A DNA stretch of 42,925 nucleotides from Burkholderiales bacterium (lineage in GTDB: Bacteria; Pseudomonadota; Gammaproteobacteria; Burkholderiales; Casimicrobiaceae): contig JAICKU010000027.1 of assembly GCA_025927765.1 (NCBI GenBank), positions 1-42,925 of the forward strand, read 5' to 3'. The position numbers and the translations under genes are program-made. The notes under the pieces are model-generated. The model did no database searches, was not told the DNA's origin, and saw nothing but the letters and a program-made list of their open reading frames with translations. This document shows, one piece after another, positions 1 to 42,925 of the stretch; positions within the stretch are counted from its first letter, which is position 1; each line of letters opens with the position of its first letter.

Positions 1-633
1 CTGCGCGGCTGGCTCGTGGCCAAGCTCTCGGGCGAACCGTTCGACGAGATCGCCGTGCCGCTCGACGACCTCGTCGCCAATCCGGCGCGTTACGCGTTCC
101 TGCCCTCGCGCCTCGTGCCTTGCCTGGTCGACCGCGGAGCCGTCGTCTGGGATACGCTCGCGATCGCCGAATACCTCGCGGAGCGCCATCCGGCGATGTG
201 GCCGGACGATCGCGTCGCCCGAGCGCACGCGCGCTCGATCGTCTGCGAAATGCATTCGGGATTCGCGACGCTGCGCAACGACATGACGATGTGCATACGC
301 GAGCGGGTCGACGTACGGCCGTGGTCGCCGAAGCTCGCACGCGACATCGAGCGCATTACGCAGATCTTCGACGAGACGCGACGTCGCTTTGGCAACGGAG
401 GCGCCTTCCTGTTCGGCCGCTATTCGATCGCCGACTGCTTCTTCGCGCCCGTCGCGTTTCGTTTTCAGACGTACGCCGTGAAGCCGACCGGCGCCGCCGC
501 GGCGTACGTCGAATCGCTGCTCGCGCACCCCGACGTGAAGGCGTGGGAGCGCGATGCGCTCGCGGAAACGGCGGTGATCGAAGTCGACGAACCGCGCATC
601 GTCTATCGCGAGAAGCTCGCGGCCAAGGGATGA
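1..633 (+). CDS. Glutathione S-transferase family protein (5' partial)
   Basis: The reading frame is open from the first base of the window, so the N-terminus (including the usual thioredoxin-fold active-site loop) is cut off. The visible part begins LRGWLVAKLSGEPFDEI, which matches the middle of a GST N-terminal thioredoxin domain; VPCLVDRGAVVWDTLAIAEY (residues about 38-57 of the fragment) is the usual cis-Pro/'ES-IAEYL' glutathione-binding segment, here with Asp-Thr in place of Glu-Ser. An all-helical C-terminal domain follows, with the N-capping-box-like FGRYSIADCFFAPV. GSTs of this type conjugate or reduce small electrophiles in the cytoplasm; the substrate cannot be told. Its stop codon overlaps the start of glcE (ATGA), so the two are probably translated from one mRNA. 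A GTG at 16 is only an internal valine, not the start. Confidence 0.85.
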   Translation: MRGWLVAKLSGEPFDEIAVPLDDLVANPARYAFLPSRLVPCLVDRGAVVWDTLAIAEYLAERHPAMWPDDRVARAHARSIVCEMHSGFATLRNDMTMCIRERVDVRPWSPKLARDIERITQIFDETRRRFGNGGAFLFGRYSIADCFFAPVAFRFQTYAVKPTGAAAAYVESLLAHPDVKAWERDALAETAVIEVDEPRIVYREKLAAKG

Positions 634-1706
634 GCGACGCTGCGGTCGCCGAGATCGAGGAGCGCATCCGTGCCGCCGCGCACGCGCGGCGGCCCTTGCG
701 CATCTGCGGCGGCGGCACCAAGGATTTCTACGGCGAGGCGCTTGCGGGCGAGCCGCTCGACGTACGCGCGATTCGCGGCATCGTGTCGTACGAGCCCGCG
801 GAGCTCGTCGTCACCGCGAAAGGCGGAACGCCGCTCGCCGAAATCGAGGACGCGCTGGCCGCGCGCGATCAAATGCTCGCCTTCGATGCGCCGCGTTTCG
901 GCGATGGCACCACGTTGGGCGGCGCCGTCGCGAGTGGATTGTCCGGACCACGGCGGCCCTATGCGGGCGCCGTGCGCGATTTCGTGCTCGGCACGCATGT
1001 GATCGACGGCACGGGGACGTCGCTCGCCTTCGGCGGCCAGGTGATCAAGAACGTGGCCGGATTCGACGTGTCGCGTCTGATGACCGGCGCGCTCGGTACG
1101 CTCGGCGTGCTCTCCCGGATCTCGCTCAAGTGCCTGCCGCGCCCGAAGGCCGAAACGACGCGCGTGGTCGCGTGCGACGCGGCGACCGCGTTGCGGCTGA
1201 TGAACGAATGGGGCGGCAAGCCGTTGCCGATCAGTGCCACGGCGCATCATGGCAGCGAGCTTCGAGTTCGCCTCTCGGGCGCGCCGGCGGCGCTCGCGCG
1301 TGCCGCGGCGGTCGTCGGCGGCGAGGAGATCGACGGCACGTCGTACTGGAACGCGCTTCGCGACCAGACGCTCGAGTTCTTCGGTGCAGCGCAGGACGAT
1401 GGGGCGAGCCTTTGGCGGCTGTCGGTGCGCTCGACCGCACCGATGTTCGCAACGTCCGAGGAGACGATGATCGAATGGGGCGGTGCGCTGCGCTGGCTCG
1501 TCGCGCGTGAGGCGATCGACGGGCGGGAAATTCGCGCGTGGTCGGAGCAGAACGGCGGCCATGCCACGCTCTTTCGCGGTGGCGACAAATCATCGGGCGC
1601 GTTCCAGCCGCTGCCGGCGCCGCTCGCGCAACTGCATGCGCGCCTGAAGCAGGTGTTCGACCCGCACGGCATCCTCAATCCGGGCCGACTTTACACGGCA
1701 TTCTGA
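630..1706 (+). CDS. glcE: Glycolate oxidase FAD-binding subunit GlcE
   Basis: Predicted 358-residue FAD-linked oxidase subunit of glycolate dehydrogenase (GlcDEF), which oxidises glycolate to glyoxylate at the cytoplasmic membrane. The start ATG overlaps the stop of the preceding gene (ATGA at 630). The N-terminal PCMH-type FAD-binding domain is recognisable: RICGGGTKDFYG (about 24-35), then LVVTAKGGTPLAEIEDAL, and the pyrophosphate-contacting run GDGTTLGGAVASGLSGPRR (about 91-109), then GGQVIKNVAGFDVSRLMTGA typical of GlcE. The C-terminal end HGILNPGRLY is the standard ending of the family. Length fits GlcE (about 350 aa), not the 480-500 aa GlcD. It overlaps glcF by ATGA at 1706. A glcD gene is not seen beside it; it may lie just upstream of the window. 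Confidence 0.92.
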   Translation: MSDAAVAEIEERIRAAAHARRPLRICGGGTKDFYGEALAGEPLDVRAIRGIVSYEPAELVVTAKGGTPLAEIEDALAARDQMLAFDAPRFGDGTTLGGAVASGLSGPRRPYAGAVRDFVLGTHVIDGTGTSLAFGGQVIKNVAGFDVSRLMTGALGTLGVLSRISLKCLPRPKAETTRVVACDAATALRLMNEWGGKPLPISATAHHGSELRVRLSGAPAALARAAAVVGGEEIDGTSYWNALRDQTLEFFGAAQDDGASLWRLSVRSTAPMFATSEETMIEWGGALRWLVAREAIDGREIRAWSEQNGGHATLFRGGDKSSGAFQPLPAPLAQLHARLKQVFDPHGILNPGRLYTAF

Positions 1707-2992
1707 TGGAAACGCGGCTACTTCCGGCGCTCGCCGCCACGCCCGAAGGCCAGGAAGCCGAAGCGATCCTGCGCGCGTGCGTGCACTGCGGCTTCTGCAC
1801 GGCGACGTGCCCGACGTATCAGCTGCTCGGCGACGAGCTCGACGGCCCGCGCGGGCGCATCTACCTGATCAAGCAGGCGCTCGAAGGCGGCGAAGTCACC
1901 GGGAAGACGCAGCTGCACCTCGACCGCTGCCTCACGTGCCGCAGTTGCGAGACGACGTGCCCGTCGGGTGTGCGCTACGGCCGTCTCGCCGACATCGGAC
2001 GCAAGTTCGTCGAGGATCGTGTGGGACGCAACGCGATCGAGGCGACGCGCCGATCGGCGCTGCGCCGCGGCCTGCTGTCGCGGCCGCTCTTCCGTGCGGC
2101 GCTCACGATGGGACGCATGGCGAAAGGGTTCCTGCCGCGAAGCGTCGCGGCATCGATTCCCGGCGCACGCAATGCGGGCGCGTGGCCGGCGGCGCGGCAT
2201 CGCCGCCAGATGTTGATTCCGCAAGGCTGCGTGCAGCCGTCGCTCGCGCCGAGCATCGACGCCGCCACCGCGCGCGTGCTCGACCGTGCCGGCATTTCCG
2301 CACTCGCCGTCGACGACGGGGGAGGGTGCTGCGGGGCGCTGTCGCTGCACCTGTCCGAGCACGATGAAGCGAAGGCGCTGGCGCGCCGCAACATCGACGC
2401 GTGGTGGCCGCACGTCGAGCGCGGCGTCGAAGCGATCGTCGTCACGGCGAGCGGTTGCGGCGTGACGGTCCGCGAATACGATCAACTGCTCGCGCATGAC
2501 GCCGCGTACGCCGCGAAGGCGAAGCGGATTTCGGCGCTCACGCGCGATCCCGTGGAAATCGTCGGCGCGGAATGGACGAAGCTTCTGCCGCAGATCGATC
2601 GTGCGCGCACGTCGCTCACCGTCGCGTTCCAGGCGCCCTGCACGCTGCAGCACGGCATGAAGATCCGCGGCCAGGTCGAGCGGCTGCTCGCCGGCGCGGG
2701 ATTCACGCTGGTGCCGGTCGCCGATGCGCATCTTTGCTGCGGGTCCGCCGGCACGTATTCGATCCTGCAACCCGAGCTGTCGCGTCGCCTCAAGGCGAAC
2801 AAGCTCGAGGCGCTGCAGGCGCATCGGCCCGACGTGATCGCGAGCGCGAACATCGGGTGCATCACGCATCTCGCGTCAGGCACGCCGTTGCCGGTGCGCC
2901 ACTGGATCGAGCTCGTCGACGACGCGACGTCGAATGCGCGCGACGCAGCCGAACGGCCGGCGACCGTGCGCGACGAGGCGACGGCGGGATGA
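1706..2992 (+). CDS. glcF: Glycolate oxidase iron-sulfur subunit GlcF
   Basis: 428-residue iron-sulfur subunit that passes electrons from the flavin subunits of glycolate dehydrogenase to the respiratory chain. Two ferredoxin-type 4Fe-4S clusters are visible: CVHCGFCTATCP (Cys 25, 28, 31, 35) and CLTCRSCETTCP (Cys 75, 78, 81, 85). Two cysteine-rich CCG domains follow, seen as DDGGGCCGALSLHL and later APCTLQH...HLCCGSAGTYS, as in heterodisulfide-reductase-like/GlcF proteins. The ATG shares its first base with the glcE stop, implying translational coupling. The length equals that of typical GlcF (about 400-430 aa). The C-terminus overlaps the start of the thioesterase gene by ATGA. Confidence 0.95.
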   Translation: METRLLPALAATPEGQEAEAILRACVHCGFCTATCPTYQLLGDELDGPRGRIYLIKQALEGGEVTGKTQLHLDRCLTCRSCETTCPSGVRYGRLADIGRKFVEDRVGRNAIEATRRSALRRGLLSRPLFRAALTMGRMAKGFLPRSVAASIPGARNAGAWPAARHRRQMLIPQGCVQPSLAPSIDAATARVLDRAGISALAVDDGGGCCGALSLHLSEHDEAKALARRNIDAWWPHVERGVEAIVVTASGCGVTVREYDQLLAHDAAYAAKAKRISALTRDPVEIVGAEWTKLLPQIDRARTSLTVAFQAPCTLQHGMKIRGQVERLLAGAGFTLVPVADAHLCCGSAGTYSILQPELSRRLKANKLEALQAHRPDVIASANIGCITHLASGTPLPVRHWIELVDDATSNARDAAERPATVRDEATAG

Positions 2993-3432
2993 GCAGCGAC
3001 TGGTTCATTCCGGCCGTTCGCAGCGCTTATCCGGCGTTCCTCGCGATCCCCACGCGCTGGATGGACAACGACGTCTACGGCCACGTCAACAACGTGACGT
3101 ACTACTCGTACTTCGACACCGTCGTCAACGAGCATCTCGTTCGTGAGGGCGGCCTCGACATCGCGCGCGCACCCGCAATCGGCGTCGTCGTCGAGACCGC
3201 GTGCCGCTTTCACAAGCCGATCACGTTTCCCGACGTCGTCGACGCCGGCATGCGGGTGGTGGCGATCGGCCGCTCGTCGGTGCGCTACGAGATCGGGCTT
3301 TTCCGCCAGGGGGACGACGACGCCGCGGCCGCCGGCCGCTTCGTGCACGTGTGGGTCGATCGCGAGGTGCGGCGTCCGGTGCGCGTTCCGGAACGCATCC
3401 GCGCGGCGCTCGAACCTCTGCGCGTACCCTAG
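2989..3432 (+). CDS. Acyl-CoA thioesterase, 4-hydroxybenzoyl-CoA thioesterase-like
   Basis: 147-residue single-domain hotdog-fold thioesterase. The diagnostic motif RWMDNDVYGHVNNVTYYSYF (residues about 20-39) carries the catalytic Asp and the YGHVNN turn of the YbgC/FcbC (4HBT) family. Such enzymes hydrolyse the thioester of short or aromatic acyl-CoAs in the cytoplasm. The start overlaps the glcF stop (ATGA at 2989), so it is the fourth gene of a coupled string with the GST, glcE and glcF. That suggests a house-cleaning or product-release role near glycolate or C2 metabolism, but the substrate is an inference only. No signal peptide or membrane segment is seen. Confidence 0.88.
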   Translation: MSSDWFIPAVRSAYPAFLAIPTRWMDNDVYGHVNNVTYYSYFDTVVNEHLVREGGLDIARAPAIGVVVETACRFHKPITFPDVVDAGMRVVAIGRSSVRYEIGLFRQGDDDAAAAGRFVHVWVDREVRRPVRVPERIRAALEPLRVP

Positions 3433-3471
3433 AATCCGTTCCGCGCGCCCGCCCGAACCAGGAACACGACC

Positions 3472-5370
3472 ATGCACAAACTCGTCCCCTTGGCCGGATT
3501 CATCCTGACGCTCGGCATCGTCCCCGCCGCAACGGCGAAATCGGACGACGTCATCCCGATGCGCGACTTCTTCCGCCATCCCGACCGCGCGTACTACCGC
3601 ATTTCGGGTGACGGCAAGACGCTGTCGTTCATGCAGCCGTGGGAGCGGCGGATGAACATCTACGTGCAGGCCGTGGGGAGCAACGCGGAGCCCGTGCGCA
3701 TCACGTCGGAGAAGGACCGCGACATCCCGAACTACTTCTGGAAGGGCGCCGACCGCGTCGTCTACACGAAGGATTTTGGCGGCGACGAGAACGATCACAT
3801 CGTCGTCGTCGGCGGCAAGGGCGGCGAGCCGAAGGACGTGACGCCGTATCCGGGCGTGAAGGCGATCATCGTCGATCCGCTGGTCGAGCTGCCCGATCGC
3901 ATGCTCGTGGGACTCAACAAGCGCGTCAAGGAAGTGTTCGACGTCTACGCCCTCGACCTCGTCACCGGCAAGCTCACGCTCGTCGCGGAGAACCCGGGCA
4001 ACATCACGAGCTGGGGCGCCGATCACGACGGCAACGTGCGGTTCGCGATCGCCACCGACGGCGTCGACAACACGTATCTCTATCGCGCCGACGTCAAGTC
4101 GGCATTCGAGCCGGTCGTCACGACGTCGTTTCGCGATCAGTTCCAGCCGCTGCTCTTCAGCGCCGACAACAGGAAGCTGTACGTCGCGTCGAACCTCGGC
4201 CGCGACAAGGTCGCAATCGTCCTCGTCGATCCGGCCACCGGCCAGGAAGGGGAGCTGGTGTACGAGCGCACCGACGTCGACGTCGGCAGCGTCGCGTGGT
4301 CCAAGGCGCGCCAGCGCGCGTCGTTCGTCGACTACCAGACGTGGAAGAACGAGCGCCACTACCTCGACCCCGACGCGAAGGAGCTCTTCTCAAAGCTCGA
4401 ATCCAGGTTGCCCGGCTACGAGGTCACGCTGCAGTCGCTGAGCGACGACGAGACGCGGATGATCGTCGCCGCCACCAGCGACCGCACGCAGGGCGCGCGC
4501 TATCTGTACGACCGCAGGACCGACACGCTGACGAAGCTCGGCGACGTCACGCCGTGGCTGCCCGAGGCGAAGATGGCGGCGGTGAAGCCCGTCGAATACA
4601 AGACGCGCGACGGATTGACGGTGCACGGCTACCTGACGCTGCCGAACGGCGTCGAAGCTAAGAAGCTCCCCGTCGTCGTCAATCCGCACGGGGGCCCGTG
4701 GGCCCGCGACGGCTGGGGCTTCAATCCCGAAGTGCAGTTCCTCGCGAACCGCGGCTACGCCGTGCTGCAGATGAACTATCGCGGCTCGACGGGCTATGGC
4801 CGCAAGTTCTGGGAAGCCTCGTTCAAGCAATGGGGCTTCGCGATGCAGGACGACATCACCGACGGCGTGACGTGGCTGATCAAGCAGGGCATCGCCGATC
4901 CCAGGCGCATCTGCATCTACGGGGGCAGCTACGGCGGCTACGCGACGCTCGAGGGCCTCGTGAAGACGCCGGATCTCTACGCGTGCGGCGTGGACTACGT
5001 TGGCGTGTCGAATCTCTTCACGTTCATGAAGACGATTCCGCCGTACTGGAAGCCCTTCCTCGCGATGATGCAGGAGATGGTCGGCGACCCCGAGAAGGAC
5101 AAGGCGCGGCTCGCCGAGGCGTCTCCTGCGCTCAATGCCGATCGCATCAAGGCGCCGCTCCTGATCGCGCAGGGCGCGCGCGATCCGCGCGTCAACAAGG
5201 ACGAGTCCGACCAGATGGTCGCGGCGTTGAAGAAGCGCGGCATCGACGTGCCGTACATCGTCAAGGACAACGAAGGCCACGGTTTCCACAACGAGGAGAA
5301 CCAGTTCGACTTCTACGAGGCGATGGAGAAGTTCCTCGCGAAGTACCTGGGCTCGCGCGCGCAGCTCTGA
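3472..5370 (+). CDS. Exported S9-family prolyl oligopeptidase / dipeptidyl aminopeptidase
   Basis: 632-residue serine peptidase of the prolyl oligopeptidase family (MEROPS S9). The first 23 residues (MHKLVPLAGFILTLGIVPAA) form a signal peptide with an ATA-K-like cleavage site, so it acts in the periplasm or outside. Residues about 40-350 give the beta-propeller gate; about 375-630 form the alpha/beta hydrolase domain. The catalytic triad can be placed: Ser486 in GGSYGGYAT, Asp571 in GARDPRVN, His603 in NEGHGFHN. The HGGPWARDGWGFNPEVQF oxyanion region is intact. An AGGAA ribosome site precedes the ATG, and a TAGAAT -10-like hexamer lies at 3430-3435, across the end of the preceding gene, so it probably has its own promoter. 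It would cleave short peptides, perhaps for nutrition. Confidence 0.9.
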   Translation: MHKLVPLAGFILTLGIVPAATAKSDDVIPMRDFFRHPDRAYYRISGDGKTLSFMQPWERRMNIYVQAVGSNAEPVRITSEKDRDIPNYFWKGADRVVYTKDFGGDENDHIVVVGGKGGEPKDVTPYPGVKAIIVDPLVELPDRMLVGLNKRVKEVFDVYALDLVTGKLTLVAENPGNITSWGADHDGNVRFAIATDGVDNTYLYRADVKSAFEPVVTTSFRDQFQPLLFSADNRKLYVASNLGRDKVAIVLVDPATGQEGELVYERTDVDVGSVAWSKARQRASFVDYQTWKNERHYLDPDAKELFSKLESRLPGYEVTLQSLSDDETRMIVAATSDRTQGARYLYDRRTDTLTKLGDVTPWLPEAKMAAVKPVEYKTRDGLTVHGYLTLPNGVEAKKLPVVVNPHGGPWARDGWGFNPEVQFLANRGYAVLQMNYRGSTGYGRKFWEASFKQWGFAMQDDITDGVTWLIKQGIADPRRICIYGGSYGGYATLEGLVKTPDLYACGVDYVGVSNLFTFMKTIPPYWKPFLAMMQEMVGDPEKDKARLAEASPALNADRIKAPLLIAQGARDPRVNKDESDQMVAALKKRGIDVPYIVKDNEGHGFHNEENQFDFYEAMEKFLAKYLGSRAQL

Positions 5371-5381
5371 TCCGTTCTTCC

Positions 5382-6092
5382 ATGCGCACGTGGATCGTCG
5401 TTCCGGCGGGCGGCGGCGGCAGCCGCTTCGGGACGGCGCATCCCAAGCAGTACGCGGATCTCGCCGGCGCTCCCATGCTCGTGCGCACGCTCGAGCGGGT
5501 CGCAACGCTCGCTGCCGACGGCATCTTCGTGGCACTTGCACCCGACGACGTGCATTACGACGACATGGTCGGCTTTCGCGACCGCGTCGAGCCGCTGCGC
5601 TGTGGCGGCGCAACGCGTGCCGCCACCGTACGGCACGCGTTGCGCGCGATCGAGGCGCGCTGCAACGACGATGACTGGGTGCTCGTGCATGACGCTGCGC
5701 GCCCTTGCGTGCCCGCCGACGCGCTCGCGCGCCTCGTGGCGCAGTTGCGCGACGACGACGTCGGCGGCCTGCTCGCGCTGCCGCTCGGGGACACGTTGAA
5801 GCGCGCAGCGGCAGGCGACGATGCGCCGCGCGTGCTGCGCACCGAGGATCGTGCGGGCCTTTGGCTGGCGCAGACGCCGCAGATGTTTCGCTACCGCCTG
5901 CTCGTGGCCGCGCACGCGCGCGATGCGCGTGGCGAATGCACGGACGACGCGCAGGCCGTCGAGGCGTTGGCGGCGACCGGCGTGTGCGCGCGGCCGCGGC
6001 TCGTCACGGGGAGTGCGCAGAACATCAAGATCACCTATCGCGAGGACCTCGATCTCGCGACTGCGATCCTCGACCTGCAGGCATCGTCATGA
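5382..6092 (+). CDS. ispD: 2-C-methyl-D-erythritol 4-phosphate cytidylyltransferase
   Basis: 236-residue cytoplasmic enzyme of the MEP isoprenoid pathway; it transfers CMP from CTP to MEP. The N-terminal nucleotide-binding motif [17 protein letters not shown] (about 8-24) matches the family P-A-x-G-x-G-x-R-x-x-K-Q pattern, with Gly in place of the more common Ala at the third position. [11 protein letters not shown] (about 102-112) is the second signature, and [13 protein letters not shown] near the C-terminus is the usual ITxxxDLxxA end. The start ATG is 11 bases after the S9 peptidase stop. The gene overlaps ispF by ATGA at 6089, the usual ispDF arrangement of proteobacteria. Confidence 0.96.
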
Positions 6093-6586
6093 CGCTGCGC
6101 ATCGGCAACGGCCTCGACGTGCACGCGTTCGTCGCGGGCCGGCCGCTCGTGATCGGCGGCGTGACCATTCCGCACGATCGCGGCCTCGAAGGCCACTCCG
6201 ATGCCGACGTGCTGCTGCACGCGATCTGCGACGCGATCCTCGGCGCACTTGCGCTCGGTGATCTCGGCAGGCATTTTCCCGACACCGATCCGAAGTGGAA
6301 GGGCGCCGACAGCCGGCGCCTGCTGCGTCAGGTGGCGGCGATGATGCAGGCGCAGCGCTATGCGATCGCCAACGTCGACGCGACGGTGATCGCGCAGGCG
6401 CCGAAGCTCGCGCCGTCCATCGACGCCATGCGGGCGAACATCGCGGCGGACCTGGGGTGCGACCCGTCGCGCATCTCCGTCAAGGCGACGACGACCGAAC
6501 GGCTCGGATTCACGGGGCGTGAGGAGGGGATCGCTGCCCTCGCGACCGTACTCGTGTTCGAGGTGGGCGATCAGGCCGGGGCCTGA
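6089..6586 (+). CDS. ispF: 2-C-methyl-D-erythritol 2,4-cyclodiphosphate synthase
   Basis: 165-residue IspF, which cyclises CDP-ME 2-phosphate to MEcPP and releases CMP. The zinc ligands are visible: Asp10 and His12 in GLDVHAF, and His44 in [38 protein letters not shown] gives the substrate-binding loop, and [20 protein letters not shown] is the canonical C-terminal signature. The length (about 160 aa) is normal for a trimeric IspF. Its start shares the ATGA overlap with the ispD stop, so both are made in step. Confidence 0.97.
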
Positions 6587-6605
6587 GTCACGAAATCGCC
6601 CCGAG

Positions 6606-7433
6606 ATGCACGTCGATCACGTCGTCATCAACGTCCGCGATGCGATGGACGCGGCGGTCGAGCGCTTTCGTGCGCTGGGCTTCACGCTGACCGATCGCGG
6701 TCATCACTCGCTCGGGTCGATCAATCATCTGATGGTGTTCGAGTCCGACTACCTCGAACTCGTCGGCGTACCGGCCGGCGCCGAGCGCGTGCGCCGCGAA
6801 ATTGCCGACAGTCCCGCCGGGCTGGACGGCCTCGTGTTCGCGACCGATGACGCGGCAGGACTGCACGACCGGCTCGCGACGCGCGGCGTGCCGGTCGCGG
6901 AGGTCGTCGCATTTCATCGTCCCGTGACGATCGACGGCACCACGCAGCGCGCGTCTTTCAAGACGGTGCGCGTCGCACCCGGCTTCGTGCGCGGCGGCCG
7001 GGTGTACTTCTGCGAGCACGAGACGCCGCATCTCGTCTGGCGGCCGGAATGGCAGGCGCATCGCAACGGCGTGCATGCGCTCGCCGGCCTCACGATCGTG
7101 GTCCCCGATCCCGATCGCGAGGCCACGCGCTATGCGGACGTCGTCGGCGGCACCGTGCAGGTTTGCGCCGACGAAAGCGAGGTCCGTTTTCGCGACTGCG
7201 CGGTGCGCTTCACCCGCGCCGCGCGGTATTCCGCGCGCTACGGCAACGCCGCCTGCGACGCCGGCGGCCGCGACGCGTTCATGGGCGCGCTCGCGCTGCG
7301 CACGTCGTCGCTCGCCCGCGTGCGCGCGTGCGTCGTCGCGGCGCCGGAGGTGTCCAAGGTGCGCATGCTTCCCGATCGGATCGTCGTGTCCGCGAGGGAC
7401 GCGTTCAACGCGGTGATCGAGTTCGTCGAGTAG
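6606..7433 (+). CDS. VOC-superfamily (glyoxalase-like) protein
   Basis: 275-residue protein with a glyoxalase-like fold (Glyoxalase_3 type). The N-terminus MHVDHVVINVRDAMDAAVER starts the first beta-alpha-beta-beta-beta unit with a metal-ligand-type His4, and NHLMVFESDYLELVGVP gives the Glu-containing strand of the same site. The second half is more divergent (HALAGLTIVVPDPDREATRYADV). Family members are metal-dependent dioxygenases, isomerases or simple binding proteins; nothing in the sequence fixes the substrate. It starts 19 bases after ispF with no overlap and converges on the flavoprotein gene at 7444 with a 10-base gap. The cytoplasmic location is inferred from the absence of a signal peptide. 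Confidence 0.8.
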   Translation: MHVDHVVINVRDAMDAAVERFRALGFTLTDRGHHSLGSINHLMVFESDYLELVGVPAGAERVRREIADSPAGLDGLVFATDDAAGLHDRLATRGVPVAEVVAFHRPVTIDGTTQRASFKTVRVAPGFVRGGRVYFCEHETPHLVWRPEWQAHRNGVHALAGLTIVVPDPDREATRYADVVGGTVQVCADESEVRFRDCAVRFTRAARYSARYGNAACDAGGRDAFMGALALRTSSLARVRACVVAAPEVSKVRMLPDRIVVSARDAFNAVIEFVE

Positions 7434-7443
7434 CGCAGGTTCG

Positions 7444-8880
7444 CTAAGCGAAGATCCCGGGCAGCATGCGCCGGATCTGCGCGGCGATGAAGATGGCGCC
7501 GAGCGGATCGCCGAACGTGCCTGCCGTCGGCGGGCCGATGACGCGCAGGCGATCCGTGCGAGTGCCATCCTGCCCGATTGGCCGGCACTGCGCATCGACC
7601 GCGAACCCGATGCCGGTGACATCCGGAACGAGTCGCCCCTGCCGTGTCAGCGACGCGAGCATTGGATTCGTCGTCGCGCCGCCGCGGCCGTCGAGGCCCG
7701 TGCAGTTGACGATCGCGTCGAATGCTTCGGTGTGAACGCGGCGTGTCCGGCCTTCCTGCAACTCGACGACGAGCGTCCCATCGCCTGCGCGCGCGATCGA
7801 ACTGACCTTCGCCGGGCCAATCAGCACGCGACCCTGACGCTCGGCCTCGTTCACGATGGCATCGTTCTGCGGCGGCGCGCGGAAGCGATGCACGTCGTAC
7901 CACCGCCGGGCATGGCGCAGCAGCCGCGCCTTCACGCGTGCGTCGAGCGCCGACCACACCCGCCACAGCGGGTCGCGAAACTCGTCGAACGGACCGTACC
8001 ACGACTCGCCTTGCACGCGAGCCTGCGCGATGCGCGCGCGGAGCGCCCGCATCAACGTGGTCGCCTGCATCGGCTGGGCGAGCTCGCGCACGAACGGCGC
8101 AAGCGAGCCGTCGATCCGCTGCAGCATGCCGGCCGCGGCCAGCGCCGGCGGCAGGTCGAACGCGGGGCGGTGCGCGCGCGGGCGCAGCGCACGCGGCGAC
8201 ACTGCCGTGATGCGTCCGCAATGACCGCGGCGAAGCAGCGTCGTGATGACGTCGAGCGCCGTGAGTCCGGTGCCGAGCACCAGCACGCGCGCTGCGGCGT
8301 CGACCGCACGCAGGCGGCGAAGGTCCCACGGCTCGGCGATCACGCTCGGGTGCGCTGCGACATCGGCCGGGAGCGTGAGGGGGAATCGCGACGGCGCGTT
8401 GCCCGTCGCGATCACGAGCACGTCGCCCGGCACGCGGCTGCCGCCGCGCGTCGTCGCGCTCACGCCTTGCGTTTCCAGCGTCGCATCGATCGCTTCGTCG
8501 CGCAGATGCCGCAGTCGGAGTGCGGGGCGGCGTTCGACCTCGCGTGCGAACGCCTGCGCGACGAAGCGGCCGAAGTCGCTGCGGCGAACGAAGAGCGCGC
8601 CGCCGCGTGCAAGGGCATCGGGATCGGCGCGAACGATGCGTTCCTGCGCGCACCAGCGCGTGAATTCCTCGGGGTCCGCGGGATCGACGAGATGCGTTCC
8701 CGCCGTGCCGTTCAGCCGGTGATCGGGGTCGTCGCTCGAGTAGGCGAGGCCGCGCCCGACGTCGGGGCGCGGCTCGATGACGGTGATGTCGAGCCGGGGC
8801 GGCGCATGGCGCGCGAGCTGGATCGCGGCGCTCGCGCCGCTGAAGCCGCCGCCGACGATCGTGACGGCACGAACCGTCAA
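7444..8880 (-). CDS. FAD/NAD(P)-binding oxidoreductase (YdhS-like)
   Basis: 478-residue flavoprotein of the 'FAD-NAD(P)-binding' (NAD_binding_9) family. The N-terminal dinucleotide motif is VTIVGGGFSGASAAIQLA; a second Rossmann motif, VLVLGTGLTALDVITTLLRR, sits near residues 165-185; a C-terminal NCTGLDGRG segment closes the FAD site. I chose the TTG at 8880 as start because it overlaps the stop of the upstream gene (TTGA), no ATG occurs near the dinucleotide motif, and the family begins only a few residues before it. This implies translational coupling with the binding-protein gene. Relatives include ornithine/lysine N-monooxygenase-like and YdhS proteins of uncertain substrate. It is probably cytoplasmic. 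The alternative start cannot be excluded. Confidence 0.8.
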   Translation of the reverse strand: MTVRAVTIVGGGFSGASAAIQLARHAPPRLDITVIEPRPDVGRGLAYSSDDPDHRLNGTAGTHLVDPADPEEFTRWCAQERIVRADPDALARGGALFVRRSDFGRFVAQAFAREVERRPALRLRHLRDEAIDATLETQGVSATTRGGSRVPGDVLVIATGNAPSRFPLTLPADVAAHPSVIAEPWDLRRLRAVDAAARVLVLGTGLTALDVITTLLRRGHCGRITAVSPRALRPRAHRPAFDLPPALAAAGMLQRIDGSLAPFVRELAQPMQATTLMRALRARIAQARVQGESWYGPFDEFRDPLWRVWSALDARVKARLLRHARRWYDVHRFRAPPQNDAIVNEAERQGRVLIGPAKVSSIARAGDGTLVVELQEGRTRRVHTEAFDAIVNCTGLDGRGGATTNPMLASLTRQGRLVPDVTGIGFAVDAQCRPIGQDGTRTDRLRVIGPPTAGTFGDPLGAIFIAAQIRRMLPGIFA

Positions 8881-9896
8881 CTGCCGGCGAGGCCGTGCGC
8901 GACGGGCCAGAAGTAATCCTTCCAGCTCGCCGGCATGTGCGCGATGCTGCCGACCTCGTGCATGTACTGCGCGAAGACCATCGTGTTGTACGGCGTGACG
9001 CCGATGCGCACCTGCGGATCCGACAGGATCGTGATCAGGTCCTCCGCGGAGAGCTTTTTCTCGTTGGTCATCGCGAGGTACATCTCCGCCGCCTCGCGCG
9101 GATGCCTGCCGATGAAATCGCTGGCCTCGCGCTGGGCGGCGAGCCACGCGTCGACCCAATGCGGGTGGCCGCGGACGACCCGAAGCGGTGTCACCACCTC
9201 GATCGTCGTCGCGGGACCGTTCGTCACGTCGTTCGCCCACAGCACCGCATGGACGCCGGGCGTGCGCAGCTCCTCGAAGCTGTACGGCGGATAGCTGAAA
9301 TGCGAGTTCACCTCGCTCTTGCCCGACATGACCGCCACGGCCGCGGTCGGGTGCCCCATCGACACGGTGAGCGCGTCGAGTGCCGTGCGCTTGTCCGGGC
9401 CGAACGCACGCACCGCGGCCATCTGCAGCACGATCGCCTGCACGGAGATCTTGACCGCCGGCACGGCGATGCGGTCGTTCGCGCTGAAGTCCTTGATCGT
9501 CTTCACCGCAGCGTCGCGCGTGACGAGCGGATACGGGAACGACGAGATGCCCGAGATCGCCTTGATCTCCGTGGCCGTACCCTGCGTCTTGTCCCACATC
9601 GCGAGCAGGCCGGTGATGCCCGACGACGCGAAGTCGACGCTGCCCGAGAGCAGGCCGTCCACCGTCGCCGTGGTCGTGCTCATCGTCGCCCACGTCACCT
9701 TCGTGTCCGCCGGCTCGCCCTTCGCCTTCAACTGCTTCTCGAAGAGCTGCTCGTGCTCCATGATCATCAGCGGCAGGTAGGGCAGGCCGTACTGGCGCGT
9801 GACCTTGATCTGCGCGTCGGCCCGCGCTGCCGTGCCGGCGGCAGCCAGCGCCACGAACAGCGACGACAGGACTACGTTGCGTACGAAACGATGCAT
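8877..9896 (-). CDS. ABC transporter substrate-binding protein, SsuA/NitT/TauT family
   Basis: 339-residue periplasmic binding protein. MHRFVRNVVLSSLFVALAAA (1-20) is a signal peptide, with likely cleavage near ARADA-Q. The mature protein has the NMT1/SsuA fold: KVTRQYGLPYLPLMIMEHE at the start, GLLSGSVDFASSGITGLL and later MGHPTAAVAVMSGKSEVNSH, the usual ligand-cleft region. The family delivers sulfonates, taurine, nitrate, cyanate or aromatic acids to ABC importers. No ATPase or permease lies beside it, so it is an orphan subunit that must work with a transporter elsewhere or serve another role. It sits 32 bases downstream of the argE-like gene and overlaps the flavoprotein gene. Confidence 0.87.
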   Translation of the reverse strand: MHRFVRNVVLSSLFVALAAAGTAARADAQIKVTRQYGLPYLPLMIMEHEQLFEKQLKAKGEPADTKVTWATMSTTTATVDGLLSGSVDFASSGITGLLAMWDKTQGTATEIKAISGISSFPYPLVTRDAAVKTIKDFSANDRIAVPAVKISVQAIVLQMAAVRAFGPDKRTALDALTVSMGHPTAAVAVMSGKSEVNSHFSYPPYSFEELRTPGVHAVLWANDVTNGPATTIEVVTPLRVVRGHPHWVDAWLAAQREASDFIGRHPREAAEMYLAMTNEKKLSAEDLITILSDPQVRIGVTPYNTMVFAQYMHEVGSIAHMPASWKDYFWPVAHGLAGS

Positions 9897-9928
9897 GACG
9901 GCTCTCCCCCGATCTCCATCGATGGATG

Positions 9929-11134
9929 TCAGCGCGTTTGCGCGCAACGCGCCTCCTCGACGACGCGCGCGATGAACGCCTCGCCGGCGCGGATCTGCTC
10001 GAACGTGATGAACTCGTCCGGCTTGTGCGCGTCGGCGATCGAACCCGGTCCGCAAATCACCGCGGCGAAGCCCGCGCGCTGGAACTGCCCGGCCTCCGAC
10101 GCGAACGCGACCTTGCCGCCGCGACCGCCGCCTGCGAGGCGCACGACCCTTTCGACGATCGGCGCCGATTCGTCGGTGTGCAGGCCGGGGTTGTCGGACC
10201 GCGTCTCGAAATCGATGCGGCTTTCCGACGCGACGGCGCGCATCTGCGGCAGCAGCTGCGAGTCGCAATGGCGTTGCAGGCAGGCGAAGAGATCGTGCGG
10301 ATCGTCGCCGGGTACGGTGCGAAACTCGAAGTCGAGCGTGCATTCGCGCGGCACGATGTTGAGCGCGGTTCCGGCGTGCAGCACGCCCGCGTGCAGCGTC
10401 GAATAGGGCGGGTCGTACTCGCGCTGGAACGGCCCGCGCTCCGCGCGCTCGCGCTGCATCCGCCGCAGCTCGACGACGATCTCCGCTGCATAGTCGAGCG
10501 CGTTGACGGCGTACGGCGCGAGCGCCGAGTGCGCTTCGCGACCGACCACGTGCGCGCGCATCGCGAGCTTGCCCTTGTGGCCGGTGACGACCTTCATGTT
10601 CGTCGGCTCGCCCACGATGCAGATGCCAGGCGCAATGCCGATGTCCTGCATGTCGCGGATCATGCGTCCGACACCGATGCAGCCGACTTCCTCGTCGTAC
10701 GAGAACGCGAGATGGATGGGTGCGGCGAGCGGTGCTTCGAGCATCGCCGGGACGGCGTCGAGCACGATCCCCACGAACGATTTCATGTCGGCCGCACCGC
10801 GACCGATCAGTCGTTGGCGATCGACGACGGCCGCGAACGGGTCCACCGACCACGCCTGGCCGTCGACCGGCACGACGTCGGTGTGACCGGAGAGGACGAT
10901 GCCGGGCTTTGCAGGATCGCCGATCGTGGCGAAGAGGTTCGCCTTCGCACCGGTGTCATCGTGCGTCAGGCGATACGGGATGCCGAACGATGCCAGGTGC
11001 TCGCGCACCCAGTCGATCAGCGCCAGGTTCGAGTCGCGGCTCGTCGTGTCGAAGCGCACGAGACGCCGGATGGTCTCGAGGCTGCGCGGCGGCGACAGCT
11101 CGGCTTCCGAATGCGTTGTGATCGTCGTGTCCAC
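9929..11134 (-). CDS. argE: Acetylornithine deacetylase (ArgE-like M20 metallopeptidase)
   Basis: 401-residue M20 metallohydrolase. ArgE removes the acetyl group from N2-acetylornithine in arginine synthesis. The co-catalytic metal ligands are seen in order: His in LSGHTDVVPVDG (about 82-93), Asp in GRGAADMKSF, Glu-Glu in SYDEEVGCIGVGR, and the C-terminal His in CGPGSIADAHKPDEFI, which is the hallmark of the ArgE subgroup. The length is slightly above the E. coli enzyme (383 aa). It is the first gene of a same-strand group with the binding protein and flavoprotein. That is not a standard arg operon, so another N-acyl amino acid substrate is possible; the ArgE-type sequence itself is strong. 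Confidence 0.85.
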   Translation of the reverse strand: MDTTITTHSEAELSPPRSLETIRRLVRFDTTSRDSNLALIDWVREHLASFGIPYRLTHDDTGAKANLFATIGDPAKPGIVLSGHTDVVPVDGQAWSVDPFAAVVDRQRLIGRGAADMKSFVGIVLDAVPAMLEAPLAAPIHLAFSYDEEVGCIGVGRMIRDMQDIGIAPGICIVGEPTNMKVVTGHKGKLAMRAHVVGREAHSALAPYAVNALDYAAEIVVELRRMQRERAERGPFQREYDPPYSTLHAGVLHAGTALNIVPRECTLDFEFRTVPGDDPHDLFACLQRHCDSQLLPQMRAVASESRIDFETRSDNPGLHTDESAPIVERVVRLAGGGRGGKVAFASEAGQFQRAGFAAVICGPGSIADAHKPDEFITFEQIRAGEAFIARVVEEARCAQTR

Positions 11135-11180
11135 GGCGGCGCGCCACGGCGGCCGCCAACGATAGCACGATGCGATGCTG

Positions 11181-11218
11181 CTGCGCCGGGCGCCGCCTCG
11201 CAGCGGCGTCCGGCGCAG
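11181..11218 (-). terminator. Strong GC hairpin after the pirin gene
   Basis: Two 16-base arms (11181-11196 and 11203-11218) pair fully apart from one G-T wobble, around a 6-base loop. It begins 6 bases beyond the pirin stop codon and lies 46 bases before the argE start on the same strand. There is no T-run on either side, so it is either a Rho-assisted terminator or an mRNA-stabilising hairpin separating the two transcription units. Confidence 0.55.
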
Positions 11219-11224
11219 TCACCG

Positions 11225-12103
11225 TCAGGCGAACGCGCCCGACTGGTAATCGCGCACGGCCTGCACGAGCTCGTCCTGCGTGTTCATCACGAAGGGCCCG
11301 TACTGCGCGATCGGCTCGCCGAGCGGCTTGCCGGCGATCAGCAGCGCGCGTGACGGGGCGCGAGCTTCGAGCGTGACGCCGTCGCCTTCGTTGGCGAGGA
11401 TCGCCATCCGTTGCGCGGGCACGAGCGTGTCCGCAATCGCAAGTTCGCCGCCGTAGACGACGACGAACGCGTTATGCGACGCGGGAATCTCCTGCGAAAA
11501 GCGGGCGCCGGCAGGCAGCTCGAGGTCGAGGTAGAGCGGCTGCGTCGCTTCGCGCTGCACGGCGCCCTCGACGTCGTGGCTTGCGCCGGCGATCACGCGC
11601 ACCGTCACGCCTTGCGGCGTGGTGAAGGTCGGAATCTCGGCGTGGCGGATGTCGCGATACCACGGCGTGCGCAGCTTGTCGCGCCCGGGCAGGTTGAGCC
11701 AGAGCTGGAAGCCTTCCATCCGGCCGTCCTGCTGCTCGGGCAATTCGGAGTGGATCACGCCGCGGCCGGCGGTCATCCATTGCACGTCGCCGCTCGAGAG
11801 CAGGCCTTCGTTGCCCGCGCTGTCGCGGTGGCGCATGCGGCCCGCGATCATGTACGTGATCGTCTCGAAGCCCCGATGCGGGTGATCGGGAAAGCCGGCG
11901 ATGTAGTCCTGCGGATCGTCGGTGCCGAACGCATCGAGCATCAGGTACGGGTCGAGCCTGCGCTGCAGCGGCTGCGTGAGCATGCGCGTGAGCTTCACGC
12001 CGGCGCCGTCGGACGTCGGTTGCCCGGCGACGACGTGCTCGACACTGCGCGGATGTGCGAGTGCTGCCGTCGCGGTGCTGAGGACATCGATGATGGTGGC
12101 CAT
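11225..12103 (-). CDS. Pirin family protein (cupin)
   Basis: 292-residue bicupin of the pirin family. The N-terminal cupin has the iron-ligand segments FPDHPHRGFETITYMIAG and, about 45 residues on, GRGVIHSELPE, which supply the His/His/His/Glu set of YhhW-type pirins. The C-terminal domain continues to GKPLGEPIAQYGPFVMNTQDE, the normal ending. Bacterial pirins are iron-containing cytoplasmic proteins; some have quercetinase activity and some bind metabolic enzymes. The ATG at 12103 was preferred because a GGGAG ribosome site precedes it; an in-frame ATG at 12157 would add 18 residues with no family similarity. It is a single-gene unit between the hairpin and the kinase gene. Confidence 0.93.
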   Translation of the reverse strand: MATIIDVLSTATAALAHPRSVEHVVAGQPTSDGAGVKLTRMLTQPLQRRLDPYLMLDAFGTDDPQDYIAGFPDHPHRGFETITYMIAGRMRHRDSAGNEGLLSSGDVQWMTAGRGVIHSELPEQQDGRMEGFQLWLNLPGRDKLRTPWYRDIRHAEIPTFTTPQGVTVRVIAGASHDVEGAVQREATQPLYLDLELPAGARFSQEIPASHNAFVVVYGGELAIADTLVPAQRMAILANEGDGVTLEARAPSRALLIAGKPLGEPIAQYGPFVMNTQDELVQAVRDYQSGAFA

Positions 12104-12174
12104 GGTCGCTCCCGGGAGTGATACGCGTACAGGTTGGGTTTGTGTACGCGAATGCAAGTCGGGGCGGCGCCGCG

Positions 12175-13551
12175 TCAGGGCGGGGCGGTTCGCGGCAGGC
12201 GCACGCGGGCGATCGTGCCGCCGCCGTCGCGCGGCAGCAGATCGAGCGTGCCGCCGTGCAGCCGCGCGATGCGATCGACGATCGCGAGGCCGAGTCCCGC
12301 GCCGGCGGCGCCGTCCTCGCGTGCGCGCGCCTCGCCGGCACGCGTGAACGGCTGCTTCAGGCGCTCGACGTCGGCGGGTGCAATGCCCGGTCCGCGATCG
12401 GCGACGTCGATCACGACATCGGCACCTTGCACGCGCGCGCTGATCTCGACCGGTGGTTTTCCATAGGCGAGGGCATTGTCGATCAGGTTGCCGGCGACGC
12501 GCGACAGCGCCGCCGGCTTCATGCGCACGAACGCCGCGGGCGCGTCCGCCGCGAACTGCAACGCGCGGCCCGCCCGCGTGTAGCGCTCGACGGCGGCGGC
12601 GAGCTCGGCGTCGACGTCGATCGGGTTCGAGGCGACCGCCGTTTCGACGCGCGCGAAGTCGAGGAACTGGTCGATGATGCGGTTCATCTCGTCGATGTCC
12701 GACACCATGCCTTCGCGCATCGCGTCGTCGGCCTGCGACATTTCGATGCCGAGCCGCAGCCGTGCGAGCGGCGTGCGCAGGTCGTGCGAGACACCGGCGA
12801 GCAGGATCGCGCGGTCGCGCTCGATCTGGCGCAGGTTCGCGAGCATCGCGTTGAAGCCGCGATTCACGGCGGCGATTTCGGAGGCCCCCGATTCGGGCAG
12901 CGCCGGCGGTGTCTCGCCGCGGCCGACGTGCTCGACGGCGCTCCGCAGGTCGCCCAGGGGGCGTGCGAGATAGCGCGCGAACGCGAACGCGGCGAGCAGC
13001 AGCAGCACCATGATCGCGATCACCCAGGCGAGCGTGCGCACCGGGATGTCGCTCTCCGAATGCGGCAGCGGAAAGCCGATCCAGTAGGCGTCGTCACCCG
13101 CCTGCAGCCGAACGAAGAGCTGCCGCGCGCGCGGCGCGATGCGCACTTCGGTGCCTTGGCCGAGGTCCTCGCGCAGGCGCTCCTCGAGGCCCTGCATGGT
13201 CGCGCCCTTCGGGGCGAAGCCGATCGTCGGGCGCTCGCGCTCGGGCACGATGCGCACGCCGTAATCGCGGCCGAGGCGTGCGAGCTGCTCGCGACGATTC
13301 GGACCATCGACGCCTTCGAGCGCCGCGCGCAGCGCCTTCATCTGCACGACCTTCGTGTCGTTGAACTGGCGCGCGATCAGCGCCGCGCGGTCGCGGTTGA
13401 ATACGACGATGGTCGTCAGCGCCGCGAGCGCGACGACTGTGACGAGCAGCAGCATCAGCCGCCCGAAGAGCGAGCGCGGCCACAGCGACCGGCGGCGTCG
13501 CACGGGCGGTGGCGCGGGCGCGGCGACGCTCGCGGCGGCGTCGGCGGTCAT
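12175..13551 (-). CDS. envZ: EnvZ/RisS-type sensor histidine kinase
   Basis: 458-residue inner-membrane kinase. It has a Pro/Arg-rich cytoplasmic N-terminus, TM1 at about 29-51, a periplasmic sensor domain of about 120 residues, TM2 at about 173-194 and a HAMP domain (RYLARPLGDLRSAVEHVGRG). The phosphoacceptor is His256 in AGVSHDLRTPLARLRL, and the ATPase domain shows the N box (NLIDNALAYG), G1 (DRGPGI) and G2 (GAGLGLAIVDRI). It is expected to phosphorylate the regulator encoded just before it; its start overlaps that gene's stop (ATGA). EnvZ/RisS is assigned from the OmpR-type partner and domain order. The stimulus is unknown; the divergent Spy/CpxP-like gene suggests envelope stress or osmolarity. 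Confidence 0.88.
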   Translation of the reverse strand: MTADAAASVAAPAPPPVRRRRSLWPRSLFGRLMLLLVTVVALAALTTIVVFNRDRAALIARQFNDTKVVQMKALRAALEGVDGPNRREQLARLGRDYGVRIVPERERPTIGFAPKGATMQGLEERLREDLGQGTEVRIAPRARQLFVRLQAGDDAYWIGFPLPHSESDIPVRTLAWVIAIMVLLLLAAFAFARYLARPLGDLRSAVEHVGRGETPPALPESGASEIAAVNRGFNAMLANLRQIERDRAILLAGVSHDLRTPLARLRLGIEMSQADDAMREGMVSDIDEMNRIIDQFLDFARVETAVASNPIDVDAELAAAVERYTRAGRALQFAADAPAAFVRMKPAALSRVAGNLIDNALAYGKPPVEISARVQGADVVIDVADRGPGIAPADVERLKQPFTRAGEARAREDGAAGAGLGLAIVDRIARLHGGTLDLLPRDGGGTIARVRLPRTAPP

Positions 13552-14303
13552 GCGGATGTGGACGCGTCCGCGGGGGCCTCATCCCGAGCGCCTTCCGGCA
13601 CGTACACGTAGCCGAAGCCCCACACGGTCTGGATGTAGCGCGGCGCGGATGGATCGGGCTCGACGAGCTTGCGCAGGCGCGACACCTGCACGTCGATCGC
13701 GCGATCGAACACTTCGTGGTCGCGTCCGCGCGCGAGCAGCATCAGCTTCTCGCGCGCGAGCGGCTTGCGCGGGTGGTGCACGAACACGCTGATGAGCGAG
13801 AACTCGCCTGTGGTCAGCGTCTTCACTTCGCCATCGCGCTCGAGCGTGCGTGCGGCGAGGTCGAGCGTGTGGCCGCCGAACGGGAGGCGGCCCTCGGAGA
13901 CCGGTGCGCCGGGTGCCGGCCGTTCGCCGTGACGGCGGAGCACCGCGTGGATGCGCGCGACGAGTTCGCGCGGATTGAAGGGCTTCGGCAGGTAATCGTC
14001 GGCGCCCATCTCGAGCCCGACGATGCGGTCGACGTCCTCGCCCTTCGCCGTCAGCATGATGATGGGCACCGTTTCGCCGGCTGCACGCAGGCGCCGACAG
14101 GCCGCGAGGCCGTCCTCGCCGGGCAGCATCAGGTCGAGCACGACGAGATGCGCGGGGTCGCGCTGCAGGCGTTTGTCGAGCTGCGTGGTATCCGGCAGCG
14201 CCGATACCTGGAAACCCTGTTCGGTCAGGTAGCGCGTCAAAAGGTCGCGCAGGCGCACGTCGTCGTCGACGACGAGAATCTTCGGGTGCGTCGGTTTCGG
14301 CAT
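13548..14303 (-). CDS. ompR: OmpR/RisA-type response regulator
   Basis: 251-residue regulator. The receiver domain (about 8-120) shows the acidic pocket DDD (13-15), phosphoacceptor Asp57 in VVLDLMLPGEDG, Thr in IIMLTAKG and Lys in ADDYLPKPFNPREL. The C-terminal winged helix (about 150-240) contains LTTGEFSLISVFVHHP and the recognition region DHEVFDRAIDVQVSRLRKLVE, close to OmpR. The partner kinase gene overlaps its 3' end. The start is uncertain: ATG at 14303 (used) or ATG at 14315, which adds four residues; neither has a perfect ribosome site. Target genes probably include the divergent gene at 14528 and its own operon. Confidence 0.9.
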   Translation of the reverse strand: MPKPTHPKILVVDDDVRLRDLLTRYLTEQGFQVSALPDTTQLDKRLQRDPAHLVVLDLMLPGEDGLAACRRLRAAGETVPIIMLTAKGEDVDRIVGLEMGADDYLPKPFNPRELVARIHAVLRRHGERPAPGAPVSEGRLPFGGHTLDLAARTLERDGEVKTLTTGEFSLISVFVHHPRKPLAREKLMLLARGRDHEVFDRAIDVQVSRLRKLVEPDPSAPRYIQTVWGFGYVYVPEGARDEAPADASTSA

Positions 14304-14399
14304 CGGCCGGATCATCCCAGTTTTTCGACGATGGTTAGAGGGCCGCGACGCGCCCGATGCTCGCTTCGCTGTAACCAATTGTATCGATCGGCGCGTGCA

Positions 14400-14416
14400 T
14401 GCAACGACCCGTTGCA
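14400..14416. promoter_or_regulatory. Perfect inverted repeat in divergent ompR/spy promoter region
   Basis: TGCAACG-acc-CGTTGCA: 7-base arms around a 3-base centre. It lies in the 224-base gap between the OmpR-type operon (minus) and the Spy/CpxP-like gene (plus). On the minus strand a TACAAT -10-like hexamer lies 14-19 bases downstream of the repeat, placing the repeat over the -35 region. It is a candidate operator for a dimeric regulator; which one is not shown. OmpR sites are usually direct repeats, so another regulator is also possible. Confidence 0.4.
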
Positions 14417-14527
14417 ATCCCGTCCATGAGGGCGGAACGGCGCGATGACAATGACGGACGAAGCTTCGTACCGTACGCCCGGATGGGCCGGGTGTCCGAA
14501 GATACGACATCGATGGAGAAGACATCC

Positions 14528-15013
14528 ATGACCTCTCGTTTTGCATCGCGCGTTGCCGTCGTCGCAGCCGCCGCCTTGTTCGGCGCCGGCGGCGTGGCCT
14601 TCGCGCAGCCGATGCATCACCACGGGCACGGCGGCGGCGACGTCGTCATGAGCATCGTGCGCCTCAAGAGCCAGCTCAACCTCGACACGTCCCAGCAGGC
14701 GATGTGGGACAACGCGGTGGCGGCGGGCAAGGCTGCGCGCACGAGCGCCCGCGCGAACATGCAGAAGGTGAACGACGAGCTGACCGCCGAGCTCGCGAAA
14801 CCCGAGCCCGACCTCGCCGCCGTCGCGGCTGCGGCCGATTCGGCGCGTAACGCCAACCAGCAGCTGCACACGCAGGTGCGCGACGCGTGGCTCAACCTCT
14901 ATGCGACGTTCACGCCGGATCAGAAGACGGTGGTCAAGAACGCGTTGTCGCAGCGCCTTGCGAAGATGGAGCAGTTCCGCCAGAAGATGCAGGCGCGCCG
15001 GCAGGGCGGCTAG
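14528..15013 (+). CDS. Spy/CpxP-like periplasmic chaperone or metal-resistance protein
   Basis: 161-residue exported helical protein. Residues 1-26 (MTSRFASRVAVVAAAALFGA then GGVAFA) are a signal peptide; the mature N-terminus is His-rich (PMHHHGHGGGD), a possible metal-binding patch. The rest is predicted helical, with the LTXXQ-like motif FTPDQKTVVKNALSQRLAKM near the end, as in the Spy/CpxP/metal-resistance group that shields unfolded periplasmic proteins. The ATG at 14528 has GGAGA 9 bases upstream; an ATG at 14513 overlaps that ribosome site and is less likely. It is transcribed away from an OmpR/EnvZ-type pair, recalling cpxP beside cpxRA, and ends at a strong terminator. Confidence 0.78.
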   Translation: MTSRFASRVAVVAAAALFGAGGVAFAQPMHHHGHGGGDVVMSIVRLKSQLNLDTSQQAMWDNAVAAGKAARTSARANMQKVNDELTAELAKPEPDLAAVAAAADSARNANQQLHTQVRDAWLNLYATFTPDQKTVVKNALSQRLAKMEQFRQKMQARRQGG

Positions 15014-15058
15014 TTCGGACTCGCGGCCCCGCGCTCCTCCTCGCGCGGGCTGCGACGA

Positions 15059-15136
15059 GTCGACGCATTGCCCGGCCGATGGGCCGGTGCGTCGACGTCA
15101 GGGTCGGAGCAGCTTCGCTGCTCCGACCCCGATTTT
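15059..15136 (+). terminator. Double hairpin terminator after the Spy-like gene
   Basis: The first structure, 15059-15096, has 9-base outer arms (GTCGACGCA / TGCGTCGAC) and an inner CCGGCC/GGCCGG stem. The second, 15101-15129, is a perfect 13-base stem (GGGTCGGAGCAGC) with a TTC loop, followed by CGATTTT, a typical intrinsic terminator. Its 'ggtcgga...tccgaccccgatttt' frame resembles the larger repeat at 33476. It also lies just after the stop of the minus-strand hybrid kinase at 15139, so it may end both transcripts. Confidence 0.8.
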
Positions 15137-15138
15137 CG

Positions 15139-16947
15139 CTACGGCGTCACGTATACGGCCTGCGCCATCAGCGCGATCGCGGTCGCGCGCAGCGTCGCGC
15201 CGACCACGGGTTTCGGCAGCAGCATCAGGCCCGCGGCGCGTGCTTCGCGATCGGCGTTCGTTCCCGTGTCGCCCGACACGATGATCGCGGGAATGGGCAT
15301 GCCGAGTTCGTGGCGCAGCTGCCGCACGGCGTCGATGCCCGACGCGCCGTCGGCGAGCCGCAGATCCGCAACGATCAGATCGGGATAGCGCTCGACGTCG
15401 CCGATCGCGACGAGCAGCGATTCGACGCTGTCGCCGCAGGCGACCGTCGCACCCCACGTCTCGAACAGTGTGTGCATCGCGTCGAGCGTCTCGGCGTCGT
15501 CGTCGACGACCGCGACGACGCGGCCCGCGCACGACGGCGCACCCGGTTCCGCGATATGGGCGACCGAACGCAGCGTGCGTGCGCGCGATAGCGATCGCCC
15601 GACGCGCGGCGCCAGCACGCGAAAACGCGAGCCCCGGCCTTCGTGCGAGTCGAGCGCGACTTCGTGGCCGAGCAGGTCGGCGAAGCGGCGGACGATCGCA
15701 AGGCCGAGGCCCATGCCGCGGCGTGCCTGCGCGGAGCGCGCATGGTCCTTCACGCGGTAGAACTCCTCGAAGATGCGCTCGCGATGCTCGGCGGCGATGC
15801 CGACGCCGGTATCGACGACGTCGATCGCCACGCGCGAACCGGCGCGGCGCGCACCGATCAGCACGCCGCCGCGATGCGTGTAGCGGATGCTGTTGGCCAC
15901 GAGGTTGCCGACGATGCGCTCGAGGAGGGCCGGGTCGCTGTCCACGACGAGGCGCGTGGGGACGATCGTGAACGACAGGCCGCGCGCGGCCGCCTGCGGC
16001 GCGAATTCCGAGCGGATGCGTGCGAACAGCGCGCCCAGCGCGATTTCGCTGCGCTCGGGGACCAGCACGCCCGCATCGAGCCGCGACAGGTCGATGAGCT
16101 GCGCGAACTGGATCTCGAGCGCGTTCGCCGCCGATTCGACGTGCGCCACCAGCGGCCGCCATTCGGCGTCGCGTGCGCGTGCGGCGAGCGCGGCGACGTA
16201 GAGCCCGAGCGCATGCAGCGGCTGCCGCAGATCGTGGCTGGCCGCCGCGAGCAGCTGGCTCTTCGCGCGGTTCGCGGATTCCGCGGCGGCGCGCGCGTCG
16301 AGTGCACTGCGCGTGCGGTCCTTCAACTCGGCGATCAGGTCGACGTTCTCGTAGCGGATGACGAGCGAGCGCGTGAGCACGTCGTTCAGCCGATGGCCGA
16401 AGCCGACGACGAACGCGAGCACCACGCTCATCACGCCGGCGATGAACCAGTGCACGGGGTCGCCCACCCATGCGACGCGCACGATCAACGGCACCAGCGC
16501 CGGCAGCACGAAGCCGTAGAACGACGGCTTGTAGACGGCGGTGAGATTCAGGCCGCCGAGCGCGGCGCCGAACAGGCATACGATCAAAAGCGACTGGTAC
16601 GCCGGCGACTCGGGGAACATCGCGACCGCCGCCGCGCCCCACAACGCACCGGCGAGCGTCGACCCCATTGCCCAGTAGCGTCCCCAGCGCCGCGCGTCGT
16701 CGGGCACCGGACGCGCGCGTTCGAAGGCACGCACGAGGCCGACGCGCCACAGCTGGTTGACCGCGATCAGCGCGATCCACGCGAGCATCGACGCGGGCGC
16801 GATCTGCGTCCACATGGCAGCGCAGAGAATGACCGCGCCGAGCGCCATCGACACGCTCGTCAGGTGACCGTTCGCGTACAGCGTCGCGACCTGGTCGGCC
16901 CGGGCGCGTATCACGAGCGCGGGCGGAATCGTCGCGAGCGGCGACAT
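15139..16947 (-). CDS. Hybrid sensor histidine kinase with C-terminal receiver
   Basis: 602-residue membrane kinase. Residues about 25-190 hold five or six hydrophobic segments with very short loops, so sensing is probably within the membrane. A short linker helix (about 200-232) leads to the HisKA domain with His238 in AAASHDLRQPLHALGLY, then the ATPase domain: N box GNLVANSIRYTHRGG, G1 VDTGVGIA, G2 RGMGLGLAIVRRFADLLGH. A receiver domain (about 476-595) carries acidic DDD (482-484) and Asp528 in LIVADLRLADG. The HDLRQPLHAL variant is typical of kinases paired with NarL-type regulators in Betaproteobacteria. It follows the regulator gene by 22 bases on the same strand and likely phosphorylates it. 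The signal is unknown. Confidence 0.9.
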   Translation of the reverse strand: MSPLATIPPALVIRARADQVATLYANGHLTSVSMALGAVILCAAMWTQIAPASMLAWIALIAVNQLWRVGLVRAFERARPVPDDARRWGRYWAMGSTLAGALWGAAAVAMFPESPAYQSLLIVCLFGAALGGLNLTAVYKPSFYGFVLPALVPLIVRVAWVGDPVHWFIAGVMSVVLAFVVGFGHRLNDVLTRSLVIRYENVDLIAELKDRTRSALDARAAAESANRAKSQLLAAASHDLRQPLHALGLYVAALAARARDAEWRPLVAHVESAANALEIQFAQLIDLSRLDAGVLVPERSEIALGALFARIRSEFAPQAAARGLSFTIVPTRLVVDSDPALLERIVGNLVANSIRYTHRGGVLIGARRAGSRVAIDVVDTGVGIAAEHRERIFEEFYRVKDHARSAQARRGMGLGLAIVRRFADLLGHEVALDSHEGRGSRFRVLAPRVGRSLSRARTLRSVAHIAEPGAPSCAGRVVAVVDDDAETLDAMHTLFETWGATVACGDSVESLLVAIGDVERYPDLIVADLRLADGASGIDAVRQLRHELGMPIPAIIVSGDTGTNADREARAAGLMLLPKPVVGATLRATAIALMAQAVYVTP

Positions 16948-16969
16948 GCGGGCGGCGAACGGAGCCGTG

Positions 16970-17620
16970 TCAGGTCCGTTCGGAAAGGGCCACGTCGTCG
17001 AGCACGACGCCGCGGCGCGCCAATTCGGCGATCGCCTGCGCGCGCGAGCGAACGTTCAGCGCTTTCAGGATTGCGCTGACGTGCACCTTGACCGTACCTT
17101 CGGACAATTGCAGGTCGCGGCAGATGGTTTTATTCGGTTTCCCCTGCACGAGCAGGCGCAGCACGTCGGCCTGCCGCTGCGTGAGGCCGAGCACGTCGCC
17201 GGGAATGCCGCCGATCATCGGCGTGTCGCGCGCGAAGTCGCGCGTGACGCTCGAGCCGCCCGCGAGCACGGTGCGCACGGCGCCGAGCAGTTCCGCGGGC
17301 GTCGAGGTCTTCGCGATGTACCCCTGCGCGCCGGCGGTGAGCGCAGCGCCGACGGTCGCGCGATCGTGCGTCGCGGACAGCACGACGATCGGCAGCCGCG
17401 GAAACGTCCGGCGCATTTCGACGAGGAGATCGAGTCCGTGCGCGCCGGGCAGGGTGAGATCGAGCAGCACGAGCGCGCAGTCGGGATGACGCGAGAGCGC
17501 GGCGAGCGCCTCGTCGCGATCGATGGCTGCCATCACCTCGAGGCCGCCGTCGATCTGCGGCAGCGCGTCGGCGAGCGCCTGCTGGATCAGCGGGTGGTCG
17601 TCGACGACGAGGATCTTCAT
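16970..17620 (-). CDS. NarL/FixJ-family response regulator
   Basis: 216-residue regulator. The receiver domain (1-120) has Asp7-Asp8, phosphoacceptor Asp54 in LVLLDLTLPGAHG, and Lys in AQGYIAKTSTPAEL. The LuxR-type helix-turn-helix (about 148-205) is LTQRQADVLRLLVQGKPNKT followed by ICRDLQLSEGTVKVHVSAIL. It is the first gene of a two-gene operon with the hybrid kinase (22-base gap), which should be its phosphodonor. The ATG at 17620 has GGAGCGATC upstream (GGAG ribosome site). The target genes are unknown. Confidence 0.92.
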   Translation of the reverse strand: MKILVVDDHPLIQQALADALPQIDGGLEVMAAIDRDEALAALSRHPDCALVLLDLTLPGAHGLDLLVEMRRTFPRLPIVVLSATHDRATVGAALTAGAQGYIAKTSTPAELLGAVRTVLAGGSSVTRDFARDTPMIGGIPGDVLGLTQRQADVLRLLVQGKPNKTICRDLQLSEGTVKVHVSAILKALNVRSRAQAIAELARRGVVLDDVALSERT

Positions 17621-17719
17621 GATCGCTCCGGAGCAGGCGCGAGTACGCGCGCCGAATGTATCGACGCCGCACGCGGCGCAGCACCTGTCAGAAGCGACAG
17701 TTGGAATCGCGCATCAGTC

Positions 17720-17820
17720 TGATAAGTAGGGTCAGACTCGGGGTCAGACCCTGCTTTTCGCGGCCAGTCGCGCCGGCAGACGATGGCGCCGGAGAGCAGG
17801 GTCCGACCCTGCTTATCGCG
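17720..17820. repeat. Pair of REP-like 'agggtcagac' palindromes
   Basis: Two related palindromic units lie in the 192-base gap between bepA and the NarL-type operon. Unit 1 (17724-17756) has 10-base arms AAGTAGGGTC / GACCCTGCTT with one mismatch, with the loop repeating GGGTCAGA, and is followed by TTTT. Unit 2 (17795-17813) is the palindrome AGCAGGGTC-c-GACCCTGCT. The stop codon of the minus-strand bepA-like gene (17813-17815) lies in the edge of unit 2. They resemble the repeats at 15101 and 33476 and probably act as bidirectional terminators. Confidence 0.65.
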
Positions 17821-19357
17821 CGGCGAAGCCCGGCTTGCCGAACGCCGACTTCTCCTGATCGGCCGATTCGCGGCGCAGCGCCTTGAGGCGCGTGTCGACG
17901 ACCGACGCCTGGTAGAAGTCGCCGTCCTTCTGCTTCGCCGCGATCTGCAGCTGGTCGATCGCCCCCTTGAGATTGCCCTGCCACGCGTAGTACTCGGCCT
18001 GGTGGCGGTGCGCGAGCATCTGCTTGTTCTGCGCGGCGTACGCGCGCGCGGCGATCAACTGGAGCGGCCCGTCGTTGGGGAAGCGGGAAATCTGCTGCTC
18101 GGCGAAGCGCGCGGCGTCGGCATTGCGGCCGGCCTTCAGCAACGCCTCGGGATAGTCGTAGACGAGCTGCATCTTGTTCGGATACTTCGCCACCGCGGTT
18201 CCGAAGCGCTTGATCGCGCCGTCGACGTCGCCGGAATCGAGCAGCACGTGGCCGGCGATCGCATCGATCATCGGATGCTCGGGTGCGACCTTTTCGAGCT
18301 TGGCGAGCTCGACCTTCGCGCGCTTGGTGTCGCTGGCGCGCAGAAGCGATGCGACGAGTCCGTACTGCGCCGCGATCGCATTGTTGTACTTGCGCTCGGC
18401 GATCGCCCGGTCGAACCATTTCACCGCATCGCGCGGCTCGCCCTCGTAGCTTCGCAGCAGCGCGCGTACGAGGTGGAAGTCGAGCGAGTCGACGACCTGC
18501 CGGTACGGATGCCCGTACGCGCGCGCCTCCGCTTCCGCGATGCGCTCGTAGGTGACCGGGTGATCCTGCAAATACTTGGGTGCGCTGCCTTCGACGAAGC
18601 GCATCGCCGACTGCAGGCGCTTCATGAACGTCGCCACCGCGGTGACGTCGAAGCCCGCCGCGTCGAGGCGCTGGAAGCCGAGCCGGTCGGCCTCGTATTC
18701 GTTCTCGCGCGTGAAGTTGATCTGGTGCTGGATCGTGAGCGCCTGCGTAGCGGCGATCGCGGCCTGCGCGGCGTCGCCGGACGACGCGCTGCTGCCGCGT
18801 GCGGCGAGAATCGCGAGCGCCAGGCCCGCGAGCGACATCAGCATCGAATCCTTCTGCGCCGACAGCGCGCGCGCCATGTGGTGCTGCGTGACGTGCGAGA
18901 TTTCGTGGGCGAGCACGCTCGCAAGCTCCGACTCGGTCTGCGCGAGCAGGATCAGGCCCGTGTTGACGCCGACGTAGCCGCCGGGCAGCGCGAACGCGTT
19001 GATCTGCGAATCGGGCACGGCGAAGAACTCGAAGTCCTGGCGAACGTCCGTCGACGCCGCGATCAGCCGATGCCCGAGCTCGTTCAGGTAATCGTTGACC
19101 TCGGGATCGTTCATGTACGCGCCGGCCGCGCGCATCTGCCGCACGATGGCCTCGCCGAGCTTGCGCTCCTGCGAAGGCGAGAAATCGGCCTGCGCAACGT
19201 CACCGAGATCGGGCAGGCGCTGCGGATACGCCTGCACGGCGTCGGTGACCGTGGCGGATCCCGAGAAGCTCGGGATCGGTGCGCACGCGAGCGCAAGCGC
19301 GGTGAGCGCCGCGACGATGCGACGCGGTGGAACGGGGAAATGGAAGCCGGGACGCAC
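17813..19357 (-). CDS. bepA: M48-family metalloprotease with TPR domain (BepA/YfgC-like)
   Basis: 514-residue periplasmic protease/chaperone. The N-terminus has a basic stretch and a hydrophobic core (RRIVAALTALALACAPIPS), a signal peptide. The zinc site is His151-Glu152-x-x-His155 (VLAHEISHVTQHH), with the third ligand in ENEYEADRLGFQRL. The C-terminal half (about 300-500) is made of TPR helices (RYNNAIAAQYG-type repeats, AVAKYPNKMQLVYDYPEALL). In E. coli BepA helps assemble or degrade outer-membrane proteins such as LptD and BamA; this is expected here. The stop codon sits within a palindromic repeat, so the last few residues may have been set by repeat insertion. It is divergent from moaC across 73 bases. 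Confidence 0.92.
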   Translation of the reverse strand: MRPGFHFPVPPRRIVAALTALALACAPIPSFSGSATVTDAVQAYPQRLPDLGDVAQADFSPSQERKLGEAIVRQMRAAGAYMNDPEVNDYLNELGHRLIAASTDVRQDFEFFAVPDSQINAFALPGGYVGVNTGLILLAQTESELASVLAHEISHVTQHHMARALSAQKDSMLMSLAGLALAILAARGSSASSGDAAQAAIAATQALTIQHQINFTRENEYEADRLGFQRLDAAGFDVTAVATFMKRLQSAMRFVEGSAPKYLQDHPVTYERIAEAEARAYGHPYRQVVDSLDFHLVRALLRSYEGEPRDAVKWFDRAIAERKYNNAIAAQYGLVASLLRASDTKRAKVELAKLEKVAPEHPMIDAIAGHVLLDSGDVDGAIKRFGTAVAKYPNKMQLVYDYPEALLKAGRNADAARFAEQQISRFPNDGPLQLIAARAYAAQNKQMLAHRHQAEYYAWQGNLKGAIDQLQIAAKQKDGDFYQASVVDTRLKALRRESADQEKSAFGKPGFAAR

Positions 19358-19430
19358 GGGGCGGGAGCGCGAATCGTGATGCTAAGATGCCGCCCTTGCG
19401 CGGCGGTTCACGCGCGATGTCGTTCGCAAG

Positions 19431-19961
19431 ATGCCGCGCTCACGCACCCCGGTCACCGATTCCGCGCAGGACGGGACAGCACGCCCTTCCGGTCCGCATT
19501 TTACCCACTTCGACGAAGCGGGGCAGGCGCAGATGGTCGACGTCGGCGCCAAGGATGTGACAAAACGTGTCGCGCGTGCAGCCGGGCGGATCGCGATGCT
19601 GCCGGCAACGCTCGCCATGGTGCGCGAAGGCACGGCAAAAAAGGGCGACGTGCTCGGTGTCGCGCGCATCGCCGCGATCCAGGCGGCCAAGCGGACGTCG
19701 GATCTGATTCCCCTCGCCCACCCGCTGATGCTGACGCGCGTCGGCGTCGAGTTCGCGCACGAAACCGACGCCATCGCAATCGCGGTCACCGTCGAGACGC
19801 AGGACCGCACCGGCGTCGAGATGGAGGCACTGACCGCCGTCAGCGTGGGCCTTTTGACGATCTACGACATGTGCAAGGCGGTCGACCGCGGAATGCGGAT
19901 CGAAGGCGTGCGGCTGCTGGAGAAGAGCGGCGGGCGGTCGGGCCATTACGTGGCCGAATAG
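19431..19961 (+). CDS. moaC: Cyclic pyranopterin monophosphate synthase MoaC
   Basis: 176-residue enzyme of molybdenum-cofactor synthesis; with MoaA it turns GTP into cyclic pyranopterin monophosphate. Family motifs are clear: [20 protein letters not shown] at the N-terminus, [31 protein letters not shown], and the active-site region [20 protein letters not shown] followed by TIYDMCKA. The family length is about 160 residues; the first 20 residues here are an extra low-complexity tail, so a later start is possible, but no closer ATG precedes the motif. It is alone on its strand, with the manD stop only 4 bases away in convergent orientation. Confidence 0.96.
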
Positions 19962-19965
19962 ACGC

Positions 19966-21174
19966 TCACCAGTTCCACATCGAGCCGTCTTCCAGCCGAT
20001 TCACCGGCAGCGCGCTCGGCTTGTACGGATATTTCGCCGCCAGCGCTTCGTCGAGGTCGACGCCGTGTCCCGGCGCGTCGCCCGCGTGCAGGTAGCCGTC
20101 CTCGAACCGATACGCATGCGGGAACACCGCGTCGGTCTCCGCGGTATGCCGCATGTACTCCTGCACGCCGAAGTTCGGGACCCACGTGTCGAAATGCAGC
20201 GCCGCGCCCATGCACACCGGCGACAGGTCGGTCGCGCCGTGCGAGCCGGTGCGCACGTGGTAGAGCTCGGCGAGATGCGCGATGCGCCGCAGGTGCGTGA
20301 TGCCGCCCGCATGCACGACCGTGGTACGGATGTAATCGATGAGCTGCTCGGAGATCAGCTTCTGGCAGTCGTAGATCGTGTTGAACACTTCGCCCACCGC
20401 GATCGGCGTGACCGTGTGCTCGCGAATCACGCGGAAGCCTTCCTGGTTCTCCGCGGGTGTCGGATCCTCCATCCAGAACAGCCGGTACGGCTCGAGCGCC
20501 TGCCCGAGGCGCGCCGCCTCGATCGGCGTCAGGCGGTGATGGACGTCGTGCAGCAGGTGCGGCCCGAACCCGAAGCGCACGCGCAGCGCATCGAAGAGCT
20601 TCGGTACGTGATCGAGATATTTCGCCGTCGACCACGCGTTCTCGGTCGGAATCGCCGCGTCGGCGGGCTCGTAGTAGAGCTTGTCCTTCGCCACGCCGTA
20701 CGTCGACGGCAATCCGGGGATGCCGCATTGCGCGCGGATCGCCCTGTAGCCCATGTCGACGTAGCGCGCGACTTCGTCGACCGTCTGCCCGATGTCCTCG
20801 CCGTTCGCGTGCCCGTACACCATCACACCGTTGCGACTCCTGCCGCCGAGCAATTGGTAGAGCGGCATGTTCGCGGCCTTCGCCTTGATGTCCCACAGCG
20901 CGGTGTCGACGGCGGCGATCGCACACATCGTCACCGGGCCGCGCCGCCAGTACGCGCCGCGGTAGAGGTACTGCCACGTATCCTCGATCGCCGACGCGTC
21001 GCGGCCGATCAGCGTAGGCACCACGTGATCCTCGAGGTACGACGCGACCGACAGCTCGCGACCATTCAGCGTCGCGTCGCCGAGTCCGTAGAGCCCTTGA
21101 TCGGTTTCGATCTTCAGTGTCACGAAATTGCGGCCGGGACAGGTGACGATGACGCGGGCGGCGGTGATCTTCAT
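19966..21174 (-). CDS. manD: D-mannonate dehydratase (ManD, enolase superfamily)
   Basis: 402-residue enolase-superfamily enzyme that dehydrates D-mannonate to 2-keto-3-deoxygluconate, the third step of glucuronate breakdown. [20 protein letters not shown] and the ending LEDGSMWNW are typical of true ManD, as is the exact length. The catalytic residues of the family can be placed: Arg147 in AIRAQ, Tyr159 in STYGV, Asp210 and His212 in LHDVHHR, Glu236 in [12 protein letters not shown] and Glu262 in AVGEVFNTI; the MTPxxWRRGP-like loop [13 protein letters not shown] is present. These mark the active ManD group rather than weak RspA-like relatives. It lies beside uxaC- and uxuB-type genes and is divergent from the GntR regulator, sharing its control region. 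Confidence 0.94.
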
Positions 21175-21216
21175 GGCGGGCGAACGGAAGGGTCCGTGTG
21201 AGGGAACGCAGGTCGG

Positions 21217-21267
21217 GTGGCTAGGCCACTTGACCACAGTATAAGCACGAAGCTACGATCCGGCCAA
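21217..21267. promoter_or_regulatory. Divergent manD/gntR promoters with candidate operator
   Basis: The 208-base gap holds two face-to-face promoters. For manD (minus): TTGGCC (reverse complement of 21262-21267), 18-base spacer, TATACT (reverse complement of 21238-21243). For the regulator (plus): TTGACC at 21230-21235, 18-base spacer, TACGAT at 21254-21259. The inverted repeat GTGG-ctagg-CCAC at 21217-21229 abuts the plus-strand -35 and lies just downstream of the manD start point. FadR-type GntR proteins bind short TGG...CCA palindromes, so this is a likely operator for the adjacent regulator. No experimental evidence; the spacing was read by eye. Confidence 0.5.
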
Positions 21268-21382
21268 TCGGTTCGATCGATGAGCCCGCAGGGCCGCCGC
21301 AACGGTGAATCAGCCCCGAAAGCGCGCAGCGCGGAGGTGATCGAGTGAACCGGGCGTCACTTCTTCGCAAGGAGCCCGCGCG

Positions 21383-22126
21383 TTGCCCCTCCAGCTCGTC
21401 GAGCCGAAGCGCCTGTATCGCCAGATTGCGGACCAGCTCGCGCAGCTGATCGCGCACGGCGAATACCCGGCGGGCGCGCGCCTGCCCGCCGAGCGCGAGC
21501 TCGCGGCATCGTTCGGCGTGAGCCGCGCGTCGGTGCGCGAGGCGATCATCTCGCTCGAGATGAGCGGTCTCGTCGAAGTGCGCGTGGGCACAGGCATCTT
21601 CGTCACCGCGCAGCCGCGCAGCGTCGAGCGCGCGGGCGACGCGGGTCCGGGGCCGTTCGAGCTCCTCAGTGCGCGCAAGCTCGTCGAAGGCGAGATTGCC
21701 GCGCTCGCGGCGCGCAACGCCAGCGCCGACCACGTGTCGGCGTTGTGGCGCAGCGTCGAGCGGCTCGACGCCTGCATCGACGACTTCACCTCGCGCGAGG
21801 CGGAAGACCGCGACTTTCACCTGCTGCTCGCGAAGGCCACCGGCAACGGCTCGCTCGAGCTCGTGGTGGGAGGACTCTGGAATCAGCGCGCGGAATTGTG
21901 GGGCCGGCTGCAGCGGCATTTCCATACCGTGGGCCTCGCGCAGAAGACGATCCGCGACCACGCCGCGATCGCCGAAGCCGTGGAGGCGCACGATGCCGAC
22001 GCTGCCCGCGCCGCCCTGCATCGCCACCTCGGGCGCGTGATGCGCGAATTCCAGCGCGGCGTCGACGATGCGGCGCCGCGCGACGGCGATGCGACCGCGC
22101 GCCGCCGCGGCAAGGCTGCACCATGA
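21383..22126 (+). CDS. GntR/FadR-family regulator of the hexuronate genes
   Basis: 247-residue transcription factor. The N-terminal winged helix (about 6-72) has the GntR signature LPAERELAASFGVSRASVRE then AIISLEMSGLVEVRVGTGIF. The C-terminal FCD domain (about 95-225) contains the metal/ligand-site pattern AEDRDFHLLLAKATGN and later RDHAAIAEAVEAHDADAARA, with Asp/His ligands of the UxuR/ExuR-like branch. The start is a TTG at 21383, supported by AAGGAG 8 bases upstream; no nearby in-frame ATG exists. The usual role is repression released by a uronate or a pathway intermediate. Its location between manD and the ABC importer supports control of both. Confidence 0.88.
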   Translation: MPLQLVEPKRLYRQIADQLAQLIAHGEYPAGARLPAERELAASFGVSRASVREAIISLEMSGLVEVRVGTGIFVTAQPRSVERAGDAGPGPFELLSARKLVEGEIAALAARNASADHVSALWRSVERLDACIDDFTSREAEDRDFHLLLAKATGNGSLELVVGGLWNQRAELWGRLQRHFHTVGLAQKTIRDHAAIAEAVEAHDADAARAALHRHLGRVMREFQRGVDDAAPRDGDATARRRGKAAP

Positions 22127-22211
22127 TGTCGGTCGGGAGGACGATCACGCGCGTCGCGATGCGCCGCGCACGGCAACGACGGGCCGCACGCCCATTCACA
22201 GGAGGACGTAC

Positions 22212-23405
22212 ATGAAACGCAGCACCGCGCAATTGCAGCAACGCCGCCACCTGCTCGCTTCGCTCGCGGCGGCGACGGCCGTCGCCGTCACGCTCGGCGC
22301 GCCGGCCGTGTTCGCGCAGGGCAAGGGCCCGGTCGCGATCAACGTGGTCGACGTCGCCGGCAACCTCGCGCTCACGCAGGATGCGATCCAGAACTTCGCG
22401 AACAAGCATCCGAACCTGATCTCGAAGGTGACGTTCACGAAGGCACCGGCGCCCGAGCTTCCCGGCAAGCTGAAGGCGATGCAGGGCGCGAACCGCAGCG
22501 ACATCGACCTCGTGCTGACGGGCACCGACTTCCTCGCCGCCGGCATCGAGCAGGGCTTGCTCGTCAAGATCCTGCCCGACCACCAGGCGAAGTTCCCGAA
22601 CCTGATGCAGAACTACCAGCCGGCCGCGGCGAAGATGCAGGAGCTCGCGGGCGACTACGGCATCGAGGTCGCCTTCATGCCCGCCGGGCCGCTCCTCGAG
22701 TACAACCCCGACAAGGTGAAGCAGGTACCGACGACGCCGCAGGCGCTGCTCGCGTGGTGCAAGGCGAATCCGAATCGATTCATCTACGCGCGGCCGGCGA
22801 ACTCGGGCCCGGGGCGCACGTTCGTGATGGGCCTGCCGTATCTGCTCGGCGACAAGGATCCGAAGAACCCCGGGTCGTGGGACAAGACGTGGGCCTATCT
22901 CAAGGACCTGAACAGCTGCATCGAGTACTACCCGAGCGGCACCGGCGCGGTGATGAAGGAGCTCGGCGAAGGCTCGCGCGACATGACGGTGACGATGACG
23001 GGCTGGGACCTGAACCCGCGCATCCTCGGCATCGTCCCGAAGTCGTACAAGGTGGCGCCGTTCCAGCACATGACGTGGGTGAACGACGCGCACTACATGG
23101 TGATTCCGAAGGGCGTGCCGGCCGATCGCGTCAACGTCGTGCTCGACCTGATGGCGTACATGCTCACACCCGAAGCGCAGGCGCTGACGTACGACAAGGG
23201 CTATTTCTATCCGGGCCCCGCGGTGAAGAACGTGCCGCTGTCGATGGCGCCGAAGGAAAGCCAGGAGCTCATCAAGGAGTACGGGCGTCCCGAGTACGCG
23301 AAGTGGCTCGAGGAATTCCCGCACACGCAGTCGCTCGACGCGAAGGCGCAGGTCGAGATGTTCCGCATCTGGGACCAGCAGGTGGGCGCACAGAAGACCA
23401 AGTAG
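22212..23405 (+). CDS. ABC transporter extracellular solute-binding protein (PotD/Fbp-like)
   Basis: 397-residue periplasmic binding protein. The N-terminus, MKRSTAQLQQRRHLLASLAA to about residue 35 (VFA-Q), is a signal peptide with a twin-Arg-like RR but no full Tat motif. The mature part has the SBP_bac type 2 fold: INVVDVAGNLALTQDAIQNF, DIDLVLTGTDFLAAGIEQGL and GDYGIEVAFMPAGPLLEYNP in order. Its start has a strong GGAGG site 6 bases upstream. It is the first gene of a tight importer operon (1-base gap to the ATPase). Proteins of this class usually bind polyamines, iron, thiamine or sugars; here the flanking uronate enzymes suggest a hexuronate or uronate-containing oligosaccharide. Confidence 0.9.
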   Translation: MKRSTAQLQQRRHLLASLAAATAVAVTLGAPAVFAQGKGPVAINVVDVAGNLALTQDAIQNFANKHPNLISKVTFTKAPAPELPGKLKAMQGANRSDIDLVLTGTDFLAAGIEQGLLVKILPDHQAKFPNLMQNYQPAAAKMQELAGDYGIEVAFMPAGPLLEYNPDKVKQVPTTPQALLAWCKANPNRFIYARPANSGPGRTFVMGLPYLLGDKDPKNPGSWDKTWAYLKDLNSCIEYYPSGTGAVMKELGEGSRDMTVTMTGWDLNPRILGIVPKSYKVAPFQHMTWVNDAHYMVIPKGVPADRVNVVLDLMAYMLTPEAQALTYDKGYFYPGPAVKNVPLSMAPKESQELIKEYGRPEYAKWLEEFPHTQSLDAKAQVEMFRIWDQQVGAQKTK

Positions 23406-23406
23406 G

Positions 23407-24492
23407 ATGAAGCACGATTTCAACGAACTGCGCCTCGAGGGCGTGACCCGGCGCTTCGCAGGCGTCGGCGGCAACGCGTTCAACGCGCTCTCCGAGCTCA
23501 ACCTGACGGTCCGCCGCGGCGAATTCATCGCGCTGCTCGGGCCGTCGGGCTGCGGCAAGTCGACGGCGTTGAACTGCATCGCCGGCCTGCTCGCGCTCTC
23601 CGGCGGCACGATTCGCCTCGACGACATGCGGATCGACACGCTGCCGCCCGAGCGGCGCGGGTTCGGCATGGTGTTCCAGAACTACGCGCTGTTCCCGCAC
23701 ATGAGCGTGGCGAAGAACGTCGGCTTCGGCCTCAAGATGCGCGGCGTGCCGGCGTCGCAGATCGCGCCGCGCGTGACGCAGGCGCTGAAGCTCGTGCAGC
23801 TCGCAGGCCAGGAGCACAAGCTGCCGGGGCAGCTCTCCGGTGGCCAGCAGCAGCGCGTCGCGATCGCGCGGGCGATCGTGATCGAGCCGCCGCTGATCCT
23901 GATGGACGAACCGCTGTCCAACCTCGATGCGAAGCTGCGTCTCGAAACGCGTTCCGAGATCCGCCGCATCCATCGCGAGCTCGGCCGCGCCACCATCTAC
24001 GTCACGCACGATCAGGACGAGGCGCTGTCGCTCGCCGATCGCATCGTGGTGATGAAGGACGGCGTCGTGCAGCAGGTCGGGACGCCCGAGGAGGTGTATG
24101 CCGAGCCCGCGAACCTGCACGTCGCGCGCTTCATGGGGTATCGCAACGTGATCGAACTGCCGGTCGAAGGCGAGCGCGACGGCCGGGTGACTCTCGCGTC
24201 CGGCGACATCCGCCTCTCGGGCGTACGCAAGCTGCCGCTGTCCGGCACGCACGCGATGGTCGCAATCCGTCCCGAGGAGATTTCGCTCGCTGCTCCAGGC
24301 GCCCACGCGAACGTGATCGCGGGCCGCGTCGACAACGTCGAGTACGGCGGCCGCGACTCGCTCCTCGAGATCGTCACGCCGAACGGAACGCGCCTGCACG
24401 TGCGCGCGCCGGGGCGCTTCGATGCCGGCGCGAGTGTCTTCGTGCATGTGCCGCCGGAGCGCGCGCTCGTGTATCCCCAGGAAGTGCACTGA
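23407..24492 (+). CDS. ABC transporter ATP-binding protein (PotA/UgpC-like)
   Basis: 361-residue importer ATPase. Walker A is GPSGCGKST (45-53), the Q-loop [11 protein letters not shown] (about 89-99), the signature [14 protein letters not shown] (143-156), Walker [10 protein letters not shown] (with Asp167-Glu168), and the H-loop [15 protein letters not shown]-terminal TOBE domain (about 285-355) ends [20 protein letters not shown], as in PotA/MalK/UgpC-type subunits, which respond to regulatory signals. It follows the binding-protein gene after one base and precedes the two permease genes, forming a complete four-subunit importer. Confidence 0.95.
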
Positions 24493-24496
24493 AGCG

Positions 24497-24583
24497 ATGA
24501 GCGCGCCCGGCCGTCCCAGGCGCGAATGGCCCCCTCGGGGGCCAGCGCAGCGGCGAAGCCGCAAGCGTGGGGGGAACATTTGA
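24497..24583 (+). repeat. Intergenic repeat encoding a 28-codon leader, coupled to permease start
   Basis: Between the ATPase and first permease lies an element with the perfect inverted repeat TGGCCCCC-tc-GGGGGCCA (24527-24544) and a following run of GCGCAGCGGCGAAGCCGC then GCGTGGGGGG. An ATG at 24497 opens a 28-codon frame (MSAPGRPRREWPPRGPAQRR, then basic residues) whose TGA (24581-24583) overlaps the TTG start of the permease. Similar 'gaatggccccctcgggggc' spacers recur in Burkholderiales genomes, so this looks like a dispersed repeat; whether the leader is translated is not known. Confidence 0.55.
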
Positions 24584-25449
24584 GTGCAACGGCCGTGCGT
24601 CGCGCCGGCTTCGACCCGGCCCTGCTGCTGGTCGTGCCGGCAGCGCTCTTCATGCTGCTGCTCTTCGTCTATCCGTTCGTGTACGGCCTCGTGCTGTCGT
24701 TCGAGCCGAAGGAGGGCGGCGCGCTCGCGAACTATCATCACTTCTTCACGAGCAATCGCCTGTGGCCGACGATCGGCACGACGCTGAAGCTCGCGATGCC
24801 CGCGACGCTGATCAACGTGTTCGTCGCGTTGCCGATCGCGTACCGGATGCGCCAGCCGTCGCCTTGGCGGCGCACGATGACGGCGCTCCTCGTCGTGCCG
24901 ATCACGCTCGGCACCGTGCTGATCGCCGAAGGGATGCTCACGTACTTCGGGCCGAAGGGATGGCTGTCGCAATTCCTGCAGGCCGCACACCTGTACGACG
25001 GCGCCATCCGGCTCACGCACAACTACTGGGGCGTGCTGATCTCGCTCGTCGTGTCGGGCTTCCCGTTCGCGTTCCTGCTGATCCTGTCGTACATCACGGG
25101 CATCGATCCGGTGCTGGCGCGTGCGGCGTCGACGCTCGGCGCCGATTCGCGAGCGCAGTTCCGCTACATCTACCTGCCGCTGCTGGCCCCCGGGCTCGCG
25201 ATGTGTTTTTGCCTCGCGTTCGTGCAGGCGTTTTCCGTGTTTCCCTCGGCCGTGCTGCTCGGTGCGCCGGCCGGCCCGACGCGCGTGATCTCGATCGCCG
25301 CGTACGAGGCGGCGTTCGAGCAGTACGACTATTCGCTCGCCTCCGCGATCGCGATGCTCATGGGCTTCGTGCAGCTTCTGATCGTCGCGTTCGTGCTTTC
25401 GCTGCGCGGCTGGTTCTACAAGGGACCGGTGGGCGGCGGGAAGGGATAG
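24580..25449 (+). CDS. ABC transporter permease subunit 1 (PotB-like)
   Basis: 289-residue inner-membrane permease with about six hydrophobic segments, the first being ALLLVVPAALFMLLLFVYPF (about residues 13-32). The BPD-transport coupling (EAA) loop is seen at DPVLARAASTLGADSRAQFR (about 170-190), which docks on the ATPase. I chose the TTG at 24580, preceded by GGGGGAA; an ATG at 24526 would begin within the palindromic spacer and translate repeat sequence, so it is less likely. The stop of a short leader frame overlaps this TTG. It precedes the second permease by 7 bases. Confidence 0.85.
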   Translation: MSATAVRRAGFDPALLLVVPAALFMLLLFVYPFVYGLVLSFEPKEGGALANYHHFFTSNRLWPTIGTTLKLAMPATLINVFVALPIAYRMRQPSPWRRTMTALLVVPITLGTVLIAEGMLTYFGPKGWLSQFLQAAHLYDGAIRLTHNYWGVLISLVVSGFPFAFLLILSYITGIDPVLARAASTLGADSRAQFRYIYLPLLAPGLAMCFCLAFVQAFSVFPSAVLLGAPAGPTRVISIAAYEAAFEQYDYSLASAIAMLMGFVQLLIVAFVLSLRGWFYKGPVGGGKG

Positions 25450-25456
25450 TGCTGCG

Positions 25457-26353
25457 ATGAACGAGGGTATCGCCAGCGTCGCGACATCGCCGGTGCTTCC
25501 GGTCGTGCGTACGCGCCCGGCAAACGCCTGGACGTCGCGCGCGTGGAACGCGCTGCTCTGGGGCGCGATCGTGCTCTTCCTCGTGAACGTCGGGTTGATG
25601 ATCGCCGCCGTGGGCGTCAACTCGTTCGCCACGCGCTGGTTCGGCGGCTGGTTGCCGCAGGGGTGGACGCCGTCGTGGTACGCCGACGCGTGGAAGGAGT
25701 TCCAGCTCGCGTCGATCCTGTGGGTCACCGTCGAGGTCGTGCTTTCGGTCGTGCTGCTGTCGCTGCTGATCGGCGTGCCGGCGGCGTACACGCTCGCGCG
25801 CCGCGAATTTCCCGGCAAGCGCGCGCTGTTGCTGCTGTTCCTGCTGCCGCTGATGGTGCCGCCGATCACCTACGGCATCCCGCTCGCCACCGTGCTCTAC
25901 CAGACGCATCTTGGCGGCACGCTGACCGGCGTGATTCTCGCGAACCTGATACCCGCAGCGCCGTTCGTGATTCTCGTGATGACGCCGTTCATCGAGCAGA
26001 TCGACCCGAATCTCGAATCGGCGGCACGCGTTTTCGGCGCCAACACGCTGCGCACGTTCGTGCACGTGCTCGTGCCGCTGCTCGGGCCGGGCATTCTCGC
26101 CGCGGCGCTCCTCGTACTCGTGCGCACGATCGCGCTCTTCGAGCTCACGTTCCTGACCGCAGGCCCGGATTCGCAGACGCTCGTGGTCGCGCTGTACTAC
26201 GCGGTGTTCGCCGCGGGCGTGCGTGCGCCGCAATCGGTCGACGCGATGGCGATGATCTACATGGCGGTCACGCTCGTGTGGCTCCTGATCGCGCTGCGCT
26301 TCGTCAACCCGACGCAGCTCGTCTCGCGCGTGCGCGAGCATCCGCAACACTGA
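25457..26353 (+). CDS. ABC transporter permease subunit 2 (PotC-like)
   Basis: 298-residue permease. About six membrane spans follow a 35-residue cytoplasmic head; the first is LWGAIVLFLVNVGLMIAAVG (about 35-54). The coupling loop is IDPNLESAARVFGANTLRTF (about 178-197). With the first permease it forms the heterodimeric channel of the importer. Its stop TGA shares a base with the ATG of the fructuronate-reductase gene (TGATG at 26351), so import and catabolism are translationally coupled. Confidence 0.92.
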   Translation: MNEGIASVATSPVLPVVRTRPANAWTSRAWNALLWGAIVLFLVNVGLMIAAVGVNSFATRWFGGWLPQGWTPSWYADAWKEFQLASILWVTVEVVLSVVLLSLLIGVPAAYTLARREFPGKRALLLLFLLPLMVPPITYGIPLATVLYQTHLGGTLTGVILANLIPAAPFVILVMTPFIEQIDPNLESAARVFGANTLRTFVHVLVPLLGPGILAAALLVLVRTIALFELTFLTAGPDSQTLVVALYYAVFAAGVRAPQSVDAMAMIYMAVTLVWLLIALRFVNPTQLVSRVREHPQH

Positions 26354-27867
26354 TGGCGAATCGCCTCGGCCCCGCCACGCTCGATCGGCTGCCGGCCGAG
26401 GTCGCGCGTCCGGACTATGCAATCGAAGACGTCGGCGTCGGCATCGTGCACCTCGGCATCGGCGCGTTCCATCGCGCGCACCAGGCGATGTACACGGACG
26501 CCGTGCTCGCCGACGTCGGCGGACCCTGGGGCATCTGCGGCGTGAGCCTGCGCTCGGCGGGCGTGCGCGATCGCCTCGTGCCGCAGGAAGGCCTGTACAC
26601 GTCGATCGAGAAGAGCCCCGCCGGCGTCCGCCGCCGCGTCGTTGGCAGCGTGCGCGAGGTGCTGTTCCACGGCGACGAAGCCGAAGCCGTGATGCGCCGG
26701 ATGGCGGCGCCGGCGACGCAGGTGATCTCGCTCACGGTCACGGAGAAGGGCTATTGCCACGAGCCGGCGACAGGAAGGCTCGACGTCCGCCATCCCGACA
26801 TCGTCCACGATCTCGCGCATCCGGATGATCCGCGCAGCGTCGTGGGCCTGCTCGTTGCCGCGCTCGCCGAGCGCCGGCGGACGCACGGCGCGCCGGTCAC
26901 GATCGTCTGTTGCGACAACCTGACACAGAACGGCGCATTCGTGCAGGGCCTCGTCGCGTCGTATGCGACGCTCGCCGATCCGGAGCTCGCGCAGTGGATC
27001 GATCGCGAAGTCGCGTTCCCGTCGACGATGGTCGACCGCATCGTACCGGCAACCACCTCGCAGGACATTGCCGACAACGACGCGGCGCTCGGTCTTCGCG
27101 ACGAGGCACCGGTCGTGCACGAGCCGTTCTCGCAGTGGGTGATCGAGGATCGCTTTGCCGGCGCGCGGCCTGCATGGAACGTGGCCGGCGCGCTCTTCGT
27201 CGCCGATGTCGACGAGTACGAGAAGATGAAGCTGCGGCTTCTGAACGCCAGCCATTCGGCGTTGGCGTACCTCGGCTTCCTCGCAGGCTACGAGTACGTC
27301 TACGAGGTGGCGGCGCAACCCGATTTCATTGCTTACATGCGCCGCCTGATGCGCGATGAAGTCGTGCCCACGCTCACACAGCCCGCGGGGATCGACCTCG
27401 CCGCGTACCAGGAATCGCTGGTGACGCGCTTCGCAAACCCGGCGCTGCCGCACCGCACGCAACAGATCGCGATGGACGGCTCGCAGAAGCTGCCGCAGCG
27501 CATCCTCGGCACCATCCGCGACGACATCGCCGCCGGTCGCCGCATTCACTTCGCGGCACTCGCCGTCGCGGGCTGGATGCGCTACGTGTACGGCGAGGAC
27601 GAGCAGGGACGGCGCATCGACGTGTCGGATCCGATGGCGCCGACATTCGCGCAGCTCGCCGCAGACCATCGCGGCAATTGGGCGGCCTTCGCGCAGTCGC
27701 TGCTCGCAATCGGCGCGATCTTCGACGAGGACCTGCACAACGAGCCGCGCTTCACGACGCCGGTCACGAAGTTCGTCGAGGAGCTGTTCATGCATGGCGC
27801 CGCGAAGACCGTTTCGCGGTCGCTCCACGGTGACCACGCCAGTCCGCCGCTCGAACTGCCGCGGTAG
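26353..27867 (+). CDS. uxuB: Mannitol dehydrogenase family; probable fructuronate reductase
   Basis: 504-residue NAD-dependent long-chain polyol/uronate dehydrogenase. The N-terminal nucleotide site is VGIVHLGIGAFHRAHQAMYT (about 29-48); the family signature with catalytic Lys and His is EKMKLRLLNASHSALAYLGF (about 292-311). FPSTMVDRIVPATT (about 226-239) is the conserved substrate loop. UxuB reduces D-fructuronate to D-mannonate, the substrate of the nearby ManD; the context (uxaC 21 bases downstream, manD across the regulator) favours this over mannitol or arabinitol dehydrogenase. The ATG at 26353 overlaps the permease stop. Confidence 0.88.
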   Translation: MANRLGPATLDRLPAEVARPDYAIEDVGVGIVHLGIGAFHRAHQAMYTDAVLADVGGPWGICGVSLRSAGVRDRLVPQEGLYTSIEKSPAGVRRRVVGSVREVLFHGDEAEAVMRRMAAPATQVISLTVTEKGYCHEPATGRLDVRHPDIVHDLAHPDDPRSVVGLLVAALAERRRTHGAPVTIVCCDNLTQNGAFVQGLVASYATLADPELAQWIDREVAFPSTMVDRIVPATTSQDIADNDAALGLRDEAPVVHEPFSQWVIEDRFAGARPAWNVAGALFVADVDEYEKMKLRLLNASHSALAYLGFLAGYEYVYEVAAQPDFIAYMRRLMRDEVVPTLTQPAGIDLAAYQESLVTRFANPALPHRTQQIAMDGSQKLPQRILGTIRDDIAAGRRIHFAALAVAGWMRYVYGEDEQGRRIDVSDPMAPTFAQLAADHRGNWAAFAQSLLAIGAIFDEDLHNEPRFTTPVTKFVEELFMHGAAKTVSRSLHGDHASPPLELPR

Positions 27868-27888
27868 CGCCTCGCTTCCGAGCTCACG

Positions 27889-29304
27889 ATGATCCCGCTC
27901 GAACTGTCTCCCGACCGTCTCTTCCCGGCCGACCCCGGCGCGCGCAGCGTCGCGCGCACGCTCTACCAGGCGGTGCGCGACCTGCCGATCGTGAGCCCGC
28001 ACGGCCATACCGATCCCAGCTGGTACGCGAACGACACGCCGTTCGAGGATCCTGCGGCGCTCTTCATCGTGCCGGACCACTACGTGTACCGGATGCTGTA
28101 CAGCCAGGGCGTGCCGCTCGATGCGCTCGGCGTGCCGCCGCGCGACGGGACGCGTGGTATCGACAACGATCCGCGTGCGATCTGGCGCATTTTCGCGCAG
28201 CACTACCCGCTCTTTCGCGGCACGCCGACGCGGCTGTGGCTCGACCATGCGTTTCACACGGTGTTCGGCATCGACGAGCGGTTGACGGAGGAGAGCGCCG
28301 ACCGCTACTACGACCGCATCGCGGCGTGCCTGCGCGACGAGTCGTACCGGCCGCGCGCGCTCTTCGAGCGCTTCGACATCGAGGTGATCGCGACGACCGA
28401 GTCGCCGCTCGATCCGCTCGCGCATCACCGTGCGATTCGCGAAAGCGGCTGGGGCGGGCGCGTCGTCACCGCGTATCGCCCCGATCCGGTCGTCGATCCG
28501 CACTTCGAGAACTTTGCGGGCAACGTCGCGAAGCTCGGCGAGATCACGGGTGAAGACACGGCGACGTGGCGCGGCTATCTTTCCGCGCATCGCGCACGCC
28601 GCGCGTATTTCAAGGACATGGGCGCAACGTCGACCGATCACGGACATCCGACGGCGCGCAGCGAGAATCTCGACCCCGCGCAATGCCAGCAGCTGCTCGG
28701 GCGCGCGCTTGCCGGCACGATCGACGCGAACGACGCCGAGCGTTTCCGCGCGCAGATGCTGACCGAGATGGCGCGCATGAGCGTCGACGACGGCCTCGTG
28801 ATGCAGATCCATCCCGGATCGTATCGGAATCACAACGGCGCGATCTTCGAGCGCTACGGGCGCGACAAGGGTGCGGACATCCCGATGCGCACCGACTACG
28901 TGCATGCGTTGAAGCCGCTGCTCGACGTCGTGGGCAACGAGCGCAACCTCACGATCATCCTGTTCACGCTCGACGAGACGACGTACGCGCGCGAGCTCGC
29001 GCCGCTCGCCGGGCATTATCCGGTGCTGCGCCTCGGGCCGCCGTGGTGGTTCCACGACAGCTTCCAGGGCATGCTGCGCTTTCTCGAGCAGGCGATCGAG
29101 ACGGCAGGCTTCGCGAACACCGTCGGCTTCAACGACGACACGCGCGCGTTCATGTCGATCCCCGCGCGCCACGACGTGTGGCGGCGCGTAGTGTGCCGGT
29201 TCCTGGCGACGAGCGTCGTCGAGCATCGGCTCGACGAGGACGAGGCGATGGACTTGGCACCCGCGCTTTCGCGCGACCTCGCCAAGCGCGCTTACAAGCT
29301 GTAA
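27889..29304 (+). CDS. uxaC: Uronate (glucuronate) isomerase UxaC
   Basis: 471-residue amidohydrolase-superfamily isomerase; it converts D-glucuronate to D-fructuronate (and D-galacturonate to D-tagaturonate). His38 and His40 in VSPHGHTDPSWY are the metal-site pair near the N-terminus. Further family blocks are ATTESPLDPLAHHRAIRESG, TDHGHPTA, MQIHPGSYRNHN and the C-terminal GFNDDTRAFMSIPARHDVWR. The length equals normal UxaC (about 470 aa). It is the last gene of the importer-catabolic run and faces dtd with a 14-base gap. Confidence 0.97.
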   Translation: MIPLELSPDRLFPADPGARSVARTLYQAVRDLPIVSPHGHTDPSWYANDTPFEDPAALFIVPDHYVYRMLYSQGVPLDALGVPPRDGTRGIDNDPRAIWRIFAQHYPLFRGTPTRLWLDHAFHTVFGIDERLTEESADRYYDRIAACLRDESYRPRALFERFDIEVIATTESPLDPLAHHRAIRESGWGGRVVTAYRPDPVVDPHFENFAGNVAKLGEITGEDTATWRGYLSAHRARRAYFKDMGATSTDHGHPTARSENLDPAQCQQLLGRALAGTIDANDAERFRAQMLTEMARMSVDDGLVMQIHPGSYRNHNGAIFERYGRDKGADIPMRTDYVHALKPLLDVVGNERNLTIILFTLDETTYARELAPLAGHYPVLRLGPPWWFHDSFQGMLRFLEQAIETAGFANTVGFNDDTRAFMSIPARHDVWRRVVCRFLATSVVEHRLDEDEAMDLAPALSRDLAKRAYKL

Positions 29305-29318
29305 GCGCCGCGCGCCGG

Positions 29319-29771
29319 CTACTCGCGGCGACGCGAATCGAGCAGAATCGTCACCGGGCCGTCGTTGACGAGCGCGACGTCCATGTGGGCGCCGAACACG
29401 CCGCTCGGGACCGGCTTGCCGAGGCGCGCGGCGAGCGCCGCCACGAACGCATCGAACGTGGGCCGGGCGACGTCGGGCGGCGCCGCGTTCGACCACGACG
29501 GCCGATTGCCCTTGCGCGTGGATGCGTAGAGCGTGAATTGCGACACCGCGAGCACGTCGCCTCCGATGTCGCCAAGCGCGCGGTTCATCACGCCGTTCGC
29601 GTCGTCGAACACTCGCATCTCGGTGATCTTGCGCACGAGCCAGTCGCGATCGTCGTCGCCGTCGTCGGGCGCGACGCCGACGAGTACGAGGAGGCCCGCG
29701 CCGATCGCGCCGACCGTTTCGCCCTCGACCGCGACGCGCGCCTCGCGCACGCGCTGCAGGAGCGCGCGCAT
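29319..29771 (-). CDS. dtd: D-aminoacyl-tRNA deacylase
   Basis: 150-residue DTD, which hydrolyses D-amino acids (and glycine) mischarged on tRNA. It begins with the family-typical [20 protein letters not shown], carries the SQFTLYAST active-site motif (about 77-85) and ends with the cross-subunit [14 protein letters not shown], where the Gly-Pro pair forms the cis-GP chirality filter. The length is normal. Its ATG overlaps the TAA of the upstream DUF4124-type gene by one base, so the two are co-transcribed. Confidence 0.96.
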
Positions 29772-30271
29772 TACGGCGTACGGATCACTTTCCGCTCGAC
29801 TTCGACGAGCCGGCCGAGCTCGAAGGTGAGCGTGGTGATCGTGCCGGGATCCTCGGGCACCGGCAGGTACGTCCAGCGCACGGTCTTGCGTCCCGCGCCC
29901 GTGGACATGTCGGGCCGGCCCACGCGTGCGACGACCTCGCCTTCGCCGATGCCCGGCACGAGGAACTTGCGCTCGGCCGCGTTGCCGCGGCGCTCGGCGT
30001 CGCGGCGCGACTTGCGCTCGCTCGCGGCCTTCGGCGGTTTCTCACGGGGCCCGCTGCGCGTTTCGGTGGTGCCGGGGGGAATGCGGAACGGGACGACGGA
30101 CACCGACGCGGGATCCTTCTCGAAGTCGCGCAGCTCGGTTCCCGGCGGGCACGCTTCCTCCTGGTAGGTGACCGACCCGTCGTTGCGCGCGCACTTGTAC
30201 AGACCGGCCTGCACGGGGCCCGCGAGCGCGGTGACGAGGAGCGTGAAGGCGATGTGCGGCCCGAGTTTCAT
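29771..30271 (-). CDS. Exported DUF4124-type protein
   Basis: 166-residue protein with a signal peptide ([20 protein letters not shown], cleavage near VQA-G). The mature N-terminus [20 protein letters not shown] fits the DUF4124 pattern of a small beta-domain with two Cys likely to form a disulfide. A basic linker ([18 protein letters not shown]) and a C-terminal beta-rich segment follow, with [20 protein letters not shown], similar to small lipoprotein/BamE-like 'G-x-P' folds. The function is unknown. It is in one unit with dtd (TAATG overlap). The start ATG at 30271 has no strong ribosome site. Confidence 0.75.
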
Positions 30272-30606
30272 CGGGCGCTACGATAGCGCGTTCGGCGCGG
30301 TTTTCGAACTCGTCCGTTCGGCCGAGCGCGCTTGAAAATCGGGTGCGATCGGTCTACATTGCCGCGAGCCGCGTGCGTGAGAGAGAGCGTGCGGCCTTCG
30401 GGAACCGGAACCGGTCCAACCCGACATCGTCGAATGAAAATGCCGGGATTGCTTACCCGGTGCAACGCCCGGGTTGCCGCCCCCAAGCGTCGACCCGGTC
30501 CTTTCGGCGTCGCATGACGCCCCTTCCGCGGCCGTTGTAGCCCGTGTGAATCGCCCGCGATCGACCGGCGCGCCCGAGGCGCGCGCCCTTGCCCCGTGAT
30601 TGTTCG
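30272..30606 (+). other. 335-base gap with strong promoter and structured, unrecognised leader
   Basis: No credible protein gene is seen. A near-consensus sigma-70 promoter reads TTGAAA (30332-30337), 17-base spacer, TACATT (30355-30360). Transcription from about 30367 would give a leader of some 240 bases before the aminopeptidase ATG. It can fold: CAACCCG near 30417 pairs with CGGGTTG near 30469, and GGCGTC-gca-tGACGCC forms a hairpin near 30506-30521; GGCGCGCC...GGCGCGCGCC gives another near 30567-30588. I do not recognise a known riboswitch or 6S/4.5S RNA. It may be a regulatory 5' leader or a small RNA. Confidence 0.5.
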
Positions 30607-31788
30607 ATGACGCCCTCACATTCCGCTGTCCCCTCCCGCGCGCAGTTCGCGCGCATCGCGCGCCCGTCGCGCTTTGGCCGCTGTTCGCGCCGGCGCGTCG
30701 CGATCGCGCTCACGGTGGTCGCTGCCGCGCTGACCGTCGCGGCCTGCGCGACGTTCGAGACCGTCGACTACTACTGGCAGGGCGCGGCCGGCCAGCTCGA
30801 GCTCCTGACGCGCTCCGAGCCGATCCCCGAAGTGATCGGCAAGAGCGACAAGGCGCTCGCCGATCGCCTCCAGCGCATTCGCAGGATCCGCGCATTCGCG
30901 AGCGAGAAGCTCGGGCTTCCGAACAACGGCAGCTACACCCGCTATACCGATCTCGGGCGACCGTTCGTGAGCTGGAACGTGTTCGCGACGCCCGAGCTGT
31001 CGCTCACGCCACGCGAATGGTGCTTTCCGATTGCCGGTTGCGTCAATTATCGCGGCTACTTCCAGGAAGCGGCGGCGAAAGGTGAATCGAAGCGCCTCAA
31101 GGCATCGGGCGACGACGTCTACGTCGGCGGCGTCCCGGCCTACTCGACGCTCGGCTGGTTCGACGATCCGGTGCTCTCGTCGTTCGTGAGCTGGCCCGAA
31201 ACCGAAGTGGCGCGGCTCATCTTCCACGAGCTCGCGCACCAGCTCATCTACGTGAAGAGCGACTCGGTGTTCAACGAGTCGTACGCCACGACCGTCGAGG
31301 AGGCGGGGCTCGCCCGCTGGCTCGCGTCGCGGCACGATTCGCAGTTGACGAAGCTCGCCGCGAAGGCCGATCACATGCGCGCGGTGTTTCGCGATCTCGT
31401 GCGCACCGCGCGCGCGAAGCTCGTCGAGCTCTACGCGAGCAACGCAACCGACGACGACAAGCGGCGCGCGAAGCAAGAAATCCTCGACGCGATGAAGACC
31501 GCGTACGAAGCGGCGAAGCAGGGCGATCCGTCGCTGTCGGGCTACGATCGCTGGTTCGCGCAGCAGCCGAACAATGCGGCGATCGCGGCGATCGGCCTCT
31601 ACACCGACCGCGTGCCGGCGTTCCGCGAGCTGCTGCACGAGGTCAACGGCGACCTGCCGAAGTTCTACGCGCGCGTACGCGCGCTCGCGGCGCTGCCGAA
31701 GCACGATCGCGACCGCGCGCTCGACGTCCTCGCGCAGCGCGTCAGGGCAGGGGCGATGACTGCCTCTCGGGACACCGTTTCCCGCTGA
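30607..31788 (+). CDS. Lipoprotein zinc aminopeptidase (PF10023-type)
   Basis: 393-residue predicted aminopeptidase. After a long basic head (residues 1-30) comes a hydrophobic segment ending in the lipobox LTVAAC (Cys47), so the protein is probably lipid-anchored. The zinc motif is His207-Glu208-x-x-His211 in [19 protein letters not shown], followed by [17 protein letters not shown], which supplies the third ligand Glu. These blocks and [13 protein letters not shown] are typical of the bacterial 'aminopeptidase' family of this size. The signal head is unusually long; a later start is possible but no good alternative codon lies before the hydrophobic core. Expressed from the promoter at 30332. 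Confidence 0.85.
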
Positions 31789-31801
31789 CTTCTGCTATAC
31801 T
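31773..31801 (+). promoter_or_regulatory. Extended -10 promoter for the rpsF operon
   Basis: TGCTATACT (TATACT at 31796-31801, with an upstream TG one base away) lies across and just after the end of the aminopeptidase gene. The -35 region (around 31773-31778) is weak, as is common for extended -10 promoters. The start point would be near 31808, giving a leader of about 90 bases before rpsF. Confidence 0.6.
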
Positions 31802-31898
31802 GGCGGGCTTCCTTGCCTCACCCGGCAGTCATGGGGAGGCCGATGGCGGGCGCGATGTCCGCGCCACGCCGAAACGACCGAAAGGAGAAACACCTCTC

Positions 31899-32336
31899 AT
31901 GCGTCACTATGAGATCGTCTTTATCGTGCACCCCGATCAAAGCGAGCAGGTGCCCGCGATGATCGAGCGGTATCGCGCGATGGTCGCCAACCAGGGCGGG
32001 CGCATCCATCGTCTCGAAGACTGGGGCCGCCGCCAGCTGTCCTATCCGATCCAGAAGGTTCACAAGGCGCACTACGTGCTGATGAACATCGAATGCAACC
32101 TCGACACGCGCAACGAGCTCGAGCATGCGTTCAAGTTCAACGACGCGGTGCTGCGCCATCTCGTCATCGCTAAGAACGAGGCGGTCGTCACGCCGTCGCC
32201 GATGATGAAGGAAGAGAAGGCGCGTTCGCTCACGCATCGCGACGCGCGCGAAGGCCGCGAGGGCGAGCGTGCGGAGCGCGCAGGCGAGAAGCCCGCGGTC
32301 GAAGCGCCCGCGCAACCGGCCCCCGCGCAGGCCTGA
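31899..32336 (+). CDS. rpsF: 30S ribosomal protein S6
   Basis: 145-residue S6, a component of the small-subunit platform that binds S18. [20 protein letters not shown] begins the protein and [20 protein letters not shown] gives the central signature. The tail after residue 105 is Glu/Ala/Pro-rich ([20 protein letters not shown]), a common betaproteobacterial extension. AAGGAG precedes the ATG. It is first in the rpsF-priB-rpsR-rplI order conserved in Betaproteobacteria. Confidence 0.98.
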
Positions 32337-32351
32337 TCGCATCAGGCTCGT

Positions 32352-32669
32352 GTGCCGTGCGCCAACCGGCTCACGCTCGACGCGACGCTCGCCGCACGCG
32401 ATGCCCTTCGGCACACGCCGGCCGGCATTCCCGTGCTCGAGTGCACGCTGCACCACGAATCGATGCAGCGTGAAGCTGGCGGCGCGCGGCGGGTCGACTG
32501 CGACGTGCATGCGCTCGCCTTCGCCGACGTCGCACTCGCACTCGATCGCGTGGCCCTCGGCACGGCGCTTCGTTGCGAGGGCTTCATGGCGCGGCGCTAC
32601 CGGACCGGCGCGAGCCTGACGCTGCACGTCACCGGCTTCGAAGAGATCGTTATGACGAAAGGAAATTGA
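32352..32669 (+). CDS. priB: Primosomal replication protein N
   Basis: 105-residue OB-fold single-stranded-DNA-binding protein used in PriA-dependent replication restart. [20 protein letters not shown] then [20 protein letters not shown] matches the PriB N-terminal strand region. The start is GTG at 32352; no ATG is available before the conserved Asn-Arg-Leu. The gene lies between rpsF and rpsR as in other Beta- and Gammaproteobacteria, with one base before the rpsR ATG. Its presence with dnaB downstream links translation and replication genes. Confidence 0.93.
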
Positions 32670-32670
32670 G

Positions 32671-32958
32671 ATGCCACGTCCCGTGGGAAGAGGCAAGGGC
32701 AGGTTCAAGAAGGACGGCAAGCGCCGCGAGCGCGGCAACAACCTGTTCAAGCGCAAGAAGTTCTGCCGGTTCACGGCGGAGAACGTCAAGGAAATCGACT
32801 ACAAGGACATCGACGTCCTGAAGGATTTCGTCCAGGAGAACGGCAAGATCATGCCGGCGCGCATCACCGGCACGAAGGCGCGCTACCAGCGGCAGTTGAG
32901 CACCGCGATCAAGCGTGCGCGGTTCCTCGCGCTCCTGTCGTACACCGACCTGCACTAA
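32671..32958 (+). CDS. rpsR: 30S ribosomal protein S18
   Basis: 95-residue S18. It has a long basic N-terminal tail ([20 protein letters not shown]) then the core [20 protein letters not shown] and the ending [20 protein letters not shown], the S18 signature. The extra basic tail is typical of Betaproteobacteria. A GGAAATTGAG site overlaps the priB stop, giving coupled translation. Confidence 0.98.
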
Positions 32959-32970
32959 CCGGAGTCCGCG

Positions 32971-33429
32971 ATGCAAATCATTCTGCTCGAAAAGATCGCC
33001 AACGTCGGCAACCTCGGCGACGTCGTCAAGGTGCGCGACGGCTATGCGCGGAACTTCCTGATCCCGCAAGGCAAGGCCAAGCGCGCGACGCCGGCGAACC
33101 TGGAGGCGATCGAGGCGCGTCGCGCCGAGCTCGAGAAGGCCGCCGGGGAGAAGCTCGCGCAGGCGCAGGCGCAGGGGGAGAAGCTCGAAGGCACGACGCT
33201 TCGCATCGTCCAGAAGGCCGGCGTCGACGGGCGCCTGTTCGGCTCGGTCACGAACGCCGACGTCGCCGATGCGCTGAAGGCGCAAGGCGTCGACGTCGAG
33301 AAGTCGATGGTGCGCATGCCGTCGGGACCGCTGAAGCAGGTCGGCGAGTATCCGGTGGCGGTCGTGCTGCACACCGACGTGACGGCGAACGTCACTGTCA
33401 ACGTCGTCGGCGAAACCGTCGGCGCGTGA
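32971..33429 (+). CDS. rplI: 50S ribosomal protein L9
   Basis: 152-residue L9, which binds 23S rRNA near the L1 stalk and limits frameshifting. [20 protein letters not shown] and [19 protein letters not shown] form the N-terminal rRNA-binding domain, followed by the long connecting helix ([20 protein letters not shown]) and a C-terminal domain with [17 protein letters not shown]. The length is normal (about 150). It ends the ribosomal operon before a large terminator palindrome. Confidence 0.98.
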
Positions 33430-33475
33430 TCGGGAAAATCGTGTCCTGACATCGAGGCAACGAAAAAATCGGGGG

Positions 33476-33551
33476 AAAAAATCGGGGTCAGAGATGCATT
33501 TCCGACCGGAAATACATCTCTGACCCCGATTTTTTTGGCCCCGATTTTTTT
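33476..33551. terminator. 28-base-arm palindrome terminator (REP-like) after rplI
   Basis: Arms 33476-33503 and 33508-33535 pair over 28 bases with a single mismatch, around GACC. Each arm carries ATCGGGGTCAGAGATG and the outer end is an A/T run, so the structure is a strong terminator in both directions. A partial copy, CCCCGATTTTTTT, follows at 33539-33551. The core 'ggggtcaga...tctgacccc' is shared with shorter elements at 17720 and 15101 in this window and occurs widely between genes in Betaproteobacteria. It separates the ribosomal operon from dnaB. Confidence 0.85.
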
Positions 33552-33590
33552 CCGGCCGTTCGTCGCATGCCGAGGCGTGCGATGCACGGG

Positions 33591-33596
33591 TAGAAT
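33591..33596 (+). promoter_or_regulatory. -10 element for dnaB
   Basis: TAGAAT lies 31 bases before the dnaB ATG and after the terminator palindrome, so dnaB probably has its own promoter. The matching -35 (around 33568-33573) is poor. No clear ribosome site is seen before the ATG at 33627. Confidence 0.45.
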
Positions 33597-33626
33597 CTCG
33601 TCGCGCCGCTCTTCGCATCACTCGCA

Positions 33627-36443
33627 ATGCCGGACGATCTTCCCGTCGATTCGCTGAAGCTCCCGCCGCATTCGCTCGAGGCGGAGCAGTCGGTGCTGGG
33701 CGGGCTCATGCTCGACAACGACGCGGCCGATCGCATCGGCGACGTCGTGAGCGGCGAAGACTTCTACAGCGATGCGCATCGCATCGTGTTCCGCCAGATC
33801 ACGCAGCTGATCGCCGACGGCAAGCCGGCCGACGTCGTCACCGTGTCCGAAGCGCTCGCGTCCACGCAGAAGCTCGACTACGTCGGCGGCCTCGCCTACC
33901 TCGGCGCGCTCGCGCAGAACGTTCCCACCGCGGCGAACATCCGCCACTACGCGAACATCGTCCGCGAGCGCTCGATCCTGCGCCAGCTCGCGTCGACGGC
34001 GACCGAAATCGCGGAGGCCGCGTTCAATCCCCTCGGCCGCAGCGCGAAAATGGTGCTCGACGAAGCCGAGGCGAAGGTGCTGCACATCGCGGAGCAGGGC
34101 GCCCGCGGCGCGCAGAACTTCCGCGAGATCGGCCGGCTGCTGGCCGACGTCGTCGAGCGCATCGAGACACTGTACAACCGTGACGATCCCTCCGACGTCA
34201 CGGGCGTGCCCACGGGATTCTCCGACCTCGACAAGATGACATCGGGCTTCCAACCCGGCGATCTCATCGTCGTGGCGGGACGACCGAGCATGGGCAAGGC
34301 GCAGCCGCTCGACGCGCGCGTGCGCACGCTCGCCGGCTGGAAGCCGATGGGCGACGTGCGCGTGGGCGACGCACTCGCGTCGATCGACGGCGCACCGTCG
34401 TTCGTGAGCGGCGTGTTTCCGCAGGGCGAACGCGAGGTGCATCGCGTCACGTTTTCGGACGGCCGGTCGTGCGAATGCTGCGCCGAGCATCTGTGGCGCG
34501 TGCACTGCCGCGATTGGGACGCGCCGCGCGTGCTTCGCACCGATCGTGTCGCCGACATGTTGACGCGCGTGCGGTATCGCGGGCGGCTGTGGATCGACAT
34601 GCCGAGCGGCGATTTCGGCAGCGGCGATGTGCCGATCGATCCCTGGGTACTGGGGGCGTTGATCGGCGATGGAACGTTATCGGAAGGCACGCCACGTTTT
34701 TCGACGATCGCCGCGTCGATGTGCGAGCGAATGCGCGAGCGCGCCGATGCAAGGCTCGAGCTCGTGCATGCGGGCGGCGTCGATTGGCGCATCGCGCAGC
34801 GGCGCCGCGTGGAAGGCGTACGAGGCAGCGTCGCCAATGCGCTGACCGCTTCATTGCGCGCGCTCGGACTCTGGGGCCTGCCGAGCCACGAGAAGTTCAT
34901 CCCGCGCACGTATCTCGACGCCTCGCGCAGTTCCCGCCTCGACCTTCTGCGTGGCCTGCTCGACACCGAGGGCCGCGTGGAGCGCTTCGGCACCGTGCGC
35001 TTCGCCACGTCGAGCCCGCGGCTCGCCACGGATGTGACCGAGCTCGTGCGCTCGCTCGGCGGCTGCTGCAGCGTGCAAAGGAGGCAGCCGAACCATTCGT
35101 ACCGCGGCGAGCGCAGGATCGGCCGGGCGAGCTTCACGTGCACGATTCGCCATCCGGATCCGTCGTCGCTGCTGTTGCTGTCGGATGATTTCGCGCGCAT
35201 CAAGCCGGTGCAGCGCAACACGCGCCCGACGTTCGCGTCGATCGTGCGCACGCGCGTCACGCCGACGCAGTGCATCGCGGTGACGCACCCGTCGCGGCTC
35301 TACATCACCGACGACTACGTCGTGACGCACAACACCGCGTTCGCGCTCAACATCGGCGAGAACGTTGCGCTCAACACCGGCATGCCGGTCGCCGTGTTCT
35401 CGATGGAAATGGGGGCCGCACAGCTCGCGCTGCGGATGATCGGCTCCGTGGGGAAGCTCGACCAGCACAAGCTTCGCACGGGCCGACTTGGCGATGAGGA
35501 TTGGGACAAGCTCTCCGCGGCGCTCGGGCGGCTCAACGAAGCGCCGATCCTCATCGACGAAACACCGGCGCTCAACGCGATCGAAGTACGCTCGCGCGCG
35601 CGCCGTTTGATGAAGCAGTACGGCAAGCTCGGCATGGTGATCGTCGACTACCTGCAATTGATGCAGGCGACGACGCAGGGCGAGAACCGCGCCACCGAGA
35701 TCTCGGAAATCTCACGCGCGATGAAGTCGCTGGCGAAGGAGTTGTCGGTGCCCGTAGTCGCGCTGTCGCAGCTCAATCGCTCGCTCGAGCAGCGTCCGAA
35801 CAAGCGGCCGGTGATGTCCGATCTTCGCGAATGCGTGACAGGTGACACGTTGGTCATCCTCGCGGACGGGCGGCGCGTCGCGATCCGCGGCCTCGTCGGT
35901 CAGACGCCTGATGTCGTGGCCGTGGACGACGATCACCGTCTGACGAGGGCGAAGTCCGAGATCGTGTGGTCGAAGGGCGTGAAGCCGATCTACGAAGTGG
36001 CGCTTGCCAGCGGCCGCAGGGTTCGCGCGACCGCCGAGCATCGACTGCTGGCCTATGCAGGATGGCGCACGGTGGGTGAGCTCGCAGCCGGCGATCGCCT
36101 GGCCGTCGCAAACGAACTCGAGCAGGGCGGCGGCCTGGGTTGGGACCGGATCGTCACGCTCGAGCCGGCCGGCGAGGAGGAAGTCTTCGACATGACCGTC
36201 CCGGGGCCTTCGTGCTGGCTTGCCGACGGCATCGTCAGCCATAACTCGGGCGCCATCGAGCAGGATGCGGACGTCATCGTCTTCATCTATCGCGACGAGG
36301 TCTACAACCAGGAATCGCAGGACAAGGGCACGGCCGAGATCATCATCGGCAAGCAGCGTAACGGGCCGATCGGCACGATTCGCCTCACGTTCCTCGGCGA
36401 GTACACGCGCTTCGAGAATTTCGCGGCGCCCGGCAGCTACTGA
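33627..36443 (+). CDS. dnaB: Replicative DNA helicase DnaB, precursor with two inteins
   Basis: 938-residue precursor of the hexameric replication helicase. The extein begins PHSLEAEQSVLGGLMLDNDA (N-terminal primase-binding domain, about 13-110), continues through GVPTGFSDLDKMTSGFQPGD to Walker A GRPSMGK (218-224), where intein 1 (225-569) splits Lys224 from the next extein residue Thr570. The helicase core resumes TAFALNIGENVALNTGMPVA, with Walker B GMVIVDYLQLM and VVALSQLNRSLEQRPNKRP; intein 2 (736-873) sits after SDLRE. The last part is SGAIEQDADVIVFIYRDEVY and GKQRNGPIGTIRLTFLGEYT. Removing both inteins leaves 455 residues, the normal DnaB length. No frameshift or stop interrupts either insert, so splicing is required for a working helicase. 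It is the only dnaB seen in its conserved place after rplI. Confidence 0.97.
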   Translation: MPDDLPVDSLKLPPHSLEAEQSVLGGLMLDNDAADRIGDVVSGEDFYSDAHRIVFRQITQLIADGKPADVVTVSEALASTQKLDYVGGLAYLGALAQNVPTAANIRHYANIVRERSILRQLASTATEIAEAAFNPLGRSAKMVLDEAEAKVLHIAEQGARGAQNFREIGRLLADVVERIETLYNRDDPSDVTGVPTGFSDLDKMTSGFQPGDLIVVAGRPSMGKAQPLDARVRTLAGWKPMGDVRVGDALASIDGAPSFVSGVFPQGEREVHRVTFSDGRSCECCAEHLWRVHCRDWDAPRVLRTDRVADMLTRVRYRGRLWIDMPSGDFGSGDVPIDPWVLGALIGDGTLSEGTPRFSTIAASMCERMRERADARLELVHAGGVDWRIAQRRRVEGVRGSVANALTASLRALGLWGLPSHEKFIPRTYLDASRSSRLDLLRGLLDTEGRVERFGTVRFATSSPRLATDVTELVRSLGGCCSVQRRQPNHSYRGERRIGRASFTCTIRHPDPSSLLLLSDDFARIKPVQRNTRPTFASIVRTRVTPTQCIAVTHPSRLYITDDYVVTHNTAFALNIGENVALNTGMPVAVFSMEMGAAQLALRMIGSVGKLDQHKLRTGRLGDEDWDKLSAALGRLNEAPILIDETPALNAIEVRSRARRLMKQYGKLGMVIVDYLQLMQATTQGENRATEISEISRAMKSLAKELSVPVVALSQLNRSLEQRPNKRPVMSDLRECVTGDTLVILADGRRVAIRGLVGQTPDVVAVDDDHRLTRAKSEIVWSKGVKPIYEVALASGRRVRATAEHRLLAYAGWRTVGELAAGDRLAVANELEQGGGLGWDRIVTLEPAGEEEVFDMTVPGPSCWLADGIVSHNSGAIEQDADVIVFIYRDEVYNQESQDKGTAEIIIGKQRNGPIGTIRLTFLGEYTRFENFAAPGSY
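34299..35333 (+). mobile_element. Class 3 intein with LAGLIDADG homing endonuclease (in DnaB P-loop)
   Basis: 345-residue in-frame intein (precursor residues 225-569). Its first residue is Ala (AQPLDARVRTLAGWKPMGD), not Cys/Ser, and it ends in VVTHN followed by extein Thr. Block B reads GRSCECCAEHLWRV with His64 and Trp66 (block B position 12); block F reads TPTQCIAVTH with Cys325 (F position 4); block G has Thr343 before His344-Asn345. This Trp-Cys-Thr set plus Ala1 is the signature of class 3 inteins, which splice through the block F cysteine. Between the splicing halves lie two LAGLIDADG-like motifs, VLGALIGDGT (117-126) and LLRGLLDTEG (216-225), each keeping an acidic residue, so the endonuclease may be active. 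Coordinates use intein numbering. Confidence 0.9.
35832..36245 (+). mobile_element. Class 1 mini-intein (in DnaB, LRE/SGAIEQDAD site)
   Basis: 138-residue in-frame intein (precursor residues 736-873). Block A is Cys1 in CVTGDTLVILADGRRV; block B is GRRVRATAEHRLLAY with Thr67 and His70; block F is EVFDMTVPGPSCWLADG with Asp120; block G is IVSHN, with His137 and Asn138, followed by extein Ser. All residues of the standard (class 1) splicing path are present. There is no room for an endonuclease, so it is a mini-intein that can no longer home on its own. The insertion point is the same conserved DnaB motif used by the well-known Synechocystis DnaB intein. Confidence 0.93.
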
Positions 36444-36449
36444 TTGCGC

Positions 36450-37193
36450 ATGGCCCAACTCTGGGAAACGCATCTCGGCGCGCACGTTCCGTTCGATCGG
36501 ACGTACCACATGAACGCGCGCACGGAGATCGCGAGCTTCCTCGCGGAACCGCCAGGGACCGTGCTCGACGTCGGCTGTGGCGGCGGCGCGACCGGCAAGC
36601 TCGTCAAGGAGAAGTTTCCGGGCACGCGCGTGATCGGCATCGAGGTCAACGAGGACGCGGCCGCACACGCCCGCACGCATCTCGATCGTGTCGTCTGCGC
36701 GGCGATCGACGACGTCGACCCAGCGCGCGATCTTGCGGGCGAGCGCATCGACGCGGTGCTGCTGCTCGACGTGCTCGAGCATCTGTACGACCCGTGGCGC
36801 GCGCTGACGCGCATGCGCGGCTGGCTCGCGCCGGCCACGCGCGTGCTCGCGAGCGTGCCCAACGTGCGCAACCTCGCGACGCTGTCCGAGCTTGCCGGCG
36901 GACGCTTCGACTACGAGGCGAACGGCGTGCTCGACATCACGCACGTACGGTTCTTCACCCGCGCGACGCTCGGCGAGCTGTTTACGCAAACGGGCTACGA
37001 CGTGCTGCGCGTCGATCCGCTGACGCAGCCCGCGGCGATCGATCGCCTCGTGGTCGACCGCAAGCCCGGTCGCATCGACACGCGGCACGTGTCGATCCGC
37101 TATCGCTCTTTCGAGGACCTCGAGGAGCTCTACGCGCTGCAGTTCGTCGTCGATGCGCGGGTACGCGCGGATCCGCCACGTGCGTCGCCGTGA
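36450..37193 (+). CDS. Class I SAM-dependent methyltransferase
   Basis: 247-residue methyltransferase of the Methyltransf_23-like type. Motif I is TVLDVGCGGGATGKLVKEKF (about 38-57), the acidic residue of motif II is in VIGIEVNEDAA, and motif IV is DAVLLLDVLEHLYDPWRAL; LDITHVRFFTRATLGELFTQ is typical of methyltransferases in glycan and O-antigen clusters. The ATG at 36450 is 6 bases after the dnaB stop; an upstream TTG is less likely. Its stop overlaps the GTG of the next gene. The substrate is unknown; neighbours suggest a sugar or glycan. Confidence 0.87.
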   Translation: MAQLWETHLGAHVPFDRTYHMNARTEIASFLAEPPGTVLDVGCGGGATGKLVKEKFPGTRVIGIEVNEDAAAHARTHLDRVVCAAIDDVDPARDLAGERIDAVLLLDVLEHLYDPWRALTRMRGWLAPATRVLASVPNVRNLATLSELAGGRFDYEANGVLDITHVRFFTRATLGELFTQTGYDVLRVDPLTQPAAIDRLVVDRKPGRIDTRHVSIRYRSFEDLEELYALQFVVDARVRADPPRASP

Positions 37194-38692
37194 CCACGGT
37201 CGCCGAGCGCACCGTCGCCCGCAACGATCCCTGTCCGTGCGGCAGCGGCCGCCGCTACAAGGACTGCCACGGATCGCTGCGCGCCGCGGCGCAACCGGCG
37301 CCTGCGCTTCGCTCGTATCGTCCCGACGGTGAAGACTGGGCCGCGATCGCGGAGAGCGAGCGCGAACGTCTCGGTGCTCTGATGGAGCGCGCGCTCGGCG
37401 AGCAGCGCGCCGGACGCGTGCGCGAGGCCGAGCGGTTCTATCGCGCGGTGCTCGAGGAGGCACCCAACACGCACGACGCGCTGCACATGCTCGGCGTCGT
37501 GCGCCTCGGTCTCGGCGACCTCGCCGAAGCCGAGCGCCTGATCTCGCAGGCGATGAAGCTGCGGCCCGAGTATCCGGCGATCGCGACGAACTGGTCGCTC
37601 GTGCGGCGCACCATCGCGGCCCGCGACCGCGGCGGCATCGAGATCGTCTGCGAACATGCGCTGCCGCTGCTCTTCGAATCGCTTCGCGCCGCGCGTGCGG
37701 ATCGTGCGAGCTCGCAGACAGCTTCACGCGCGCTCCATCTCGTTGCGCCGAGCGTCGACGCAACGGGCGGCGCCATGCGTTTGTCGCGTGCGCTCGCGTC
37801 GTGGCTTGCGCCGATGCAACTGCAATGCTGGAACATGCCATCCGATGGCGACGCCTGGCAGCGCTTCGATCGCCTGCACGTAGACACCCCTTCCGGCATC
37901 CGTCCCGGCGATGGACGCGCGATCCTCGCCGGTGTCGACGCGCACGCCGATATGTGGCTCGACGGCATCGAGCGTGTGCTCGTCTTCGCCCAGCCCGCGC
38001 CGCCGTCGGTGCTGCTCGAGGGCCTGCGCCGCATCGCCGGCGATGGGGCGCGCGAGCTCACGCTCGTCGTCGATTCGCACGCGCGCGCGAAGCGCCTGAG
38101 CGGCGGCCACATCGTGTTGCCGCCGCCGATCGGTGACTGGCGAGCGGCGCCAATGCATTCAACCCGCGACGCACTGCGCGTGAGCCTCGCCGGCCAGGAT
38201 CGCCAGCGCGTCGTCGCGGTCGAGGACGAAGAGCGAGATTTCATCGCGGCGCTCGCCGCGCGTGCCGGCGCCCTCGACGTCTACGATCCCGGGCCGCTGC
38301 GGTTTCACGTCGGCGCGTTGCCGCATGTGACCTGCATCGCACCGAACGACGCGGCGCTGCAAGCGATGCTCGCGGCTTGCGACGTCTATTTCCAGCGCCC
38401 CGCGCCATGGTGGGCGGAGGATGCGCGCTTGATGTTCATCGCGATGCTCGTTGGCCGTCCCGTACTGTGTCCACGCGCGTCGGTGTTCGCCGAATACATC
38501 GTCGACGGCGTCGACGGCTTCCTGTACGACGATCACGACGACGCCCTCGCGATCGTCGGTGCGCTCCGCCGCGATCGTCCGCGCGTCGCCGCCTCGGGCG
38601 AGGCCGCACAGGCGCACGCGGCACGCCGCTTCGACGCCCGCGCACTCGCATCGGCGTACGTCGACGCCGTTACCCAATGGATGCGGGCATGA
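37190..38692 (+). CDS. SEC-C / TPR / glycosyltransferase-like fusion protein
   Basis: 500-residue protein with three parts. Residues 12-28 are a SEC-C zinc motif, NDPCPCGSGRRYKDCHG (Cys15, Cys17, Cys26, His27). Residues about 60-135 form TPR-like helices (AGRVREAERFYRAVLEEAPN and GDLAEAERLISQAMKLRPEY). From about 180 the sequence looks like a divergent GT-B glycosyltransferase, with the C-terminal DVYFQRPAPWWAEDARLMFI and SVFAEYIVDGVDGFLYDDHD resembling the donor-site 'E...G..G' region of GT4 enzymes. The N-terminal acceptor half is weak. The GTG start overlaps the methyltransferase stop (GTGA). Probably cytoplasmic. The glycosyltransferase label is less sure than the SEC-C and TPR. Confidence 0.75.
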   Translation: MTTVAERTVARNDPCPCGSGRRYKDCHGSLRAAAQPAPALRSYRPDGEDWAAIAESERERLGALMERALGEQRAGRVREAERFYRAVLEEAPNTHDALHMLGVVRLGLGDLAEAERLISQAMKLRPEYPAIATNWSLVRRTIAARDRGGIEIVCEHALPLLFESLRAARADRASSQTASRALHLVAPSVDATGGAMRLSRALASWLAPMQLQCWNMPSDGDAWQRFDRLHVDTPSGIRPGDGRAILAGVDAHADMWLDGIERVLVFAQPAPPSVLLEGLRRIAGDGARELTLVVDSHARAKRLSGGHIVLPPPIGDWRAAPMHSTRDALRVSLAGQDRQRVVAVEDEERDFIAALAARAGALDVYDPGPLRFHVGALPHVTCIAPNDAALQAMLAACDVYFQRPAPWWAEDARLMFIAMLVGRPVLCPRASVFAEYIVDGVDGFLYDDHDDALAIVGALRRDRPRVAASGEAAQAHAARRFDARALASAYVDAVTQWMRA

Positions 38693-39801
38693 CATCGCGC
38701 GACGACGATCGCGTGCGCGCGATCGCGTTCCACCTGCCGCAGTTCCACCCGATCCCCGAGAACGATCGCTGGTGGGGCCCGGGCTTCACGGAATGGACGA
38801 ACGTCACGCGCGCGAAGCCCAGCTTCGTCGGGCACGACCAGCCGCAGCTGCCGACGGAGATGGGTTTCTACGACCTGCGCGTCGCCGACACGCGCGCGCG
38901 TCAGGCGGCACTGGCGCGCGAGCACGGCATTCACGGCTTCTGCTTCTACTACTACTGGTTCTCGGGCAAGCGGCTGCTCGAAGCCCCCGTCGAGGCGATC
39001 CGTGAATCGGGCGAGCCCGACTTCCCGTATTGCCTGTGCTGGGCGAACGAGAACTGGACGCGTCGCTGGGACGGCGCCGAGCGCGAGGTGCTGATGGCGC
39101 AGCGGCATCTGCCCGGCGACGACGAACGCCTGATCGCCGACCTGCTGCCGCATTTTCGCGATCCCCGCTACATCCGCGTCGGCGGACGGCCGCTCTTCAT
39201 CGTGTATCGCATCGGCGTGCTGCCGCACGTGCGCGAGATGACCGAACGCTGGCGTGCGGCCGCGCGGGCCGCGGGCATCGGCGAGCTCTATCTTTGCGCG
39301 GCCAAGACGTTCGATACCGGCGACGCGACGGTGCACGGCTTCGACGCCATCGTCGAGTTTCCGCCGCACGGCCTTCGCACCGTACGCATGAACGATCGCA
39401 TCGAACTCGTCGATCCGCAATTCGGGGGCACGGTCGTCGACTACCGGCAATTCGTCGTCGACTGCGTCACGACGCGGGATCCGTCGTACATGCTGCATCG
39501 GACCGTCATGCCGGGGTGGGACAACACCGCACGCCGCGGCCCGAACGCGCTCGTATTCGCGAACGCGAGTCCCGAGGTGTACGAACTGTGGCTGCGCGAA
39601 GTCGTCGCGCGAGCACGCACGCGGCCGCCGGGCGAACGCCTCGTGTTCATCAATGCGTGGAACGAGTGGGCGGAGGGCGCGCACCTCGAGCCCGATCGCC
39701 GCTACGGCCGGCAATACCTGCAGGCGACGAAGCGTGCGCTTTCGTACGGCGAGGCGGCGGGCGAGTCGGCGTTCATGCGCGCACTGGCAAGCGCCGCGTA
39801 G
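38689..39801 (+). CDS. WbsX-like glycan synthesis protein (GH99-like fold)
   Basis: 370-residue protein of the Glyco_tran_WbsX family, found in O-antigen and rhamnan clusters and related to GH99 fold proteins. Typical blocks are AFHLPQFHPIPENDRWWGPG, FTEWTNVTRAKPSFVGHDQP, GIHGFCFYYYWFSGKRLLE, CWANENWTRRWDG and the C-terminal FINAWNEWAEGAHLEPD, with conserved Glu residues. The exact reaction of the family is not settled. The ATG at 38689 was chosen for its overlap with the previous stop (ATGA), like the other gene joints here; an ATG at 38677 would add four residues. Confidence 0.85.
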   Translation: MTSRDDDRVRAIAFHLPQFHPIPENDRWWGPGFTEWTNVTRAKPSFVGHDQPQLPTEMGFYDLRVADTRARQAALAREHGIHGFCFYYYWFSGKRLLEAPVEAIRESGEPDFPYCLCWANENWTRRWDGAEREVLMAQRHLPGDDERLIADLLPHFRDPRYIRVGGRPLFIVYRIGVLPHVREMTERWRAAARAAGIGELYLCAAKTFDTGDATVHGFDAIVEFPPHGLRTVRMNDRIELVDPQFGGTVVDYRQFVVDCVTTRDPSYMLHRTVMPGWDNTARRGPNALVFANASPEVYELWLREVVARARTRPPGERLVFINAWNEWAEGAHLEPDRRYGRQYLQATKRALSYGEAAGESAFMRALASAA

Positions 39802-39822
39802 CGCGCGAAGGTGCCGGACGGC

Positions 39823-40248
39823 TCAGCGTGCGAGCCAGTGCTTGACGTTCTTCCAGGCGAACGACAGCGGGTCCGAACCCCAGAACAGCGTGCCGTCGTA
39901 GTAGTAGCCGTCGTAGCTGTGACCGGCGATCAGTTCCGGGCTGCCCTGGTTCAGCGAATCGGCGAACTGCTGTTCCTTCGTGCGCGGCGGCGGCGCGAAC
40001 GGATCGCGTGGCCGGAAGCCCTGCACCTCGATGTGCTCGATGAACACCGGGTAGCGCTCGGTGATTTCCTTTTCCTCGGCGACGCGCTTTTGCAAAGGCG
40101 TCGCCGCGAGCGGCGATTGCTTGCCTTCGGGAATGGGACGGGCGATCGCCCAGCGTGGCGTCGCGTGGGTGGGCGCAGCGGCGAACGCGACGAGCACTGC
40201 CGCCGCCCCGAGTGCACGTGCGAGACATCCTTGCATGACGGTCGCCAT
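39823..40248 (-). CDS. Small exported protein of unknown function
   Basis: 141-residue protein. Residues 1-30 (MATVMQGCLARALGAAAVLV then AFAAAPTHA) are a signal peptide with a likely THA-T cleavage site. The mature part is charged and contains GFRPRDPFAPPPRTKEQQFA and an aromatic stretch HSYDGYYYDGTLFWGSDPLS, ending KNVKHWLAR. I do not recognise a family. The start ATG at 40248 follows AGGG closely; an ATG at 40236 is an alternative giving a shorter signal. It converges on the WbsX-like gene (21-base gap) and lies 26 bases downstream of the enolase-superfamily gene on the same strand. Confidence 0.7.
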   Translation of the reverse strand: MATVMQGCLARALGAAAVLVAFAAAPTHATPRWAIARPIPEGKQSPLAATPLQKRVAEEKEITERYPVFIEHIEVQGFRPRDPFAPPPRTKEQQFADSLNQGSPELIAGHSYDGYYYDGTLFWGSDPLSFAWKNVKHWLAR

Positions 40249-40274
40249 TTTACCCTGCAGCCGGGGCGTGGCCG

Positions 40275-41405
40275 TCAGCAGGGGACCGCGTACTGCGCGA
40301 GGGCCCCGAGGTCGGGCACGAAGCCCAGTCCCGGCGCGTCGGTGAGCGTGACCCTGCCATTGCGCACCGGCGGCAACGGAACGATCTCGCGCAACGGATT
40401 GGGATTCGCGTCCCATTCGGTCAGGCCTTCGCCGCCGCAGGCCGCTCGCAGGTGCAGCGATGCGGCGAGGCCCACGCCGCCGGCGAGCCAGTGCGGGCAG
40501 TGCCACAGGCCCGCGGCTGCGGCGCGCCTGGCGATGGGCAGGCCTTCGGAGAAACCGCCCCACTTGCCGATGTCGGGCTGCAGCACGCCGAACGCCTGCG
40601 ACGCGATCGCGTCGTCGAGCAACGCGCGGCTGCACAGATTCTCACCCGCCGCGAGGCGCAGCGGTGCCGCCGCGCGCGCCAGCGATTGCCATGTCGAAAA
40701 CGGCTGGTCGGCGGCGATCGGCTCCTCGGCCCACGCGAGGTCATGCTCGCGCAGCACGTACAGCATGGCGTGCGCGTCCTCGGGCGACCACGCCTGGTTC
40801 GCGTCGATCATGATGGTCGCGCCCGCGGGCAGCGCGCCGCGCAACGCGCGCAGGTTCGCAAGATCGCGCTCGCGGCCGAAGCCCACCTTCAGCTTGAAGG
40901 CGCGAAAGCCAAGATCCCAATGTACGCAGGCCAGCGCTTCCGCGCCGTCGGGGCCGAGGCCGCTCGCGTACACGCGAACGTCCGGATCGCTGCCGCCGAG
41001 GTAACGCCACAGCGGCACACCCGCGCGCCGTGCGGCTAGATCGGTCAACGCCTGGTCGATCGCGGCAAGGCATTGCGAGAACGGACCGCTTTCGCCGGTT
41101 TGCAGCACCTGGCTCGCGATCGTTCGTGCGAGTTGCGCGTACGTGTCCGGCGGCGAGGCGACCGTCTTGCCGACGAGGAGCGGCGTGAACACGCTCGCGA
41201 CGAGCCTTGCGCGATGCTCGGCGCCGACGACGGGAAAATTCGCCCAGATCTCGCCCCAGCCGACGGCGCCGTCGCGATCCTCGATCGCGACGAGCGCCAT
41301 CGGCCGGTTGGTCATCGTGCCGAACGCATTGACGACCGGCTTCGCGATGGGCGCGCGAAACACATACGGGGTGACGCGCGCGACGACGTATCCGCTCGCG
41401 GTCAC
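40275..41405 (-). CDS. Enolase-superfamily enzyme, muconate-lactonizing/racemase subgroup
   Basis: 376-residue enzyme with an N-terminal capping domain (VTPYVFRAPIAKPVVNAFGT) and a beta/alpha barrel. Catalytic positions visible are the KxK pair in FRAFKLKVGFGRE (about 170-180), metal ligands in TIMIDANQAW, AWAEEPIAA and LAAGENLC, and the second-side Lys in LQPDIGKWGGFSEG. The two-lysine pattern places it with muconate lactonizing enzymes, dipeptide epimerases or o-succinylbenzoate synthases rather than ManD. The substrate cannot be assigned. The GTG at 41405 is the start and lies 14 bases after the PhoH-type gene stop, so the two may be co-transcribed. Confidence 0.85.
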   Translation of the reverse strand: MTASGYVVARVTPYVFRAPIAKPVVNAFGTMTNRPMALVAIEDRDGAVGWGEIWANFPVVGAEHRARLVASVFTPLLVGKTVASPPDTYAQLARTIASQVLQTGESGPFSQCLAAIDQALTDLAARRAGVPLWRYLGGSDPDVRVYASGLGPDGAEALACVHWDLGFRAFKLKVGFGRERDLANLRALRGALPAGATIMIDANQAWSPEDAHAMLYVLREHDLAWAEEPIAADQPFSTWQSLARAAAPLRLAAGENLCSRALLDDAIASQAFGVLQPDIGKWGGFSEGLPIARRAAAAGLWHCPHWLAGGVGLAASLHLRAACGGEGLTEWDANPNPLREIVPLPPVRNGRVTLTDAPGLGFVPDLGALAQYAVPC

Positions 41406-41418
41406 GCGGCCGGCCCCG

Positions 41419-42903
41419 CTACAGCACGTCCGCCGCGTGATCGGCGAGGCGCGAGCGCTCGCCGCGCTGCAGCGTCACGTGTCCCGAATGCGACCAGCCC
41501 TTGAAGCGGTCGACGACGTACGTGAGGCCCGAGCTGCCCTCGGTGAGGTAGGGCGTGTCGATCTGCGCGATGTTGCCGAGGCACACCACCTTCGTGCCGG
41601 GGCCTGCGCGCGTGATCAGCGTCTTCATCTGCTTCGGCGTCAGGTTCTGCGCTTCGTCGATGATCAGGAACTTGTTGATGAACGTGCGCCCACGCATGAA
41701 GTTGAGGCTCTTGACCTTGATGCGCGAGCGGATGAGGTCGCGCGTCGCGGCCCGTCCCCATTCGCCGGCCTCGTCGTCGGTCTTGTTGAGCACGTCGAGG
41801 TTGTCCTCGAGCGCGCCCATCCACGGGTTCATCTTCTCCTCCTCGGTGCCGGGGAGAAAGCCGATGTCCTCGCCCACGGGCACCGTCACCCGCGTCATGA
41901 TGATCTCGGAATAGATCTTGAACTCCAGCGTCAGCATGAGCCCGGCGGCGAGCGTGAGCAGCGTCTTGCCGGTGCCTGCCTGGCCGAGGAGGGTGACGAA
42001 GTCCACCTCGGGGTTCATGAGCAGGTTGAGCGCGAAGTTCTGCTCGCGGTTGCGCGCGGTGATGCCCCACACGTTGTTCTTCTGGTGCGTGTAGTCCTTG
42101 AGCGTGGACAGCACGGCGGTCTTGCCGGCGATCTCCTTGACGATGGCGTAAAGCGCTGCCTCGCCCGGCTGCTCCTGGTAGAGGAACTCGTTGTCGTGCA
42201 GGGACGGCACGAGCGGGCCGGTGAGGCGGTAGTAGGTGTGGCCGCCCTGCTGCCACGACTCCATGTTCTTGCCGTGCTTGTCCCAGAAATCGGCGGCAAG
42301 CTCGCGCGAGCCGGAGTACAGCAGCTCGGTGTCCTCGAGCACCTTGTCGTTGAAGTAGTCCTCGGCCGCAAGGCCCAGCGCGCGCGCCTTGATGCGCATG
42401 TTGATGTCCTTGGACACCAGCACCACGCTGCGCCGGGCATTGGCCTTGGTGAGGTGCATCACCACGCCGATGATCGCGTTGTCGGCCTTGCCGGTGGCCA
42501 GCGACGGCGGCACCGGCGTGGCGATGAGGTCGGTCTGGAGGAACAGCCGGCCGGTGGCGGCGCCGCCGCTCTTCTCCGACAGCGGAATGCCTTCGGCGAT
42601 GCCCTCGCTGCCCGGCGCGGCGTACGACGTGACCAGCTCGTCGAGGAAGCGCGAGGCCTGGCGGGCGTTGCGCGCGACCTCGCTGCTGCCCTTCTTGTGC
42701 GCGTCGAGCTCCTCGAGCGTGAGGATCGGCAGGTAGATGTCGTGCTCTTCGAACCGGAACAGGCTCGTCGGGTCGTGCATGAGCACGTTGGTGTCCAGCA
42801 CGAACAGCTTGGTGACCTGGGAGGGACCGGACTTCGGGGACTTGCGGGAGGACGGCAGAAGGGTGAGCGAGGAGGGAGCGGGGCGCAGCTTGCGTTCGAC
42901 CAT
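41419..42903 (-). CDS. PhoH-family ATPase with N-terminal PIN domain (PhoH2/YlaK-like)
   Basis: 494-residue two-domain protein. The PIN nuclease domain (about 31-200) starts KLFVLDTNVLMHDPTSLFRF with Asp37, and has the acidic LTLEELDAHKKG, and VVLVSKDINMRIKARALGL. The PhoH ATPase domain (about 250-480) contains GITARNREQNFALNLLM, Walker A LLGQAGTGKTLLTLAAG (near 300-316) and Walker B KFLIIDEAQNLTPKQMKTLI. Family proteins couple RNase and RNA helicase activity. The ATG at 42903 is preceded by GGAGG. The first 30 residues are a Ser/Pro/Lys-rich tail. Nothing in the neighbourhood sets the target. Confidence 0.93.
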   Translation of the reverse strand: MVERKLRPAPSSLTLLPSSRKSPKSGPSQVTKLFVLDTNVLMHDPTSLFRFEEHDIYLPILTLEELDAHKKGSSEVARNARQASRFLDELVTSYAAPGSEGIAEGIPLSEKSGGAATGRLFLQTDLIATPVPPSLATGKADNAIIGVVMHLTKANARRSVVLVSKDINMRIKARALGLAAEDYFNDKVLEDTELLYSGSRELAADFWDKHGKNMESWQQGGHTYYRLTGPLVPSLHDNEFLYQEQPGEAALYAIVKEIAGKTAVLSTLKDYTHQKNNVWGITARNREQNFALNLLMNPEVDFVTLLGQAGTGKTLLTLAAGLMLTLEFKIYSEIIMTRVTVPVGEDIGFLPGTEEEKMNPWMGALEDNLDVLNKTDDEAGEWGRAATRDLIRSRIKVKSLNFMRGRTFINKFLIIDEAQNLTPKQMKTLITRAGPGTKVVCLGNIAQIDTPYLTEGSSGLTYVVDRFKGWSHSGHVTLQRGERSRLADHAADVL

Positions 42904-42925
42904 GGGCCTCCGGGGGCGTCGGGGC

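Follow-up and report, generated by a model that had tools for sequence, protein, structure and literature searches.

A class 3 intein, as judged by its residues, within the Walker A codons of a chromosomal betaproteobacterial dnaB

The dnaB gene in the analysed window (a stretch of 42,925 nucleotides from a Burkholderiales bacterium) codes for a helicase precursor with two inteins, the first of which (intein 1) is best explained as a full-length class 3 intein that occupies the Walker A codons of the gene and probably homes to them; for this reading as a whole the probability is put at about 0.93. It clearly adds one more case to a class that is known, though chemically unusual, the second intein being of the common class. 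Since class 3 inteins (1701 of them counted in PMC7891396), insertion into the P-loop, and the coexistence of a class 3 and a class 1 intein in one DnaB protein (that of M. smegmatis, PMC6195587) are already in print, no concept is changed. In open-licence PubMed Central, to which this statement is confined, no title was found that deals with class 3 inteins of chromosomal DnaB in betaproteobacteria; absence from print is not claimed. The coordinates of all features are compiled in Table 1.

The genes rpsF, priB, rpsR and rplI usually lie upstream of dnaB. In the window, the place of priB is occupied by an SSB-like gene, the names priB and rpsR being our reading by eye. Once both inserts are removed from the translation, the DnaB exteins total 455 residues, which reproduces the count of the first-pass annotation. 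A match to phrog_19 was rejected as a mark of phage-type DnaB, as the N-extein in the window matches it too.

Table 1. Positions of dnaB, its inteins and the neighbouring genes in the window.
Feature	Position	Strand	Basis
rpsF	31899-32336	+	PF01250
SSB-like gene	32352-32669	+	PF22657
rpsR	32671-32958	+	by eye
rplI	32971-33429	+	PF03948
dnaB, replicative DNA helicase precursor, 938 aa, two inteins	33627..36443	+	PF00772, PF03796, TIGR00665
N-extein, last residues GRPSMGK (Walker A up to Lys)	33627..34298	+	translation
Intein 1, 345 aa, class 3 by residues, with LAGLIDADG endonuclease; precursor residues 225-569	34299..35333	+	translation, alignments, model
Ala1 (A1), no nucleophile	34299..34301	+	translation
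Cys61 (B7), place of the Thr of TxxH in class 1 inteins	34479..34481	+	alignment of homologues
His64 (B10)	34488..34490	+	translation, homologue alignment
Trp66 (B12), W of W-C-T	34494..34496	+	translation, homologue alignment
First LAGLIDADG motif, LGALIGDG	34650..34673	+	homologue alignment
Second LAGLIDADG motif, LRGLLDTEG, with Glu224	34947..34973	+	homologue alignment; PF14528 at residues 215-262
Cys325 (F4), predicted initiating nucleophile; precursor Cys549	35271..35273	+	translation, alignments
Thr343-His344-Asn345 (G5-G7)	35325..35333	+	translation, alignments
Thr+1, also Walker A Thr of mature DnaB	35334..35336	+	translation
Middle extein	35334..35831	+	translation
Intein 2, 138 aa, class 1 by Cys1, TxxH, His-Asn; no endonuclease	35832..36245	+	PF14890, TIGR01445, by-eye reading
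C-extein and stop	36246..36443	+	translation

Intein 1 lies in frame at the P-loop site of DnaB, between the Walker A Lys and Thr, with GRPSMGK before it and TAFALN after it. Its position 1 is Ala, i.e., neither Cys, Ser nor Thr, and the W-C-T set of class 3 is complete, with Trp at B12, Cys at F4 and Thr at G5; the B10 His, the penultimate His, the terminal Asn and Thr+1 are present as well. The block positions are taken from alignments to two class 3 inteins, M. smegmatis DnaBi1 (6bs8) and M. chimaera DnaB1 (6rix), in which His64-Leu-Trp66 falls on the His-x-Trp of block B, Cys325 on a Cys and Thr343-His-Asn on Thr-His-Asn; taken by itself, the second aligned stretch scores only about 5 bits. 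The first-pass annotation had placed Ala1 directly after the Walker A Lys, Thr-His-Asn before the Walker A Thr, Trp66 two residues past the block B His, Cys325 at F4 and Thr343 before His-Asn; all of this is seen in the translation, the block positions that it named as a test (B12/F4/G5) hold in the alignment, and its description of a class 3 signature in a betaproteobacterial chromosomal dnaB is apt, including the label 'betaproteobacterial'. From these class 3 residues, the best-founded inference is a splicing route by way of the block F Cys.

Concerning conservation, 165 distinct full-length inteins (83 bacterial and 82 viral) were compared, counting only rows that match the profile up to its C-terminal end; relatives were fetched by sequence patterns, as the best 80 of 188 bacterial and the best 80 of 148 viral ones. 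Within these limits, Cys325, Thr343, His344 and Asn345 are each identical in 165/165. Neither Cys325 nor Thr343 was contained in the patterns that gathered the bacterial and viral relatives; YITDDYVV, which adjoins Thr343 on its N side, was one of the six patterns of the IMG/VR search. Trp66 is likewise conserved in all 165, and Cys is found at B7 in 74/83 bacterial and 80/82 viral inteins, but some patterns contained HLW and some Cys61, such that these counts were not accepted at face value and both residues were recounted on rows outside the HLW patterns: Trp66 is retained there in 26/26 bacterial, 7/7 and 8/8 viral rows and 6/6 from a whole-genome search, Cys61 in 18/26, 6/7 and 7/8, and 5/6, respectively. 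Ala occupies position 1 in 83/83 bacterial and 78/82 viral inteins. The Gly-Lys junction was recounted for the same reason (one pattern held SMGKAQ); the junctions GK/A and THN/T occur in 85/85 full-length bacterial loci (83 distinct, from the best 80 of 188). All 83 distinct bacterial inteins possess W-C-T, 82 of them in DnaB-like exteins, and their identity to intein 1 ranges from 39 to 68% (Polynucleobacter about 49-50%).

The predicted structure of intein 1 (pLDDT 92.8) comprises a splicing domain and a LAGLIDADG endonuclease. Foldseek matches for the whole intein are headed by endonuclease-bearing inteins (TliVMA and PI-SceI), those for the splicing part being 6bs8, 6riy and 6rix. By sequence, 6bs8 ranks first (9.6e-8), followed by the gp41-1 inteins 6riz (engineered; 2.8e-7) and 6qaz (native class 1; 6.4e-6); as gp41-1 is nearly level with 6bs8 in sequence and fold score, kinship alone does not settle the class. 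Two LAGLIDADG motifs, PF14528 and the predicted fold agree in indicating the endonuclease of a homing intein; its activity is uncertain because of Glu224 in the second motif, where 77/83 bacterial rows have Asp.

Intein 2 served as an internal control by eye: it begins with Cys1, carries TAEHRL and Ser-His-Asn and has Asp at the F4 place, and hence lacks W-C-T. Two general intein models, PF14890 and TIGR01445, recognise it; a profile search with the same two models gave no match in intein 1. The second-site class 1 intein is 420-422 aa long in 9/9 relatives compared, whereas it has only 138 aa in the window. Weak matches of 27-32% elsewhere in same-genus dnaB genes at first resembled extra copies of intein 1, a reading that was rejected because they correspond to the LAGLIDADG region of this second-site intein.

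Within the genus, dnaB genes with neither, either or both of the two inteins of different class are found. The intein 1 site is filled in 5/20 genes and empty in 15/20, and as all 15 empty sites have a gap of 0 residues, the boundaries of intein 1 are confirmed. Its presence changes at least 6 times on a tree of 30 exteins, and the genus inteins lie weakly (69/90) on one side of a branch. Compared with the same-genus genome G005, the splicing part gives a dN/dS of 0.16 and the endonuclease part one of 0.30; dS is higher in intein 1 (0.93) than in the exteins (0.50 and 0.65), reflecting either saturation or separate arrivals. Compared with G004, the intein gives a dN/dS of 0.32-0.35, and the exteins give 0.39 and 0.30.

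Among described inteins, M. smegmatis DnaBi1 (6bs8) and M. chimaera DnaB1 (6rix, 6riy) share with intein 1 the block B His-x-Trp, the F4 Cys and Thr-His-Asn. DnaBi1 also has Ala1 and the P-loop site, and its DnaB contains a class 1 intein as well; however, DnaBi1 is a mini-intein with Asp in DxxH and with Cys48 (PMC6195587), whereas in intein 1 an endonuclease is present, B7 is Cys61 and Val47 stands where DnaBi1 has Cys48. The endonuclease is kept by the class 1 intein in M. smegmatis and by the class 3 intein in the window. Chromosomal dnaB P-loop inteins of Burkholderia, Paraburkholderia, Trinickia, Polynucleobacter, Ramlibacter and others possess the same junctions and W-C-T (best 80 of 188). 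The DnaB intein of Xanthomonas phage LucasX, 40% identical, is likewise situated between Lys and Thr of the P-loop, with HLW, QCISV and THN. The IcmO intein of Burkholderia vietnamiensis follows the class 3 route by experiment, but is a plasmid-borne mini-intein in another host protein, with Cys+1 (PMC5222942). The TerL1-a intein of mycobacteriophages also lies between the P-loop Lys and Thr and is likened to intein 1 by site only (PMC5050341).

The class 3 route has been established by experiment for homologues (PMC5222942, PMC6195587), and by homology we infer it for intein 1. After translation, Cys325, aided by His64 and Thr343, would attack the Lys-Ala1 peptide bond and take the N-extein as a thioester; Thr+1 would then receive the N-extein, and cyclisation of Asn345 would leave the exteins joined as GRPSMGKT, a step presumably required before DnaB uses ATP. 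A class 2 route, with which Ala1 would also be compatible by the definition in PMC5222942, is highly improbable and was rejected on the residues and on experiment with a homologue: intein 1 has the full W-C-T set together with Thr+1, the P-loop homologue M. smegmatis DnaB-1 requires its F4 Cys (PMC5222942), and Cys325 is the invariant residue described above. Just as improbable is a dead or decaying intein, which would leave the precursor unspliced and dnaB non-functional. One pseudogene of a class 3 intein has been described (Arthrobacter Arth_1007, PMC3196547), and the second endonuclease motif deviates from the common form; against this, the gene at 33627..36443 is the sole full DnaB match of a genome about 96% complete, its reading frame is uninterrupted over this whole length, every splicing residue is present, and the dN/dS of the splicing part is as low as stated for G005.

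In the class 3 reading, the LAGLIDADG endonuclease would spread intein 1 among intein-free dnaB alleles, recently mostly between bacteria. The first-pass annotation had derived the intein from a phage-borne helicase, which, as a recent event, we regard as very unlikely. Its nearest relatives are chromosomal dnaB inteins of the genus (G014, 71% over a part; G005, 68%), with G004 at 62%; the best viral ones reach 56% (L119) and 55% (L018), no less than the same-genus intein of G009 (56% over a part), the samples being pattern matches (best 80 of 188 bacterial and best 80 of 148 viral relatives); a recent donor was sought in IMG/VR, phage records and plasmids (32/72,556 records matching) and rejected on this best viral identity. 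The inteins of the window, G005 and G014 form a starred group (100/97), all in chromosomal dnaB genes of the same genus, and in a quick tree the smallest starred clade with intein 1 has 26 members, all of them inteins of chromosomal dnaB genes and none viral. In favour of a phage source, intein 1 matches 490/50,697 phage records (in 448 of them the match covers 80% of the query or more; class read in LucasX only), a starred DnaB clade (100, quick tree) places the inteins of 11 viral contigs among those of 43 chromosomal ones, and L119, as close as same-genus G009, has an unresolved position in a 40-row clade including the window. Furthermore, Tori and Perler reportedly proposed in 2011 that class 3 inteins originated in phages, according to papers citing them. 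A deep phage link is a possibility; the trees are unrooted, and the direction of transfer is therefore not readable from them.

By analogy with DnaBi1, a reversible Cys61-Cys325 disulfide could pause DnaB maturation under oxidation, a redox brake that we consider unlikely. Its partner Cys would be Cys61, which differs from that of DnaBi1 and is conserved across the DnaB P-loop class 3 branch; in another class 3 intein, the N3:7 Ser, at the place matching B7, adjoins the N-terminal scissile bond (PMC7891396). If such a brake were true, replication would be held until the cell is reduced again.

With intein 1, class 3 gains a well-anchored case from a chromosomal dnaB, and the series within the genus makes gain, loss and endonuclease decay directly comparable within one essential gene.

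Freed of both inserts, the DnaB protein comprises 455 residues, and it is the only full DnaB match in the genome (4.0 Mb, about 96% complete), so that the gene most likely encodes the replicative helicase. The G+C content of intein 1 (0.690; 0.861 at third positions) is similar to that of the exteins (0.653 and 0.884, respectively), and base composition thus shows no sign of a fresh arrival.

Features of the dnaB locus in the window
Feature	Position	Strand	Remarks
dnaB ORF (938-residue DnaB)	33627-36443	+	matches TIGR00665, PF00772, PF03796
Intein 1 (residues 225-569)	34299-35333	+	insert in DnaB
Intein 2 (residues 736-873, 138 residues)	35832-36245	+	insert in DnaB
rpsF, SSB-like gene in priB place, rpsR (by eye), rplI	5' of dnaB		order as given

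Intein 1 is preceded by GRPSMGK, begins with Ala-Gln-Pro-Leu and ends with Val-Thr-His-Asn, followed by Thr; the expected positions hold His64, Trp66, Cys325, Thr343, His344 and Asn345. A phmmer search against solved structures gave five matches: 6bs8 (M. smegmatis DnaBi1, class 3; 9.6e-8), 6rix and 6riy (M. chimaera DnaB1), and the gp41-1 inteins 6riz (engineered towards W-C-T) and 6qaz. The block B His-x-Trp, the block F Cys and Thr-His-Asn are in register with intein 1 in the 6bs8 and 6rix alignments, which confirms Trp, Cys and Thr at the class 3 block positions; ORF, boundaries and residues likewise agree with the first-pass annotation of an intein with the full class 3 residues in a chromosomal helicase. 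Since the gp41-1 inteins score nearly as well as 6bs8, the search is no test of class, and the strong case for class 3 rests on the residues, not on the ranking of structure matches. By homology, intein 1 would splice through the class 3 mechanism.

The search matched 196 ORFs, of which 9 were not full length and were left out; from the remaining 187 loci two copies of the window (L001, L002) were removed, leaving 185 loci with 165 distinct inteins (83 bacterial, 82 viral). The fetched relatives had been limited to the best 80 of 188 from bacteria and the best 80 of 148 from viruses, and 21 more viral loci were added, partly on contigs already among these viral 80. Each of the six residues is present in 165/165 of these homologues among the matches listed. 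Some search patterns contained HLW, and Trp66 was therefore recounted on distinct rows outside these patterns (26/26, 7/7 and 8/8); it is also found in 6/6 rows from the whole-genome search. With automatic boundaries, position 1 is Ala in 83/83 bacterial and 78/82 viral rows among the matches listed, the others being two Pro, one Cys and one Ser. On the viral contigs L024 and L025, a homologue combines a Cys in position 1 with the W-C-T set, which gives two candidate Cys residues for the start of splicing.

At B7, intein 1 has Cys61, whereas class 1 inteins have Thr and M. smegmatis DnaBi1 has Asp (PMC6195587). Among the matches listed, Cys occupies this position in 74/83 bacterial and 80/82 viral rows (18/26, 6/7 and 7/8 outside the HLW patterns). 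According to PMC7891396, class 3 inteins in general are without a conserved residue at B7, and the structure places the B7 side chain beside the scissile bond. A hypothetical Cys61-Cys325 disulfide is conceivable; the disulfide partner known from DnaBi1 is Cys48 (PMC6195587), whereas the structure-match alignment puts Val47 at that place in intein 1.

The AlphaFold2 model of intein 1 (input alignment of 50 of the 165 distinct inteins) has a mean pLDDT of 92.8 and a pTM of 0.90. Foldseek ranks 1-16 are endonuclease-bearing inteins (TliVMA, PI-SceI and others), followed at rank 17 by 6bs8 and soon after by 6riy and 6rix, with the splicing part matched. Intein 1 carries both LAGLIDADG motifs; such motifs are reported for 82.5% of the 1701 class 3 inteins in nr (PMC7891396). 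Its second motif has Glu224, where 77/83 bacterial rows among the matches listed have Asp. In four bacterial dnaB inteins (L087, L088, L092, L103), this motif is changed in single rows (Glu-Ala, Asn, Gly, Cys), perhaps through endonuclease decay. Codon comparison of the window with G005, a genus member, gave dN/dS of 0.16 for the splicing part, 0.30 for the endonuclease, and 0.13 and 0.08 for the exteins; with G004, another, the values were 0.32, 0.35, and 0.39 and 0.30. All are well under 1, which argues against intein 1 being a dead element.

Intein 2 is a mini-intein of 138 residues, versus 420-422 in 9/9 relatives compared. Since all nine keep an extra endonuclease of about 283 residues at the same place, its loss in the window looks recent. 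At nine dnaB loci of relatives (L006, L007, L232, L235, L242, L244, L246, L249, L250), this class 1 intein has an endonuclease similar to the one in class 3 intein 1 (27-32% identity, in segments that lie between its residues 28 and 269). The endonucleases of the two inteins in a single gene are thus related. In G027, a genome of the same bacterial family, dnaB (C166) has intein 2 only, and an intein 1 relative (L012 on C58, 39%) lies at GGPGVGK/T of a RecD-like helicase (by eye).

Intein 1 is a further example of a type already described; a title cited in PMC5222942 places the identification of class 3 in the DnaB intein of mycobacteriophage Bethlehem, and PMC5050341 terms the P-loop Lys/Thr insertion classic. 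M. smegmatis DnaB follows the same plan as the window's: its P-loop carries a class 3 intein and its second site a class 1 intein (PMC6195587), but the endonuclease sits on the opposite intein.

Among the 22 genus genomes examined (the window's own and 21 others), 20 gave a dnaB match and two (G018, G020) gave none. Five of the 20 genes have an intein at the Walker A site (the window's own genome G000, G004, G005, and G009 and G014, whose inteins are partial, cut by contig ends); in the other 15 the site is empty, the gap being exactly 0 residues every time. Across the genes other than that of G014, 10 have an intein at the second site and 9 have none there, and genes with neither, either or both inteins occur. 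On an extein tree of 30 rows, seven of them outside the genus and coded empty from the unbroken length of the dnaB match, each intein requires at least six changes of presence (gain or loss alike). An even draw of 399 genomes across the order gave 21, counting that of the window, with a relative in any host gene (E 1e-30 or better).

Concerning origin, the first-pass annotation had derived intein 1 from a phage-borne helicase; a recent event of this kind is not supported, the nearest kin among the matches listed being chromosomal. In a quick tree (88 of the 165 inteins, thinned by identity), a starred clade (100) unites 54 inteins at the DnaB site, of which 43 are chromosomal and 11 are viral, and a further starred clade (97) of 26 chromosomal inteins includes that of the window. 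In a careful tree of 49 rows, G005 and G014 are the partners of the window (starred, 100/97), and the next starred group, of 40 rows (97/89), includes L119 as its only viral row, with unresolved branching; the five genus inteins fall on one side of a weakly supported branch (69/90). Identity to intein 1 is 71% in G014 (part), 68% in G005, 62% in G004 and 56% in G009 (part), versus at most 56% (L119) and 55% (L018) for viral inteins among the matches listed. The latest traceable kin of intein 1 are thus chromosomal, whereas the genus inteins as a whole are not clearly apart from those of phages. In the quick tree, rows with the titles Rokubacteria, Planctomycetota (Phycisphaerae) and Electronema are interspersed with proteobacterial ones, a pattern that points to transfer across phyla, provided that the metagenome binning is correct.

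Each of the viral contigs examined for this (L018, L119, L019) encodes a DnaB-like helicase (phrog_19, also matched by the window's own N-extein), and an extein search found DnaB-like exteins in 18/82 distinct viral rows. Gly-Lys precedes the intein in 71/82 distinct viral rows among the matches listed, and in 61/72 outside the junction-bearing search pattern. On viral contigs the family occupies many different P-loop ATPases, at Gly-Lys/Thr or Ser, and sharing of class 3 inteins between phage and host is discussed in PMC5050341. An old phage link is plausible.
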